This document shows, one piece after another, positions 1-64,000 of a stretch of 64,000 nucleotides of DNA (position 1 is its first letter; the number at the start of each line of letters is the position of its first letter). The stretch comes from Palleronia pontilimi. Lineage in GTDB: Bacteria > Pseudomonadota > Alphaproteobacteria > Rhodobacterales > Rhodobacteraceae. Where the stretch lies: contig NZ_JAEKPD010000009.1 in the NCBI RefSeq assembly GCF_016412875.1, positions 62,001-126,000 on the forward strand, written 5' to 3'. A program made the position numbers and the translations under genes. The notes beneath the pieces are model-generated. The model was not told the origin of the DNA. It saw only the letters and a program-made list of their open reading frames with translations, and ran no database searches.

Positions 1-178
1 CGGCGTCCAGGTCGGTCTGGTTTTGTCGCGTCTCCTTTGCACGCTCGATCTGCGCGACATCCGCCTTAAGCCTGTTCATGTGAGCAACGATATTGGCCAC
101 CTTGCCGAGCTCGCGCTCCTTGATCAGGTGGGCGAGATCGGCCAGGGATCGCAGCTGCTGTTCCCGAAGATCGCTCAT
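1..178 (-). CDS. Partial small coiled-coil protein downstream of flhB
   Basis: This reading frame starts at an ATG that overlaps the flhB stop codon by four bases (ATGA) and stays open to the window edge, giving 59 N-terminal residues. The visible part begins MSDLREQQLRSLADLAHLI, has no signal peptide, is rich in Leu, Glu, Lys and Gln, and looks like one long amphipathic helix (coiled coil). The tight overlap implies co-transcription and coupling with flhB. I do not recognise a family. A FliJ-like or other flagellar helper role is a guess from context only. Confidence 0.6.
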   Translation of the reverse strand, partial: MSDLREQQLRSLADLAHLIKERELGKVANIVAHMNRLKADVAQIERAKETRQNQTDLDA

Positions 179-1266
179 TGCTGCGCTGCCTTGCGCCGCA
201 TGTCTTCGGCGTAGCGGATCGCCACCGCGATCGCCGCGTATTGTTCGGGCCGCACCTCGGCCCCGATCTCGACCGAGGCGTGAAGCGCACGCGCCGTCGG
301 CGGGTCGGGATGGATCGGTACGCCAGACCGCTCGGCCACTTCGCGGATGCGCGCCGCCACCTGGTCCACGCCCTTCGCCACGCAGACGGGTGCCCCGGGC
401 GCGCTGCGATCCCATTTCAATGCCACGGCGTAATGCGTGGGGTTCACGACCACGACCGCGGCCTCGGGCACATCGGCAAGCATCGTGTTCATCGCGATAT
501 CGTATCCCCGCTGCCGCCGTTGTTGCTTCATCATGGGATCGCCTTCGGACTGCTTCTGCTCATCGGTCAGGTCCTTGCGCGACATCCGGTTCTTGCGAAT
601 GTGCTCGGCGCGCTGCCACATGAAATCGACACCCCCGATGCAGATCGAGATCAGGACGATCAGCATCATGAACCGCACCGTCAGCTGCAGGAATTCGGCC
701 ACCATCGGGCGCGGCTCCAGCGGGATCGTCGACAGGATGTGCGGCATCTGCAGGGTCAGATACCACAGCAGGATCACGCAATAGATCGTCAGCTTCACCG
801 CGCTCTTGGCGAACTCGAACAGACCGCTGCGGCCGAACTTGTTCTTCGCATTGGACAGGATCGAGATCCGGCTGACCTTCGGGGCCAGCTTGCTGGGGGT
901 GACGGTGAATGCGCGTTGGGCAATGACCGACAGCAGCGCCATGACGAGCGGAACGATCGCCCAGGGTGCCAGGGCAATCGCGATTTCGCTCAGCACCGTG
1001 CCCCCCAGGACCGCACCGCCGCCGACCGTGCTGTGAAGGCCGTGCGCCGCGGCATGCACGAGTGCGGCCGAAAGAATGCTGAAGACACTTTGCAGCGAGT
1101 CCGGCCCGACGGTCACGGCGACCAGCACCATTCCGAAAAAACTTCCCGTGGTGATCAGATCGGCGGACCTGGCAACCTCGCCCTTGCGCCTGGCATCTTC
1201 GAGCTTCTTGGGCGACGGATCGAATTGCTTGTCGTCGTCGTCGTCCCCCCCCGATCCGCCGCTCAT
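175..1266 (-). CDS. flhB: Flagellar export apparatus protein FlhB
   Basis: FlhB is the substrate-specificity switch of the flagellar type III export gate in the inner membrane. The 363-residue protein has the expected charged N-terminus (KLEDARRKGEVARSADL), four hydrophobic segments between about residues 40 and 215, and a cytoplasmic domain with the autocleavage motif NPTH at residues 275-278, followed by HYAVALKWD. Length is normal for the family. An unusual run of five Asp residues lies near the N-terminus. It overlaps fliR upstream and the partial gene downstream by four bases each, so flhA-fliR-flhB form one translationally coupled unit. Confidence 0.97.
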   Translation of the reverse strand: MSGGSGGDDDDDKQFDPSPKKLEDARRKGEVARSADLITTGSFFGMVLVAVTVGPDSLQSVFSILSAALVHAAAHGLHSTVGGGAVLGGTVLSEIAIALAPWAIVPLVMALLSVIAQRAFTVTPSKLAPKVSRISILSNAKNKFGRSGLFEFAKSAVKLTIYCVILLWYLTLQMPHILSTIPLEPRPMVAEFLQLTVRFMMLIVLISICIGGVDFMWQRAEHIRKNRMSRKDLTDEQKQSEGDPMMKQQRRQRGYDIAMNTMLADVPEAAVVVVNPTHYAVALKWDRSAPGAPVCVAKGVDQVAARIREVAERSGVPIHPDPPTARALHASVEIGAEVRPEQYAAIAVAIRYAEDMRRKAAQQ

Positions 1267-2030
1267 CGGTTTGCGACCGACGGGTTGGCGAAAAAGCCGT
1301 CCATCGCGGACAGCCAGATCTGCAGCATAAAGGGCAAGGCGAGCGCCAGAAGGATCAGGCCGCCCGCGGTGATAGCGGGCGCGCCGACGAAAGCCACCAT
1401 CAATTGCGGCATGGCCCGGTTGATGGCGCCGAGGGCGAGGTTGTAGATGACGGATGTGATCACAAAAGGCGCCGCCAGCGTGAAACCCAGGCCGAACGCC
1501 TGCGCCGTGCGCGCGACCCCCCAGCTTGTCAGATCCTCGGGCTCGGGAAATCGGCCCAGGGGCATCAGTTCGTAGGAAAGGATAAGGAACTCGGCGACCT
1601 TCAGATGCAGTCCGGCGATGACGGCAATCGTCAGGCCTGAAAGTGTGATCACATGGCCGATCGCCGGCATCGCGTCGACCGCCTGCGTCCCGAAGATCTG
1701 CGCGAGCGAGACCGACTGAGCCGCGATCGAGCCCGCGATCTGCAGTCCGAGCACGAAAAGCCGGAGGATTGCGCCCAGTGCCAGACCGATGACGACCTCG
1801 GTGCCCAAGGCGAATCCCAGGACCTGCGACGGCACCGCATCTTGCGCGACTGCGGGCGTCACGATCGCGGTGAAGGCCAGCGTCAGGACCAGCCGGACCC
1901 TGAGCGGCACCATCCGCTCGCCGAAGGCGGGCAGCAACGCCATGGCCGCGCCGAGCCTGAGAAAGACGTAGAACGCGGACAGGATTTGCGCGCGGGCCAA
2001 ATCGGTCAGGTCCATCAGGGATTCGATCAT
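1263..2030 (-). CDS. fliR: Flagellar export gate protein FliR
   Basis: FliR is part of the FliPQR core of the flagellar export channel. The 255-residue, strongly hydrophobic protein has about six predicted membrane segments and FliR-like sequence features (RLGAAMALLPAFGERMVPLRVRL near the N-terminus, FVITSVIYNLALGAINRAMPQ in the middle). It starts at an ATG overlapping the flhA stop by four bases and ends overlapping flhB by four bases. fliP lies on the other arm of the cluster and fliQ is not in the window. Confidence 0.95.
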   Translation of the reverse strand: MIESLMDLTDLARAQILSAFYVFLRLGAAMALLPAFGERMVPLRVRLVLTLAFTAIVTPAVAQDAVPSQVLGFALGTEVVIGLALGAILRLFVLGLQIAGSIAAQSVSLAQIFGTQAVDAMPAIGHVITLSGLTIAVIAGLHLKVAEFLILSYELMPLGRFPEPEDLTSWGVARTAQAFGLGFTLAAPFVITSVIYNLALGAINRAMPQLMVAFVGAPAITAGGLILLALALPFMLQIWLSAMDGFFANPSVANR

Positions 2031-4108
2031 GCGGCGATGGTTCCGACCAGGGACGGCCGGGCCTCGCCGCCCAGTTCTTCGAAGCTCAGGACCGGGTTCG
2101 CGATCCCGCGTGCGGACAGGACAGTGTGCAGGAACCTGCGGCGGCGCGCCGAAGTGATCAGTGCCGCGAAAACTCCGTCGTTCGAGACCTGGTTCAGGCG
2201 GTCCGCGGCGTTCCCGGCTAGGCGATTGAAATCCTCGGGCGGCAGGGCGACGCCCAGTCCAGCTTCGTCGCCGTCGAGCGCGTGGTTGGCAAACAGCCGC
2301 TCCCAGGCGGGATCGAGCTGGATCAGCGGCACCGTGCCGTCATCGCGTTTCAACCCGGCGACCAGCTGAAAGCCCAAGCGCTGGCGAACGATTTCGCAGA
2401 TCGCTTCCGCCGTGCCCGCGACCGTGCGCGCCGATGCGATCGCTTCGAGGATCAGGGGCAGGTTCCGGATCGAAACCCGCTCTTCCAGCAGCAGCCTGAG
2501 GACGGCCAGAAGCAGCTCGATCGGCACCTTGTCGGGCACCAGGCTGTCGATGAGCTTGCGGTTTGCCGCGGCGCGGTCGGGATCGCTGAGCTGCTTGAAT
2601 TCATCGAGCAGCCGTCGGAGCGCTTTCAGGGTCAGCAGACGCGGGAAATCACGCTTGATGACCTCCAGAAGATGGGTCGCCAGCACTTCCGGCGGATTGA
2701 TGATCGTCACGCCGGACAGCGCCAATTCTTCCTGCGATTCCGCACGCACCCAGCGGGCGGGCGCGCCATAAACAGGCTCGGCGATATCCTCGCCCGCCGG
2801 CAGACCGGAGGTATCGTCGGGCAGAAGGGCCAGGACGCGATCCGGCCACAGCCTGTCGCGGACCCGCTCCACGCCCTGGATGCGGATGATGTAGGTGCCG
2901 CTCGGAAGGCCCATATCGTCGGTCAACCGGATTTCGGGCAGTATCAGCCCGAAATGGGACGCGACATGATGGCGCATATTGCCGATCCGCGCATCCAGTC
3001 CCTGGGTCGGATCCAGCACCATCGGCACCAGGTCCGACGCGAATTCCAGGTGGATATCGTCCAGATCCAGCACGTCTCCCATGTTGAGCGCGGTGCCGTC
3101 GGGAAGATCCTGAACCGGGATTTCGTCCAGGCTCGCCGGATCGGGGCGACGTGCCGCTTTCACGGCGAAGAAGCCCAGCGCGACGGATCCGGCCATGAAC
3201 GGCAAGAACGGCAAGCCGGGGACGAGGGCGAACAATCCCAAGAGAACGGAAACCGTCGCGAGCGCGGCGGGATACCGGCTGAGCTGGCTGAAAAAGGCCA
3301 GGTCGGTCGATCCGGTCGCCCCGCCCCGCGCAAGCAGCAGCGCCGACGCGATGGAGATGATCACGGCGGGGATCTGGGTCACCAGCCCGTCGCCGACGGT
3401 CAGTATGGCGTAGGTCTCGAAGGCGCGCCCAAAGGGCATGTCATGTAGGGTTACCCCGATGATCAGGCCCACGACCAGATTGAGCAAGGTGATGAGAAGG
3501 CCTGCGACAGCGTCGCCTTTCACGAATTTCGAGGCACCGTCGAGCGATCCGAAGAACGTGGTTTCCTGCTGCTCGGTTTCGCGCCTGGACTTGGCTTCGG
3601 CGTGGTCGATGGCCCCTGCGCTCATATCCGAGTCGATGGCCAATTGCTTGCCGGGCATGCCGTCCAGTGCGAAGCGGGCGCCGACCTCGGCCATGCGCGC
3701 GGCGCCTTTCGTGATCACCATGAAGTTCACGATCAGAAGGACGCCGAAGACCACCAATCCCAGCAGGAAGCTGCCATTCATGACGAAATTGGCGAAGCCC
3801 TGAATGACGTCGCCGGCCGCATCGGTGCCCGTGTGGCCCTCGCCGATGATCAGTTTCGTCGACGACACGTTCAGGGACAGTCGCAGCATCAGCGACGCCA
3901 GCAGGATGGTCGGGAAGGCCGAGAAATCCAGAGGACGCTCGATGAAGAGCGTCGTCGTGAACATCAGGATCGCCAGCGCGAACGACATGGCCAGACCGAC
4001 ATCCAGCACCCAGGCAGGGACGGGAAGAACCATCATGACGATGACGGCCATCAGCGCCAGCGCCAGCAGGATCGTCGGTTGGAAGACCGTGCGCAACGAC
4101 AGGGTCAA
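2027..4108 (-). CDS. flhA: Flagellar export apparatus protein FlhA
   Basis: FlhA is the large export-gate ring protein that receives chaperone-substrate complexes. The 693-residue product has an N-terminal half with about eight membrane segments and the conserved loop region MRLSLNVSSTKLIIGEGHTG, then a large cytoplasmic domain from about residue 330. The start is a TTG; upstream in this frame there is no ATG or GTG before a stop. A GGGA stretch lies about eight bases ahead. A 35-codon open frame just upstream ends inside this TTG codon (see findings). fliR follows with a four-base overlap. Confidence 0.96.
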   Translation of the reverse strand: MTLSLRTVFQPTILLALALMAVIVMMVLPVPAWVLDVGLAMSFALAILMFTTTLFIERPLDFSAFPTILLASLMLRLSLNVSSTKLIIGEGHTGTDAAGDVIQGFANFVMNGSFLLGLVVFGVLLIVNFMVITKGAARMAEVGARFALDGMPGKQLAIDSDMSAGAIDHAEAKSRRETEQQETTFFGSLDGASKFVKGDAVAGLLITLLNLVVGLIIGVTLHDMPFGRAFETYAILTVGDGLVTQIPAVIISIASALLLARGGATGSTDLAFFSQLSRYPAALATVSVLLGLFALVPGLPFLPFMAGSVALGFFAVKAARRPDPASLDEIPVQDLPDGTALNMGDVLDLDDIHLEFASDLVPMVLDPTQGLDARIGNMRHHVASHFGLILPEIRLTDDMGLPSGTYIIRIQGVERVRDRLWPDRVLALLPDDTSGLPAGEDIAEPVYGAPARWVRAESQEELALSGVTIINPPEVLATHLLEVIKRDFPRLLTLKALRRLLDEFKQLSDPDRAAANRKLIDSLVPDKVPIELLLAVLRLLLEERVSIRNLPLILEAIASARTVAGTAEAICEIVRQRLGFQLVAGLKRDDGTVPLIQLDPAWERLFANHALDGDEAGLGVALPPEDFNRLAGNAADRLNQVSNDGVFAALITSARRRRFLHTVLSARGIANPVLSFEELGGEARPSLVGTIAA

Positions 4109-4267
4109 CGGACTGATCCCGACGCCAGGGCCAGGCCCGCTACATCACCGCACGCATTCGCGTCCGGTTGGCTGCAAATTCTTTGCATGATCCGACCTTC
4201 CGAGGGTGGCATTGATAGCAGGTTAGAGAATCATGCTTACCGAAAGGTTTCCGTCCGATCGAAAGCG

Positions 4268-6310
4268 TCAGGGATCGAGTAGCGCGTCGAGTTCCTGGCG
4301 AAGCTCGGCGCTGCGGCTCAGTGTCGTGCTGGCACGGTCGATCCCGGGGATCCGCGATGGTGACAGGCTCTCGGGTTCGACGGGCGCCCCTGCGACCGGG
4401 GGCGGTGGCGCGGCCTCGAGACGATCCAACACCTCGGCGACGTCGTCGCCCTCCAGGCCCGCCAGGTAGGATCGCGCGATGTCGGGCTTGCCCGCCTCGG
4501 CGGCGATCGCGGCTCTCACCAGGCGTTCTTCGCGGTTGGGAATGGCGCGGGATGCGTCGATGATCTGCTCGGCCTGGCTGTTGAGGCTTTGCGACATCAA
4601 GCGCCGCACGATGGCAAGGCGCGTCGCGTCATCGGTAATTTCCCGGTCCGCCAAGGGGACCATGACACGCAAGAAGTCGGCATCTTCCGGAATGTCGGCG
4701 ATCGCCCTGAAGATCTCGCGCTCGATATCGTCATGGGGTCCGCGCGACCGGCCGCGCAGCCTGTCCAACTCGTCAATAGCGCGGCCGAACTGCCCGGCCC
4801 TGACGAAGGCCTGCAGGATCGTCCGTTCGAGCGACGCCCGTTCGGGATCCGACGTCTCGAAACTGAGCGCCAGGGCTTGTTCGATCATCTGGTCGGGGGG
4901 AACTTCGCCGCGAGCCATCCGCGACGACAGCACGAATTGCAGCGCCTCGGCCGCGCGTGGCATCCGCTCTTCCACGACCGGCTCGAGCGCGAGGGCGATA
5001 TCGCCATCCTGCGGGTCGCTCAGCTTGGCATCGACGAAGGAGGCTTCGGCCGATGGCGCGGACTCGCGCCTGCTATAGCCGTTCCGGATCAGCTCCGCCT
5101 GCTCTCGCATGTTGAAATCCAGGAAGCGCTCGGCGATGCGGGGTTCCAGGTAGCTGCGCATCGGATCCGGAAGATTGGACAATCGGCGCAGGACGATATC
5201 GGGATCGGCCATGAGCGGCCCGTCCTCCGCGAGAAAGGCGAGCACTGCCGCGTTGCTGTCGCAATCGATCTGCTTTGCCAGACCGGTGGTTGCGCTGGCG
5301 GGATCCAGGCTGTCCGCGATCGCCAGGAGAAATGCGCGATCCGGCGTGTCCGACGGCGCATTTTTCAGGACCGCGCGGGCCTCTTGCGTGAAGGTCGCGA
5401 AAAGATAGGCGCGGGCAAGGGCGGCGTGCGCTTCGGCATCCGGCCTGTCGTTTTCATCGTAGATCTGCGGCAGCGTCGTGCGAATCCGCTCGAACGGAGC
5501 GGCCTCGTCCCCCCAGGTGGCGAAATCGGACATCTCGCCAGGAAGACAGACGCCCTTCGGGGGAGCCGTCGCGCCGGACGACGGACGGTCCCTGTCGAGC
5601 TGGGTTTCCACGCGCATGTTCGGATAGGGGATCCCCGCCTGCAACTCGTCCAGGACCGGGTCGTCGGCTTCGGTCTGGACCGGCGGTGGGTCCGAGAGCG
5701 TCGGCAGCGATCGGGCCCTGACCAAGCCTTGCGCCGAGCCGCGTGCGAATTGTTCGCTGATCTGGGCCCTGGCGCTGTCCACGGCCGCGCGGCGGTCTAT
5801 GGCCGCGTCCGATTGATCGAGTGCCTGGCTGAGCGGTCCGGGCAACGGACCGTCCGGCCTGGGCAGCCGGATCGGAGTGTCGCGCAATTCATCCAGCATC
5901 GAAAGCCGCGGGCCGAAGCCGTTCCGCTGCGAACCAGCTGTCGCGTCCACGACAGAGCCGTCGTCGATCACGTCCAGAACGACCCACCCATTCGGCTGCT
6001 GCAGGCTTTCGACCCGGCAATCGCACGCCAGCTCGACCGTCAGCGTGCCCGGCTCGGATCCGGAAATGCGTTGCACGCGGGTGCGCGCGATCCGCTGATA
6101 GACGGCGCGCGTGTCGAAAGATGCCGCTTGCTGAGTGCTCAGGGTCAGGCTCTTGCCGTCGCGTTCCAGGTTCCACGTGGCGCCCGGGGGCAAGTCCGCG
6201 ACGATCCGCGTGAATGTCGCGTGCTCGCCGGTGCGCACGAGGATTTCCTGCGCCGAGGCGGCAAAGCCGATTGCCTGAGCGACCAGGACTATCGTGGTCA
6301 GGATCCTCAC
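4268..6310 (-). CDS. Large secreted helical-repeat protein of the motA operon
   Basis: The 680-residue product begins with a signal peptide (MRILTTIVLVAQAIGFAASAQ). Residues about 22-115 form a beta-rich stretch that resembles AMIN-type periplasmic domains (ARTRVQRISGSEPGTLTVEL). A Pro-rich linker follows, then about 450 residues of regular helix pairs (for example EAHAALARAYLFATFTQEA) like a TPR-type solenoid, ending in a Pro-rich tail. It overlaps the motA stop by four bases and precedes flhA, so a role at the stator or basal body in the periplasm is likely. The position recalls rhizobial motC, which is also a periplasmic motility protein, but I see no sequence proof of homology. Function unassigned. 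Confidence 0.85.
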   Translation of the reverse strand: MRILTTIVLVAQAIGFAASAQEILVRTGEHATFTRIVADLPPGATWNLERDGKSLTLSTQQAASFDTRAVYQRIARTRVQRISGSEPGTLTVELACDCRVESLQQPNGWVVLDVIDDGSVVDATAGSQRNGFGPRLSMLDELRDTPIRLPRPDGPLPGPLSQALDQSDAAIDRRAAVDSARAQISEQFARGSAQGLVRARSLPTLSDPPPVQTEADDPVLDELQAGIPYPNMRVETQLDRDRPSSGATAPPKGVCLPGEMSDFATWGDEAAPFERIRTTLPQIYDENDRPDAEAHAALARAYLFATFTQEARAVLKNAPSDTPDRAFLLAIADSLDPASATTGLAKQIDCDSNAAVLAFLAEDGPLMADPDIVLRRLSNLPDPMRSYLEPRIAERFLDFNMREQAELIRNGYSRRESAPSAEASFVDAKLSDPQDGDIALALEPVVEERMPRAAEALQFVLSSRMARGEVPPDQMIEQALALSFETSDPERASLERTILQAFVRAGQFGRAIDELDRLRGRSRGPHDDIEREIFRAIADIPEDADFLRVMVPLADREITDDATRLAIVRRLMSQSLNSQAEQIIDASRAIPNREERLVRAAIAAEAGKPDIARSYLAGLEGDDVAEVLDRLEAAPPPPVAGAPVEPESLSPSRIPGIDRASTTLSRSAELRQELDALLDP

Positions 6311-7170
6311 GCCGCTTTCGCCTCTTTCAGGGCCTCTTCCAGTTCGTTGAAGCCGGGGCGGACATGATGCGGCGCATTTTGTCGTCCGACCTCAATGCAG
6401 ATGTTGGGTGAATGGCTGTGCATGTTGGCCACCAGGACCTCGCGGATCAGCTGGTAGAAATGCGCGTCCTCTTCGGTCACGGTCTTGAGCTTCGACGCGA
6501 AGGGGCCAACGAAGCCATAGGCCAGAAACACGCCCAGGAACGTGCCGACCAGCGCACCGCCGATCAGCTTGCCCAGAACTTCGGGCGGCTGGTCGATCGA
6601 CCCCATGGTCTTGATGACGCCGAGCACCGCCGCAACGATCCCGAGCGCAGGAAGACCGTCCGCGACGGTCTGCAGCGCGTGGCTGGGATGCATCGCGTGA
6701 TGGAAATGCGCGTCGATGCGCTTGTCCAGGACCTCTTCGACCTGGTGCGGGTCGTCGTAGTTCATCGACGCCGAACGCAGCGTGTCGCAAATCAGCTCGA
6801 CCGCCTCGTGATCCGCGAGAATGCGCGGATACCGGCCAAAAATGGACGAATCGGCGGGCGCTTCGATATGTTCTTCCAGCTCCAGCGGCGCGGACTTGGC
6901 CAGCCGGACAAGCTCGAAGAGCAGGCACAGCAGGTCACGGTAATCGTCCGGCTTCCATTTCGGGCCACTGAAGACCTTTTTCATGTCCTTGAGCGTATGT
7001 TTCATGGATGCCGTGTCATTGGACAGGATGAAGGCGCCCACCGCGGCCCCCACGATCATGGTCATCTCGAAAGGCAACGATTTCAGGATGATGCCCATCT
7101 TGCCGCCGGCGGCCAGATAGCCCCCGAAGACCATGACGATAACAACGATGATTCCGACGATACCGATCAT
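6307..7170 (-). CDS. motA: Flagellar motor stator protein MotA
   Basis: MotA forms the proton-driven stator with MotB. The 287-residue protein has an N-terminal membrane pair (residues about 1-22 and 30-52), a large cytoplasmic loop with the charged region LRSASMNYDDPHQVEEVLDKRIDAHF, and the conserved C-terminal pair beginning DGLPALGIVAAVLGVIKTMG and continuing GGALVGTFLGVFLAYGFVGP. Length is typical. No motB is found in this window, so the partner must be encoded elsewhere. The gene overlaps the downstream secreted-protein gene by four bases. Confidence 0.97.
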   Translation of the reverse strand: MIGIVGIIVVIVMVFGGYLAAGGKMGIILKSLPFEMTMIVGAAVGAFILSNDTASMKHTLKDMKKVFSGPKWKPDDYRDLLCLLFELVRLAKSAPLELEEHIEAPADSSIFGRYPRILADHEAVELICDTLRSASMNYDDPHQVEEVLDKRIDAHFHHAMHPSHALQTVADGLPALGIVAAVLGVIKTMGSIDQPPEVLGKLIGGALVGTFLGVFLAYGFVGPFASKLKTVTEEDAHFYQLIREVLVANMHSHSPNICIEVGRQNAPHHVRPGFNELEEALKEAKAA

Positions 7171-7203
7171 TTCTTGGGTCCTGTCACTTCTGAGCGGAGA
7201 TGT

Positions 7204-7809
7204 TCAGCCATCTTGGGCCAATGAGGCGTTGCGGCCCGCGATCATGACGCTGATCGAATAGGCGGTCTTGGGATCGAGTCCGGACATGATCGCCGCCGCC
7301 GATTCGGGCCGCATCCGGGCGAGAAAGCCGGCCGCGAAGATCGGCGACATCTCGGTGAAGACCGCCGACGCTTCCTTGGGGTTCATGTTCTCGTAAACCG
7401 TGGTCAGGCGGGTCAGATCGTCGTCGGCCGCGGATTGGGCGAGCTTCAGAAGCCCGGTCAGATCCTCTTCGGCCGCAGACAGTTCATCCATCTGCGCGCG
7501 GACCTTCTGTTCGATATTGGCCAACGTCGCCTCGCGCTTGGCAAGGCGGTCTTCGCGCGCATCGAGCTGGGCTTCGCGGTCCTTCAGGGCCGCCAAGATG
7601 ATCGCCACTTCGTCCTGCGGCGCCGATCCATCGGCGGGCTCAATGGCCGTGGCCGCGCCTGCCGAAATCGCGCCGAACTCGCGGAGCAGGGATCCCGCCG
7701 GACCGTCGCCGATCCGGATCAGACCAGAGGCCATCAGGACGCCGGCCAGGACCGGAAGCGCACCGATCCCCGCGCGGCGCAGTCGGGCGGCAGCTGCACG
7801 ACGCGCCAT
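7204..7809 (-). CDS. MotE-like flagellar protein (MgtE-N-type domain)
   Basis: The 201-residue protein has one N-terminal membrane or signal-anchor segment (about residues 13-33), a long coiled coil (about 65-130; AALKDREAQLDAREDRLAKREATL), and a C-terminal compact helical domain (about 135-195; VYENMNPKEASAVFTEMSPI) of the type found in MgtE N-termini and in MotE, a periplasmic chaperone of MotC in rhizobia. It sits between motA and the fliL unit. A motor-associated periplasmic or membrane-anchored role fits; the exact partner is inferred. Confidence 0.8.
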   Translation of the reverse strand: MARRAAAARLRRAGIGALPVLAGVLMASGLIRIGDGPAGSLLREFGAISAGAATAIEPADGSAPQDEVAIILAALKDREAQLDAREDRLAKREATLANIEQKVRAQMDELSAAEEDLTGLLKLAQSAADDDLTRLTTVYENMNPKEASAVFTEMSPIFAAGFLARMRPESAAAIMSGLDPKTAYSISVMIAGRNASLAQDG

Positions 7810-8237
7810 CAGCCCATCTCCGTCGCGCGAAGGCGCTGCGAGGAGAAATACGATCGCACGGAGGGCGCGACGGCGGACTTCGGCGCTTCGGGCGTCCGTG
7901 CTTCGGGCGCGGCGGGTTCAGCAGTCGGCGCCCGCGGCGGAGTTGCGGGCAGGTCCGGCAAGTCGTGCAGCGACGCGACGTGAAGTTCCAGCCGCCGGGC
8001 CACCGCGTCGGCGCGTTCGGTCAAGGCACGCAAATCGTCGCCCGCCCCTTCACTGGCGCTTTTCGCCCGCGCCACGGCCCTGTTCAGATCGTCGACCTGG
8101 GCAGACAGAACGGCCACCGCGCCGCCGACGCCTTTCTCCAGGTCGGTGAATCGGCTGAGCCGACGCGACAAAACAAAACAATAGAAGGCGACGGCAAGCG
8201 CGCCAAGGATCAGCAGCATATCGGCAATCAAGTCCAT
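7809..8237 (-). CDS. Small membrane-anchored coiled-coil protein of the fliL unit
   Basis: The 142-residue protein has one N-terminal membrane helix (about residues 3-23, LIADMLLILGALAVAFYCFVL), a coiled-coil middle (about 30-90) and a Pro/Ala-rich tail. Proteins of this size and plan occur next to fliL in alphaproteobacterial flagellar clusters (DUF6468-like), but I cannot confirm family membership by eye. Its stop overlaps the start of the MotE-like gene by one base and it follows fliL by ten bases, so all three are one unit. Function unknown. Confidence 0.75.
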   Translation of the reverse strand: MDLIADMLLILGALAVAFYCFVLSRRLSRFTDLEKGVGGAVAVLSAQVDDLNRAVARAKSASEGAGDDLRALTERADAVARRLELHVASLHDLPDLPATPPRAPTAEPAAPEARTPEAPKSAVAPSVRSYFSSQRLRATEMG

Positions 8238-8247
8238 TCTGGACCTC

Positions 8248-8751
8248 TCATTTCAGGATGAATTCCATGATCAGAAGATCGCGCACGCGATTTTCGCCCA
8301 CGACAAGGCGAATGCGGCGCAGCATCTGGGCGCGAAGCCGGGTCAGGATGTCCGACTGCTCGAGCATCGCGGGCTCGACCGCGCGCAAATAGGCGTTCAG
8401 CACGTCCACGATTCGCGGTGACAGATTGGCGACGGTCTGCTCTTCGCCCTTGGGGACTTCGAGCTGACCGCGGAACCGAAGATGTGCGGCCCCCGAGGCC
8501 GGGCCCAGCGATACCGTGATCGCTTCGAGCGGCACGAACTCGATGTCGGGCAGCGGATCGTCGGTGAGATCGGGCAGCATTTCTTCGGCCTGCATGGACG
8601 ATTCGCCGCCCAGGATCAGGCCAGACGAAACGGCATAGAAACCGCCCGCCCCCGCCGCGACGGCAAGAACCAGGCCGATCAGAAGCCCCTTCTTCCCGGA
8701 TGACTTCGCATCCGGAGCGTCCGTTTCATCGACGGCGTCCACGCTGGCCAT
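8248..8751 (-). CDS. fliL: Flagellar basal body protein FliL
   Basis: FliL is a single-pass inner-membrane protein around the stator. The product of 167 residues starts MASVDAVDETDAP, has a membrane helix near residues 23-43 (GLLIGLVLAVAAGAGGFYAV) and a periplasmic stomatin-like domain (LRFRGQLEVPKGEEQTVANL, then VRDLLIMEFILK at the end). A GTG 42 bases upstream would also give an open frame, but the ATG at 8751 has an AAAGGG ribosome site at suitable distance. First gene of the minus-strand flagellar arm, facing fliF across a shared control region. Confidence 0.93.
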   Translation of the reverse strand: MASVDAVDETDAPDAKSSGKKGLLIGLVLAVAAGAGGFYAVSSGLILGGESSMQAEEMLPDLTDDPLPDIEFVPLEAITVSLGPASGAAHLRFRGQLEVPKGEEQTVANLSPRIVDVLNAYLRAVEPAMLEQSDILTRLRAQMLRRIRLVVGENRVRDLLIMEFILK

Positions 8752-8793
8752 AAGGCGAAACCCTTTCCACGAATTCTTCGCTACCGGGGTCAC

Positions 8794-8823
8794 TTAACAT
8801 CAGTTTGACTAACCGATTCTTAA
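8794..8823. promoter_or_regulatory. Tandem CtrA-like boxes between fliL and fliF
   Basis: Two abutting 15-base motifs of the TTAA-N7-TTAA class are visible: TTAA-N7-TTGA at 8794-8808 and CTAA-N7-TTAA at 8809-8823, each one mismatch from the CtrA consensus. CtrA is the known regulator of flagellar genes in Rhodobacterales. Their place in the 134-base divergent promoter region suits control of both arms. Inference from motif only. Confidence 0.5.
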
Positions 8824-8885
8824 GACCAAGCGATCAATAACGATCTCGGGACAGGGCAGAAGCCCAACGTGACAGGAGGTCGGTC

Positions 8886-10466
8886 TTGCAGCAGTTACAA
8901 ACGGTCTGGTCGGAACTGACGCTTCAAAAGCGTCTGGTCGCGGGGCTGGCGGTCGTTGCCTTGCTCGTCGTGGCTGTCGGGTTGACGCGGCTGGCCACCC
9001 AGCCCGGCATGTCGCTTCTTTATGCGGGCCTGGAAAATGGCGCGGCGGGCGATGTCGTGGCCGCACTCGAAGCGCGCGGCGTCGACTATTCGGTGCGCGG
9101 CAGCTCGATCTTCGTGGATACCACGCGCCGCGACGAGCTGCGCATGACGCTGGCCAGCGAGGGATTGCCCGCCAACGCGTCCCAGGGCTACGAATTGCTG
9201 GACCAGATGACCGGGTTCGGCACCACCAGCCAGATGTTCGACGCCGCCTATTGGCGCGCGAAGGAAGGCGAGCTGGCGCGCACCATCGTCTCGAGCCCCG
9301 CCATCCAGAGCGCGCGGGTCCACCTGGCCAACCCGGCCTCGAAGCCCTTCCAGCGCGGCGGGACGCCGACCGCATCGGTGACCATCACGCCGTCGCAATC
9401 GGGGGTCAGCGCCGCCCATGCCCGCGCGCTGCGCTACCTGGTCGCGTCGGCGGTCAGCGGTCTTGCACCGGCGGACGTGTCGGTCATCGACGCCACCGGC
9501 GGCGTGATCCTGTCCTCCAGCGACGGTGACGCGACGAGCACCGATTCGTCCGATCGCGCTGCCGAGTTGAAGCGCAACGTCGAACGGCTGCTCGAGGCCC
9601 GGGTGGGCTACGGCAACGCCGTGGTCGAAGTGAACGTGGAAACCGTGACCGAGAGCGAGCAGATCACCGAGCGGCGCATCGACCCGGACAGCCGCATCGC
9701 GATCAGCGAGGACAAGACCGAAAGCACCAGTTCGGAGCAAGGCAGCTCGGGCGACGTGACGGTCGCAAGCAACCTGCCCGACGGGGATGCCGGGGGCGGC
9801 GGCGACCAGTCGCGCGCCTCCCAATCCGAAACCCGGCAGCGCACGAATTTCGAGGTCTCGGAAATCCAGCGCGAGGTCCTGCGCGCCCCCGGTGCAATCG
9901 GGCGAATCACGACCGCCGTTCTTGTGGACGGCCTGCGCACCAGCGATGCGGATGGCGAAGTCACGTGGCAGCCACGCTCGCCCGAAGAAATGGCCGCCCT
10001 GCGCGAACTGGTCTCGGCCGCCGTCGGCCTGAACGAGGAACGCGGCGATTCGCTTTCGCTTCAGACGATGGAATTCGAACCGGTGCCGCTGTCGGGCTCC
10101 GAGCCGGGGGCAGGCTTCGGCGGCAACCTCAATATCGACGCCATGCGCCTGGCCCAGCTTGGCATCCTGTCGCTCATCGCTCTTCTGATCGGCCTGTTCG
10201 TCGTGCGCCCGATCCTGACCCAGAAGGCCGAGCCATTGCCGGAACTGGGCCCCCCGCCGACCGGCGGGCCCGCCCTGACGGGCGAGATCGACCCCGAAGA
10301 CACGCCCGAGGACATCGCCCGGCTCAACGCCGTCGGCTCGAGCGGGGATACGCTGCCCGATGGAGCCAGCGCGGTCGAGCGTCTGCGCGGCCTGATTGAT
10401 GAGCGCAAGGACGAATCCCTGCAGATCCTGCGCAGCTGGATGGAAGAGGAAGAGGAAAAAGCATGA
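8886..10466 (+). CDS. fliF: Flagellar MS-ring protein FliF
   Basis: FliF builds the MS ring on which the export gate and C ring assemble. The 526-residue protein has membrane helices near residues 18-36 and about 420-443, a YscJ-type periplasmic domain between, and an acidic C-terminal tail (LIDERKDESLQILRSWMEEE) matching the FliG-binding end. Translation starts at a TTG, chosen because a perfect AGGAGGT lies five bases upstream at 8874-8880 and no ATG is near. First gene of fliF-fliH-fliN-fliP; fliG is not in the window. Confidence 0.96.
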   Translation: MQQLQTVWSELTLQKRLVAGLAVVALLVVAVGLTRLATQPGMSLLYAGLENGAAGDVVAALEARGVDYSVRGSSIFVDTTRRDELRMTLASEGLPANASQGYELLDQMTGFGTTSQMFDAAYWRAKEGELARTIVSSPAIQSARVHLANPASKPFQRGGTPTASVTITPSQSGVSAAHARALRYLVASAVSGLAPADVSVIDATGGVILSSSDGDATSTDSSDRAAELKRNVERLLEARVGYGNAVVEVNVETVTESEQITERRIDPDSRIAISEDKTESTSSEQGSSGDVTVASNLPDGDAGGGGDQSRASQSETRQRTNFEVSEIQREVLRAPGAIGRITTAVLVDGLRTSDADGEVTWQPRSPEEMAALRELVSAAVGLNEERGDSLSLQTMEFEPVPLSGSEPGAGFGGNLNIDAMRLAQLGILSLIALLIGLFVVRPILTQKAEPLPELGPPPTGGPALTGEIDPEDTPEDIARLNAVGSSGDTLPDGASAVERLRGLIDERKDESLQILRSWMEEEEEKA

Positions 10467-11062
10467 CCGCGCGCGCGCTGGAACTCGAAGATTTCGATCG
10501 CAACATCGCGGGTTTCGGACCCGAAACGGACCAGGGCGGCGGCGCGGATCCCGACCGCATGGCCAGCTTCGACGAGGGCTACGCCGCCGGGTGGGAAGAC
10601 GCCGAGACCGCGACCAGGGGCGAACAGGACCAGGCGCACGCAGCCATGCGCGCGCATCTGCAGGACCTGTCCTTCACCTATCACGAGGCGCGCGCCCACG
10701 TGATGCGGGGCTTGCAGCCGCTACTGGTCGCGATCGTTCGGCAGGCCGTGCCCGACATCCTTCAAAAAACCCTTGGGCAGCGCCTGATCGCCGAGGTCGA
10801 GGCCATGGCCGAAGACGTCGACGGCACCGATATGGAACTGCTGGTCGCGCCCGGCCAGGCCGCCGCGGCGAACGATCTGCTCGACGGGATCACCGCCCTG
10901 CCCTTCGCCGTCGCCGAGGATCCCACGCTCGCCGAGGGCGAAATACACCTGCGCATGGGCGCGCGCGAACGCGAGATCGACCTGAATGCCCTGCGCGATG
11001 GACTGGACGACGCGCTGCAGGCGCTGGACACACTTAACAAGGAGACCCTTGCCAATGGATGA
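10463..11062 (+). CDS. fliH: FliH-like flagellar export regulator
   Basis: The 199-residue protein starts with an ATG overlapping the fliF stop by four bases. It has a disordered acidic N-terminus, a Gly-containing helical stretch (FDEGYAAGWEDAETATRGEQ) and a long helix leading to a C-terminal alpha/beta domain, the plan of FliH, which holds the export ATPase FliI. Similarity among FliH proteins is low, so the call rests on architecture and position between fliF and fliN. fliI is not in this window. Confidence 0.75.
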   Translation: MTARALELEDFDRNIAGFGPETDQGGGADPDRMASFDEGYAAGWEDAETATRGEQDQAHAAMRAHLQDLSFTYHEARAHVMRGLQPLLVAIVRQAVPDILQKTLGQRLIAEVEAMAEDVDGTDMELLVAPGQAAAANDLLDGITALPFAVAEDPTLAEGEIHLRMGAREREIDLNALRDGLDDALQALDTLNKETLANG

Positions 11063-11363
11063 CGCCACCCTAGACGATACGACCGAAAACACGGACGCCA
11101 CGGACCGCGCGCGCCATCCCTTCACCGATGTCCCGGTCGAGATCACCGTCGCCGTCGGCAAGGCGCGCCCCCGGCTGAGCGACCTGCTGCGCATGGGCCA
11201 GGACGCCGTTCTGCCGCTGGACAGCCAGGTGGACGATCCGGTCGAGCTTTACATGGGCGATCGTCTGATCGCGCGGGGCGAGTTGCAAGAGCTCGAAGGC
11301 AGCCAGACCGGACAATTGGCGGTGCGCCTGACCGAAGTGGCCGACCTGCGGACCGAGCTTTAA
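11055..11363 (+). CDS. fliN: Flagellar motor switch protein FliN
   Basis: FliN forms the lower C ring with FliM. The 102-residue product starts at an ATG that overlaps the end of the preceding gene by eight bases and has AAGGAGA just upstream. After a 20-residue acidic leader comes the single SpoA-type domain (VPVEITVAVGKARPRLSDLL, then LYMGDRLIARGEL). A longer open frame starting 69 bases upstream is rejected because of the ribosome site. fliM is not in the window. Confidence 0.93.
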   Translation: MDDATLDDTTENTDATDRARHPFTDVPVEITVAVGKARPRLSDLLRMGQDAVLPLDSQVDDPVELYMGDRLIARGELQELEGSQTGQLAVRLTEVADLRTEL

Positions 11364-11366
11364 TTC

Positions 11367-12098
11367 GTGGGGCGCTGCATCGCCTTTTTGTGCCTTGTCG
11401 CATTAACCACGATTGTCGGCGGACCGGCCGTGGCGCAGGAAGTGACGCTGGATTTCGGCGGCGACGGCACGTTGGCGGGGCGCGCCGCACAGCTGTTGGT
11501 TCTGGTCACGCTGCTCAGCCTGGTGCCGGGTCTTGCGATCATGATCACCTGCTTTCCGTTCATCGTGACGGTGCTGTCGATCCTGCGCCAGGGCATCGGC
11601 CTGCAGCAATCTCCGCCCAACATGCTGATCGTCACTCTGGCGCTTTTCCTGACCTATTTCGTGATGGAGCCGGTTTTCATCACCGCATGGACCGACGGCG
11701 TCACGCCGCTGGTCGATGGGCTCATCACCGTGGAAGAAGCCCTGCCCCGCGCGCTGAACCCGTTTCGCGAATTCATGGCCGGGCGGATCGATCCCGGCAC
11801 GTATGAGACGCTCAGCACCCTGCGCCCCGACGACAACCCGGTGCTGTCGCCGCAATCGCCCCTGTCGATGATGGTGCCTTCGTTCCTGCTCAGCGAAATC
11901 GAACGCGCGTTCCAGATCGGCTTCCTGATCTTCATGCCGTTCCTGATCATCGACCTGGTGGTCGCCGCGGTCCTGATGTCTATGGGCATGATGATGGTGC
12001 CACCCGCCATCGTGTCGCTGCCCTTCAAGCTGGCCTTCTTCGCAGTCGCCGATGGCTGGACATTGATCTCGACCGCGCTGGTCAATTCGTACTTCTGA
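11367..12098 (+). CDS. fliP: Flagellar export channel protein FliP
   Basis: FliP is the main subunit of the FliPQR export channel. The 243-residue protein has an N-terminal cleavable signal (typical of FliP), followed by the conserved hydrophobic core (TLLSLVPGLAIMITCFPFIV, LLSEIERAFQIGFLIFMPFL, MGMMMVPPAIVSLPFKLAFF). It starts at a GTG three bases after the fliN stop. fliO, which usually sits between fliN and fliP, is absent here. The gene is followed by a strong terminator. Confidence 0.97.
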   Translation: MGRCIAFLCLVALTTIVGGPAVAQEVTLDFGGDGTLAGRAAQLLVLVTLLSLVPGLAIMITCFPFIVTVLSILRQGIGLQQSPPNMLIVTLALFLTYFVMEPVFITAWTDGVTPLVDGLITVEEALPRALNPFREFMAGRIDPGTYETLSTLRPDDNPVLSPQSPLSMMVPSFLLSEIERAFQIGFLIFMPFLIIDLVVAAVLMSMGMMMVPPAIVSLPFKLAFFAVADGWTLISTALVNSYF

Positions 12099-12112
12099 AG
12101 GCCCGGAAAGTG

Positions 12113-12143
12113 AAAAGGCCGCCCCCGAAGGGACGGCCTTTTT
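12113..12143 (+). terminator. Intrinsic terminator after fliP
   Basis: AAAAGGCCG and CGGCCTTTT form a nine-pair stem around a 12-base loop, followed by a T run. It ends the fliF-fliP unit. Its A-rich left side means it could also serve the cytochrome gene arriving from the other strand. Confidence 0.85.
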
Positions 12144-12162
12144 GAGTTCGATCGATAGATGA

Positions 12163-12630
12163 TCAGCTGTCGCTGCTGGCTTCGCCTTCTTCTTCAGCTT
12201 CGCTGAAGGTGGCCAGGAACGCCGCCAGGTTGGCCGCGTCCTCTTCGCTGCGCACGCGGTAGCTCATCTTGCCGCGGGCGCGGTCGTCATCGAGCACCTC
12301 GCGCAGGTATCCGGTCGGATCCAGCAGGTAGGCGGCCAGCGATTCCTGGTCCCAGACCAGGCCGTTTTCGCCCGCTTCGACGATGCTGTCGCCGTAGCGG
12401 AAGTCCTCGACCGAGCCGGCCTGGCGACCGATCACGCCGTAAAGGTTCGGACCTTGGCGACCGTTGCGGCCGGCCAGCGTCTCGCCCTCGTCGTTCACGA
12501 CGACGTGGCAGGCCGAGCACTGGCTGAAGGCATCCTCACCTGCCGACGCGTCGCCCATGGCGTGTTCGGCAGCGGTGACCGGCATCGCCAGAAGCCCGGC
12601 GGCGGCGATGGAATAAAAGACTGATTTCAT
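12163..12630 (-). CDS. Cytochrome c2-type class I c-type cytochrome
   Basis: A periplasmic electron carrier of 155 residues. A signal peptide (MKSVFYSIAAAGLLAMPVTAA) is followed by the haem site C38-S-A-C-H42, a PNLYGVIGR segment and a likely Met ligand at residue 122 (GKMSYRV). The ATG at 12630 has AGGGAG upstream and gives a clean signal peptide. Roseobacter photosynthesis clusters often carry cycA next to hemA, so this is a good candidate for the soluble donor to the reaction centre, but a respiratory role is equally possible from sequence. The acidic C-terminus (EAEEEGEASSDS) is unusual. Confidence 0.9.
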   Translation of the reverse strand: MKSVFYSIAAAGLLAMPVTAAEHAMGDASAGEDAFSQCSACHVVVNDEGETLAGRNGRQGPNLYGVIGRQAGSVEDFRYGDSIVEAGENGLVWDQESLAAYLLDPTGYLREVLDDDRARGKMSYRVRSEEDAANLAAFLATFSEAEEEGEASSDS

Positions 12631-12733
12631 TACGTACTCCCTGAGAGTTGGTTCGGATTGTTTCCACATCCTGACTTACATAAGCTAGCACGGATAGCGT
12701 CCGCAACAAGCCGTCCGCCGGTCGAAATTCACA

Positions 12734-13942
12734 CTAGGCGACTTGTCGCGAAAGGGCGCATTGCGACCAGAGGTCGTTCAGCGCCGCGACCAGGTGGTCG
12801 ATATCGGCGTCGCTGTGAAGCGGGCCGGGGGTGAAGCGCAGCCGCTCGGTCCCCTTCGGGACGGTCGGATAGTTGATGGGCTGGACGTAGATGCCCCAGT
12901 CTTCCATCAGGATGTCGCTGATCATGCGGCATTTGACCGGATCGCCGATCATCACCGGGATGATGTGGCTGGGATTGGACAGGTGCGGAATGCCGTGCGC
13001 GTCAAGCTTGGCGCGCAGCCGCGCGACCTGGCGCTTCTGTGCATCGCGCTCGACACGGCTTTGCTTCAGATGCGCGATGGACGCTTTCGCCGCCGCCGCG
13101 ACCGATGGCGGCAGGGCGGTGGTGAAGATGAACCCGGACGAAAACGAGCGGATGAAATCGCACAGCGCGGTCGAGCCGGTGATGTAGCCGCCGAAGGTGC
13201 CGAAGGCCTTGCCCAGCGTGCCCTCGATCAGGTCGATCCGGTCCATCAGCCCTTCGCGCTCGGCCACGCCGCCGCCGCGGGGGCCATACATGCCCACCGC
13301 GTGGACCTCGTCGATATAGGTCATGGCGCCGTGCTTTTCGGCCACGTCGCAGATCTCGGCGATGGGGGCGATGTCGCCGTCCATGGAATAGACGCTCTCG
13401 AAGGCGACGATCTTGGGCCGGTCGCCGCAGGCCGCCAGCTTGCGGTCCAGGTCCTCGGGATCGTTGTGCTTCCAGATCACCTTGTCGGCGCGGGAATGGC
13501 GGATGCCTTCGATCATGGAGGCATGGTTCAGCGCGTCCGACAGGATCACCGCGTTCGGGATGCGGCTGCCCAGCGTGCCCAGCGCCGCCCAGTTCGACAC
13601 GTAGCCCGACGAGAACAGCAGCGCGTCCTGCTTGCCATGCAGATCGGCCAACTCGGCCTCGAGCGCCACGTGGTGATGCGCCGTGCCGCCGATGTTGCGC
13701 GTGCCCCCCGCGCCGGTGCCGCTGGATTGCGCCACGTCGACCATCGCGCCCACCACGTCCGGGTGCTGGCCCATACCAAGGTAGTCGTTCGAGCACCAGA
13801 CCGTCACCTTGTCGGGCCCCGGGCCATGGTTTCGCACCTTCGGGAAGGCACCGCAGCGCCGTTCGAGATCGGCGAAGACGCGATAATTGCCCTCGTCCTT
13901 CAGAGCATCCAACTGGGACTGGAACAGGGCGTCAAAATCCAT
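12734..13942 (-). CDS. hemA: 5-aminolevulinate synthase
   Basis: Catalyses the PLP-dependent condensation of glycine and succinyl-CoA to ALA, the first step to haem and bacteriochlorophyll. The 402-residue protein shows the class II aminotransferase fold signatures: [30 protein letters not shown] and the PLP lysine in [14 protein letters not shown] choose the ATG at 13942 (MDFDALFQ), preceded by GAGAAG; a GTG 18 bases earlier is possible. It overlaps the end of puhE by 11 bases, so it is the last gene of the bchF operon and tied to pigment supply. Confidence 0.97.
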
Positions 13943-14735
13943 GGGTCTTCTCACTTTCACAGGGCAGCGTCGAGTCGGGTTTGGGGGCGGGGATCATCCA
14001 CCGCCAGAGTTTCGCGTCGGGCAGCGGCAGCACCATCAGCCAGTGCTCGAGCAGGGCCAGAGCGGTCAGCGTCAGCAGCAGGGCGAAGCGGGTCTCGCCG
14101 GTGAAGGCCAGCCGCTCGATCCAGCAGAACACCGCCAGCGTGAGCACCAGGATCGACAGCGGGAACAGCCAGCTGACGGGACCCTGGCGGAAATAGCTGG
14201 GCAGGTGGGCCAGCGGGCCGGGCAGGAATTCGGTATTGATGCGCGGCACGCCCAGGAAGATGTTCAGCTTGGCCGAGATCCGGGCGAAGAAGAGCACCGC
14301 GTAGGTCCAGAAGGCCAGCGTGTTGTCCGCGCCCCAGGTGAGCGCCGCAAGAAAGGCGAGGCCGAGCGCCAGCAGCAATTCGTGCCAGGCCAGCACCCGC
14401 CAGGCGGCGCGGAACCGCTGGCCATCGTTGACGCAAAAGGGCATCGGGCCGCGGCCGGGGCCGGTGACGGTGCCGGTCAGGAAGGCCAGCTCGATCCAGC
14501 CCCAGATCGCCAGCGCCGACAGGAAGCCGCCATAGAGCGCGGCGTTGCCGGTCGCATCGCGGGTCAGGACCGACGCCGCGATCCCGCCGATCAGCAGCGG
14601 CAGGCCCGCCAGAACCGTGCGCCCGTGGGCGCCCGGCCCCTGCCCGTCGGCGCGCTTGACCGCCCACAGGATCGCCCCGGTGGAAAACCACCAGGCGAAA
14701 AGCGCGATCAGCGCGGCGATCCAGGGGTCGGTCAC
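13932..14735 (-). CDS. puhE: Photosynthetic complex assembly protein PuhE
   Basis: A 267-residue integral membrane protein with about seven hydrophobic segments, of the PuhE (DUF3623) family. It includes [21 protein letters not shown] followed by [20 protein letters not shown]. PuhE affects reaction-centre and light-harvesting assembly and pigment level in Rhodobacter; the mechanism is not known. Position between acsF and hemA is standard for Roseobacter clusters. Confidence 0.92.
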
Positions 14736-14754
14736 TTCGGTCTCCTTCCGGTTT

Positions 14755-14775
14755 CGATTTTTCGACGAAAAATCG
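14755..14775. repeat. Perfect palindrome between acsF and puhE
   Basis: Ten-base arms CGATTTTTCG and CGAAAAATCG are separated by one base, in the 48-base gap after the acsF stop. As RNA this would fold into an eight-pair stem with a five-base loop. It may act in mRNA processing or stability; no function is proven. Confidence 0.6.
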
Positions 14776-14783
14776 CGCCCCGC

Positions 14784-15911
14784 TCAATAGGCCGGTTCAA
14801 GCCGCACGTCGTCCGGCACGTCGTTCTTCTTCACCGGGATGGTGTAGAGATTGGCGAAGGCGAAGGCCGCGTTGGCCCCTGCCGCGATCCGGCCCATGAG
14901 GCCCGACACGCCACCGCGCGCCTTGGCGGCATCCATCGCCACCACCGCGCGGTTCATCCGCTTGCAGCCCGACACGAAGCGCGGGTTGTCGATGTCCAGC
15001 TCGAGCGGGAACACCTGGCGCGCGATCTCGGAGGTCTTGCGATAGACCTCCATGTCGTACCAGTCGATGTCGACGCCCAGGGCCTCGTGGAACTTCGGCC
15101 GGGCGTGGTCGCGCACCCACATGGTCGAATAGACCGCCGTCAGGAAGAACCGGATCCACAGCTTGTTGGCGAAGCTCTGGGTCAGCTTCGGGTCGGTGCG
15201 CATGAGCAGCGCAAAGGCTTCGCCGTGGCTGAACTCGTCGTTGCACCATTCCTTGAACCACTTGAAGATCGGGTGGAACCGCATCTCGGGGTTGGCTTCG
15301 AGATGGCGATAGATGGTGATGTACCGCGCGTAGCCGATCTTTTCGCTGAGGTAGGTGGCGTAGTAGATGAATTTCGGGCGGAAATAGGTGTACTTCTTCT
15401 CGCGCGTCAGGAAACCCAGGTTCACCGCAACGCCCGCTTCGCGCAGCGCGTCGTTGATGAAGCCCGCGTGCCGCGCCTCGTCGCGCGACATGAAGCTGAA
15501 GAGCTCGCAGATGTCGGGATTGTTGCCGCGCCGCTTCATTTCTTTGTAAAGGACGCAGCCCGAGAACTCGGCCGTGCAGCTCGAGATCAGGAAATCCAGG
15601 AACTCGGCCTTCAGCTCGGGCTCCATCCCGTCCCAGTCAACCTTGTCCCAATCTTCCGTCTTTCGGAAATGGCCCTTGTTGGGGTCGCTGCGCATCTGGG
15701 CGATCAGCTTGTCCCAATCCTCGCGCACCGGCTCCACGTTCACGGCGTCGAGCTCGTCGAAATCGGTGGTGTAGAAGCGCGGGGTCAGCAGGGTGTTCTG
15801 CATCGCCAGGTCGGTGGCGGCTTGGCTGTCGAATTTCGACTGCGCCTGCTGGATGGCCAGGCCTTCTTCGACCGTGGTGGCGTCGGCGGTGTGTTTCGCC
15901 TGGACGTTCAT
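14784..15911 (-). CDS. acsF: Aerobic Mg-protoporphyrin IX monomethyl ester cyclase
   Basis: AcsF is the diiron oxygenase subunit that closes ring E of the bacteriochlorophyll precursor using O2. The 375-residue protein has two carboxylate/His iron motifs, DEARHAGF and DEFSHGEAF, plus EFLDFLISSCTAEFSGCVLY. The ATG at 15911 overlaps the upstream stop (ATGA) and begins MNVQAKHTADATT. Presence of acsF shows that pigment can be made under oxygen; the anaerobic bchE is not in this window. Confidence 0.97.
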   Translation of the reverse strand: MNVQAKHTADATTVEEGLAIQQAQSKFDSQAATDLAMQNTLLTPRFYTTDFDELDAVNVEPVREDWDKLIAQMRSDPNKGHFRKTEDWDKVDWDGMEPELKAEFLDFLISSCTAEFSGCVLYKEMKRRGNNPDICELFSFMSRDEARHAGFINDALREAGVAVNLGFLTREKKYTYFRPKFIYYATYLSEKIGYARYITIYRHLEANPEMRFHPIFKWFKEWCNDEFSHGEAFALLMRTDPKLTQSFANKLWIRFFLTAVYSTMWVRDHARPKFHEALGVDIDWYDMEVYRKTSEIARQVFPLELDIDNPRFVSGCKRMNRAVVAMDAAKARGGVSGLMGRIAAGANAAFAFANLYTIPVKKNDVPDDVRLEPAY

Positions 15912-16228
15912 GCCGCGACCCCCCCGGTGCCGGTGGCGCGCGTTTCCTCGGAAAACGAGAATTCGCACAGCTCGATGAATTCCAGGTCCCCGGTCAGCCG
16001 GGTCCAGAGCTGTTCCAGCTTGGACGCGCGGGTGATCGTGGCCATGCGCTTTTCGCTGACGGCTTCGCCCCAGGCGGCCATGACCGGCGCGCCGTGCACC
16101 AGCACGGTGTCGCCTGGATTGATGACGGCCCCGTTGTCCAGCCGCACATGGGCGGACAGCTCTTCGAATTTATGCACCACTTCGACCGTGCAGGGCGCGG
16201 TTTCGGTGTATCTGGTCAGAAGTCCCAT
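15908..16228 (-). CDS. Small conserved protein between puhC and acsF
   Basis: A soluble 106-residue protein starting MGLLTRYTETAPCTVEVVHK at the ATG at 16228, which has an AGGGA ribosome site. It has an N-terminal beta-rich stretch (AHVRLDNGAVINPGDTVLVH), then a region ending in FIELCEFSFSEE. It overlaps acsF by four bases, so the two are translationally coupled. Genes of this size occupy the same slot in related purple bacterial clusters, and I know no assigned function. A helper or regulator of the cyclase is a reasonable idea from coupling alone. Confidence 0.8.
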   Translation of the reverse strand: MGLLTRYTETAPCTVEVVHKFEELSAHVRLDNGAVINPGDTVLVHGAPVMAAWGEAVSEKRMATITRASKLEQLWTRLTGDLEFIELCEFSFSEETRATGTGGVAA

Positions 16229-16242
16229 GGATCGGTTCCCTT

Positions 16243-16728
16243 TCAGTTCTCGAACAGCACGTTCCAGTGGCGGGCATTGCCCGCCCCGAAAGACGTGAGC
16301 TCGGCCATCCACCCCGTGGCGGGGTCAGACAGCGTAAGCCGCCCGTTGGCGAGACGGGACAGCGTGACGGGCGGATTGCCCTGGATGCCGTGGACCACCC
16401 GCTTGCGCACCAGCGCATCGTTGACCACGGCGATGAAGGCACCGTTTTCGGTGTCCAGTAGGACGGTGCCGTCTGGCTGGACGGCGCTGACGGCCACGCC
16501 ATCGCCGTCCAGCACGAATGTGCGTTCCGCGAGCACCACGGCCGGTTCGGGTTGTCCCGAGGGCATCCGGTCGGTGATCGAGGCGTAGCTTGCCAGACCC
16601 AGCGCGCTGAGCGCAAGCGCCAGCATTCCCAGAAGGGCCGTGCGCGGGATCATCTCGCGGTCGCGGCGCTCCATCTCGCGGGCTTCGGCGTCGAAATAAA
16701 GTCCTGTATCCACGCGTTTCATGGCCAT
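16243..16728 (-). CDS. puhC: Photosynthetic complex assembly protein PuhC
   Basis: A 161-residue protein with a cytoplasmic N-terminus (MAMKRVDTGLYFDAEAREME), one membrane helix near residues 27-48 and a periplasmic domain. PuhC is needed for optimal reaction-centre and core antenna assembly in Rhodobacter, where it is about the same length. Two ATGs lie six bases apart; the one at 16728 has GGAG at better distance. It starts five bases after puhB ends. Confidence 0.9.
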   Translation of the reverse strand: MAMKRVDTGLYFDAEAREMERRDREMIPRTALLGMLALALSALGLASYASITDRMPSGQPEPAVVLAERTFVLDGDGVAVSAVQPDGTVLLDTENGAFIAVVNDALVRKRVVHGIQGNPPVTLSRLANGRLTLSDPATGWMAELTSFGAGNARHWNVLFEN

Positions 16729-16733
16729 CCCCC

Positions 16734-17384
16734 CTACTCCGCCGCCATCGCCTGCGGCGCGCGCCGGGCGATTTCGGGCTGGCTGATGCGAGTCTCGGCG
16801 GCTTGGCCCAGGATGTCCGCGACGCTTGCGGCATCGGGGATGCAGCGCATGGCGGGCTGAACATGGCGCATGTGCCACGGCCGGACATGGGGCCAGAGCA
16901 CCATGTAGCCAAGCCGCGTGTCGCCCAGCGTCTTGAAGACGATGGTGCCCGTGCCACCGGGTGCGTCGGTCATGTCGGCACTGGCGATCCGCTTGAAGGG
17001 CAGGTTCAGCGTCAGCGTCAGCGCCGCCCCGATGCGCATGGCGACGCGGTCGGTGGTGATCGTGTAAAGCGTGGCCCTCGCCTGCACCCGCGCGATCAGC
17101 AGCACGATGGCGCAGCAGATCACGCCCAGCACAAGGAACGGGATCGCCAGCGGCAAGGCGCCGAGCCATCCCATCGTGGCGCTCGAGGCCGCCACGCGCA
17201 GCCCCGCGAGAAACACGAAATATCCCGCGATCCAGCTCAGCCCCATCGACGCGCGCGCCAGTGCCAGCGTCTGGGGGCGTCCCTGCCAGAGCACCCGTTC
17301 CCCGGGCGGCAAGGCCTCGGGCAGGCCGGGGATCGGCTCGAAGGCGAAATCCGGGTCGTTCTTGTAGCTTTCGTCGTATGGCAT
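16734..17384 (-). CDS. puhB: Photosynthetic complex assembly protein PuhB
   Basis: A 216-residue membrane protein with an early GERVLWQGRPQ motif, two to three membrane helices (about residues 45-100) and a bacterial PH-like domain (ATLYTITTDRVAMRIGAALT). PuhB assists assembly of the reaction centre core. Its start lies 72 bases after the puhA stop, a gap that contains a stable hairpin, which may lower its expression relative to puhA. Confidence 0.92.
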   Translation of the reverse strand: MPYDESYKNDPDFAFEPIPGLPEALPPGERVLWQGRPQTLALARASMGLSWIAGYFVFLAGLRVAASSATMGWLGALPLAIPFLVLGVICCAIVLLIARVQARATLYTITTDRVAMRIGAALTLTLNLPFKRIASADMTDAPGGTGTIVFKTLGDTRLGYMVLWPHVRPWHMRHVQPAMRCIPDAASVADILGQAAETRISQPEIARRAPQAMAAE

Positions 17385-17419
17385 GGCGGCGTGTCCTCTG
17401 GGTTCCCGGTGTCAAAGGT

Positions 17420-17447
17420 CCGCGCCCGGTGGCTAGGCCGGGCGCGG
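17420..17447 (-). repeat. Intercistronic hairpin after puhA
   Basis: Ten-base perfect arms CCGCGCCCGG and CCGGGCGCGG flank an eight-base loop, starting about ten bases past the puhA stop. There is no T tract, so an mRNA-stability or partial-termination role between puhA and puhB is more likely than full termination. Confidence 0.65.
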
Positions 17448-17456
17448 TGGTCTGTC

Positions 17457-18212
17457 TCAGTCGTAAAGCGTGCCGCCGCCGAAGAAGGTCATGATCTTCT
17501 CTTCTTCCAGCAGCGTGATCTGGCCCGGCGTCTTGATGTCGGGGATCTGCGTCATCCGGTTCGAGTTCAGCGACGTGATGTCCACCCAGCGCGGCTTGAT
17601 CCGGATCATGAACATCGGCATCAGCTTCTTGGCGCCGCCGAACTCGGGCTCGAGCTCGAATTCCACGTAGCGGACCAGTTGCTCGGCCTCGTCGATCCAG
17701 AGATCGGTGACGGTGCCCACGACCTTGTCGTCCTTGCAGACCACCGGCAGCCCGCGCGGGTCGCGCCCGGCGCTGACGAAGAAGCCGTCATTGCCGCTCA
17801 TGGGCTGGATCTTGGGATTGCCGTGGCCGTCCAGCTCGGGCGAGTCCTTGCGCGGCGTCCAGGACGCGGGGCCGACGCCATCGAGCAGCGGATCGCCCGT
17901 GGGCTTTTGCGGGAAGCCTTCGCTGACCGCCGTGCGCGCCAGGGCAAGATCTTCGCGGCGGTGAAACGCCTCGTTCTCTTGCGACGGCAGCACGACTTCG
18001 CCACCGCCATGGGGCAGCGAGACCGTCTTGGGTGCGGGCACCGGGAACGGGCCCTGGTTCGGCGCCGTGTTGCCGTCCTCGGTTTCCAGCGGATAGCCTT
18101 CGCGCATGTTTTCGGTCTGCAGGTAGTAGATCAGAACGGCAAAGAAGCCCCAGAACAGCCAGATCGCAAGGCTGGCCAGATCGAAGTTTCCGAAAAATGT
18201 GACACCGACCAT
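17457..18212 (-). CDS. puhA: Photosynthetic reaction centre H subunit
   Basis: PuhA caps the cytoplasmic face of the L/M reaction centre and helps proton transfer to QB. The 251-residue protein has a single N-terminal membrane helix (LASLAIWLFWGFFAVLIYYL, about residues 12-31), the YPLETEDG segment and a large cytoplasmic beta domain (DLWIDEAEQLVRYVEFEL). Length matches Rhodobacter PuhA. The L and M genes (puf operon) are not in this window. Confidence 0.98.
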   Translation of the reverse strand: MVGVTFFGNFDLASLAIWLFWGFFAVLIYYLQTENMREGYPLETEDGNTAPNQGPFPVPAPKTVSLPHGGGEVVLPSQENEAFHRREDLALARTAVSEGFPQKPTGDPLLDGVGPASWTPRKDSPELDGHGNPKIQPMSGNDGFFVSAGRDPRGLPVVCKDDKVVGTVTDLWIDEAEQLVRYVEFELEPEFGGAKKLMPMFMIRIKPRWVDITSLNSNRMTQIPDIKTPGQITLLEEEKIMTFFGGGTLYD

Positions 18213-18224
18213 GATGTGATCCTC

Positions 18225-19652
18225 TCAGGTTGGGAAATCGGCAAGACCGATCTTGCCGTCCGTGGCGTTCGGGTGAACGGGGTTGACGAAGCTCAGGCGC
18301 ACCAGCGGTCCCAGGACCACCAGCGTGGCGAAAAGCAACGCGATTTCGATGTGATAGACAGTGGTGTAGCCCAGCGCCGGGGTGTCCAGAACCTCGCCCA
18401 GAGCGCCCGTGGCGGCCAGTTGCGACACGCCGTCCCGGATGGCGCCGCCCAGCGCGATGGACAGGCCCGCCGCCGTCGCCTGCGCGGCCCCCCAAGCGCC
18501 CAGCGCCAGGCCGCGCCCCGCGAGCCCGCGCGCGGGCAGCGTCATAGCGGCGGTCAGGGTGGCGACCGCGAAAAGCCCGCCGCCCATGCCGATGCCCGCC
18601 GCGCCGCCGTAGAACAGCGCGTTCGATCCCATGGGCGCGGCGAAGACCACGGCCGAAAATGCGGTGACGCCGATCAGGATGCCGCGTGCCGCCATGCGGA
18701 ACGGGTCGAGCCCGCGCGCCAGCCACCGGGCGGCGCAGCCGAAGCCCACCAGCGCACCCAGCGCCCAGAGCGCCGACAGCCAGGTGGTGGCCGACACGCT
18801 CAGCCCCATGATTTCGCCGCCATAGGGTTCGAGCAGGACGTCCTGCATGTTGAAGGCCAGCGTGCCCACGAAGACCACGGCCAACAGGCGGCCCGCATCG
18901 CCGCCATCCGCGAAATCGGACCACGCGTCGCGGAAGCTGGGACGCGGGGCGGCGCGCTCTTCGCGGCTCATGACCCGCACGTGCTCCTGCTTCCACAGCG
19001 CGATCACGTTCAGGATGATGGTCGCCAGAGCGGCCCCCTGCACCACCCGGATCAGCGTCAGCGGGCTGAAATCGCGCAAGAGCCAGCCGAAGATCAGCGC
19101 GCTGACGCCCATGCCCACCAGGAACATCACGTAAAGCAGCGCCACGACCCGCGGCCGCGTCTCGTCGTCGGCCCGGTCGCTTGCCAGCGCCAGGCCGGCG
19201 GTCTGCGTCATGTGCAGCCCCAACCCGGTCATCAGGAAGGCCAGCGCCGCCAGAACCTCGCCCGCGAAGGGCACGTCGTGGACGGTGTCGCCACCCAGCA
19301 CCAGCAACGCGAAGGGCATCAGCGCCAGCCCGCCCATCTGCCACAGGCTGCCGAACCACAGGTAGGGGATGCGCTTCCAGCCGATGGCGCTGCGGTGCGT
19401 GTCCGAGCGGAAGCCCAGCAGTGCCCGGAACGGCGCGATCAGGACCGGCAGCGCGATCATCGCGGCGACCAGCGTTGCGGCAAGGGAAAGCTCGACGATC
19501 ATCACCCGGTTCAACGTGCCCAGCAGCATGACGCTGGCCATGCCGACGCTGACCTGGAACAGCGACAGGCGCAGCAGCTGGCCCAGCGGCAGACCGTCGC
19601 TGGCCGCATCGGCGAAGGGCAGCGCCCTGAGGGTCAGGTGCTTCACGCTCAT
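18225..19652 (-). CDS. lhaA: LhaA (PucC-family) light-harvesting 1 assembly protein
   Basis: A 475-residue MFS-type protein with 12 predicted membrane segments, of the PucC/LhaA family, required for LH1 assembly and possibly bacteriochlorophyll delivery. Motifs include FRALLGFRSDTHRSAIGWKR near residue 75 and LEPYGGEIMGLSVSATTWLS. The ATG at 19652 overlaps the bchM stop by four bases. Its position before puhA is standard. Confidence 0.94.
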   Translation of the reverse strand: MSVKHLTLRALPFADAASDGLPLGQLLRLSLFQVSVGMASVMLLGTLNRVMIVELSLAATLVAAMIALPVLIAPFRALLGFRSDTHRSAIGWKRIPYLWFGSLWQMGGLALMPFALLVLGGDTVHDVPFAGEVLAALAFLMTGLGLHMTQTAGLALASDRADDETRPRVVALLYVMFLVGMGVSALIFGWLLRDFSPLTLIRVVQGAALATIILNVIALWKQEHVRVMSREERAAPRPSFRDAWSDFADGGDAGRLLAVVFVGTLAFNMQDVLLEPYGGEIMGLSVSATTWLSALWALGALVGFGCAARWLARGLDPFRMAARGILIGVTAFSAVVFAAPMGSNALFYGGAAGIGMGGGLFAVATLTAAMTLPARGLAGRGLALGAWGAAQATAAGLSIALGGAIRDGVSQLAATGALGEVLDTPALGYTTVYHIEIALLFATLVVLGPLVRLSFVNPVHPNATDGKIGLADFPT

Positions 19653-20310
19653 GCCCGCAGCTCCAGGCAGTCGGCGATGTAGAAGCCCGAGTTCACCCGC
19701 GCGACCTTCTGCAGATCGCCCCGGACCCGGCGTCCCATCGCCCGCGCCGAATGCGGCACCATGACGGGCGACCGGTCGGCTTTCGGAAACAGCTTGCCCG
19801 CCTGCCACATGGCCAGCAGCAGCGGCGTGCGGGGGGCCACGGTGAACACGACCTGGTGGCTGCGCGCGGCAAGCGCGTCCAGCGCGGCCGTCAGATCGCG
19901 CGCGCCGTAATAGATCAGCGAATCCATCGCCACGATGTGATCGAAGGCGCCCAAATCGACGCTCAGCATGTCGCCCGCCGTGAAGCGCACATGCTCGCCC
20001 AGGTCCTCGGGCATGCGGCGGCGCGCGATGGCGATCAGCCGCGGCGAGATGTCGACGCCCACCACGTCCGCGCCGCGCCGCGCCAGTTCCTGCGCCATCG
20101 CGCCGGTGCCGCAGCCCGCGTCGAGCACGCGCGCCCCGGTCAGATCCTCGGGCAACCGTCCCAGCATCGTCGCGCGCATCCGCTCCCGGCCCGCCCGCAC
20201 CGTGGCGCGGATGCGGCTGACCGGCGCGTCGCTGGTCAGCTGCTCCCACACCTGGGTCGCGGTGGCGTCGAAATAGCTCTCGACACGCTGAAGGGTCGGC
20301 TCGTAGCCCA

Positions 20311-20311
<1 letters not shown>
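19649..20311 (-). CDS. bchM: Mg-protoporphyrin IX methyltransferase BchM
   Basis: Transfers a methyl group from S-adenosylmethionine to Mg-protoporphyrin IX. The 220-residue protein has the SAM motif VLDAGCGTGAMAQELARRG near residue 60 and the family-specific DSLIYYGARDLTAAL. It starts at ATG 20311, sharing one base with the bchL stop (TGATG), and overlaps lhaA by four bases. The following pathway step, AcsF, is encoded in the same operon. Confidence 0.95.
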
Positions 20312-21234
<923 letters not shown>

Positions 21235-21260
21235 TCACCTTCCCGAAGAACGTTGCGTTC

Positions 21261-21306
21261 TTCATCTTTCCAAAAATACCTCGGGGCTCCGGGGCAGAGC
21301 CCCGGC
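21261..21306 (-). repeat. Rhodobacterales-type palindromic repeat, copy A
   Basis: A GC-rich hairpin (GGGGCTC / GAGCCCC) followed on the minus strand by TATTTTTGGAAAGATGAA. It lies between bchH and bchL. The same consensus occurs at 25053-25097 and, inverted, at 26438-26486. Similar elements are frequent between genes in Rhodobacteraceae genomes. Confidence 0.75.
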
Positions 21307-21334
21307 ACGGCATGTCCGAATGTGCATCCTTCGC

Positions 21335-24300
21335 TCATTCCGCCGCGATCCCTTCCATTCGATCCTCAAGTTCGTCCGACGCGTTCTGCAATGCGTGCAG
21401 CGTGTCCGCGTCGGGCTGCCAGTAGTTGCGGTCCGACGCTTCCAGCAGCCGCCCGGCCATCCGGGCGCTGGCCACCGGGTTCAGCTCGGCCAGACGGCGG
21501 CGCATGGCGTCGTCCAGCACGAATGTCTCGCTCAGGCGCTGATAGACCCACGGCTCGACCTCGCCTGTGGTCGCCGACCAGCCCATGGTGTTGGTGACGT
21601 GGGCCTCGATCTGGCGCACACCTTCGTGGCCGTGCTTCAGCAGCGACTCGTAGAATTTCGGGTTCAGGCTGCGCGACCGGGTTTCCAGCGCGACCTGGTC
21701 CTGCAGCGTGCGGACCTTGCCCGCCCCGCGGGTCTGGTCGCCGATATAGACCGGCGCGGCACTGCCCCGCGCGCGCTTCACCGCCCGCGAAATGCCGCCC
21801 AGCGTGTCGAAATAATGGTCGACCGAGGTGACCCCCAGCTCGACCGATTCCAGGTTCTGATACGCCAGCTCCACGTCCTTCAGCGCATTCTGCAACAGCG
21901 CCGCGTTCGGCGCGGGCTTGCCATTGCGTCCGTAGGCAAAGCTCTTGCGCGCCTCGTAGGCATCGGCCAGTTCGTCCTCGTCGCCGAAGGCCGAACTGTC
22001 GACCAGCTGGTTCACGTTCGACCCATAAGCCCCTTCGGCGTTCGAGAACACCCGCAGCGCCGCCGTCTCCATGTCGACGCCCATGGCATCGGCGTAGGCC
22101 AGCGCGTGGGCGCGGACGAAGTTCTGCTCCAGCGGCTCGTCGGCGGTGGCGGCCTTCCACGCGGCCTCGGCCAGCATCCGGGTCTGCAGCGGCAGCAGGT
22201 CGCGGAAGATGCCCGATAGCGTCATCACCACGTCGATGCGCGGGCGACCCAGCTCGGCCAGCGGCACGAGATCCGCGCCACAGAGCCGCCCGTAGCTGTC
22301 GAAGCGCGGGCGCGCGCCCAGCAGCGCCAGCGCCTGCGCGATCGGGCCACCGTCGGACTTGATGTTGTCGGACCCCCACAGCACCAGCGCCACCGAACGC
22401 GGCAGGGCCTTGTGCGTATCGAGCAGCAACTGCGCCTGCCGCGCGCCGTCTTCCATGGCGAAGGCCGTCGGCATGCGGAACGGGTCGAAGGCGTGGATAT
22501 TGCGGCCCGTGGGCATGATTTCGGGGCTGCGGATCAGATCCCCACCGGGAACCGGGGCGATGAAACGCCCGCCCAGAGCGCGCATCAGCGCGGGGATCTC
22601 GGTTTGATGCTGCAGCGCCGTGTCGGTCCGCGCGCGGCCGTCTTCGGACTGGTCGGGCAGCAGGTCCAGAAGGCCCGCGCGCTGGTCGGCATCCATGCCG
22701 CGACCCACCACGTGAAGCCCGTCGGGCATCAGCGCGTCTTCGGTCTCGAGCAGGCTCAGCCACAGCGCGTCGGGCGCGGTGCCGCCCATGTCGACCGCGT
22801 CTGCCTGGGCCGCGACCAGCGCTTCCAGCTCGGCCCGTGCCTCGCCCGGAGCCGTTTCGCGCCAGCGCTTCAGGCTGTCCTTCAACTCGGCCAGCCCCTT
22901 GTAAAGCCCGGCCTTGCCCAGCGGCGGCGTCAGGTGCGTCACGCAGACCGCGTTCGACCGGCGCTTGGCCAAAGTGGCTTCGCTGGGGTTGTTCGCGGCA
23001 TAAAGATAGACGTTCGGCAGCCCGCCGATCAGCCGGTCGGGCCAGTCGCCAGGCCCCATCCCCACCTGCCGTCCGGGCATGAATTCCAGCGCGCCGTGCA
23101 TGCCGAAATGCAACAGCACGTCGGCGCCGAAATCGTCGCGCAGCCAGCGATAGAAGGCAGCGAAGGCGTGGGTCGGCGCGAAGCCCCGCTCGAACAGCAG
23201 GCGCATGGGGTCGCCCTCATAGCCGAAAGCCGGTTGCACGCCGACGAAGACGTTGCCGAACTGCGCGCCCAGCACGAAGACGCCGCGCCCGTCGCTTTGC
23301 TGCCTGCCGGGCGCGGGGCCCCAGGCGGCTTCGATCTCGTCCAGCCAGGGCGTATTGCGCACCAGGTCGTCGGCGCTGACATGGGCGGCGACGTTGGCCT
23401 CTTGTCCGAACTGCGCGGCGTTGCCTTTCAGGACGGTCGCGCGCAGCGTCTCGACCGTTTCAGGCGGGTCCAGGTCGTAGCCCTCGGCCTTCATGGCGTG
23501 GAGCGTGTTGAACAGGCTCTCGAAGACCGACAGGTATGCCGCCGTGCCGATGGCCCCGGCATTGGGCGGGAAGCCGTACAGGATCACCGCCGCCTTGCGC
23601 GTGACCACGTCACCACGCCGCAAGGTCGCCAGCCGCGCGACCTTCTCGGCCAGCGCGTCCACCCGCTCGGGACAGGGCGCCATCTCGCGGCCCGCGGTGC
23701 TCCGGCACCGCAACGCGCAGCCGTCGCAGCCCGCGTCGCCATGGCGGCCGGCGAAGACGGTGGGGTTGGTCGCCCCGTCGATCTCGGGCAGGGCCACCAG
23801 CATCGTCGTCTCGACGGGACCCAAGCCCGTCGACGACCCGGCCCACTGGCCCAGCGTCTGGAATTCCAGCGGATGCGCGGCGATATAGGGGACGTCCAAA
23901 GCGGACAGTTCCGCGACGGCGGCGTCGCTGTCGTTATAGGCCGGGCCGCCGATCAGCGAGAACCCGGTCAGCGACACCAGCGCGTCCACGCGTCCGTCGC
24001 TGAAATATTCCCGCAGGGCGGGCCGCCCGTCCAGGCCACCGGCGAAGGCGGGGATGCAGCGCAGGCCCGCCGCCTCGAAGCGGCGGATGACTGCGTCGTA
24101 ATGGGCGGTGTCGCCGGACAGGATGTAGCTGCGCATCATCAGCAGGCCGACCGTGGCGACGGGCTGACCGGGCGCGGGCAAGGCGGCGGCGTCTTCAGTG
24201 ATGCGCGTGTCAAGATCGGGGTGATAAAGCCCCACTTCAGGATATTCGACCGGAGCGTTGGACACCGTGCCGCGCCAGTCGTCCTGCGCGGCATAGCGCG

Positions 24301-24883
24301 ACAGCAGGAAGCGGATCATCTGCTCGATATTGTCGTCCGAGCCGCCCAGCCAGTACTGCATGGTCAGGAACCAAGCGCGCAGGTCCTGCGCCTTGCCCGG
24401 AATGAACCGCAGGATCTTCGGCAGACGGCGCAGCATGGTCATCTGCTTGGCGCCCGACGCGGCACCGGGCTTCGACGAGCCGCGCAGTTTCTTCAGCAGC
24501 TTGGACACGCCCGTCGCGGGCTTGCCCATGTCCAGGTCGCCCATCTTCGTCAGCTTCACGACCTGCGCATCGGCGATCATGCCGATGAGGGCGTCGCAGC
24601 GATCCCGGGCGGCCTGCAGCTCGGGCAGGATCGCCAGGATGTGCTCCTCGATGAACAGCAGCGACGAGATGACGATATCGGCCTCGTTGACCGCGCGCTT
24701 CGCATCCTCGAGCGCGCCCGCATCCTCGCCCCATTCGGCGGCGGCGTGGACGGTGACGCCCAGGCCCGGGAAGTCGGCTTCCAGCTTCGGCAAGACCCGC
24801 GCCGCGGGCCCCGCGCTGTGGGCGTCCAGCGTGACGATCGCGATCCGGTAGCCCGGCGCGGTATAGGCCAGCTCATCGCGCAT
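21335..24883 (-). CDS. bchH: Magnesium chelatase large subunit BchH
   Basis: BchH binds protoporphyrin IX and inserts Mg2+ with the BchI/BchD motor, committing the tetrapyrrole to bacteriochlorophyll. The 1182-residue protein has the CobN/BchH fold, with segments [20 protein letters not shown] near the N-terminus, [20 protein letters not shown] and [20 protein letters not shown]. Length is normal. It overlaps bchB by 11 bases. bchI and bchD are not in this window. Confidence 0.98.
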
Positions 24884-26429
24884 AATGGGCCTTCGCTTCG
24901 TAAAGGGTGTCGACAGAAATCTCGCGCACGCCGCGCTCGGCCGCGAAGCTTTCGGTGTTGCGCCGCGCCTTGCCGCGCACGAAGAACGGAATTTTCTTCA
25001 GCTCGGCCTCGGCCTCGGCAAGCCAAGTCACCACGTCCGCGCCACGCTCTGCTTCATCTTTTTCCAAATATCCCGGGGTCCGGGGCAGAGCCCCGGCGCT
25101 GTCCTGCCGCGCGACGGCCTTGCCGCCGTGATGCGACGGGCCCGCCGCGTCGTGGAACTCGAAATCCTCGCGGAACATGTGCAGCAGGTGCTCTTCCAGC
25201 CCCATGACCAGCGGATGCACCCAGGTGTCGAAAATGACGTTCGCGCCCTCGAACCCCATGACGGGCGAATAGCGCGCCGGGAAATCCTGCACGTGGACCG
25301 GCGCCGAGATGACGGCGCAGGGAATGCCCAGGCGCTTGCCGATGTGACGCTCCATCTGGGTGCCCAGGATCATCTCGGGTGCAGCGTCCTCGATGGCGCG
25401 CTCGACTTCCAGGTAGTCGTCGGTGATGAGCGCCGTCAGGCCGTATTCCTTCGCCGCCGCCCGCATGGGTCGCGCGAATTCGCGGTTGTAGCAGCCCATG
25501 CCGCAAACCTCGAAGCCCATCTCGTCGCGGGCGATGCGCGCGGCGGCCATGACGTGGGTGGCGTCGCCGAACAGGAACACGCGCTTGCCGGTGAGGTAGG
25601 TGCTGTCGACCGACGCGGCGTACCACGGCAGGCGCAAAGCGTCTTCGGAGGGGCGCGTGGCGTGCGGGGCCAGCGCCATGACCTCGGCCACGAAATCGCG
25701 GGTCGCGCCGACGCCCATGGGCACGGTCTTGGTGAAGGCCTGGCCCAGTTCCTTTTCGCACCAGCGCGCCGCGGCCTCGCCCGTTTCGGGATAGAGCAGC
25801 ACGTTGAAATGCGCGGCGCCCATCCGGGCAATGTCCGACGGCGTGGCGCCCATGGGCGCGCAGACATTCACCTCGACCCCCATATCGGCCAGAAGGCCGG
25901 TGATCTCGGTCACGTCGTCGCGGTGGCGGAAGCCCAGACCGGTGGGGCCCAGGATGTTGCAGGTCGGCCGCGCGGTGCGGTCCATGGGCACCGCGAGGCG
26001 GCGCACGATCTGGTAGAACGTCTCGTCCGCGCCGAAGTTTTCCTTGCGCTGGTAGGACGGCAATTCCAACGCGATGACGGGGATGCCGCCCAGGTCCATG
26101 GTCTCGGCCATGCCGCCGGGATCGTCCTGGATCAGCTCGGCGGTGCAGGACGCGCCGACGATGATCGCTTCGGGCTGAAACCGCGCGACCGCGTCCTGGC
26201 AGGCGGTCTTGAACAGATCCGCCGTGTCGGAGCCCAGGTCGCGCGCCTGGAAAGTGGTGTAGGTCACCGGCGGGCGGCGGTCGCGCCGCTCGATCATGGT
26301 GAAGAGCAGATCGGCGTAGGTGTCGCCCTGGGGCGCGTGCAGGACGTAATGCAGCCCGCGCATCCCGGTGGCGACACGCATGGCGCCCACATGGGGCGGG
26401 CCCTCATATGTCCAGACGCTGAGCTTCAT
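24873..26429 (-). CDS. bchB: Light-independent protochlorophyllide reductase subunit BchB
   Basis: BchB pairs with BchN to reduce ring D of protochlorophyllide. The 518-residue protein starts [15 protein letters not shown], carries Asp36 (QGDTYAD), the aspartate ligand to the NB cluster, and ends with the typical small domain ([20 protein letters not shown]). Residues 445-459, in the linker before that domain, are encoded by copy B of an intergenic-type repeat read in frame. Overall length is within the family range because this linker varies. It overlaps bchH by 11 bases. Confidence 0.97.
25053..25097 (-). repeat. Palindromic repeat copy B, inside bchB coding sequence
   Basis: On the minus strand the hairpin GGGGCTCTGCCCCGG is followed by ATATTTGGAAAAAGATGAAG, nearly the same as copy A. 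It is translated as [15 protein letters not shown] in the linker of BchB with no frameshift. Confidence 0.8.
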
Positions 26430-26437
26430 GGGCGACC

Positions 26438-26486
26438 GCTGGGGGCGCTGCCCCCAGACCCCCGGGATACTTGTGAAAAGATGAAG
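26438..26486 (+). repeat. Palindromic repeat copy C, between bchN and bchB
   Basis: On the plus strand, the GC-rich palindromic half (GGGGGCGCTGCCCCC) is followed by GATACTTGTGAAAAGATGAAG. It fills most of the 64-base gap between bchN and bchB, and runs opposite to copies A and B and to the operon. Confidence 0.75.
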
Positions 26487-26493
26487 AGGCGGG

Positions 26494-28303
<1,810 letters not shown>

Positions 28304-28394
28304 CATTGCCGCGCATCGCCTGACAGGAAACGTTGACGATTTCGCCATTATGCCGCCGCCCGGCACCCCGGCCCCCGACGCGAGACCCGCAATG

Positions 28395-28412
28395 TGTCAA
28401 TACATTTTGACA
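28395..28412 (+). promoter_or_regulatory. PpsR operator 2 with embedded ppaA -35
   Basis: A second exact TGT-N12-ACA, about 109 bases from the first. On the plus strand it again ends in TTGACA (28407-28412). A weak -10 (GACACT) is found 17 bases later. The pair of boxes in one divergent region suits cooperative PpsR binding and joint control of bchF and ppaA. Confidence 0.75.
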
Positions 28413-28487
28413 ATCTCGACTTGAAAGCGGACACTGGTGGCGTCTGCGGACTCCAGCCGGAGCGCAGATCATCCTTGGGGGGCTAGC

Positions 28488-29267
28488 TTGTCCAGATCAC
28501 GGCAATCATCGGCGCGCACGGTTCAAGCCCGCCCGGACGAGCGCGATTCCGGCGTGAGCGCGCTTGCCCAGAAAGTCCTGTCGGTCATGGCCAAGCGACG
28601 ATCCGCTGGCAAAGGGCTGTCCGAGACATTCCTGGCAGAGCTTTGCAACGTCGTGGGCCGCGCGGATGCCGAGGCCCGCGATCGCCTGATCGCGCAGATG
28701 GAGCAAGCCGGCATATTCCGCGACGAGATTTGCGATATCTACATCCCCGAGGCCGCGCGGCGCATGGGCGAAGACTGGTCCGAAGACCGGATGAGCTTCG
28801 CCGAGGTGTCGATCCGCTCGGCCCGACTGCAAGCCATGCTGCGCGACCTGGAAAAGGACGATGGCGACGACGTCAAACGCGGCGATCAGTCGATCATGGT
28901 CATCTCGTTCGAGACGCACACCCTGGGCGCCATGGTGCTGACCGCCCGCCTGCGCCGCAGCGGCGCGTCGGTGTGCCTGATGATGGGACGCACCGAGGCC
29001 GAGCTGGAAAAGGCCGTGTCCGGCACCGATTTCGACGGGATCTTCCTGTCGGTTTCCCAAGCGGATGACCTGACAGTCGTCAGCCGCATCATCGAGACGC
29101 TGCGCGGGGTCAAGCTGGACAAGAGCCCGCTGATCGTGGGCGGCGGCGTGGTCGAGAACGGCATCGACGCGGCGTTGCGCCTAACCGGTGCCGATCATGT
29201 CACCGATGACCTGATGGTCGCCTTGGAGCTGTGCGGATGCGTCATCGAGCGGGCGGACCGGAAATGA
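28488..29267 (+). CDS. ppaA: PpaA/AerR B12-binding antirepressor
   Basis: AerR/PpaA proteins bind cobalamin and oppose PpsR/CrtJ, linking light and vitamin B12 to photosynthesis genes. The 259-residue form has an N-terminal helical domain and a C-terminal Rossmann-like B12 domain with an ETHTLG motif (residues 142-147, His144), the counterpart of DxHxxG in B12 proteins, and a later PLIVGGGVVENG. The TTG at 28488 is preferred because GGGGGG precedes it and the likely -10 covers the alternative GTG at 28437, which would add 17 residues. Longer and shorter isoforms are known in this family. ppsR follows by 31 bases. Confidence 0.9.
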   Translation: MSRSRQSSARTVQARPDERDSGVSALAQKVLSVMAKRRSAGKGLSETFLAELCNVVGRADAEARDRLIAQMEQAGIFRDEICDIYIPEAARRMGEDWSEDRMSFAEVSIRSARLQAMLRDLEKDDGDDVKRGDQSIMVISFETHTLGAMVLTARLRRSGASVCLMMGRTEAELEKAVSGTDFDGIFLSVSQADDLTVVSRIIETLRGVKLDKSPLIVGGGVVENGIDAALRLTGADHVTDDLMVALELCGCVIERADRK

Positions 29268-29298
29268 CGCGCGCCATCTCATATGGGCGGTGGACGCC

Positions 29299-30717
29299 AT
29301 GACGTCGCGCGGGGCCAAATACTGGTCGACGGGGGCCATTCCGCTGATCGCGCCGGACCTTCTGGGCTCGATCATCTCGTCGGCGTCGGACATTGCCGTC
29401 GTGATCGACGACATGGGCCAGATCCTGTCGGTGCTGGTCAATCCCCAGCAAGGCGGGATCGGTCCGTTCGACGACTGGCAGGGCCAGGACATCCGCGAAG
29501 TGCTGACGACCGAGTCGATCGCCAAGCTGGAAAAGCGGCTGGACGAGTTCGCGCGCGGCATCACGCGCGAGGCGCCGCTCGAGCTGAACCACCGCGCGTC
29601 CTCGGGGCTGAAATTCCCGATCCGCTACAGCTTCCACCGGGTCGGACCCGACGGCGCCATCATCCTTTTGGGCCGCGACCTGCGCCCCATCGCCGAGATG
29701 CAGCAACAGCTGGTCGACGCGCAGCTCGCGCTCGAGCGCGATTACGAAGCCAACCGCGAGATCGCCACCCGGATGCGGGTGCTCATGGACCTGACCCGCG
29801 ACGCGATCGTCTTCGTATCCCTGAGCAGCGGCCGGATTTCCGGCCTGAACACGGCCGCCGCGGTCGCGCTGGGCGCCAAGGTGGCGGACCTGAAGGGCAC
29901 GCCCCTGTCGGACGCGCTGCGCTCGGACACCGGGGCCAGCGCGCTTGACGTGCTGTCCGCGGCGGGCCGCAGCGAAGACAGCGCGGGCGTGCGGCTGACC
30001 GCCACCGGATCGGGGGTTGAGCTGGTCCTGCACATCACCTTGTTCCGCGCCGCCGGCGAACGGATGCTGGCCTGTCGCCTGGACCAGATCGAGGACGGCA
30101 CCCAGTCCGAAAACGTGCTGGGCGACGCGCTGATGCAGCTGCATGATCACATGGCCGACGGCATGGTCTTCACAGACCGCGCGGGCATCATCGCGTCGGT
30201 CAATGACGGATTCCTGGATCTCGTCGACCTGGACAGCGCCGGGATGGCGCGGGGCCGCTCGCTGGCCGATTTCCTGGCGCGCGGCGCGGTGGACTTGAAG
30301 GTCATGTGCGAAAACGCGGTGCGCAACGGCCAGATCCGCCTGTATCCCGCCAAGCTCAGCACCGATGTGGGCACAGAACTGGCGACCGAGATCTCGGTGA
30401 CGTACCTGTCCGACAGTCCGAAGGCGGCATTCGGCTTCGTGATCCGCGATGCCAGCCGCCAGGACAGCGGACGCGCGGCCACCCATCCGGGCATGGAAGA
30501 CGAATCGATGCGCGCGATCCGCGAACTGGTGGGCACCGCGTCGCTGAAGGAACTGGTGGGCGAGACCAGCGACGTGATCGAGAAGATGTGCATTGAGACG
30601 GCGGTGGAACTGACCGGCAACAATCGCGTCGCCGCCGCCGAGATGTTGGGACTTTCGCGCCAGAGCCTCTATGTCAAGTTGCGCAAGCACGGGCTTCTGG
30701 CCCGCAGCGAAGACTGA
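29299..30717 (+). CDS. ppsR: Transcriptional repressor PpsR (CrtJ)
   Basis: PpsR is the redox-sensitive aerobic repressor of photosynthesis genes; it binds TGT-N12-ACA. The 472-residue protein has an N-terminal PAS-like region (about 20-110), a Q-linker helix (about 130-155), two PAS domains (about 155-255 and 275-385) and a FIS-type helix-turn-helix at the end (NNRVAAAEMLGLSRQSLYVK). Cys259 in the linker region and Cys431 before the HTH match the pair that forms the redox disulfide in Rhodobacter; Cys337 is extra. ATG 29299 is chosen over a GTG three codons upstream. Confidence 0.96.
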   Translation: MTSRGAKYWSTGAIPLIAPDLLGSIISSASDIAVVIDDMGQILSVLVNPQQGGIGPFDDWQGQDIREVLTTESIAKLEKRLDEFARGITREAPLELNHRASSGLKFPIRYSFHRVGPDGAIILLGRDLRPIAEMQQQLVDAQLALERDYEANREIATRMRVLMDLTRDAIVFVSLSSGRISGLNTAAAVALGAKVADLKGTPLSDALRSDTGASALDVLSAAGRSEDSAGVRLTATGSGVELVLHITLFRAAGERMLACRLDQIEDGTQSENVLGDALMQLHDHMADGMVFTDRAGIIASVNDGFLDLVDLDSAGMARGRSLADFLARGAVDLKVMCENAVRNGQIRLYPAKLSTDVGTELATEISVTYLSDSPKAAFGFVIRDASRQDSGRAATHPGMEDESMRAIRELVGTASLKELVGETSDVIEKMCIETAVELTGNNRVAAAEMLGLSRQSLYVKLRKHGLLARSED

Positions 30718-30745
30718 CAACCCCCACCGGTTCGGAGCCAATGAC

Positions 30746-31780
30746 ATGACCACAGAAGCGACCCGCGTCGTCCTTTCCGCACGTCCCCAAGGCGCCGCGA
30801 CCCTGGACGATCTGCGCCACGAGCCCTTCGAGTGCCCCGATCCCGGCGACGGGCAGGTCCTGCTGCGCACGATCTGGCTGTCGCTCGACCCCTATATGCG
30901 CGGTCGGATGGACGACGCGAAATCCTATGCCACGCCGGTCGGCCTGGGCGAGGTCATGACCGGCCAGACCGTGGGCGAGGTCATCGCGTCGCGCCACAAG
31001 GATTTCGCGCCCGGCGACATCGCGACGGGCATGACGGGCTGGACCGATCACGCCGTGATCGACGGCGGTGAGCTGCGCAAGATCGACCCCGAGGTGGCGC
31101 CGATCCAGACGGCGCTGGGCGTGCTGGGAATGCCCGGTCTGACGGCCTGGACCGGGGTGAACCACATCCTGCGCGTCGAAAGCGGCAAGACGCTGGTCGT
31201 GTCGGCGGCGACGGGTGCGGTGGGCAGCGTCGCGGGCCAGCTTGCCAAGGCGAAGGGCCTGCATAGCGTCGGTGTCGCGGGCGGGCCCGAGAAATGCGCC
31301 TTCGCGACGGACGAGCTGGGCTACGACGCCTGCATCGACCACCACGCGCAGGCCGACGGCAAGGCCATGGCCGCCGCCATCGCGGACGCCGCTTCCGACG
31401 GCGTGGATTACTACTTCGAGAACGTGGGCGGCAAGACGCTGGCGGGCGTGATCGGCAACATGAACGACCACGGCGCCATCGCGATTTGCGGCATGATCGC
31501 CTGGTATGGCGGCAAGAACCTGGACGAGGGCCCGCAGATGCCGATGCTCTGGCGCAACATGCTGACCCGCAAGCTGCGCGCCGAGGGGTTCATCATCTAT
31601 GACCACTGGCACCGTTTCCCCGACTTCCTGAACGAGGTCGCGCCGATGGTCGCCGATGGCCGCGTGAGCTACCGCGAAAGCGTGACCGAGGGACTGGAAA
31701 ACGCGCCCGCCGCGTTCCTGGACATGCTCCAGGGCGGCAATTTCGGAAAGACGCTGGTGCGGGTCGGCGCGGATCCATAA
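30746..31780 (+). CDS. NADP-dependent MDR-family oxidoreductase
   Basis: A zinc-free medium-chain reductase of 344 residues, of the leukotriene B4 12-hydroxydehydrogenase/CurA type that reduces activated double bonds. Evidence: LSLDPYMRGRM near residue 45, the nucleotide motif SAATGAVGSVAGQLAK near residue 155, and YFENVGGKTLAGVI. The ATG at 30746 fits the family N-terminus. It lies 28 bases after ppsR on the same strand with no terminator between, so read-through is possible, but I see no functional link to photosynthesis. Confidence 0.9.
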   Translation: MTTEATRVVLSARPQGAATLDDLRHEPFECPDPGDGQVLLRTIWLSLDPYMRGRMDDAKSYATPVGLGEVMTGQTVGEVIASRHKDFAPGDIATGMTGWTDHAVIDGGELRKIDPEVAPIQTALGVLGMPGLTAWTGVNHILRVESGKTLVVSAATGAVGSVAGQLAKAKGLHSVGVAGGPEKCAFATDELGYDACIDHHAQADGKAMAAAIADAASDGVDYYFENVGGKTLAGVIGNMNDHGAIAICGMIAWYGGKNLDEGPQMPMLWRNMLTRKLRAEGFIIYDHWHRFPDFLNEVAPMVADGRVSYRESVTEGLENAPAAFLDMLQGGNFGKTLVRVGADP

Positions 31781-31796
31781 ACCCGCGGGCGGCGCG

Positions 31797-32912
31797 CTAG
31801 CGCGGCATCGGGGTGGCTGCCGTGTTGTAGCCGCTCCAATCGTCGATCTCGGGATAGAACTTCCGCCGCCACGCCCGCACGCGCGGATTCATGATCCGCC
31901 GCCACAGCGGCGGGATCATCGCCACCATCGTCATCACCGGGTAGCCCGCGGGCAGCTGGGGGGCGTCGTCCTGCGAATAGGTCTGCAGCAGCGGATAGCG
32001 GCGGTCGGGCTTGTAGTGGTGGTCGGAATGGCGCTGCAGGTTGATCAGCAGCCAGTTCGACGCCCGCTGCGCCGCGTTCCACGAATGGCGGGGCAAGACG
32101 CGCTCGTACTTGCCGTCGCCCAGGTGCTTGCGCGTCAGCCCGTAATGCTCGACGTAGTTCACCAGCTCGAGCTGCCAGATCGCCACGCCCGCCTGCACCA
32201 GCAGCCACATCAGCCCCTCGAGCCCGCCCAGCAGAAGCGCAAGACAGGCGAAGCCCAGCTGCAGCGCCCAGTAGCGCCAGAACGGGTTCGAGGCGTCCCA
32301 CCACGGCCGGTCCCGCCGCGCCTGCATCGCGGCCTCGGCCCGGAAGGCCGAGCGGAAGCATTGCCACAGCACCCGCGGATAGTAGCGGTGGAAGCCTTCG
32401 TTGTAGCGCGCCGAAACCGGATCGCGCGGGGTGGCGACGTAGCGGTGGTGGACCAGCAGGTGCTCGGACCGGAAATGCGAATAGAACACCATGGCCAGCA
32501 GCAGATCGGCCATCCAGCGCTCCAGCCGCGAGCGTTGGTGCATCAGCTCGTGGCTGTAGTTGATGCCGACCGTGCCGGACAGGATGCCGACGCCGAAGAA
32601 GATGCCGAACTTCTCCCAGCCGTTCAGGCCCGCGTCGCGGGTGACGAACCAGATCAGGCCGAAGGTCACCAGGAACTGGACCGGGAACCAGACCAGTGTG
32701 ATCGCGCGGTACCAGAACAGCTGGTCGTCGGGGGTCAGCGGGTCCTCGTTGGCCTCGTTCAGACCCGCGAAGCTGTCGATGATCGAGAACAGGTACCACG
32801 TCACCACGGGCATCAGCAGAACGGCCCAGCCGCCATGGGTCGCGGCATAGATCGCGACGGGCACCAGCAGAAGCGACAGCCAGAAGGGCAGCGCTTGGAT
32901 CATGCGTGCCAT
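31797..32912 (-). CDS. alkB: AlkB-type membrane diiron hydroxylase
   Basis: An integral membrane fatty-acid-desaturase-like non-haem diiron monooxygenase of 371 residues with about six membrane helices. The four His motifs are visible: HELMH, HLLVHHRYV, NYVEHYGL and LQRHSDHHY. This matches alkane 1-monooxygenase; related xylene or fatty-acid hydroxylases share the His boxes. No rubredoxin or rubredoxin reductase gene is nearby, so electrons must come from elsewhere. It stands alone, convergent with the MDR gene, whose stop is 16 bases away. Confidence 0.92.
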   Translation of the reverse strand: MARMIQALPFWLSLLLVPVAIYAATHGGWAVLLMPVVTWYLFSIIDSFAGLNEANEDPLTPDDQLFWYRAITLVWFPVQFLVTFGLIWFVTRDAGLNGWEKFGIFFGVGILSGTVGINYSHELMHQRSRLERWMADLLLAMVFYSHFRSEHLLVHHRYVATPRDPVSARYNEGFHRYYPRVLWQCFRSAFRAEAAMQARRDRPWWDASNPFWRYWALQLGFACLALLLGGLEGLMWLLVQAGVAIWQLELVNYVEHYGLTRKHLGDGKYERVLPRHSWNAAQRASNWLLINLQRHSDHHYKPDRRYPLLQTYSQDDAPQLPAGYPVMTMVAMIPPLWRRIMNPRVRAWRRKFYPEIDDWSGYNTAATPMPR

Positions 32913-32968
32913 GGATAAAACCCTTGTGTTCCGGCCCCTGCGTGCAGCTTTAGCGTAGGGCCGCGGGC

Positions 32969-34033
32969 CTACTCAAGCGGCGGCAGTGTCGCAGAGATCA
33001 GATCGTAGGCTTTGCGCATCACCGTGGGAAGATCGGCCGGGCGGAACCGGTGCGCAGGGACGAATGCCCCACGCGCGGGTTCGTTTTCGGTCGTATCGGC
33101 CACGCGTAGGGACAACCGCAGGTGAAAATGCGTGAAGGTATGGCGCACCTCGCCGCCCGGATCGCGCCAGTCGGCGTCGATGGGCGGGTCGTGCGCGGGC
33201 ACCTTTTCTGCCCAGTCGCTGCCGGGCCAGCCCAGCATCCCGCCCAGCAGACCCTTGTCCGGTCGCGTCTCGAGCAGCCACGCGCCATCGCGGCGGCGGG
33301 CCAGATAGGCGATGCCGACCCGGGTGGGCTTGGCCGCCTTCGGCAGCTTCCGGGGCAGGTCGGCCTGCATCCCGCGGGCGTGGGCTTGGCAATCATCGCG
33401 CCAGGGGCAGATGCCGCAGGCGGGCCCGCGCGGCGTGCAGATGGTGGCGCCCAGGTCCATGACGGCCTGCGCGTAATCGCCGGGCCGCGCCTGGGGCGTC
33501 AGCCGCGCGGCGCGATCCATCAGCTCGGGCTTGGCCATCGGCAACGGCACCTCGACCGCGTGCAGCCGGGCCATGACCCGTTCGACGTTACCGTCCAGCA
33601 CCGTCTCGGGCCGGTCGAAGGCGATGGCGGCGACGGCGGCGGCGGTGTAGGGGCCGATGCCCGGCAGTGCCAGAAGCCGCTCGCGCGTGTCGGGGAATGT
33701 GCCGCCATGCTCATGGGCGACCACCCGCGCGCATTTCAGCAGGTTGCGGGCGCGGGCGTAATAGCCAAGCCCCGCCCAGGCCGCCATCACGTCCGCATCG
33801 GCGGCGGCGGCAAGGTCCGTGACACGCGGCCAGATCGCCGTGAACTTGCGGAAATAGTCACGCACGGCGGCCACGGTGGTCTGCTGCAGCATCACCTCGG
33901 ACAGCCAGACGCGATAGGGATCGGGGCGCACGCCCGCGCGCCGGTCGGCGGGCGACACGCGCCACGGCATGGCGCGCGCATGCACGTCGTACCACGCCAG
34001 CAGATCGTCGCTCAAATGGTCCGCGTCACGCAA
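32969..34033 (-). CDS. mutY: A/G-specific adenine DNA glycosylase MutY
   Basis: MutY removes adenine opposite 8-oxoguanine. The 354-residue protein has the catalytic region VWLSEVMLQQTTVAAVRDYF, the helix-hairpin-helix LLALPGIGPYTAAAVAAIAF, the catalytic Asp in AVMDLGATIC, a [4Fe-4S] site with C-x6-C-x2-C-x5-C spacing (CTPRGPACGICPWRDDC), and a C-terminal MutT-like domain that checks the lesion. The apparent start is a TTG with no strong ribosome site, so the N-terminus may be a few residues shorter. Confidence 0.96.
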   Translation of the reverse strand: MRDADHLSDDLLAWYDVHARAMPWRVSPADRRAGVRPDPYRVWLSEVMLQQTTVAAVRDYFRKFTAIWPRVTDLAAAADADVMAAWAGLGYYARARNLLKCARVVAHEHGGTFPDTRERLLALPGIGPYTAAAVAAIAFDRPETVLDGNVERVMARLHAVEVPLPMAKPELMDRAARLTPQARPGDYAQAVMDLGATICTPRGPACGICPWRDDCQAHARGMQADLPRKLPKAAKPTRVGIAYLARRRDGAWLLETRPDKGLLGGMLGWPGSDWAEKVPAHDPPIDADWRDPGGEVRHTFTHFHLRLSLRVADTTENEPARGAFVPAHRFRPADLPTVMRKAYDLISATLPPLE

Positions 34034-34095
34034 TCTTTATGCCCTTCCTGCCAAAACCTCTGGCCCGACCGGCCGCGCTTCCCTAGACAAGGCCC

Positions 34096-34620
34096 ATGGC
34101 CGAGAAACCCTATCGTTCATCCTTCCGCAAAGGCTTTCAGCGCACCTCGACGCTGATCGAAAAGCAGATCCGCCGCGCGGGCGAAACCCGCGGATTCGCG
34201 GTCAGCCGCCTGCTCACCCACTGGGCCGAAATCGTCGGCCCCGACATGGCCGCCGTCGCGCGGCCTGTCAATGTCAGCTACGCGCGCCGCTCGATGGGTG
34301 CCACCCTGACGGTGCTGACCACCGGCGCCCAGGCCCCGATGCTCGAGATGCAGAAGGCCAAGCTGCGCGACCGGGTCAACGCCTGCTACGGCTACCAGGC
34401 CATTTCCGACATCCGCCTGACCCAGACCGCGCCCACGGGCTTCGCCGAGGGCGCCGCGCAATTCGGTCACGCGCCACGCCCCGCGGCCCGCCAGCCCGAT
34501 CCCGCCACGCTTCAGGCGGCGCGACAAAGCGCCGCCCCCGTATCCGACCCCGACCTGCGCGCCGCCCTTGAACGGCTGGGCGCGAACGTGCTCGGTCCGC
34601 CCAAACACTCGCAAGGATGA
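34096..34620 (+). CDS. DUF721 / DciA-like protein
   Basis: A 174-residue protein starting MAEKPYRSSFRKGFQRTSTL, with the DUF721 core (LTHWAEIVGPDMAAVARPVN, then LTVLTTGAQAPMLEMQKAKL). Such proteins resemble DciA, the helicase-interacting factor of bacteria lacking DnaC, which may apply here but is not proven. The C-terminus is low complexity. It diverges from mutY by 62 bases and its stop is inside the leader of the next gene. Confidence 0.85.
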   Translation: MAEKPYRSSFRKGFQRTSTLIEKQIRRAGETRGFAVSRLLTHWAEIVGPDMAAVARPVNVSYARRSMGATLTVLTTGAQAPMLEMQKAKLRDRVNACYGYQAISDIRLTQTAPTGFAEGAAQFGHAPRPAARQPDPATLQAARQSAAPVSDPDLRAALERLGANVLGPPKHSQG

Positions 34621-34625
34621 TCCCG

Positions 34626-35288
34626 ATGAACAAACTTCCCCTCATCGCCGCCGCCATTGCCGTGCTCGCCGTCGGCGGCTGGTATTTCTCGTCCCAGTCC
34701 GACGGCACCCCCGGCGCCACGTCCTTCACCGCCGAGGCGCAGGACACCGCTGACGCGAACCTGTCGCTGGTCAGCGAGATGACGCTGGGCAATCCGGATG
34801 CGGACGTGACCGTGATCGAATACGCGTCTTTCACCTGCCCCCATTGCGCGACCTTCCACGACGCGGTCTTCCCGCAGCTGAAGGCGAACTACATCGATCC
34901 GGGCAAGATCAACTTCATCTACCGCGAGGTCTATTTCGACCGTTTCGGCCTGTGGGCGGGCATCACCGCGCGCTGCGGCGGGGCCGACAGGTATTTCGGC
35001 ATCGCCGACATGCTGTACGAGCGCCAGAAGGAATGGGCGCAGGGCGAGCCTTCGGAAATCGCGGCCAACCTGCGCAAGATCGGCAAGACGGCGGGTCTGA
35101 CCGAAGAGCAGCTTGATACCTGCTTTGCCGACGCCGAAAAGGCCAAGGCGATGGTCGCCACGTTCGAGCAGAACGCGGCCGAGGACAACATCCGCTCGAC
35201 CCCCAGCTTCGTCATCGACGGCGAGCTGATGAACAACATGAACTACGATGATTTCGCATCCATTCTGGACGAGCGCCTGGGCGACTAG
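34626..35288 (+). CDS. DsbA-family thiol-disulfide oxidoreductase
   Basis: A periplasmic thioredoxin-fold protein of 220 residues. A signal sequence or N-terminal anchor ([18 protein letters not shown]) is followed by the active site C71-P-H-C74 in [12 protein letters not shown] and a cis-Pro segment ([10 protein letters not shown]). It resembles the DsbA/ScsC/BdbD-type thioredoxins common in alphaproteobacteria. An ATG at 34617 overlaps the upstream stop, but the ATG at 34626 has AAGGA at correct distance. No dsbB is near. Its stop shares CTAG with lpxK on the other strand. Confidence 0.92.
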
Positions 35289-36271
35289 AGCAGCGCGTCC
35301 AGCGCCGCGTCCAGCGGTGCGGGATCGTCCAGGCACAGGCGCACGGCCAGGGTCAGCACCTTGGAGCGGTATTCAGGCGGCAAGCGCACCGCGTCCTTTT
35401 CGGTCGTGACCAGCTGCGCGCCCAGCGTCGCGGCCTCGCGCTCGAGCCGCGCCATCAGCGCGGGGCCCAGGGGCTGGTGATCGTCCAGCGCCTGCGCCGC
35501 CACGATATCGACGCCCAGGCCGCCCAGCGTGTCGAAAAACTTCTGCGGCCGCCCGATCCCCGCGAAGGCCAGGGCGCGCAGGCCGTTCCACGCCATGCCG
35601 GTCTGCAAGGGCTCGAGCGCACCGGTCACATGCGGCAGCCCGATGGCGGCGCCCCACGCGTCCCGGAACCGCGCCTGCGCGGGCGGGGCGCCGATGCTCA
35701 GGACCAGGTCCGCCCGCGCCAGCCCCGCCTGCACCGGCTCGCGCAGGGGTCCCGCGGGCAGGACGCGGCCATTGCCGAAACCCGCCTGCGCATCGACCAC
35801 CACGACGGACAGATCCTTCGCCAGGTCGGGGTTCTGCAGACCGTCATCCATCACGATCACGTCCGCACCCGCCCCCACCGCGGCCCGCGCGCTGGCGGCC
35901 CGGTCGGCCCCGACCCAGGTGGACGCGAAGGCGGCCAGCAGCAGCGGCTCGTCCCCGACCTGGTCCGGGCCGTGACGGCGGGGATCGACCTGCAGCGTGT
36001 CGCGCTGCGCGCCGCCATAGCCGCGCGACACCACGTGCGGCCGACACCCCCGGTCGGCCAGCATCTGAAGGATCGCGATGGCGGTCGGCGTCTTGCCGGT
36101 GCCGCCCGCGTTGATGTTGCCCACGCAGATCACCGGCACGCCCACGCGCGTCCCGGCCCGCGCCACCCGGCGGGCCGTCGCAGCCGCATAGAGCGCCCCC
36201 AAAGGCGCCAGCGCGCGCGCCTGCCAACCCGGTGCGTCGGGCGGCCGGGACCAGAAGGTCGGCGGCCGCAT
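35285..36271 (-). CDS. lpxK: Tetraacyldisaccharide 4'-kinase LpxK
   Basis: LpxK phosphorylates the lipid A disaccharide at the 4' position at the inner membrane. The 328-residue protein has an N-terminal membrane-associated helix region, the Walker A-like [17 protein letters not shown], and [20 protein letters not shown], a family signature. The ATG at 36271 shares one base with the waaA stop (TGATG). Both enzymes act in lipid A/Kdo assembly, so this is a functional pair. Confidence 0.95.
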
Positions 36272-37422
36272 CAGCCCGGCGCCTTTCGGGCAAGCGCGTC
36301 TTCCAGCGCCTGCAGCGCCAGGTTGCTCGCCTCGGCCCCGCGGGTGGCGATGTCCCACGCCTCGTGGGCGATCTCGGCGGCGCGTTCCGGCGACAGCAGG
36401 CTTTCGATCGCCGTGCCCAGGTGTTCCGGCCGGCCCACCAGGCGCGCGCCGCGGGTGCGGTCCAGCGTCGTGAGAATCCGCTCGTGGGCGCCCAGCTTTG
36501 GCCCGTGCACGATCACCGAGCCCAGCGAGGCGGGGATCATTGGGTCGCAAATCGGCCCCGAGGTCAGCGATCCGCCCAGGTAACACAGCGACGCGACACG
36601 CGCCCACAAACCGATCTCGCCGGGTTCATCGGCGACCAGCACCTGCGTATCGGGCAAAGGGTCGTCGCCGTCGGATCGGGTGACGAATTGCTGGCCGCGC
36701 CGGTCCAGGGCGGCGCGCAGATCGGGCAGCGCGGCGGGATCCGAGAGCTCAAGGATCAGCAGCAGCCGATGCGACAGCTTCGCCGCATCGGCATGGGCCG
36801 CCAGCACCAGGTCGAACTCATCTTCCGGGGTCATCGCCGCCAGCCAGGTGGGGCGCGACGCCAGCAGCGCCGACATATCCTCGAGATCGCTGTCGATGGC
36901 TCCGGGCGGTGGCGGCGTGCGCGCCAGTCGCGCCAGCGAATGGATCGGCACCTGAAGGCGCGGATCCGGCCCCCTGGCATGGACGAAATCGAACCCCGCG
37001 AGCGGCCGGATCAGGGCCAACGGATGCCGGGCGGGATCGGCTTCGACGGCGATCAGGGGGATGCGACGGGCCAGGGACTGGGCCCAAAGCACGGGATGCG
37101 GGTCCGGCCCCGAAAAGAGCATCGCATCCGGCGCCCAGCGATCGAGATGGGCGCGCACCGCCCGCGGCGTCTCGCGCGGCAAGTCCACGCGCAACGCGAT
37201 GTCGGTCAGATCCTCGGCCGCGCCGCTGACGACGACGGCGAGGTCGGGATGCGCGCTGACCAGGTCGCGCAACAGCCGCGCGGTTCCGTCGGATTGCACG
37301 TCCGCGCTCAGATGCGCGCGCAGAAGGCGCCCCGGGGGGCGGGCGCCATCCAGCTCGGGCCTGGGGGCGCCGCCGCGGCGGGCGGCCAGCCGATGCCGCC
37401 AGAGTGCGAGCGAAAACGCCAC
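36271..37422 (-). CDS. waaA: 3-deoxy-D-manno-octulosonic acid transferase (WaaA/KdtA)
   Basis: Transfers Kdo from CMP-Kdo to lipid A. The 383-residue protein shows GT-B features late in the chain: [20 protein letters not shown] followed by [17 protein letters not shown]. It starts at a GTG. At 383 residues it is shorter than the usual 420 or so, and the N-terminal membrane anchor and acceptor domain look reduced (starts [18 protein letters not shown]). Position upstream of lpxK supports the call. It follows the DUF4170 gene by 12 bases. Confidence 0.88.
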
Positions 37423-37434
37423 CGGGCGCAGCGC

Positions 37435-37680
37435 CTAGCTGCCCAGCTCTTCGGTGGGGGAAGCCGGGGCCTTTTCGTCGCGCAGGCGATGGATATGGGC
37501 CAGGTAGTAGCGCATGTGGGCGTTGTCGACGGTCTTCTGCGCCCAGGTCTTCCAAGCACTGTAGGCGCTGGCGTAATCGGGGAACATGCCGACGATATGG
37601 ATGTCGTCGACATTCTTGAACACGTTCTGCGTCGGGTCGACGAGTTCGCCCCCGAACACAAGATGCAGGCGCTGGGTCAT
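37435..37680 (-). CDS. DUF4170 small protein
   Basis: An 81-residue soluble protein starting MTQRLHLVFGGELVDPTQNV, with DIHIVGMFPDYASAYSAWKT and a helical C-terminus. It fits DUF4170, a short family in alphaproteobacteria regularly found next to waaA and a CysQ-type phosphatase. Function unknown. Possibly first gene of the DUF4170-waaA-lpxK unit. Confidence 0.85.
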   Translation of the reverse strand: MTQRLHLVFGGELVDPTQNVFKNVDDIHIVGMFPDYASAYSAWKTWAQKTVDNAHMRYYLAHIHRLRDEKAPASPTEELGS

Positions 37681-37746
37681 GAGTGTGGCTCCTATGGATT
37701 TGGGCGCAGGGTATCGGGGTGGCGAACGTGGCTCAAGCGCGGGCTT

Positions 37747-37765
37747 GGGGGCGCGTGTCGCCCCC
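37747..37765 (-). terminator. Hairpin downstream of the CysQ-like gene
   Basis: GGGGGCG and CGCCCCC form a seven-pair stem with a five-base loop, 14-32 bases beyond the phosphatase stop. No T tract follows, so termination is only a possibility. Confidence 0.4.
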
Positions 37766-37778
37766 GCATCGAGCCTGC

Positions 37779-38549
37779 TCAGGCCAGCTGTTTCAGGATC
37801 TCGTCGTGCAGCGCGGGGTTGGCGGCGACGACGCCCGCGCTTTGTCGCGGGGCCGAGTTGAACCGCAGCGGTGCGCCGTGGCGGTCGGTGACGGTCGCCC
37901 CGGCCTCGGCCGCGATCAGGGCGCCCGCCGCGATGTCCCATTCCCACGCCTGGCGCAGGGTCATCATGGCGTCGAATCGTCCCGCCGCGACCACCGCCAG
38001 CCGATAGGCCATCGAGGGGCGGAAATGCTTTTCGAAATCCGGCGGCGTGCCGCGCCAGTGGCGGGCGGCATACGTGGCCTTGGACGTGATCAGCGCGGCC
38101 CCTTCGGCGCGGGCGATGGCGCTGGCCCGGATCCGCACGCCGTTCAGCCAAGCACCCTGCCCCAGCGCGGCGGTATAGGTCAGCCCCTTGGCGGGCATAT
38201 GGATGACGGCGGCGGTGATGCGGCCGGCTTCGGCCACGGCCAGCGACAGCGCCCAGGTTGTGCTGCCGTCCAGGTAGGCGCGCGTCCCGTCGATGGGGTC
38301 CAAGATGAAACAATGGGCGCGCGACAGCCGGGCGCGGTCGTCGGGCGTTTCCTCGCTCATCCAGCCATAGGCGGGCCGGGCGCGGGTCAGCGTGTCGCGC
38401 AGGGCGTCGTCCACCGCCGTATCGGCGACCGACACGGGCGAGCCGTCGTCCTTGGTGCGCGTCGCGGGGTCGCTGCGCCAATGCGCCATGGCGATCTGCC
38501 CCCCGCCAAGCGCCGCGTCGATCAGAAGGGGCAGGTCAGTCGCCGGCAA
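37779..38549 (-). CDS. CysQ/inositol-monophosphatase-family phosphatase
   Basis: A Mg2+-dependent phosphatase of 256 residues. It has the metal-site motif DPIDGTRAYLDG near residue 85 and WEWDIAAGALIAAEAGA near residue 205, both diagnostic for the family. Likely substrate is 3'-phosphoadenosine 5'-phosphate or a related bisphosphate (CysQ type), but inositol phosphate cannot be excluded. It starts at a TTG that overlaps the end of pmbA by 14 bases, so they are coupled. Confidence 0.88.
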   Translation of the reverse strand: MPATDLPLLIDAALGGGQIAMAHWRSDPATRTKDDGSPVSVADTAVDDALRDTLTRARPAYGWMSEETPDDRARLSRAHCFILDPIDGTRAYLDGSTTWALSLAVAEAGRITAAVIHMPAKGLTYTAALGQGAWLNGVRIRASAIARAEGAALITSKATYAARHWRGTPPDFEKHFRPSMAYRLAVVAAGRFDAMMTLRQAWEWDIAAGALIAAEAGATVTDRHGAPLRFNSAPRQSAGVVAANPALHDEILKQLA

Positions 38550-39882
38550 GTGTCATGCCTTCGATCAGGATCGACGGGACCACGCGGCTCAGATGGGCGC
38601 GCGCGTCGTTGGCCAGCTGCATCCGGGCCAGCATGTCGCGCAGGTTGCCCGCGATGGTGATCTCGTTCACCGGATAGGCGAGCTCGCCCTTCTCGATCCA
38701 GAAGCCCGACGCGCCGCGGGAATAGTCGCCGGTGTTGGGATTGATCGTCGAGCCGATCAGCGACGTGACCAGAAGCCCGGTGCCGATATCGGCCATCATC
38801 TGTTCCTTCGAGCGCGCGCCCTGGGTCACGCTCAGGTTGGTGATCCCCGGTTGTGGCGGCGAGGACGGGCCGCGCGCGGCATTGGCGGTCGAGCGCATGC
38901 CCAGCTTGCGCGCGGTGGCCAGGTCCAGGGTCCAGCCCTGCAGGATGCCGTCCTCGACCACCATGCGCCGCGCGGTCGGAAGCCCTTCGGCGTCGAAGGG
39001 ACGCGAGCCCGAGATGCGGGGGCGGTGCGGATCCTCGACCAGGTCGACGCCCTCGGGCAGCACCCGCTCGCCCATCAGGCCGCGCGCCCAGCTCGATCCG
39101 CGCGCGATGGCGCTGCCGTTGATCGCCATCACCAGGTGGCCGATCAGGCCGGACGCGATCCGCTCGTCGTAGAGGACCGGATAGGTGCCCGTCTTCGCCC
39201 GCCGCGCGCCCTGCAGGGCCACGGCCCGTTCACCCGCGATGCGGCCGATCTCGGAGGGGTCCGGCAGGTCGGCGCGGAACACGCGGCCTTCGCCGTTGTA
39301 ATCCCGCTCCATCCCGGTGCCCGTCCCGCTGATCGCCACCGCCGACAGCGAGTGCGAGCTGCGCTGGTAGCCGCCCGAAAAGCCGTTGCTGGCCGCCAGG
39401 TGCACGTCGCGGTGGCCATAGGCGGCCGACGATGACTGGACCTGCGTCACGCCCGCGACCCCGCCCGCGGCCGCTTCCAGCGCCAGCGCGGCGTCCTGAA
39501 GCGCGGCGGGCTCGGGCTCGGGCGCGGGGTCGTGCATTTCAAGTGCGTCGGTATCCCAGCTGGTCGCCAGCTGATCGGGGTCGGCCAGGCCCACGCCCGG
39601 GTCTTCGGGGGCTTCGCGCGCCATGGCGACGGCGCGCTCGGCCATCTGGGCCATGGTCTCGGCGGTCAGGTCGGATGCCGACACGCAGGCCTGGCGCTTG
39701 CCCATCAGGACGCGCAGCCCGATCTCGGTGCCCTCGGCGCGCTCGGCCTGTTCCAGCGCCCCCACGCGCACGTCGATGGACAGCGACACGTCGGCGATGG
39801 CGATGGCGTCCGCCGCATCGGCGCCCGCACGGCGGGCGGCCCCCAGAAGGGCCTCGGTCAGATCGGAAAGCGGGCGGGCCAT
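38536..39882 (-). CDS. pmbA: TldD/PmbA-family metalloprotease subunit PmbA
   Basis: PmbA (TldE) pairs with TldD as a zinc peptidase that matures modified peptides. The 448-residue protein has the PmbA signatures GTEIGLRVLMGKRQACVSAS and FDAEGLPTARRMVVEDGILQ plus IGSTINPNTGDYSRGASGFW. The ATG at 39882 has AAGGAC upstream. PmbA itself lacks the HExxxH zinc motif, as here. The tldD partner is not in this window. Confidence 0.93.
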   Translation of the reverse strand: MARPLSDLTEALLGAARRAGADAADAIAIADVSLSIDVRVGALEQAERAEGTEIGLRVLMGKRQACVSASDLTAETMAQMAERAVAMAREAPEDPGVGLADPDQLATSWDTDALEMHDPAPEPEPAALQDAALALEAAAGGVAGVTQVQSSSAAYGHRDVHLAASNGFSGGYQRSSHSLSAVAISGTGTGMERDYNGEGRVFRADLPDPSEIGRIAGERAVALQGARRAKTGTYPVLYDERIASGLIGHLVMAINGSAIARGSSWARGLMGERVLPEGVDLVEDPHRPRISGSRPFDAEGLPTARRMVVEDGILQGWTLDLATARKLGMRSTANAARGPSSPPQPGITNLSVTQGARSKEQMMADIGTGLLVTSLIGSTINPNTGDYSRGASGFWIEKGELAYPVNEITIAGNLRDMLARMQLANDARAHLSRVVPSILIEGMTLAGD

Positions 39883-39960
39883 GTAATGTCCTTGCAAGCG
39901 CGACGTTTCCTTCGAGGTAGGCCGCACCCCCCCGTCCCGCAAGGCAAGGGCCGCGGAAAG

Positions 39961-41385
39961 CTAGCGAACCTGCATCCCGTTCAGACGGATCGCCCCGTCG
40001 GGGCCGAACACCAGCTCGGTCTTCAGACCGGCCCCGCCGGGCAGCGGCACGGTGGCGAAGGCCAGTCCCATGCGCGCGCCCAGTTCCTGCTCGGGCGGCA
40101 GGATCCCCAGCGCCGCAAGTGTCCCGATCAGTTCGAGCAGGCCGGTGGCGACCAGCGTCACCTGGCCTTCGGCGGCGCGCTGATCCAGCGGTTGGTCGAC
40201 CTGTCCCGACCCGGTCACCTGGGCACCCAGGACCGACAGGTCGAGCTCTTGCAGCTCGAACGACCGGATATCGAAGGGCGACTGCGCGCCAAGCCCCGGC
40301 CCCGGCTCCGCGCTGGGGCGCGCGATGGCCGACAGCGACAGGGTCAGCGAGGCCGGATCACGCGGCAGTTCCTTGCCCGGATCGAGCAGGCTCCACAGCG
40401 TTTCGGCCGGGGCGATGGCATCGGCGGTCAGGCTCAGGCTCAGGGGCCCGTCCTGGTCCGCCGCCACGGGCAGCGTGAGCGAATAGGCCAGCGTGCCGAT
40501 CGACAGCGCGTCGGGCATCGCGGGCATCCGCCCGCCAGTGGTGCCGATCACGATATCGCGGGTGTCCACGTCGCTGGTGAGGACGCCGCCCGTCGCCGCG
40601 GACGCGATCTGCCCCGCGCCCAGGTTGACCTCGGCCGTGACCGGACCCTGCGGACTGTCACCGTCGATCTGCAATTCCAGGTCGGTGAAGGATGTGGACG
40701 TTTCGAAATCCGCCAGCACCGACGACGGATCCCCACCGACCAGTTGATCGGGGCGGTCGGCCGCCATCGTGCCCTGCAGCTCGGTCGCGGTGAACGACAC
40801 GCGGCTGCCGCCCGTTTGCCCCTCCCGCGCGGAGGTCTCGATCGTGCCGTCCACCCGCGCCACGCTGGACTGCACGGACAGCGGCTGGTCCAGGCGCGCG
40901 CCGGCCTCGAGCGCGGCGGTGACGTCCTCCAGCACGTAATCGAGCGCCGAGACCTGCGCCCCGCCGCCCGACAGCTCGACCGCGATCTGCGGCGCGTCCA
41001 GCGCGTAGCTGATCCGCGCACCGCTGCGGTCGGCGGTGATCTCGGCTTCCGAATAGTCCACGATCAGCGCGGCCATTTCGGGCAGGCCCGCGCCGGTGAA
41101 GCGCACCGGGTCGGGCACCGCGATCTCGACCGTCGCGGCATCGGTGTCGGTCATGTCCAGCCGCTCGATCAGGAAGGTGCCGCGCGTGTCGCCGTCGCCC
41201 AAACCGACCGTGACGCCCATCAGCGACAGCCCGTCGCGGCGCATCTCGACCTCGGCCGCGCGCATCGACAGCGCGCCGTCCCCCTGCCAGATGTCCCATA
41301 GCTGCGACGCGGTGATGTCGGCCAGCCCTTGTGCGGGCCAGGCCAGCGCAAGTGCGCCGAAGGTCAGGATGGCTTTGTGCGACAT
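39961..41385 (-). CDS. Secreted protein of unknown function (DUF2125-like)
   Basis: A 474-residue protein with an N-terminal signal peptide (MSHKAILTFGALALAWPAQG) and a long beta-rich, Asp/Ser/Thr/Gly-rich body with repeated strands such as EIAVPDPVRFTGAGLPEMAA. No enzyme motif is visible. Size and style match DUF2125 proteins common in Rhodobacterales, some of which lie near TldD/PmbA genes, but I assign this from memory of the family plan. Probably periplasmic or outer-membrane associated. Confidence 0.75.
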   Translation of the reverse strand: MSHKAILTFGALALAWPAQGLADITASQLWDIWQGDGALSMRAAEVEMRRDGLSLMGVTVGLGDGDTRGTFLIERLDMTDTDAATVEIAVPDPVRFTGAGLPEMAALIVDYSEAEITADRSGARISYALDAPQIAVELSGGGAQVSALDYVLEDVTAALEAGARLDQPLSVQSSVARVDGTIETSAREGQTGGSRVSFTATELQGTMAADRPDQLVGGDPSSVLADFETSTSFTDLELQIDGDSPQGPVTAEVNLGAGQIASAATGGVLTSDVDTRDIVIGTTGGRMPAMPDALSIGTLAYSLTLPVAADQDGPLSLSLTADAIAPAETLWSLLDPGKELPRDPASLTLSLSAIARPSAEPGPGLGAQSPFDIRSFELQELDLSVLGAQVTGSGQVDQPLDQRAAEGQVTLVATGLLELIGTLAALGILPPEQELGARMGLAFATVPLPGGAGLKTELVFGPDGAIRLNGMQVR

Positions 41386-41503
41386 GGCAAGGTCTTTCGG
41401 CGTGGCAACGGGTTGGCGCGGAAGATGCGGGCGGCGGGACGTCTGGTCAAGCTGCCGAGGTCGGCATAGCTTGGGCGTCGTAACCTAGCAGAAAGGGACG
41501 CGG

Positions 41504-42262
41504 ATGGGCAAACTCGACGGAAAGGTCGCCCTGGTGACCGGGGCAAGCCGCGGAATCGGCGAAGCCACCGCGCGCGAATTCGCGGCCGAAGGGGCGAAAG
41601 TGGCCCTGCTGGCCCGCTCGGGCGACGTGATCGCGGATATCGCGGGGGCGCTGGGCGCGGACAATGCCATCGCCATCCCCTGCGACATCAGCCGCTTCTG
41701 GGAGGTGCGCGCGGCGGTGGATGCCTGCGTGCAGACATTCGGCGCGCTGGATATCCTGGTCAACAACGCGGGCGTGATCGAGCCGATTTCGCACCTGTCC
41801 GACGCGGACCCCGACGCGTGGGGGCAGGTCATCGACATCAACCTGAAGGGTGTCTTCAACGGATTGCGCGCGGCGATGCCGGTGATGCAGGCGGCGGGCA
41901 GCGGGACGATCCTGAACATCTCGTCCGGGGCGGCGCATGGTCCGGTCGAAGGTTGGTCGCATTACTGCGCGTCCAAGGCCGGGGCGTTCATGCTGACCCG
42001 CTGTGCGGACAAGGAAGCGCGCGAGCACGGCCTGCGGGTGATGGGACTGTCGCCCGGTACCGTGGCGACCGAGATGCAGCGCGAGATCAAGGCGTCGGGC
42101 GTGAACCCGGTCAGCCAGCTGGACTGGAGCGAGCACATCCCCCCCGAATGGCCCGCCAAGGCGCTGGTCTGGATGTGCGGGCCCGAGGCCGACGACTACC
42201 TCGGCCAAGACGTGTCCCTGCGCGACGAGGACATCCGCGCCAAGATCGGGCTGTCCCGTTGA
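41504..42262 (+). CDS. Short-chain dehydrogenase/reductase
   Basis: A 252-residue NAD(P)-dependent SDR with the cofactor motif TGASRGIGEATA near residue 14, NNAGV near residue 88 and the catalytic Tyr/Lys pair in HYCASKAGAF. Good ribosome site (AGAAAGGGA). Substrate cannot be told; beta-hydroxyacyl or alcohol substrates are common for this group. An enoyl-CoA hydratase-like gene follows by 25 bases, which hints at acyl-CoA metabolism. Confidence 0.93.
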   Translation: MGKLDGKVALVTGASRGIGEATAREFAAEGAKVALLARSGDVIADIAGALGADNAIAIPCDISRFWEVRAAVDACVQTFGALDILVNNAGVIEPISHLSDADPDAWGQVIDINLKGVFNGLRAAMPVMQAAGSGTILNISSGAAHGPVEGWSHYCASKAGAFMLTRCADKEAREHGLRVMGLSPGTVATEMQREIKASGVNPVSQLDWSEHIPPEWPAKALVWMCGPEADDYLGQDVSLRDEDIRAKIGLSR

Positions 42263-42287
42263 GCCGCGCGCGCGGGTCGATCCGGGC

Positions 42288-42908
42288 ATGACGGGCGACC
42301 CCGGACACGGCGTTCTGACCGAGCGGCATGACGGCTGCCTGCGCATCGTCCTGAACCGCCCCGACAAGGCCAACGCGCTGACCGCCGACATGCTGGCCGA
42401 CCTGCGCGATGCGGTGCGCGGCCATGACGGGCCGGGTCTGGTGCTGACCGGCGCGGGCAAGGTGTTCTGCGCTGGGGCCGACCTGGACGCCGCGCGCGCC
42501 GGGCTGGCGGTCTCGCCGCTGTGGGAAGAGCTGTCGGCGGCGGTCGCGGGGTTCGGGGGCCTGAGCATCGCCGCGCTCAACGGGTCCTGCGCGGGCGGGG
42601 CCATCGGCATGGTGCTCGCCTGCGACCTGCGCGTGGCCGTGCCGGGGGCCAAGCTGTTCTACCCGGTGATGAAGCTGGGCTTCCTGCCGCAGCCGTCCGA
42701 CCCCGGTCGGCTGGTCGCGCTGGTGGGCCCTGCGCGCGCGAAGCTGCTGCTGATGGGCGGCGCCAAGCTGACGGCCGAGGACGCGCTGGCCATGGGGCTG
42801 GTGGACCGCATCGACGCCGACCCGGTCGCCGCGGCCGACGAACTGCTCGCCGACGCAATGGCCGCCGATCCGGACCATGTCCGCGCGATCAAGGCGATGC
42901 TGGCCTAG
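42288..42908 (+). CDS. Enoyl-CoA hydratase/isomerase-family protein, short
   Basis: A crotonase-fold protein of 206 residues: LNRPDKANALTADMLADL, the CoA-binding GAGKVFCAGADL and the oxyanion-hole segment ALNGSCAGGAIGMVLACDLR are present. Full-length hydratases have about 255-265 residues; this one stops after DPDHVRAIKAMLA, so the C-terminal helical trimerisation region is reduced. One of the two usual acidic catalytic residues seems replaced (PQPSDPGRL). Activity may be isomerase, hydrolase or lost. Its stop shares CTAG with the HNH gene. Confidence 0.85.
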   Translation: MTGDPGHGVLTERHDGCLRIVLNRPDKANALTADMLADLRDAVRGHDGPGLVLTGAGKVFCAGADLDAARAGLAVSPLWEELSAAVAGFGGLSIAALNGSCAGGAIGMVLACDLRVAVPGAKLFYPVMKLGFLPQPSDPGRLVALVGPARAKLLLMGGAKLTAEDALAMGLVDRIDADPVAAADELLADAMAADPDHVRAIKAMLA

Positions 42909-43210
42909 CGCCGGTTGCGCCCCGCGCGCCGTCCGCCCGGCGTTTTCGAGCGGAACCCCGGCGGGCGCTTCGACACCCAGGCGATGAACTTCTGGATCCG
43001 GGGATGGGCGCGCAGCGCATCGACGGTGGCGAAATTGCGCGCCAGCTCGGCCTCGGACAAGGTGGCGTGGATCTCGTTGTGGCAGATCTGGTGCAGCAGC
43101 ACGGTCGGCCCGCCCTTGCCGCCGCGCAGCTTGGGCACCAGGTGATGCGCGCTCTGGGGCACGCCGGGCGGAATAGGCCGACCGCAAAGGGGGCAGATGG
43201 GATCGCTCAT
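42905..43210 (-). CDS. HNH endonuclease-domain protein
   Basis: A 101-residue protein with a CPLCGRPIP zinc knuckle near the N-terminus, the HHLVP segment and LLHQICHNEIHA, which together form a treble-clef HNH nuclease core. The tail is very basic (PPGFRSKTPGGRRAGRNRR), good for DNA or RNA contact. The ATG at 43210 has AGGGGG upstream. Such solitary small HNH proteins are common in alphaproteobacteria; no restriction partner is nearby. Function unknown. Confidence 0.85.
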   Translation of the reverse strand: MSDPICPLCGRPIPPGVPQSAHHLVPKLRGGKGGPTVLLHQICHNEIHATLSEAELARNFATVDALRAHPRIQKFIAWVSKRPPGFRSKTPGGRRAGRNRR

Positions 43211-43295
43211 CCCCCTGATCTGCTTCGATTCCTGGCCAGCACAAGAGTGGTGCGGCATCCTTGCGCCGATCCCGGGCGCAGCTCATTCCCGAATG

Positions 43296-44891
43296 TCAGG
43301 CGGCGTCCGACAGGATATGCGCCGCCGCCTTTTCACCCACCATGATAGACGGCGCGTTCAGGTTGCCGTTGGTGATGCGCGGAAAGATCGAGCTGTCGGC
43401 CACGCGCAGCCCATCGACGCCGATCACGCGGGTCTCGGGATCGACCACCGCGTGCGGATCGTTCGCCGCGCCCATCCGGCAGGTGCCGCAGGGATGATAG
43501 GCGGATTCCACGTGGGCGCGGATGAAATCGTCCAGCTCGGCGTCGCTTTGCACCGCCGCGCCGGGCTGGATCTCGTCGCCTCGCACGCCGTCGAAAGCGG
43601 GTTGCGCGAAGATCTCGCGCGTCAGCCGGATCGCGCGGCGGAAATCGCGCCAATCCTGATCGTGCGCCATGTAGTTGAAGCGGATCGCGGGCTTGGCTTT
43701 CGGGTCGCCCGAGGTCAGCGTCACCGCGCCGCGCGACGGAGAGCGCATGGGCCCCACATGCGCCTGGAAGCCGTGCCCCTTCGCCGCCTTGCCGTCGTAG
43801 CGCACCGCCAGTGGCAGGAAGTGGTATTGCAGGTCCGGGTAGTCCGCCGACGCTTCGCTGCGCAGGAAGGCCACGCTGTCGAACTGGTTCGACGCCCCGA
43901 TCCCGCGCCCGGTCAGCAGCCATTCCAGCCCGACGCGGGCCTTGCCCGCCAAGCTCCAGTGCGAATACAGGCTGATGGGTTGGCGCGACTGCATCTGCAG
44001 GTAAAGCTCCAGGTGGTCCTGCAGGTTCTGCCCGACGCCCGGCCGGGCCGCGCGGACCGGGATGCCGTGGGCGCCCAGCTGGCTTTCGGGGCCGATGCCC
44101 GACAGCATCAGCAGCTTGGGCGAATTGATCGCGCTGGCGGCCAGGATCACCTCGCGCCGGGCGTGCAATTGCCGGGTGCGGCCGTAGCGCGCGATCTCCA
44201 GCCCCGACGCCCGGTCGCCCCGGAAGGTCACGCGCAGGGCCAGGCCGCGGACCAGGCGGCAATTCGGCAGACGCAGCGCGGGACCCAGATAGGCGCGGGC
44301 CGTGGACCAGCGCTGGCCCTTCCAGATCGTGCGCTCCATGGCGCCGAAGCCTTCCTGCTGCGCGCCGTTGTAGTCGTCGGTTTCCGGAAAGCCCGCCTGC
44401 GCCCCCGCCGCGCGGAACATGGCGTGCAGCGGGTTGGAATGCCGGGCGCGGGTGATGTGCAAGGGGCCGTCGTCGCCGCGCAGGCCGTTGGGGGTGCCGC
44501 CGTGCCACGTCTCCATCCGCTTGAAATAGGGCAGAACGGACGCGAAATCCCAGCCCTCGGCGCCCGCGTCGGCCCAATGGTCGAAATCGGCGGGGTTGCC
44601 GCGCACGAAGACCATGCCGTTGATCGACGACGACCCGCCCACGACCTTGCCGCGCGGAACCGGCAGGGTACGACCGCCCAGATGCGGCTCGGGCAGGGTG
44701 TGAAAACCCCAATCGTAGCGGCGCATGTTCATGGGGTAGCTGAGCGCGCCCGGCATGCGGATCAGCGGCGAGCGGTCGCTGCCGCCATTCTCGACCACGA
44801 TGACCTCGTGCCCGGCCTCGGCCAGCCGGAAGGCCAGTGCAGCCCCGGCCGAACCGGCGCCGAGGACGATGTAATCTGCGGTGTCTTTCAT
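43296..44891 (-). CDS. GMC-family FAD oxidoreductase (choline dehydrogenase-like)
   Basis: A 531-residue flavoenzyme. The FAD-binding [20 protein letters not shown] lies near residue 10, [19 protein letters not shown] near residue 83, and the C-terminal substrate domain includes [12 protein letters not shown] and the active-site His/Asn region ([19 protein letters not shown]). The family oxidises choline and other alcohols. Without betB or betI beside it, choline is only one possible substrate. A 32-bp palindrome just upstream suggests control by a TetR-type repressor. Confidence 0.93.
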
Positions 44892-44902
44892 GCTTCGCAG
44901 AT

Positions 44903-44934
44903 GGCGGTTATTGACTCGCGAGTCAATAACCGCC
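44903..44934. promoter_or_regulatory. 32-bp perfect palindrome, probable TetR-type operator
   Basis: Every base of this 32-base stretch pairs with its mirror. The core is TTGACTCGCGAGTCAA flanked by GGCGGTTA and TAACCGCC. It starts 11 bases upstream of the GMC gene start and 39 bases before the EamA gene, so a bound protein would block both. Family assignment of the binder is inferred from the TTGACT/AGTCAA style. Confidence 0.75.
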
Positions 44935-44972
44935 CTTTCGACCGATCGAGACGCGGCGCTAGATGCCCTTGG

Positions 44973-45908
44973 ATGAACGATCGCACGACATCCCTTGCCA
45001 GCCTGATCGTCGCCGTCACCGGTGTGCTCTGGGGCTTTTACTGGCTGCCGGTCCGGCGGCTCGAAACGCTCGGCATGCCCGGAGCCTGGGGGACCCTTGG
45101 CATCGTCACGGCCGCCATGCTGCTGCTGCTGCCCTTCGCCTGGCGGGACCGGGCGGCGATCCGCGGCGCGGCGGCGGCGGCGCTGGGATCCATCCTGCTG
45201 GGGGGTGCGGCGTTCACGCTTTACTCGGTGGCCTTCGTCTACGGCCGGGTGGCCATCGTGATCCTGCTGTTCTTCCTCACCCCGGTCTGGAGCGTTCTGC
45301 TCGCCCGCTTCGTCATGGACTGGCCGGTGCCGCGGCTGCGCCTGGTCGCCATCGTCGTCGGGCTGGCCGGGCTGGCGGTGATGCTGGGCGGCGGCGGCCA
45401 GGGCGTGCCCGTGCCGCGCGGGATCGGGGAATGGCTGGCCCTGGCCTCGGGGCTGTTGTGGTCGGCGTCGACCACCGGCATCCGCAGCCAGCCGGTCCTG
45501 CGTGCGGGCACCGCCGCGTTCCTGTTCGCGCTGGGGGCGTCGACCTGCGCGCTGGCACTCGCACTCTGGCTGGCGCCCGTTCCGCCCCTGCCATCGGCCG
45601 CGGCGCTTACCACTGCCGTTGGCGCGGGCGCGTTGTGGTGGGGGCTGTCCATGGCCGGGCTGATGTGGGCGACCGGCCGACTGGACCCCGCGCGGGTGGG
45701 CATCCTGCTGATGGCCGAGGTGCTGGTGGGCGCCCTATCGGCCGCCCTGCTGGCGGGCGAGACGCTGGGCCCCTTCGAGCTGGCAGGCGGCGCGCTGGTC
45801 CTTGCCGCCGCCGTGCTGGAACTGTGGCCGGTACATCGCCCCGAAGGCCCAGATAGCCCCGCCGCGACGGGGAAACCGGAACCCTCAAGCACCGGAGCCC
45901 CCGAATGA
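44973..45908 (+). CDS. EamA/DMT-family transporter
   Basis: A 311-residue inner-membrane protein with about ten hydrophobic helices arranged as two EamA repeats, ending in a short polar tail. Such proteins export amino acids, metabolites or small organic compounds; substrate unknown. The ATG at 44973 gives [20 protein letters not shown]. Its position opposite a GMC oxidoreductase with a shared palindrome suggests the two genes answer the same signal. The last codons overlap the EVE-domain gene by four bases. Confidence 0.9.
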
Positions 45909-46342
45909 CCGACCGCAGATACTGGATCGCCGTCGCGTCGCAGCGCCATGTCGAGGCTGCCGTGAAATCGGGCCTGATGGTCTTCGGCCCGGGCCGCGAC
46001 AGCGAGGCGTCCCGCCCCGCGAAGGGCGACTGGATCGCCTATTACGCGCCGGGCGAGACGATGGACAACGACAGTCCCTTGCGCCGCTTCACGGCCATGG
46101 CACAGATCGACGACACGGCCCCCGAAAGCCGCGAGATCAGCGATGGCGGACGGGCGATGTCGCGCAAGGCGACGTATTACGGCGACGCGTCGGCGGATGT
46201 GTACGACCTGCTCGACGACTTTTCCTTCGTGCAGGACAAATCGCACTGGGGCGTGCATTTTCACCGCTCGCTCTTCGAGGTGACGAAGGACGACATGCTG
46301 GCCATCGCCCGGAAGATGGGCGTCGACGGGCGGAAGCTCTAG
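45905..46342 (+). CDS. EVE-domain protein (PUA-like)
   Basis: A 145-residue protein beginning RYWIAVASQRHVEAAVKSGL, with GDWIAYYAPGE and FSFVQDKSHWGVHFHRSLFE, matching the EVE/UPF0310 plan. EVE domains have a PUA-like fold and in other proteins bind modified DNA bases or RNA. As a free-standing protein its ligand is not known. It is coupled to the EamA gene by ATGA overlap. Confidence 0.85.
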   Translation: MTDRRYWIAVASQRHVEAAVKSGLMVFGPGRDSEASRPAKGDWIAYYAPGETMDNDSPLRRFTAMAQIDDTAPESREISDGGRAMSRKATYYGDASADVYDLLDDFSFVQDKSHWGVHFHRSLFEVTKDDMLAIARKMGVDGRKL

Positions 46343-46394
46343 GACGGGAATAGGACGCCCGCGGCGGGGCGCCCCTTGTCAGCGGCGGGACGGC

Positions 46395-47180
46395 TCAGGC
46401 CGCTTCCTGGCTGGCGTCCGGTTCTTTCGCGCCGGTCATGTAGGCCACGGCGTCCGACATGGTGCATTTCTTGGGGTCCACCACCGTCAACCGCTTGCCC
46501 AACCGGTGAACGTGGATGCGGTCGGCGACCTCGAATACGTGGGGCATGTTGTGGCTGATCAGGATGATCGGGATGCCGCGCGACTTCACGTCCTGGATCA
46601 GCTCGAGCACCCGGCGCGATTCCTTCACGCCCAGCGCCGCCGTCGGCTCGTCCAGGATGATGACCTTGGACCCGAAGGCCGCGGCACGGGCCACGGCGAC
46701 GCCCTGGCGCTGGCCGCCCGACAGCGTCTCGACCGCCTGGTTGATGTTCTGGATCGTCATCAGGCCCAGGTCGCTCAGCTTCTTGCGCGCGAAATCCTCC
46801 ATCTTCTTCTTGTCGAGCATCCGCAGATACTTGCCCAGGAAACCCTCTTTTCGGATCTCGCGGCCCATGAACATGTTGTCGGCGATGGACAGGGCGGGCG
46901 ACATGGCGAGGGTCTGGTACACCGTCTCGATCCCCGCCTCGCGGGCCTCGATCGGGTTGTAGAACATAACCTTCTTGCCCTCGAGCCAGATCTCGCCCGC
47001 GTCGGGGACCACGGCCCCCGACACGGCCTTGATCAGGCTCGATTTGCCCGCTCCGTTATCGCCGATCACCGCCAGGATCTCGCCCGGGTAAAGGTCGAAA
47101 TCGCAATGGTCGATGGCGGTGACCTTGCCGTAGCGTTTGACCAGGTTGCGCGCCTTCAGGATGGGTTCTCTGTCCGTCAT
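46395..47180 (-). CDS. frcA: Sugar ABC transporter ATPase (FrcA-like)
   Basis: A 261-residue ATPase with a single nucleotide-binding domain: Walker A GDNGAGKSS, signature LSGGQRQGVAVARA and Walker B VIILDEPTAALG. Ribose-type systems usually have a double-domain ATPase of about 500 residues; single-domain forms are typical of the Frc fructose/mannose/ribose system. The ATG at 47180 overlaps the permease stop by four bases. Last gene of frcB-frcC-frcA; no frcK kinase follows. Confidence 0.9.
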   Translation of the reverse strand: MTDREPILKARNLVKRYGKVTAIDHCDFDLYPGEILAVIGDNGAGKSSLIKAVSGAVVPDAGEIWLEGKKVMFYNPIEAREAGIETVYQTLAMSPALSIADNMFMGREIRKEGFLGKYLRMLDKKKMEDFARKKLSDLGLMTIQNINQAVETLSGGQRQGVAVARAAAFGSKVIILDEPTAALGVKESRRVLELIQDVKSRGIPIILISHNMPHVFEVADRIHVHRLGKRLTVVDPKKCTMSDAVAYMTGAKEPDASQEAA

Positions 47181-48244
47181 GCCGATACCTTTCTGATCCA
47201 TTGGTCCACGGCCACGGCGGCGATGATCAGGATGCCGATCAGCAGGAAGGTCCATTGCGCGTCGGCCCCTGCCAGTCTCAGCCCCATCTCGAACGCGCCC
47301 ACGATCAGCGCGCCCAGGAACATGCCGATGATCGTTCCGCGCCCACCGAAGAGCGAGATCCCCCCGATCACCACGGCGGTGATGGCCTGGATGTTTCCCA
47401 GCTGCCCGGTCGAGGCCGATGGCGACACCGATCCGAAGCGGCCGATCATCACCCAGCCCGCCAGCGCGCAGAAAAAGCCCGCAAGCGTATAGACCTGTAT
47501 CAATTGCCGCGACCGGTTCACGCCCGACAGTTGCGCCGCTTCCTCGTCGTCGCCCACGGCATAGACATGCCGCCCCCAGGCCGTCTGCCTGAGCACGTAG
47601 GCCATGATGGCGACGAGGGCGAGCAGCAGAACCACGCCGTAGGTGACCCGCGCGTCGCCCACGTTGAAGGTCGAGCCCCAGAATTTCAGCTGCGGCGCCT
47701 GCGCGTCCAGTTCCTGGCTGCGGATCGTCTCGTTGGCGGAATAGATGTAGTTCGCCGCCAGGAAGATCTGCCAGGTGCCCAGCGTGGTGATGAAGGGCGG
47801 GATGCGCAGCTTGGCGACCAGGATGCCGTTGAGCGAGCCCATCAGGCCACCCGCGGCCAGGCCGCAGGCGATGGCGACGGGGGGCGGAATGCCGTAGCGG
47901 AACGTGAACTGGCCCATGATGACCGAGCTCAGGACCGCGATGGCGCCCACCGACAGGTCGATGCCCGCGGTCAGGATCACCAGGGCCTGGGCGATGCCCA
48001 GGATGCCCACGATCCCGATCTGCTGAAAGATCAGCGACAGGGTCGAGACGCGCCAGAAATTATCGTTGAGAAGGCCGAAGATGATGACGGCCAGGACCAG
48101 GACGATCAGCGGAACGAGCGCCGGGGCCTGGTGCAGGATGTTGTGAAGGTGGCCAAGCAAGCCCTTGTGGGTGTCTTCGAACTCGGCCAACTGGTCGGCC
48201 TTGCCGCCCCGCGTGCTGGCTTCGTAGTCATCGGTCTGTGCCAT
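47177..48244 (-). CDS. frcC: Sugar ABC transporter permease (FrcC-like)
   Basis: A 355-residue inner-membrane permease of the carbohydrate uptake-2 (BPD_transp_2) class with about eight to ten helices. It has the typical IAQALVILTAGIDLSVGAIA segment and GGISLFGGRGTIIGMFLGAL. The N-terminus has about 45 polar residues before the first helix. It forms the channel for the sugar bound by the adjacent periplasmic protein. Confidence 0.92.
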   Translation of the reverse strand: MAQTDDYEASTRGGKADQLAEFEDTHKGLLGHLHNILHQAPALVPLIVLVLAVIIFGLLNDNFWRVSTLSLIFQQIGIVGILGIAQALVILTAGIDLSVGAIAVLSSVIMGQFTFRYGIPPPVAIACGLAAGGLMGSLNGILVAKLRIPPFITTLGTWQIFLAANYIYSANETIRSQELDAQAPQLKFWGSTFNVGDARVTYGVVLLLALVAIMAYVLRQTAWGRHVYAVGDDEEAAQLSGVNRSRQLIQVYTLAGFFCALAGWVMIGRFGSVSPSASTGQLGNIQAITAVVIGGISLFGGRGTIIGMFLGALIVGAFEMGLRLAGADAQWTFLLIGILIIAAVAVDQWIRKVSA

Positions 48245-48268
48245 GTCGCTCCTCCCAAAACGCGGCGC

Positions 48269-48295
48269 GCGGATGGCCCCGACCGGGCCATCCGC
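48269..48295 (-). repeat. Intercistronic hairpin between frcB and frcC
   Basis: Eleven-base perfect arms GCGGATGGCCC and GGGCCATCCGC with a five-base loop, 26 bases after the frcB stop. Without a T run it probably stabilises the upstream mRNA, giving more binding protein than permease. Confidence 0.65.
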
Positions 48296-48320
48296 AATGG
48301 TTCAGTGCAGGGGCATCAAA

Positions 48321-49343
48321 TCAACCCCAGCAAAGCTCGAGCCCTTCCTCGACCGAGATCGACTCGACCCCTTCGACGGGCTCGTTCGTCACCAGTGCGA
48401 CACCGGTGTCGTAGAAGTCCTTGCCCTCGGTGGGCTCGGGCACGGTGCCGTCCTTGGCATAGGCCGCGATGGCCTCGATCCCCAGCGACGCCATGCGCAG
48501 CGGATATTGCTGCGACGTCGCGCCGATCACGCCGTCGGCGATGTTCTGCACGCCGGGGCAGCCGCCATCGACGGACGTGATGATGACGTCACCGCCGCTG
48601 CCCATCTGCTGCAGCGCCTGGTAGGCGCCCGCGGCGGCCGGCTCGTTGATGGTATAGACCACGTTGATGTCGGGGTTCTGCACCAGCAGGTTCTCCATGG
48701 CGGTGCGGCCGCCCTCTTCGTTGCCGGCGGTCACGTCATGGCCGACGATCCGCTCGTCGGTCTCGTCACCCCACTTGTTGGGATCGCCGATGTCGATGCC
48801 GAAGCCGGTCAGGAATCCCTGGTCGCGCAGCACGCCGACCGTGGGCTGGCTGATGGCCAGGTCCAGCATGGCGATCCGGGCGTCGGCGGCGGCGTCGCCC
48901 ATCTTGGCGGCGGCCCAGCGGCCGATCAGCTCACCGGCCAGGAAGTTGTCGGTGGCGAAGGTGGCGTGGGCGGCGTCGATGGGGTTCAGCGGTGTGTCCA
49001 GCGCGATGACCAGCAGACCCGCTTCCTTGGCCTTTTCGACCGACGGCACGATGGCGGCGGTGTCGGACGCGGTGATCAGGATCCCCGACGCACCGTCGGT
49101 GATGCAGGTCTCGATCGCGGCGATCTGGGTTTCGGTATCGCCATCGATTCGGCCCGCGAAGGTCTTCAACTCGATGCCAAGCTCGTCGGCCTTCGCCTGG
49201 GCGCCTTCGCGCATCTTGACGAAGAACGGGTTGGTGTCGGTCTTCGTGATCAGGCACGCCGAGACGTTCTCATGGGCGGCGGCGAAAGCCTGACCGCCCA
49301 AGGTAATGGCGGCCAGCGCGGTTCCCGTCAGTAGCTTTTTCAT
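48321..49343 (-). CDS. frcB: Periplasmic sugar-binding protein (FrcB-like)
   Basis: A 340-residue type I periplasmic binding protein. Signal peptide [21 protein letters not shown]; then [20 protein letters not shown], the hinge region with [20 protein letters not shown], and [20 protein letters not shown]. It resembles FrcB of Sinorhizobium (fructose, mannose, ribose). First gene of the operon; a good ribosome site (GGGAGAG) precedes it. Sugar identity is inferred from the whole operon. Confidence 0.92.
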
Positions 49344-49417
49344 CTATTCTCTCCCTGGTTGTCTCATTCCATGGGGCTTTTCGCCCGCTTTCCCGGATTC
49401 GGGGTAGAGCAATCAAA

Positions 49418-49429
49418 CCGAATATTCGG
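49418..49429. promoter_or_regulatory. Palindrome CCGAATATTCGG in the frcB-frcR region
   Basis: A perfect 12-base palindrome 74 bases upstream of frcB. It may be an operator for the sugar operon. No known consensus is claimed. Confidence 0.4.
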
Positions 49430-49440
49430 GCACACGTCAA

Positions 49441-49461
49441 TTAATCAATTTAGTTGATTAA
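49441..49461. promoter_or_regulatory. Inverted repeat, probable ROK-regulator operator
   Basis: Eight-base arms TTAATCAA and TTGATTAA separated by TTTAG, in the AT-rich divergent region between frcB and the ROK gene. ROK repressors commonly bind such AT-rich inverted repeats, so this is the best candidate operator for control of both genes. Confidence 0.6.
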
Positions 49462-49504
49462 TGCGCCATAATTTGATACGACTCCTCCATTAAGGAGATT
49501 ACCC

Positions 49505-50719
49505 TTGAATTCCGAATTTGCCACCTCGTTCGTCCTGGGTGCCGCTCAAAGCGGATTGCGCGAGTTCAACGAGCGCCTGCTGCTGACGATCCTGCGCCAG
49601 CTCGGCCCGCTCGCGGGCACGAAGCTGGCCGCCCACGCGCAGCTGTCGGCGCAGACGGTGTCGGTGATCCTGCGCAAGCTCGAATCCGAAAACCTGCTGA
49701 TCCGGGGCGCGCCGCAACGCGGCAAGGTCGGCAAGCCGCAGATCCCCATGGCCCTGAACGCGGCCGGAGCGCTTTCGATCGGGCTGAAGGTCGGGCGGCG
49801 CAGTGCCGACGTGGCGCTGATGGATTTCACGGGCTGCGTCCGGGACCGGCGCACCCTGCACTACCCCTTTCCCCGCCCGGACGAGATCTTCGACTTCCTC
49901 GAAACCGCGATCACGCAGATGACCGGCCACTTGCCCGCGCCGCTGGCGGACCGGATATGCGGCATCGGGATCGCGATCCCGTTCGAATTGTGGAAATGGA
50001 CCGACGTCCTGGGTGCGTCGGCGCAGGACATGCTGGCCTGGCGCGACCTGGACCCGTCGAAGCGGGTGGCGCAGTTCAGCGACCTGCCCGTGTCGGTGAT
50101 CAACGACGCCACCGCCGCGTGCCACGCCGAGAACGCGCTGGGCAACCCGGCCGGGCTGGCGAACTACGCCTACTTCTTCATGGGCGCCTTCATCGGCGGC
50201 GGGATCGTGCTGGACCGCGCGGTCTATAGCGGGCACTTCAAGAACGCGGGCGCGCTGGGATCGCTGCAGATAAGCGACACACGCGGTGCGCCGCGCCAGC
50301 TGCTCGACAGCGCGTCGCTGAACGTCCTGGGCGATGCCATCCGGAAAGCGGGCGGCGATCCGTCCGACCTGCGCCGCAACATGGACGATTGGAGCGCCCA
50401 CGCCCCGCTGGTCGACGCCTGGTGCGCCACGGCCGCCAAGGACATCGCCCGCGCGTCTCTGTCGGCCTGCGCGGTCATCGACTTCGAGGCGATCGTCATC
50501 GACGGCGCCATCCCGACGGACCTGAGATCGCAGCTGGTCGAGCGGGTGGGCCACGAGATCGCCAAGCTCGACGGGCGCGGCCTGGTGGTGCCCAAGATCC
50601 TGCCCGGCAGCATCGGCGCGGATGCCCGCGTGATCGGCGCGGCCCACGTGCCGCTGCAGGCGCGCTATTTCCTGCATTCGAACGCCACCCTGGCAGGCTC
50701 CGACGACGCGCAGACCTAG
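49505..50719 (+). CDS. ROK-family transcriptional regulator (FrcR-like)
   Basis: A 404-residue protein with an N-terminal winged HTH (LLLTILRQLGPLAGTKLAAH, about residues 25-75) and a C-terminal sugar-kinase-like ROK domain (MGAFIGGGIVLDRAVYSGHF). The usual ROK zinc motif with cysteines (CxCGxxGC) is missing; this area reads LQISDTRGAPRQLLDSAS. It starts at a TTG, with AAGGAG eight bases ahead. Divergent from the frc operon, so it most likely senses the transported sugar and represses the operon. Confidence 0.9.
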   Translation: MNSEFATSFVLGAAQSGLREFNERLLLTILRQLGPLAGTKLAAHAQLSAQTVSVILRKLESENLLIRGAPQRGKVGKPQIPMALNAAGALSIGLKVGRRSADVALMDFTGCVRDRRTLHYPFPRPDEIFDFLETAITQMTGHLPAPLADRICGIGIAIPFELWKWTDVLGASAQDMLAWRDLDPSKRVAQFSDLPVSVINDATAACHAENALGNPAGLANYAYFFMGAFIGGGIVLDRAVYSGHFKNAGALGSLQISDTRGAPRQLLDSASLNVLGDAIRKAGGDPSDLRRNMDDWSAHAPLVDAWCATAAKDIARASLSACAVIDFEAIVIDGAIPTDLRSQLVERVGHEIAKLDGRGLVVPKILPGSIGADARVIGAAHVPLQARYFLHSNATLAGSDDAQT

Positions 50720-51042
50720 CCCTTTCGGATAGGTCCGCGCGAATTTCTTTTTAATCGCAAGCGTTTTGCTTAATATCTGGGCAGAATCGGTCTGGCCCTG
50801 GTGCCGGATCAAAGATGTCCGGCGACGATCTGGGTCCTGCCGCGCCTCGCCTGGCGCAGGGACCGAGACGCGCCGCGACGCGCAGGCAGCGGCGGCGGGG
50901 GGAGAGACTGCCGCCGCTGCCTGCGATCCCCTTCCTTGATTTCGAAGCACGGTCGCAACCTGACGAGCACGGTCTGGGGGAAAATCCGGATTTCCTCGGG
51001 ATGTGCCATTGCCGAAACTGTGTCACGTGACATACTTGGCTG
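50720..51042. other. 323-bp gap before the Mrp operon
   Basis: No convincing gene lies here; short open frames on both strands have no ribosome site and shift frame over the hairpin. The gap holds a 16-pair hairpin at 50881-50925 and should contain the mrp promoter and leader. Confidence 0.6.
50881..50925. repeat. 16-bp perfect hairpin upstream of mrpA
   Basis: CGCAGGCAGCGGCGGC and GCCGCCGCTGCCTGCG pair fully around a 13-base purine-rich loop (GGGGGGAGAGACT). It is 117 bases before the mrpA start and 162 bases after the ROK stop. It has no T tract. It may end the ROK transcript or act as a leader structure for mrp. Confidence 0.7.
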
Positions 51043-53895
51043 ATGTCTTTGTTCCTGATCGTCGCCCTGCCCTTCCTTGGTGCCCTGCTTCCCGGTCTGA
51101 TGAATCAGGCAGGCAGACAGGCGTGCTTCACCGCAACCTTCCTGGTCACGTTGCTGGCCACGCTGGGCCTGGCCACCCACGTTCCGGCCGTCATGGCGGG
51201 CGAGGTCATCACCGCCAAGCTGGACTGGCTGCCGGGCCTCGGCATGAACGTGAACCTGTTCCTGGACCCGCTGGGCCTGATGTTCGCCGGACTGATCCTG
51301 GTCATCGGCCTGCTGATCATCGCCTATGCCCGCGCGTATCTATCGCGCAAGGACAACATGGGCGAGTTCTTCACCTACCTGCTGCTGTTCCAAGGCGCGA
51401 TGGTGGGCATCGTGCTTTCGGACAACGTCCTGATGCTGCTGGTCTTCTGGGAGCTCACGTCGCTGTCGTCCTTCCTGCTGATCGGCTACTGGAAGCACCT
51501 GCCCGAAGGCCGCCAGGGCGCGCGCATGGCGCTGGCCGTGACCGGCATGGGCGGGCTGGCGCTGATCGGGGGGATGCTGCTGCTGGGCCGGATCGTGGGC
51601 AGCTACGATCTGACGGTGATCCTGGAAAACCGCGACGTGATCCAGGCCTCGCCGCTCTACCTGCCGGCGCTGATCCTGATCCTGCTGGGCGCCTTCACCA
51701 AGTCGGCGCAGTTCCCGTTCCACTTCTGGCTGCCGCACGCCATGGCCGCGCCCACGCCGGTGTCGGCCTACCTGCACTCGGCCACCATGGTGAAGGCCGG
51801 TCTGTTCCTGATGGCGCGGCTCTGGCCGGTGCTTTCCGGCAGCGACTGGTGGTTCTGGATCGTCACCACCGCGGGCCTGACGACCATGGTGCTGGGCGCG
51901 GTGATCGCGCTCTTCAAGAACGACCTGAAGGCGCTGCTGGCCTTCTCTACCGTGTCGCACTTGGGTCTGATCACGTTCCTGCTGGGTACCGGGTCGGGCT
52001 ACGCGGCGATGGCCGCTGTCTTCCACATCCTCAACCACGCCAGCTTCAAGGCGGCCCTCTTCATGACGGCGGGCATCGTCGACCACGAAGCCCACACCCG
52101 CGACATCACCCGGCTGGGCGGGCTGCGCAAGCTGATGCCGATCACCTTCGGCATCGCCACGATCGCGGCGCTGTCCATGGCGGGCATCCCGCTGCTCAAC
52201 GGCTTTCTGTCGAAGGAAATGATGCTCGAGGAAGCCGCGCACACCAAGATCTTCGGCTCCTACTGGCTGGTGCCGGTCGCGGCGACCGTGGGCGCCCTGT
52301 TCTCGGCGGCCTATTCCTTCCGCTACATCGTCCACACCTTCCTGGGCGAGGGGCCGAAAGACGCGCCGTCGAAGCCGCACGATCCGCCCATGGGCATGTG
52401 GATCTCGCCCGCGCTGCTGATCGTGCCGGTGGTGCTGATCGGCATCATGCCCTTCTTGGCCGAGCCCTTCGTCAAGACCGTCACCTACGCCGTCATCGGC
52501 GGCGCGGTCGAGATGCCCGACGCCCATTTGAAGATCTGGCACGGCCTGACCCCGGCGCTTTACATGTCGATCATCGCCGTTCTGGGCGGTGCCCTTCTGC
52601 TGTCGCTGTTCGCCCCGCTGGCCCGCGGCTGGGCCGCCGCCCCCCGCCCCGAGGCGAAGGACATCTTCGACGGCATCGTCGCCTTCTTCGTGGGCCTGGC
52701 GCGGGGCATCACGCTGGGTCTGCACAACGGCGCCTTCACGCGCTACGCGGCGATCTTCACGGTCACCGTCACGGGTCTTGGCCTGCACGCCTGGATGACC
52801 GGCACCGGTGCCGCACCCACGCGCGAGATGCTTCCGATCACCATCAACGCGCTGGCCGCCTGGGCGATGCTGGTGGCCGCGGCGGGGATGATCGTCTTCG
52901 TCCACCGCAACCGTCTGGCCGTCCTGATCCTGATGGGCATCGTCGGGCTGTTCGTGTCGGTGGGCTTCAACTACTTCTCGGCCCCCGACTTGGCGTTGAC
53001 CCAGATCAGCGTCGAGGTCGTCACGATCATCCTGCTGCTGCTGGCGCTGAACTTCCTGCCCAATCGCACCCCGAAGGAATCCGGCGTTGGCCGACGCCTG
53101 CGCGACGGTGTCATCGCCTTGCTGGGGGGGCTGGCCGTCTTCGGGCTGATCTATTCGATGCTGATGACGGATTTCGTGCAGCCGTCGATCTCGCAATACC
53201 ACCTGGACAATTCCTACAAGGGCGGCGGTGGAGACAACGTCGTCAACGTGATCCTGGTGGACTTCCGCGGCTTCGACACCTTCGGCGAGATCATCGTGCT
53301 GGGCATCGCGGCCATCGTGATCTACGCGCTGACCGAGGCGCTGCTGTCGTCTCCGGTGCGCGCGCAGCTGCTCAACCGCGGCTATGAAAGCCGCCGGGCG
53401 GGCGACGCGCATCCGCTGATGATGGTCGTGCTCACCCGCGTGATGATGCCCATCGTGCTGATGGTCGGCGTCTACATCTTCCTGCGCGGCCACAACGAGC
53501 CCGGCGGCGGCTTCATCGCGGGGCTGGTCGTGGCCATCGGCGTGGTCATGCAATACATGGCCAGCGGCTTTGCCTGGGCCGATGCGCGGCAGCGCTATCC
53601 CTATCACGGGATCATCGGCGCGGGCGTGCTGGTGGCGGGACTGACCGGCATCGGCGCGTGGTTCTTCGGCGCGCCCTTCCTCAGCTCGGCCTTCGGCTAT
53701 TTCCGCATCCCGCCGATGCAGGAATTCGAACTGGCCACCGCCATGGGCTTCGATCTGGGCGTGTTCCTGGCGGTCGTGGGCGCGGTCATGCTGTCGCTGG
53801 AAAGCTTTTCGCGCCTGGGACGCCGCCAGGGCGACAAGCCAAGTGAATACGCCATGGATATCGATCCGTCGCGTGACGAAGAAAAGGAGGGCTGA
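51043..53895 (+). CDS. mrpA: Mrp Na+/H+ antiporter subunit A fused to MrpB
   Basis: MrpA is the largest subunit of the multisubunit cation/proton antiporter, related to complex I NuoL. The 950-residue protein has more than 20 membrane helices; key segments are LLVFWELTSLSSFLLIGYWK, SATMVKAGLFLMARL and HLGLITFLLGTGSGYAAMAA. From about residue 795 it continues into an MrpB domain (VLTRVMMPIVLMVGVYIFLR and HNEPGGGFIAGLVVAIGVVM), so subunits A and B are fused as in group 2 operons. The start ATG has only a weak ribosome site. Confidence 0.96.
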   Translation: MSLFLIVALPFLGALLPGLMNQAGRQACFTATFLVTLLATLGLATHVPAVMAGEVITAKLDWLPGLGMNVNLFLDPLGLMFAGLILVIGLLIIAYARAYLSRKDNMGEFFTYLLLFQGAMVGIVLSDNVLMLLVFWELTSLSSFLLIGYWKHLPEGRQGARMALAVTGMGGLALIGGMLLLGRIVGSYDLTVILENRDVIQASPLYLPALILILLGAFTKSAQFPFHFWLPHAMAAPTPVSAYLHSATMVKAGLFLMARLWPVLSGSDWWFWIVTTAGLTTMVLGAVIALFKNDLKALLAFSTVSHLGLITFLLGTGSGYAAMAAVFHILNHASFKAALFMTAGIVDHEAHTRDITRLGGLRKLMPITFGIATIAALSMAGIPLLNGFLSKEMMLEEAAHTKIFGSYWLVPVAATVGALFSAAYSFRYIVHTFLGEGPKDAPSKPHDPPMGMWISPALLIVPVVLIGIMPFLAEPFVKTVTYAVIGGAVEMPDAHLKIWHGLTPALYMSIIAVLGGALLLSLFAPLARGWAAAPRPEAKDIFDGIVAFFVGLARGITLGLHNGAFTRYAAIFTVTVTGLGLHAWMTGTGAAPTREMLPITINALAAWAMLVAAAGMIVFVHRNRLAVLILMGIVGLFVSVGFNYFSAPDLALTQISVEVVTIILLLLALNFLPNRTPKESGVGRRLRDGVIALLGGLAVFGLIYSMLMTDFVQPSISQYHLDNSYKGGGGDNVVNVILVDFRGFDTFGEIIVLGIAAIVIYALTEALLSSPVRAQLLNRGYESRRAGDAHPLMMVVLTRVMMPIVLMVGVYIFLRGHNEPGGGFIAGLVVAIGVVMQYMASGFAWADARQRYPYHGIIGAGVLVAGLTGIGAWFFGAPFLSSAFGYFRIPPMQEFELATAMGFDLGVFLAVVGAVMLSLESFSRLGRRQGDKPSEYAMDIDPSRDEEKEG

Positions 53896-53898
53896 GGG

Positions 53899-54276
53899 AT
53901 GGAGCTTCTCGTCGCCTCGGCCGTGGGCATCCTGACCGCCGCGGGCATCTACATGGTGCTGCGGCTGCGCACCTTCCCGGTCATCATCGGGGTGTCGCTG
54001 CTGACCTACGCGGTCAACATCTTCCTGTTCGCCAGCGGGCGGCTGGCCACCGACATGCCGCCGATCCTGCGCGACGGGGTCGACGCCTATACCGATCCGC
54101 TGCCCCAGGCGCTGGTTCTGACGGCGATCGTGATCTCGTTCGGCATGACCGCGGTGGTTGTCATCATCGCGCTGGGCGCTTGGCTCAGCTGCTCGGACGA
54201 TTACGTGGACGACCCCGAGCTGCATTCCGGACAGCAAGCGGCCGACCCGAACCCGCGCGGAGGGTCGTTCCGTTGA
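53899..54276 (+). CDS. mrpC: Mrp antiporter subunit C
   Basis: A 125-residue NuoK-like membrane protein with three helices (VASAVGILTAAGIYMVLRL, FPVIIGVSLLTYAVNIFLFA, VLTAIVISFGMTAVVVIIAL) and the conserved acidic/Pro-rich loop DPLPQALVLTAIVI. It follows mrpA by three bases with AGGAGG just before the mrpA stop. Part of the membrane core of the antiporter. Confidence 0.95.
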   Translation: MELLVASAVGILTAAGIYMVLRLRTFPVIIGVSLLTYAVNIFLFASGRLATDMPPILRDGVDAYTDPLPQALVLTAIVISFGMTAVVVIIALGAWLSCSDDYVDDPELHSGQQAADPNPRGGSFR

Positions 54277-55919
54277 CGCACTGGATCATCGCACCGGTGG
54301 TGCTGCCCGCCATGCTGGCCGCCATCATCATCCTTGCGGCGCGCTTCCACCAGAACCTGGCGCGCGTGTTCTCGATGGCGGGATGCGTGGCGCTTCTGCT
54401 GGTCGCGTCGGGCCTGTTCTGGCGCGCCTCGGGCGGCCAGATCGACGTGTATCTGCTGGGCAACTGGTCGCCGCCCTTCGGCATCGTTCTGGTCGCGGAC
54501 CGGCTGTCGACGCTGATGGTGCTGCTGACATCGGTGCTGGCGATCCCGGTGCTTCTTTACGCGATCGGATCGGGCTGGGACATGCGCGGGCGGCATTTCC
54601 ACGCGCTGTTCCAGTTCCAGCTGATGGGCATCATGGGCGCGTTCCTGACCGGCGACGCGTTCAACCTGTTCGTGTTCTTCGAGGTGCTGCTGATCGCCAG
54701 CTACGGCCTGATGATCCATGGCGGCGGGGCGCCGCGCCTGCGGGCGGGCACGCAATACGTGCTCTACAACCTGCTGGGATCGACCCTGTTCCTGTTCGCG
54801 CTGGGCACGCTCTACGCCGAGACCGGGACGCTGAACATGGCGGACCTCGCGGGCCGCGTCGCCGCCATCGAGCCGGGCGCGGATGCGGGCATTCGCGTGG
54901 CATCGGTGCTGCTGCTGCTGGTCTTCGCCGTGAAGGCGGCGGTGCTGCCGCTGCATTTCTGGCTTCCCGCCAGCTATGCCGAGGCCCCCGCCCCGGTCGC
55001 GGCCCTCTTCGCCATCATGACCAAGGTGGGCGCCTACAGCATCATCCGCATGTATACGCTGGTCTTCCCGCCCGATCTCGAGCTGACCCAGGGGCTGTTC
55101 GGCACCTGGCTGCTGCCCGCGGCGCTGGCGACCACGGCCATCGGCATGATCGGTGTGCTGGGCACGCAGCGGATCGACCGGATGGTCGCGTTCTCGGTCA
55201 TCGGGTCCATGGGCATGCTGCTGGTCGCGCTGGCGGGCTTCAGCGAAGCGGGGATCGCCGCCGCGCTCTACTACGCGCTGCATTCCACGCTGGCGACGGC
55301 GGCGCTGTTCCTGCTGGTCGACGTGATCCGTGACCGTCGGAAGGACGCGGGCGTGCATCTGGTGGACGCGCGGCCCATCGGCGGCGCGTCGCTGATCGCG
55401 GGGATGTTCTTCGCCGCGGCCATCGCCATGTGCGGGATGCCACCGCTGTCCGGCTTCGTGGGCAAGCTGCTGGTGCTGGACGCGTCCTTCGGCACACCGC
55501 TGGTGGTCTGGATCTGGTCGGTGGTGCTGGGCACGTCGCTTCTTTGCATCGTCGGCTTCGCGCGCGCGGGCTCGACCGTGTTCTGGAAATGCCACCAGGA
55601 GCCGGGCGAGCGTAACGATCCGCACACCGAAACCGACGCCCGCAACAAGCCCGATCCCGACGATCAGCACCCGGCCACGCCCGTCGTCGCCATCGGCGGC
55701 CTGATCGCGCTGATCCTGGCGATCACCGTGCTGGCCGGACCCATCAACCGGATGCTGGCGGCCACCGCATCGCAGCTGTTTTCGCCCACGCCCTACATCT
55801 CGGCCGTGATGGGCGCGCAGGGCAAGGTCATCACCTACGGTGGCTCGGACGGCTACGCCCAGGATGGCGCAAGCGACCACGCGGATGATGGCACCGAAGG
55901 CGAAGGGGAGGCTCACTGA
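54273..55919 (+). CDS. mrpD: Mrp antiporter subunit D
   Basis: A 548-residue NuoM/NuoN-like proton-translocating subunit with about 14 helices. It has LTGDAFNLFVFFEVLLIASY with the functional Glu, PLHFWLPASYAEAPAPVAAL and KVGAYSIIRMYTL. The start is taken as TTG 54273 inside the mrpC stop, with GGAGGG upstream; no ATG fits the family N-terminus. The acidic C-terminal tail (YAQDGASDHADDGTEGEGEA) is long. Confidence 0.95.
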   Translation: MTHWIIAPVVLPAMLAAIIILAARFHQNLARVFSMAGCVALLLVASGLFWRASGGQIDVYLLGNWSPPFGIVLVADRLSTLMVLLTSVLAIPVLLYAIGSGWDMRGRHFHALFQFQLMGIMGAFLTGDAFNLFVFFEVLLIASYGLMIHGGGAPRLRAGTQYVLYNLLGSTLFLFALGTLYAETGTLNMADLAGRVAAIEPGADAGIRVASVLLLLVFAVKAAVLPLHFWLPASYAEAPAPVAALFAIMTKVGAYSIIRMYTLVFPPDLELTQGLFGTWLLPAALATTAIGMIGVLGTQRIDRMVAFSVIGSMGMLLVALAGFSEAGIAAALYYALHSTLATAALFLLVDVIRDRRKDAGVHLVDARPIGGASLIAGMFFAAAIAMCGMPPLSGFVGKLLVLDASFGTPLVVWIWSVVLGTSLLCIVGFARAGSTVFWKCHQEPGERNDPHTETDARNKPDPDDQHPATPVVAIGGLIALILAITVLAGPINRMLAATASQLFSPTPYISAVMGAQGKVITYGGSDGYAQDGASDHADDGTEGEGEAH

Positions 55920-56407
55920 TGTCGCGCTTGTTGCCCCACCCGCTTCTGACCCTGCTGCTGGTCCTGGTCTGGTGCCTGCTGATCAATTCGCTGAGCCTGG
56001 GCACGGTCGTCTTCGGCGCGCTGCTCGGCCTGCTGATCCCCGCCGCCACCGCCGCCTATTGGCCCGACCGGCCGCGCATCCCGCGGCCCCTGCGCCTGGT
56101 GAGCTACATCCTGGTGGTGCTCTGGGATATTCTGGTCGCCAACGTGCAGGTCGCCATGATCGTGCTGTTCAAGCCCAACGCGGACATGAAATCCAACTGG
56201 GTGACGATCCCGCTGGACCTGAAATCCCCCGAGGCGATCTCGATCCTGGCGGGTACCATCACGCTCACCCCCGGCACGGTCAGCGCGGATCTCAGCGATG
56301 ACGGGGTGGCACTTCTGGTCCACGCGCTCGATGCGCCCGATCCCGAAGCCACGGGCAACCAGATCAAGGACCGTTACGAGCGTCGGCTGAAGGAGATTTT
56401 CGAATGA
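55919..56407 (+). CDS. mrpE: Mrp antiporter subunit E
   Basis: A 162-residue protein with two to three N-terminal helices and a cytoplasmic domain (ILAGTITLTPGTVSADLSDD is the MrpE signature). Starts at an ATG sharing one base with the mrpD stop. MrpE stabilises the assembled antiporter. Confidence 0.95.
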   Translation: MSRLLPHPLLTLLLVLVWCLLINSLSLGTVVFGALLGLLIPAATAAYWPDRPRIPRPLRLVSYILVVLWDILVANVQVAMIVLFKPNADMKSNWVTIPLDLKSPEAISILAGTITLTPGTVSADLSDDGVALLVHALDAPDPEATGNQIKDRYERRLKEIFE

Positions 56408-56673
56408 TCGACCTAGCGCTGAATTTCGCATTCGTTGCCGTCGGACTGGCCCAGGTGCTGGCCCTGGTCCGGCTGGTGCGCGGCCCCCATGTGGGCGACC
56501 GCATCCTGGCGCTCGACACGATGGTCATCAACGCCATCGGCCTGATCGTGCTGGTGGGCGTCAAATGGGGCACCCAGATGTATTTCGAATCCGCGATGAT
56601 CTTCGCGATGCTGGGCTTCGTGTCCACCGTCGCGCTGGCCCGTTTCGTGCTGCGGGGGGACATCATCGAATGA
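56404..56673 (+). CDS. mrpF: Mrp antiporter subunit F
   Basis: An 89-residue membrane protein with three helices and the conserved segment VRGPHVGDRILALDTMVINA. It overlaps mrpE and mrpG by four bases each. Confidence 0.95.
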   Translation: MIDLALNFAFVAVGLAQVLALVRLVRGPHVGDRILALDTMVINAIGLIVLVGVKWGTQMYFESAMIFAMLGFVSTVALARFVLRGDIIE

Positions 56674-57032
56674 TCCTGGACCTGATCATCGTCGCGGCGC
56701 TGCTGATCGGCGGCTTCTTCACGCTGGTGGGCTCGATCGGCCTGCTCAAGCTCGACAGCCCCATGAAGCGGCTGCACGCACCCACCAAGGCCGCGACGCT
56801 GGGCGTGGGATCGCTGCTGATGGCGTCCATCGTCAATGCCTGGGCGCATCACGACGGGTCGCTGAACGAGGTGCTGATCATGGCGTTCCTGTTCATCACC
56901 GCGCCGATCACCGCGAATTTCATCGCCAAGGTGAACATTCACCGCCGCGACACCCGCGATCCGCTGCCCCAGCCGCCCAATGACGACATCTGGGCCACCC
57001 TGGACACGCCGCCCGACCGCAGCGACGGCTAA
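56670..57032 (+). CDS. mrpG: Mrp antiporter subunit G
   Basis: A 120-residue membrane protein with three helices; LKLDSPMKRLHAPTKAATLG is the MrpG hallmark. The ATG at 56670 overlaps mrpF by four bases; a longer frame upstream lies inside mrpF and is rejected. Last gene of the operon. Its stop overlaps the stop of xth on the other strand. Confidence 0.95.
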   Translation: MILDLIIVAALLIGGFFTLVGSIGLLKLDSPMKRLHAPTKAATLGVGSLLMASIVNAWAHHDGSLNEVLIMAFLFITAPITANFIAKVNIHRRDTRDPLPQPPNDDIWATLDTPPDRSDG

Positions 57033-57811
57033 AGGTCGAAGGTCGCCAGGACCGGCGCGTGGTCCGACGGCTTTTCCCAGCCGCGGACGTGGCGCAGGAT
57101 GCGGCTGGAATGGGCGGCGTTGGCGATGTCGGGCGTGGCCCAGACGTGATCGAGGCGCCGGCCCTTGTCGGCAGCGTCCCAGTCTGGCGAGCGGTAGGAC
57201 CACCACGAATAAAGCTGGCCTTCGGGAATGTCGGCGCGGGTGACGTCGATCCACGACCCGGCCTCTTGCGTCTCGGCCAGGTGCGCGACCTCGACGGGGG
57301 TGTGCGACACCACCTTCAGCAGCTGCTTGTGGGACCAGACGTCATCCTCGCGCGGGGCGATGTTCAGATCGCCCACAAGTATCGCGCGCTCGGGCCGGTT
57401 GGCGCGGAAGTCGTCGCGCATGGCGGTCAGGTAGTCCAGCTTCTGGCCGAACTTCTCGTTCTGCGCGCGGTCCGGCACGTCGCCCCCCGCTGGCACATAG
57501 TAGTTGTGGATCGTCACGCCGTTTTCCAGCCGCGCCGCGACGTGGCGGGCGTGGCCCAGCGCGACGTGGTCATGGGCGCCCACCTCTTCCAGCGGCAGCT
57601 TCGACAGGATCGCGACGCCGTTATACCCCTTCTGCCCCCGTGCGACCGCGTGGCCGTAGCCGAGATCGGCAAAGGACGGGATCTTTTCGACCGGCGATTT
57701 GCACTCTTGCAGGCACAGCACATCCACCCCGGTCTGGGTCAGGAGATCGCGTACCAGGCTTTCGCGCAGACGGACCGAGTTGATGTTCCACGTGGCAAGG
57801 GTGAAGGGCAT
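57029..57811 (-). CDS. xth: Exodeoxyribonuclease III (XthA family)
   Basis: A 260-residue endonuclease/exonuclease/phosphatase-fold enzyme for abasic-site repair. Visible motifs: TWNINSVRLRE at residue 8, LQECK near 40, YNGVAILSKLP, NYYVPAGG, LVGDLNIAP and the terminal SDHAPV. The ATG at 57811 gives MPFTLATWNINSV, matching the family N-terminus; an upstream GTG-type extension is rejected. Confidence 0.95.
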   Translation of the reverse strand: MPFTLATWNINSVRLRESLVRDLLTQTGVDVLCLQECKSPVEKIPSFADLGYGHAVARGQKGYNGVAILSKLPLEEVGAHDHVALGHARHVAARLENGVTIHNYYVPAGGDVPDRAQNEKFGQKLDYLTAMRDDFRANRPERAILVGDLNIAPREDDVWSHKQLLKVVSHTPVEVAHLAETQEAGSWIDVTRADIPEGQLYSWWSYRSPDWDAADKGRRLDHVWATPDIANAAHSSRILRHVRGWEKPSDHAPVLATFDL

Positions 57812-57936
57812 GGGCGGCTCCGGTTTGCGTGGATTCGCAGTCCTTATCCCAGATCGCGGGCGGGCGCGACAGGACGGCACGGGAACGCCGGTGGGGCGGA
57901 AACGTTGGTCGGGCGAAACGTTTTCCGGAGAGTTCA

Positions 57937-58449
57937 ATGATACGCAAGACCCTGATGATTACCGCCGCCGCGATGGCCCTCCCCGCACTTGCCCAAGACA
58001 GCGACCCGTCGCAAACCACCGTCGGATCGCTGGATGGCACGATCGACGGCGTTCAGACCGCCTTCGTCGTGGTCGATGGTGAAGATGTGCCGACCGGCTG
58101 GAAAGAGGTCGAGAACGGGATCGAGGTCACCTTGCGCGCCTTTCCCGAGGACCAGCCCCAGTCCGACGACAACAGCCTGACCATCCGCCTGGTCGCCGAC
58201 ACGGCCAGCAGGCGCACGGCGCTGCAATCGGGCGAGGTTTCGTTCACGCGGAATGGCGAAATGCTCAGCGCGACCGACGACGCCATCGACCTGTCGATCA
58301 ATTCGCTGGAAGTCACCGAAGACAGCCTGCTCTTCGAAGGCAATATCCGCACCACTTTGGCACCGGGTGACAAGGACGTGTCGGTCGTCTCGCCGGACGG
58401 CGTGACGCTTTCGGCCGATATCCAGGCGACGGTGATCCGCGCCGAATAG
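57937..58449 (+). CDS. Secreted protein of unknown function
   Basis: A 170-residue protein. Signal peptide MIRKTLMITAAAMALPALAQ, then an acidic, beta-rich body (VGSLDGTIDGVQTAFVVVDG and IRTTLAPGDKDVSVVSPDGV). No motif is recognised. Ribosome site CGGAGAG is seven bases upstream of the ATG at 57937. Diverges from xth. Probably periplasmic. Confidence 0.8.
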   Translation: MIRKTLMITAAAMALPALAQDSDPSQTTVGSLDGTIDGVQTAFVVVDGEDVPTGWKEVENGIEVTLRAFPEDQPQSDDNSLTIRLVADTASRRTALQSGEVSFTRNGEMLSATDDAIDLSINSLEVTEDSLLFEGNIRTTLAPGDKDVSVVSPDGVTLSADIQATVIRAE

Positions 58450-58476
58450 CCGCCCCGAAGATCAGCCGCCAGGCGG

Positions 58477-58497
58477 CCGACCCCCGGGCGGGGTCGG
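58477..58497. terminator. Hairpin between convergent genes
   Basis: CCGACCCC and GGGGTCGG pair around a five-base loop, abutting the stop codon of the response regulator and 28 bases after the secreted-protein stop. It could end both transcripts, although no T tract is present. Confidence 0.5.
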
Positions 58498-59184
58498 TCA
58501 CACAGCCAGGCGGTAACCCCCGGATTCGGTAACCAGCAGCCGCGCGTTCGACGGATCGGGTTCGATCTTCTGGCGCAGCCGGTAGATGTGCGTCTCGAGC
58601 GTGTGGGTGGTGACGCCCGCGTTATATCCCCAGACCTCGTGCAGCAGCACGTCCCGCGGCACCACGCCTTCGCTGGCGCGGTAAAGGAATTTCAGGATGT
58701 TCGTCTCTTTTTCGGTCAGGCGGATCTTCTTTTCCGCCTCGTCCACCAGCAGCTTCTGCGCGGGCCGGAAGGAATAGGGCCCAAGCCCGAACACCGCGTC
58801 CTCGGACTGCTCGTGCTGGCGCAGCTGCGCCCGGATCCGGGCCAGCAGAACCGGGAACTTGAAGGGCTTGGTCACGTAGTCGTTGGCGCCCGCATCCAGG
58901 CCAAGGATCGTGTCGGCGTCGCTGTCCTGTCCGGTCAGCATCACGATCGGGCATTTCACGCCCTGCTTGCGCATCAGCTTGCAAAGCTCGCGCCCGTCGG
59001 TGTCGGGCAGGCCCACGTCCAGGATCACCAGGTCGTAGAGACCTTCCTTGACCTTCTCCATCGCGTGCGTGCCGGTGTCGGCCTCGAACACGTCGAAATC
59101 CTCGGTCAGGACCAATTGCTCGCTCAGCGCTTCGCGCAGATCGTCATCGTCGTCGACCAAAAGGATCTTCTTCAGGTTACTCAT
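58498..59184 (-). CDS. OmpR/PhoB-family response regulator
   Basis: A 228-residue regulator. The receiver domain has the acidic pocket DDDDD (11-15), phospho-acceptor Asp56 (DLVILDVGLPD), Thr84 and Lys106 (VTKPFK). The C-terminal winged helix includes LTEKETNILKFLYRASEGVV and THTLETHIYRLRQKIEPDPS. The ATG at 59184 (MSNLKKILLV) is chosen over an upstream frame. No histidine kinase is adjacent, so it is an orphan. CenR, an essential cell-envelope regulator in alphaproteobacteria, is a possible identity but unproven. Confidence 0.93.
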   Translation of the reverse strand: MSNLKKILLVDDDDDLREALSEQLVLTEDFDVFEADTGTHAMEKVKEGLYDLVILDVGLPDTDGRELCKLMRKQGVKCPIVMLTGQDSDADTILGLDAGANDYVTKPFKFPVLLARIRAQLRQHEQSEDAVFGLGPYSFRPAQKLLVDEAEKKIRLTEKETNILKFLYRASEGVVPRDVLLHEVWGYNAGVTTHTLETHIYRLRQKIEPDPSNARLLVTESGGYRLAV

Positions 59185-59325
59185 CGGAACACCTCCACTC
59201 GCTTCAACGTGAAAGGTGGGTCGCGGGTCCGTGCTCCGCAAGAATTGCTGCCGATCGCTCACGCGGACGTGTCACAGCGCCCGGAAATGTTTCACATTCC
59301 CGTCGGCGCAGCCTAATTGAAGCGG

Positions 59326-60405
59326 ATGAAGACGCCCGACCCCTTCCTGCCCAGCGTGGCCGAGCGCCTGCACCGCGCCCGCACCGATCTGTCGCTGGGC
59401 CTGGCCGTCGGGATCGACACCGGGACGGCGCGCTGGCTTGTCCTGGCCGCGACCCGCGCCACGCCTGCCCGTCTGCGCGCGATGCTGGACGGCGGCGATG
59501 CGCAGCTCGTGCTGACCGCGCGCCGCGCCGAGACGCTGAAAATCCGGATCTACGACGATGACCTCGTCCGCCTGCCGCTGGCGCGGGATGCAACCGCGGC
59601 GCAGATCCAGGCCATCGTGGACCCGGCCCAGGATCTTGCCGCGCCGCTCAAAGGCCCCTTCGCACCGCTGCGCGGGGGCGATGCGTCGGCGCAGCGTGCG
59701 GGGCTGACGCTGGTGCGCCAGGCGCAGCTGCTGCCGGCCGTGATCGCGCGCCCGGTGCGCGATCTGCCCGAGGGCATCGTGACGGTCGCCCCCGGCGATC
59801 CGGACGCGGCCCCGCCGGACGCCTTGCGCGCCGCCATCGCCGCCCGCCTGCCCATCGCCGCGACGACGGGGGCCCGGCTGCACGTCTTCCAGCCCGAAAG
59901 CGGCGGGCCCGAGCATTACGCGGTCGAGATCGGCCAGCCGGATCGGGGCCGCCCGGTGCTGACACGGCTGCACTCGGCCTGCTTCACCGGCGACGTGCTG
60001 GGTTCGCTGAAATGCGATTGCGGCCCGCAACTGCAAGCCGCGCTGGCGCAGATGGCGGCAGAGGGCGCGGGCGTGCTGCTCTATCTCAACCAGGAAGGCC
60101 GGGGCATCGGGCTGGCCAACAAGATGCGCGCCTACGCCCTGCAGGACCAGGGCTTCGACACGGTCGAGGCGAATCATCGGCTGGGCTTCGACGACGACGA
60201 GCGCGACTTCGGCGTGGGTCTCGCGATGCTGCGCAAGCTGGGCGTCCGGCAGGTGCGGCTACTGACCAACAATCCGCGCAAGCTGGCGCTGTTCGAGGGC
60301 AGCGGGATCGAACTGGTCGCGCGCGTTCCGCTTTGGGTCGGCGAAAGCGCGTTCAACCGCGACTACCTGCGGGTGAAATCCGAGCGCTCGGGGCACCTGG
60401 AATGA
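59326..60405 (+). CDS. ribA: GTP cyclohydrolase II RibA with long N-terminal extension
   Basis: RibA opens GTP in the first step of riboflavin synthesis. The C-terminal 200 residues hold the zinc cysteines (HSACFTGDVLGSLKCDCGPQ) and the catalytic NQEGRGIGLANKMRAYALQD. The 359-residue chain carries about 150 extra N-terminal residues compared with E. coli RibA; this part looks like a diverged DHBP-synthase-type region, without its clear acidic motif. A TTG nine bases earlier is an alternative start. It overlaps the next gene by four bases. Confidence 0.93.
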   Translation: MKTPDPFLPSVAERLHRARTDLSLGLAVGIDTGTARWLVLAATRATPARLRAMLDGGDAQLVLTARRAETLKIRIYDDDLVRLPLARDATAAQIQAIVDPAQDLAAPLKGPFAPLRGGDASAQRAGLTLVRQAQLLPAVIARPVRDLPEGIVTVAPGDPDAAPPDALRAAIAARLPIAATTGARLHVFQPESGGPEHYAVEIGQPDRGRPVLTRLHSACFTGDVLGSLKCDCGPQLQAALAQMAAEGAGVLLYLNQEGRGIGLANKMRAYALQDQGFDTVEANHRLGFDDDERDFGVGLAMLRKLGVRQVRLLTNNPRKLALFEGSGIELVARVPLWVGESAFNRDYLRVKSERSGHLE

Positions 60406-60896
60406 CCCCCGACGATATCGTCGTCACCCCGACCGGGGTCCGGTTCCGGGGGCGTCAGCTGCCCTGCACCTGGGGGCGTGGCGGCATCACCGACACCAAG
60501 CGCGAGGGCGACGGCGCCACCCCGCGTGGCATCCACGGGATCGTCGGCATGCTCTACCGTCCCGACCGGATCGCGCGCCCCACCGACTGGGCCGTGCCGA
60601 TCCGCCCCGGCGATCTCTGGTCCGACGACCCGCGCGATCCCGACTACAACCTGATGGTCCGCGCGCCCACGCCGTTTTCGCACGAAACCCTGCGCAGGCC
60701 CGACCCGCTGTATGACCTGGTGATCCTGACCGACTGGAACTGGCCCCGCGCCGTCAAGGGGCGCGGATCGGCGATCTTCCTGCATCGCTGGCGCAGGCCG
60801 GGCTACCCCACCGAAGGCTGCGTCGCGTTCCGGCCCCGCGACCTGCTGTGGCTGGCCCGGCGCATCACCTACGAGACGCGGCTGATCGTGCGCTAG
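60402..60896 (+). CDS. L,D-transpeptidase (YkuD)-family protein
   Basis: A 164-residue protein with a YkuD-type catalytic segment: AIFLHRWRRPGYPTEGCVAF contains the His and nucleophilic Cys with the expected spacing, followed by Arg. No signal peptide is visible, which is unusual for an enzyme that would act on peptidoglycan, so it may be cytoplasmic or act on another substrate. The ATG overlaps the ribA stop; its own stop shares CTAG with yggS. Confidence 0.87.
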   Translation: MTPDDIVVTPTGVRFRGRQLPCTWGRGGITDTKREGDGATPRGIHGIVGMLYRPDRIARPTDWAVPIRPGDLWSDDPRDPDYNLMVRAPTPFSHETLRRPDPLYDLVILTDWNWPRAVKGRGSAIFLHRWRRPGYPTEGCVAFRPRDLLWLARRITYETRLIVR

Positions 60897-61546
60897 CCGT
60901 AGTCTCGGGGCCCGAAAATCGCCGAGCCCACGCGCACATCGGTCGCGCCCTCGGCGATCGCAACCTCGAAATCGCCGCTCATCCCCATCGACAGGCGGTC
61001 CAGCCCGTTGCGCTCGGCCAGCTCAGCCAGCCGACGGAAATGCGGCGCCGGGTCGTCATCGACGGGCGGGATGCACATCAGCCCCAACAGCGGCAGGTCC
61101 AGGTCGCGGCATTGCTGCACGAAGCCGTCGGTGTCCTTCACCGCGATGCCCGATTTCTGATCCTCGTCGCCGATATCCACCTGGATGAACAGGTCCGGAC
61201 ACGACCCGGTTTCCTGGGCGATGCGGGCGATGGTCTTGGCGATCTTGGGGCGGTCGACCGTCTGGATCGTGCCGAACAGCTCCATCGCGGCGCGGGTCTT
61301 GTTGGACTGCAAGGGGCCGATCAGGTGCAGGTCCAGGTCATCGTAGCGCTTGGCGAAGGCGGGCCATTTGCCTTCCGCTTCCTGCACGCGGTTCTCGCCG
61401 AAGGATTTGTGACCCTGTTCCAGCACCGCTTCGACGCGCGCTTCGGACTGCACCTTGCTGACGGCGATCAGCCGGACCGATCCCGGCGCGCGTCCGGCGC
61501 GGGCCTCGGCTTCGGCGATCCGGGACTTGATATCTGCAAGGCTCAT
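60893..61546 (-). CDS. PLP homeostasis protein (YggS/PLPBP family)
   Basis: A 217-residue alanine-racemase-like TIM barrel that binds PLP. The PLP lysine is in LIAVSKVQS near residue 28; HLIGPLQSNKTRAA and LSMGMSGDFEVAIAEGATDV, then VRVGSAIFG, are diagnostic. ATG 61546 (MSLADIKSRIAEAEARAG) fits the family start. Keeps cellular PLP and amino acid balance. Confidence 0.94.
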   Translation of the reverse strand: MSLADIKSRIAEAEARAGRAPGSVRLIAVSKVQSEARVEAVLEQGHKSFGENRVQEAEGKWPAFAKRYDDLDLHLIGPLQSNKTRAAMELFGTIQTVDRPKIAKTIARIAQETGSCPDLFIQVDIGDEDQKSGIAVKDTDGFVQQCRDLDLPLLGLMCIPPVDDDPAPHFRRLAELAERNGLDRLSMGMSGDFEVAIAEGATDVRVGSAIFGPRDYG

Positions 61547-61595
61547 GCGGGCGCTCCGTCCTGATGGTGCGGACCTTATCGCCCGACCGGGGCGC

Positions 61596-61626
61596 AAAAG
61601 AAAAGGGCAGGTCCGAAGACCTGCCC
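61596..61626 (-). terminator. Intrinsic terminator after the porin gene
   Basis: GGGCAGGTC and GACCTGCCC form a nine-pair stem with a four-base loop; on the minus strand it is followed by TTTTCTTTT. It lies 27 bases after the porin stop. Confidence 0.85.
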
Positions 61627-61652
61627 AATTCCGCGTTCCGATCCGGTTGGGA

Positions 61653-62729
61653 TCAGAAGTTCATCCGGATACCGAACGAGTAGTTGTCGGTGTCTTCGAA
61701 GTCGTTGATGTCGTCGTAGTCGGCATGCGCGTAACCGGCCTGCAGCTCGGCGCCGCCGCCCAGGTCGTAGTTCGCGGTCAGCGCGTAACCCGTCACGTCA
61801 CCGGCGGTGGTGTCGTACACACCGTAGTTGACGGCGACCAGGATCGCACCGACTTCGTAACCCAGGGCCAGACCGATGTGGTCGTTGATCGGGGCGTTGA
61901 ACGGGATCTGGTCGGTCTCGGCATCCGAGTCGTTGTCGAAGGTGCCGACAGACAGCGGAACGTTGTCGTAGTCCGAGTAGTTCAGGATCGCGGTGATGCC
62001 ACCGGCGGTGGCCATGTCCAGGCTCAGGCCGATGACGTCCGAGTCACCGGTCTGCTGGTAGCCAAGACCGGCGCCGAAGCCGAAGCCACCGAATTCGCCT
62101 TCGTAGCGAACACCAACACCCAGGACGGTGTCGTCTTCGATGTCGTCGATGGCCGCTTCGAAGTCGTCGAAGAGGTCAGCGTCAGCCGAGTCAGAGTCGT
62201 CGTCGATCTCGGCCGAAGCGGCGAACGAGAAGGCGCCGAACGAATAGTCGTAACGCGCGACCTGGCCGTCATAGGTGCCGTCGAGGCCCGAGTTGCCGTT
62301 GTAGCCGGCGTGCTCGTTCACGTCGTCGATGGTTCCGCCGATGATGGCTTCCTTCATCACGAAGTCCAGCGCACCGTCGGTGTCGCCCATCGACAGGTTG
62401 CCGTAGGCACCCGACACGTAGATGTACGAGTCGTCGCCGCCTTCGGAGGGCACGAACGCGCCGCCTTCTTGGGTCGAGTCCAGGTCGACTTCGGCACCGA
62501 AGGTCAGGCCGCCGTCGGTTTCGCCCGAAAGCGAGAAGTCAACGTCAACGTCGGTGTGGAACTGACCGTCGCGGTCGACCAACTCGTTGGCGTTATCGTC
62601 TTCGTTGAGCTGGTTGACCTCACCACCGACGACACCCATTTCGGCGAAGCCGCCAAGGCTGACTTCAGCAGCCAGCGCGAACGACGTGGACGCAACGAGC
62701 GCCGTGGTCGCAAGAAGAATATTTTTCAT
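61653..62729 (-). CDS. Outer-membrane porin
   Basis: A 358-residue general porin of the alphaproteobacterial type. Signal peptide MKNILLATTALVASTSFALA, then alternating beta strands (VSLGGFAEMGVV at the start, ending DNYSFGIRMNF with a C-terminal Phe, the Bam signal). It is strikingly acidic, with many Asp in the loops (EIDDDSDSADADLFDDFEAA), fitting a marine organism. The ATG at 62729 has GAGGGA upstream. Codon use is very biased to preferred codons, as expected for an abundant protein. Confidence 0.93.
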   Translation of the reverse strand: MKNILLATTALVASTSFALAAEVSLGGFAEMGVVGGEVNQLNEDDNANELVDRDGQFHTDVDVDFSLSGETDGGLTFGAEVDLDSTQEGGAFVPSEGGDDSYIYVSGAYGNLSMGDTDGALDFVMKEAIIGGTIDDVNEHAGYNGNSGLDGTYDGQVARYDYSFGAFSFAASAEIDDDSDSADADLFDDFEAAIDDIEDDTVLGVGVRYEGEFGGFGFGAGLGYQQTGDSDVIGLSLDMATAGGITAILNYSDYDNVPLSVGTFDNDSDAETDQIPFNAPINDHIGLALGYEVGAILVAVNYGVYDTTAGDVTGYALTANYDLGGGAELQAGYAHADYDDINDFEDTDNYSFGIRMNF

Positions 62730-63237
62730 GGTTTCCCTCATGATCTCAAGTTCCGGCCCCATGAGGACGAGCGCCTCGTGGGTACAGCGTTGGAGTGCGC
62801 CTTTCACGCGGCCGTTTCAAGCAATCGCGGCCGCCCGAACTGTTTGCCGACCCGATTGGTGCATGCGTGCCACACCCGCTTTCGGGCGGCTAAAGGGGCC
62901 GGGTATAACGGAAAAGGCGCAACACTTGCCGATGGCCGCTGCCGCTGCGCGAGGTCCCATGCACACTCTGCGGTCAGCGCCAGGGCGGTCGGACCGCTCC
63001 ACCAACGCCACTTCGAAGGCGGCGACACATCCTGTCTTTACAAGGGGCGCTGCGCACCGGGACAGGCCGCCATGCCCGACGCCCGAACGTGAAGGCGCGC
63101 CCGGATACGCCCGCCGCGACGCGTACAGTATAGAGTGGCATCCATCGCCGGGGCGGGGCGGGCAAACTGGTTTCTTGCCCGCGTCGCACCTCTGCGCTAG
63201 GGATGAGGCAGTTTTGACGGGCGGACGCGGGCAAACC
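62730..63237. other. 508-bp intergenic region between porin and lipoprotein genes
   Basis: No supported gene. Open frames of 75-140 codons on both strands lack ribosome sites and have Cys/Arg/Pro-rich compositions of non-coding GC-rich DNA. The region must hold the porin promoter (minus) and the lipoprotein promoter (plus). I saw no tRNA or clear operator. Confidence 0.6.
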
Positions 63238-63741
63238 ATGGCTTATTCCAAGACGATCGCGATCATCGCGCTGACGGTCGCTGCCGTTGCGACCTCGGGC
63301 TGTGGCAACCGCACCGAGTCCGACGGGCTGATTCCCGACCGGTCGCGCGACTCGATCCTGCGCCAGCGCGCCAACACGGTGGCGGGTCAGCCGCGCCGGG
63401 AAACGATCTGGGATCTCTTTTCCAATGTCGACGATCCCGACACCAAGATCGAAGTGAACAAGTATATCTGGACCGCCGCGCAGCAGGTCCTGGATTTCCT
63501 TCCCATCGAAACCGCCGATCCGTTTTCGGGCGTGATCGTCTATGGCTACGGTCGGCCGCCCGGCGGCGGGCCCGCCTATCGCGCCACCGTCTATGTCCAG
63601 GATCCCGCACTCGACGCACGGTCGCTGAACGTGGCGCTGGCGACCAGTGGCGGCCCGGTCAACGCCGACACGACCCGCGCGATCGAGGATGCGATCCTGA
63701 CCCGCGCGCGCCAGTTGCGGCTGGCCGACGCGCGGCTCTAG
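63238..63741 (+). CDS. DUF3576 lipoprotein
   Basis: A 167-residue protein with a lipoprotein signal: hydrophobic IIALTVAAVATSG and the lipobox Cys22. The mature part reads IWDLFSNVDDPDTKIEVNKY, then WTAAQQVLDFLPIETADPFS, matching DUF3576, a conserved alphaproteobacterial family of unknown role. Likely anchored in the outer membrane, facing the periplasm. Its stop shares CTAG with the glycosyltransferase gene. Confidence 0.88.
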   Translation: MAYSKTIAIIALTVAAVATSGCGNRTESDGLIPDRSRDSILRQRANTVAGQPRRETIWDLFSNVDDPDTKIEVNKYIWTAAQQVLDFLPIETADPFSGVIVYGYGRPPGGGPAYRATVYVQDPALDARSLNVALATSGGPVNADTTRAIEDAILTRARQLRLADARL

Positions 63742-64000
63742 ACCGCGCGGCCCGCGAACCCGGCGATCCAGTCGAACTGGGCGGGCAGGCAGACCTGCCG
63801 CAGATCGTAGGTCCGTTGCACGTGCTGCCGCGCCGCAGCCCCCAGGGCCGCGCGCCGCGAAGGATCGTCCAGCAGCGCGTCGATCCGGTCGACCAGGCCG
63901 GGGATGTCGAAGAAGTCGGACAGGATCGCCGTCTTGTCGTGAACCAGCGCCTCGCGCACGGGGGCGGTGTCGCTGGCCACGATCGCCGCTTCGCAGGCCA
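63738..64000 (-). CDS. Glycosyltransferase, C-terminal part (truncated by window edge)
   Basis: The open frame continues past the right edge. The visible 86 residues contain ACEAAIVASDTAPVREALVH, the donor-binding segment of GT-B family 4 glycosyltransferases, then a C-terminal helix region ending CLPAQFDWIAGFAGRAV. Substrate unknown. Confidence 0.75.
   Translation of the reverse strand, partial: ACEAAIVASDTAPVREALVHDKTAILSDFFDIPGLVDRIDALLDDPSRRAALGAAARQHVQRTYDLRQVCLPAQFDWIAGFAGRAV

Follow-up and report, generated by a model that had tools for sequence, protein, structure and literature searches.

REP elements and REPINs are short hairpins that occur in many copies, mainly outside genes; palindromes that are read as protein are also ascribed to Wolbachia, in a title cited by PMC2229807. 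PMC2229807 and PMC3733652 describe the Rickettsia RPE, the closest known kind to the repeat reported here, as dispersed palindromic repeats that lie in intergenic DNA and in frame within conserved protein genes, where they are apparently tolerated; their length is given as 105-146 bp (PMC2229807). Set beside this description, the repeat of Palleronia pontilimi is likewise dispersed, with 34 matches of its pattern in the genome and 41 of 45 located copies between predicted genes, and likewise stands in frame within conserved protein genes (40 of 177 BchB linkers at E≤0.01; eight of 15 XdhA-like loci). It differs from the RPE in its length of about 45-65 bp and in that it fills one linker in many genera, in a single orientation and with a genome-specific tail in common with an intergenic copy. 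With the REP/REPIN elements that go with RAYT it shares the nature of a short, multi-copy and mostly extragenic hairpin, but it has a long one-sided purine tail. The word Rhodobacter does not occur in the main text of PMC3733652 on REP families, nor do words beginning with Rhodobact or Paracoccus in the available part of the RepRanger paper (PMC12306157), and no description of the Palleronia repeat appeared in the titles and abstract openings returned by our searches of open-licence papers.

The window, i.e. the whole stretch of 64,000 nucleotides that was analysed, belongs to a 3.72-Mb genome in 64 contigs (genus Palleronia) and holds three copies of the repeat (Table 1). Genomes under the same genus code have BchB genes identical to those in named Palleronia records. 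A sequence-only reading had claimed that an intergenic-type repeat is translated in frame in the linker of BchB and that its sister copies lie between genes of the same operon, and both claims are borne out: the in-gene copy falls between the two Pfam domains of the protein (PF00148 at residues 12-407 and PF08369 at 469-513), and one sister lies between bchH and bchL, the other, which runs against the operon, between bchN and bchB, a place where antisense copies are also found in other genomes. The nearest solved structures are BchB subunits (e.g. 9buo and 3aek). The names bchH and bchL are based on ORFs and Pfam matches together with what we take to be the gene order of bch operons, and bchN is presumably that gene from its position in the same order. 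The linker is probably flexible, in agreement with a predicted structure of modest quality in which residues 405-464 have pLDDT values below 50 (mean of the whole model, 67.7).

Table 1. Positions in the window of bchB, its linker and the three repeat copies
Feature	Position	Strand	Remarks
bchB, light-independent protochlorophyllide reductase subunit B, 518 aa	24873..26429	(-)	ORF, translation, name of PDB relatives, Pfam domains
BchB interdomain linker, residues 408-468, holding the repeat	25026..25208	(-)	gap between PF00148 and PF08369
In-gene repeat copy	25052..25096	(-)	in frame in bchB, part of residues 445-460
Parts of the bchB copy	hairpin 25080-25096; C-run 25075-25078; then GGGA, TATTT, NN and AAAAAGATGAAG to 25052	(-)	
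Sister copy between bchH and bchL	21260..21305	(-)	sense, terminator-like
Sister copy between bchN and bchB	26439..26486	(+)	antisense to the operon

Read on the minus strand, the bchB copy consists of the hairpin CCGGGGC-TCT-GCCCCGG, A, CCCC, GGGA, TATTT, the free bases GG and AAAAAGATGAAG; the stretch 25052-25075, preceded by the hairpin, is CGGGATATTTGGAAAAAGATGAAG, for which a search at up to three mismatches found two matches against a mean of 0.00 expected from 100 shuffles. Folded alone as RNA, the bchB copy is no better than its own shuffles (z -0.03), and the two sister copies are somewhat better than theirs (z -1.92 and -2.15). A known RNA family was rejected as the identity of the repeat, as the scan of the window gave no Rfam match at the gathering score. 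The repeat resembles an intrinsic terminator in having a hairpin and then a T-rich stretch and in frequently lying directly after a stop codon; terminator-like sites in the region numbered 4 against 3.6 in shuffles, and the copy between bchH and bchL was the only one of the three window copies among them. The tail, however, is conserved beyond the T stretch, the bchB copy is not terminator-like, and 11 of the 41 intergenic copies do not lie behind a same-strand gene. Copy placement and the terminator-site scan thus make a plain terminator insufficient.

The genome holds about 70 copies, and the earlier description of the repeat as amplified is a fair one; it may or may not be mobile. A covariance model, which with just four base pairs is close to a sequence profile, finds 71 copies at E≤0.01 and 78 at E≤0.1; the pattern matches mentioned above were obtained with a 27-base pattern at no more than one mismatch, of which the reversed control gave none. 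A typical copy is built of a GC hairpin followed by a C-run and by either GAGGTATTT or GGGATATTT, after which come two free bases and a slightly variable GGAAAGATGAAG; both the free bases and the stems vary among the copies within one genome. Fifty of the 78 copies were examined, and the 45 with a recognisable tail were located with a simple coding-score gene caller trained on 23 ORFs of the window. Two lie inside genes (one sense in bchB, one antisense in the linker of an xdhA-like gene), 41 are intergenic, and two overlap predicted gene starts, which from reading the ORFs looks like an error of the caller. The intergenic copies comprise 22 in sense and 10 in antisense between genes of the same direction, eight between convergent genes and one between divergent genes. 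A same-strand gene precedes 30 of them; the gap from this gene to the nominal element start is at most 30 bases in 28 of the 30, two of which overlap the predicted gene end.

A side observation on these copies concerns the C-run, which matches the stem's G-run in length in 28 of 38 parsed copies (e.g. L080, L192, L197 and the window copy at 25075-25096). Six copies with the stem purines GAGGGG have the run CTCCCC, and L207 by eye has GAGAGG with CTCTCC; such a pairing of stem and C-run is a mirror, as needed for a third strand. L221, with AGGGGGA and CCCCCC, is a counter-case. Elsewhere in the genome, GATATTTGGAAAAAGGTGAA stands without the usual hairpin ahead of it in L002, L003, L004 and L006, in L003 and L004 shortly before an ATG.

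For the survey of relatives, searches located BchB in 12 of 14 genomes of the genus (E≤1e-100) and in 119 of 295 family genomes (E≤1e-150); two of the 119 were already in the genus set, and G228, G224, G127, G089, G199, G046, G021, G034 and G171 were left out. With a named set, the sample came to 200 loci and, after removal of 23 duplicates, to 177 distinct genes of Rhodobacterales, which are not an even sample since only the best 80 of 486 named loci were taken. Hairpins alone are a weak test (stems of at least 8 in 23 of 120 linkers, 19 of 812 other bchB windows and 38 of 600 shuffled linkers), so a profile was used, built from 20 own-genome copies with the bchB copy excluded. It matched the linker in 33 of the 177 genes at E≤0.001, 40 at E≤0.01, 42 at E≤0.1, 48 at E≤1 and 52 at E≤10; outside the linker, the same coding sequences gave no match up to E≤1 and one at E≤10. 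All 52 linker matches are in sense. After seven without an anchor were left out, 43 of 45 copies were found in a common reading frame, the two others being L087, whose anchor is doubtful, and the window copy, which differs in frame from those of P. pelagia and P. salina, the nearest BchBs (91%) among the best 80 of 486 named loci. The encoded peptide varies (e.g. GKMK, GQMK, EPEK, SQKK and EEEKK). At the free bases, 39 of the 43 common-frame copies have a serine codon TCN, whereas C comes first in 20 of 40 own-genome copies outside bchB and xdhA-like (Fisher p 7e-5, with many genomes set against a single one); we infer protein-level selection where the DNA signal leaves room. L205 was dropped as a coding copy, its scores being weak on both sides, and a reading of L050 and L051 as decayed copies is probably wrong because a copy upstream of L050 has the same AAAGGGTGA.

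Within the genus, eight of 12 BchB linkers carry the repeat at E≤10; the other four, and P. sediminis (L246), do not, so that it is absent from five of 13 Palleronia BchBs. The linker stretch measures 56-70 residues in the eight carriers and 47, 48, 49 and 56 in the four others, and family-wide the lengths overlap; the 56-residue non-carrier is L047, which holds another palindrome. On a quick BchB tree made with the linker omitted, carriers are scattered yet clustered: at least 35 changes are needed, 15 of them forced by starred branches, against a mean of 45.3 in shuffles, none of 500 of which was as low.

Other repeats were seen in the same linkers. Six of the 177 (L047, L105, L107, L118, L127 and L132) contain another palindrome, of the form GCCCCGGATCAGGTCCGGGGC, whose translation is PDQVR (PGQVR in L118); these six stand apart on the tree and cluster no more than shuffles. 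A GGSMP-like stretch occurs in 18 of the 177 (L106, L111, L121, L141, L154, L256 and others) and in L106 and L121 overlies an inverted repeat around CTCGATG. The L108 linker has a perfect inverted repeat of 12 pairs, GGACGATCCTTC-GCC-GAAGGATCGTCC, which the profile does not call.

The second coding location is comparable. In the XdhA-like flavoprotein the copy is antisense and lies between Fer2_2 (77-146) and FAD_binding_5 (190-353); this linker carries the repeat in eight of 15 distinct loci, which come from 14 genomes of the genus and include three remoter ones (50-51% identity), always in antisense, and the gene outside the linker gave no profile match at E≤1 in the 15 loci. The copies L321 and L322 are in another frame than L319. 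Upstream of bchB, the repeat is found at 45 of 176 loci (E≤1), antisense in all 45, although the matches in L310 and L144 look spurious; intergenic bch copies recur at the same places in several congeners.

The tails are genome-specific. Whole per-genome counts of junction types over 55 genomes showed that many have one main form and some hardly any copies: for GATATTT/AGTATTT/GGTATTT the counts are 45/0/0 in G007, 0/0/64 in G006, 0/12/1 in G009, 0/45/4 in G156, 64/0/0 in G265 and 0/0/0 in G002 and G011. The window genome (G000) has 51 GGTATTT against nine GATATTT, and its own bchB copy belongs to the latter, minor type. Among the matches listed, the tail that follows the free bases is mostly GAAAGATGAA in G156, GACAGATGAA in G009, AAAGAGAAGAA in G262 and GCAAGAAGAA in G265, and GAACAGAAGAA among others in G297. 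By eye, the BchB copy has the form of its own genome in G007, G009, G003, G156, G297 and G035, and but for single bases in G262; its junction is unlike the main type in G006, G008, G265, G291 and G249 (few copies). In G009, 12 of 15 tail-pattern matches among those listed end in GACAGATGAA. Three of these 12 correspond in place to the window copies: one lies upstream of bchB, one is inside it, and the third, some 3.56 kb behind the gene, is placed by distance like the bchH-bchL copy.

A pair test with 5000 permutations set the antisense copy upstream of bchB against the in-gene copy from the same genome; of the 24 genomes with both, L144 was removed by hand because it looked spurious, and 16 of the remaining 23 were parsed. 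Tail identity in same-genome pairs was 0.726 against 0.553 (sd 0.032) in permuted pairs, with 0 of 5000 as high, and junction identity was 0.891 against 0.844 (p 0.03), while the free bases NN did not follow (0.250 against 0.216, p 0.38). When near-copy pairs were reduced to one row each, the tail values were 0.714 and 0.549, again with 0 of 5000 as high, and the junction p was 0.06. By eye, the upstream and BchB copies have a common tail in L113 (AACCAGAGAA), L129 (GGCCAAAAGATG) and L050 (AAAGGGTGA) and mismatched tails in L094, L244, L086 and L149. The pair test alone cannot tell tails that changed in place from independent insertions drawn from the genome's own pool.

These data qualify the proposal that the repeat had entered a tolerant linker. 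Its location in an interdomain linker and its absence from the close relatives given above stand; a one-off entry does not, in view of eight carriers among 12 congeners, 52 matching BchBs in a single orientation, intergenic bch copies at the same places in congeners and tails that tend to follow the genome type. A recent and harmless entry accounts for only half of what is seen.

The best explanation, to which we give a probability of roughly 0.55, is that these are old sites evolving in step with their family, the tail being constrained by a putative trans-acting factor. The sites look old because they recur at the same places in the same orientation, and tails that follow the other copies of a genome while free bases and stems do not are expected of sites co-evolving with a factor; the pattern seems to fit such sites more than a recent burst or whole-tract conversion. 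Against it stand the BchB junctions unlike the main type in G006, G008, G265, G291, G249 and G000 and the four mismatched pairs; the frames that differ between sisters fit re-insertion equally.

Re-insertion is the core of the main rival, in which a selfish or mobile palindrome of the RPE or REP kind, drawn from the copies resident in each genome, repeatedly enters the same tolerant linkers. Dispersal of the copies, own-type tails in many in-gene copies, scatter on the tree with its at least 35 changes, and non-carriers within Palleronia all speak for such re-entry, which we nevertheless regard as rather unlikely: orientation is constant at all three locations, the frame is constant in nearly all BchB copies, three of the roughly dozen copies of G009 occupy the same bch positions as in the window, carriers cluster on the tree, and the free bases and stems of a genome are more varied than a young burst would leave them. 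An improbable alternative is that BchB received a single insertion in an ancestor, which was then passed on vertically while protein-level selection preserved the peptide of the linker; place, orientation, mostly common frame and clustered carriers suit it, but the peptide is not conserved, many losses are needed, and the pair test disfavours it, tails being closer to the upstream copy of the same genome than to copies of other genomes. That a Gly/Pro-rich linker resembles the repeat by chance is refuted, for although GC-rich linkers yield inverted repeats even when shuffled, the tail is a 24-base exact match with 0.00 expected and none of 1770 codon-shuffled linkers reached 8 bits with the profile.

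The element belongs to a family of short genomic sites, each made of a GC hairpin, a C-run that usually equals the G-run in length, and a purine-rich tail with two free bases. In the window genome most of these sites are near gene 3' ends, and at the BchB and XdhA-like interdomain linkers they lie inside genes and are translated. On the reading of old sites co-evolving with a factor, the tail may be kept, and re-shaped in each lineage, through recognition by a putative DNA- or RNA-binding trans-acting factor; the BchB linker would tolerate the encoded peptide, and selection on the protein would favour the serine codon at the free bases. More tentatively, Rhodobacterales may possess a recognition system whose putative factor reads the hairpin, the C-run and the TATTT-NN-purine tail near 3' ends and whose specificity shifts by lineage, dragging its sites along, the translated ones included. 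That stem and C-run match in length hints that the structure read by the factor includes a third strand.

If this is true, a nucleic-acid signal, with tens of copies in many though not all of the genomes examined, would dictate part of the sequence of an enzyme, BchB and the XdhA-like protein alike. The BchB linkers constitute a natural experiment over many genera, in which a nucleic-acid signal and a protein sequence occupy the same bases, occupied and empty linkers can be compared, and the two free bases serve as a built-in control. The question of whether coding palindromes are selfish DNA or recognised sites thereby becomes testable.
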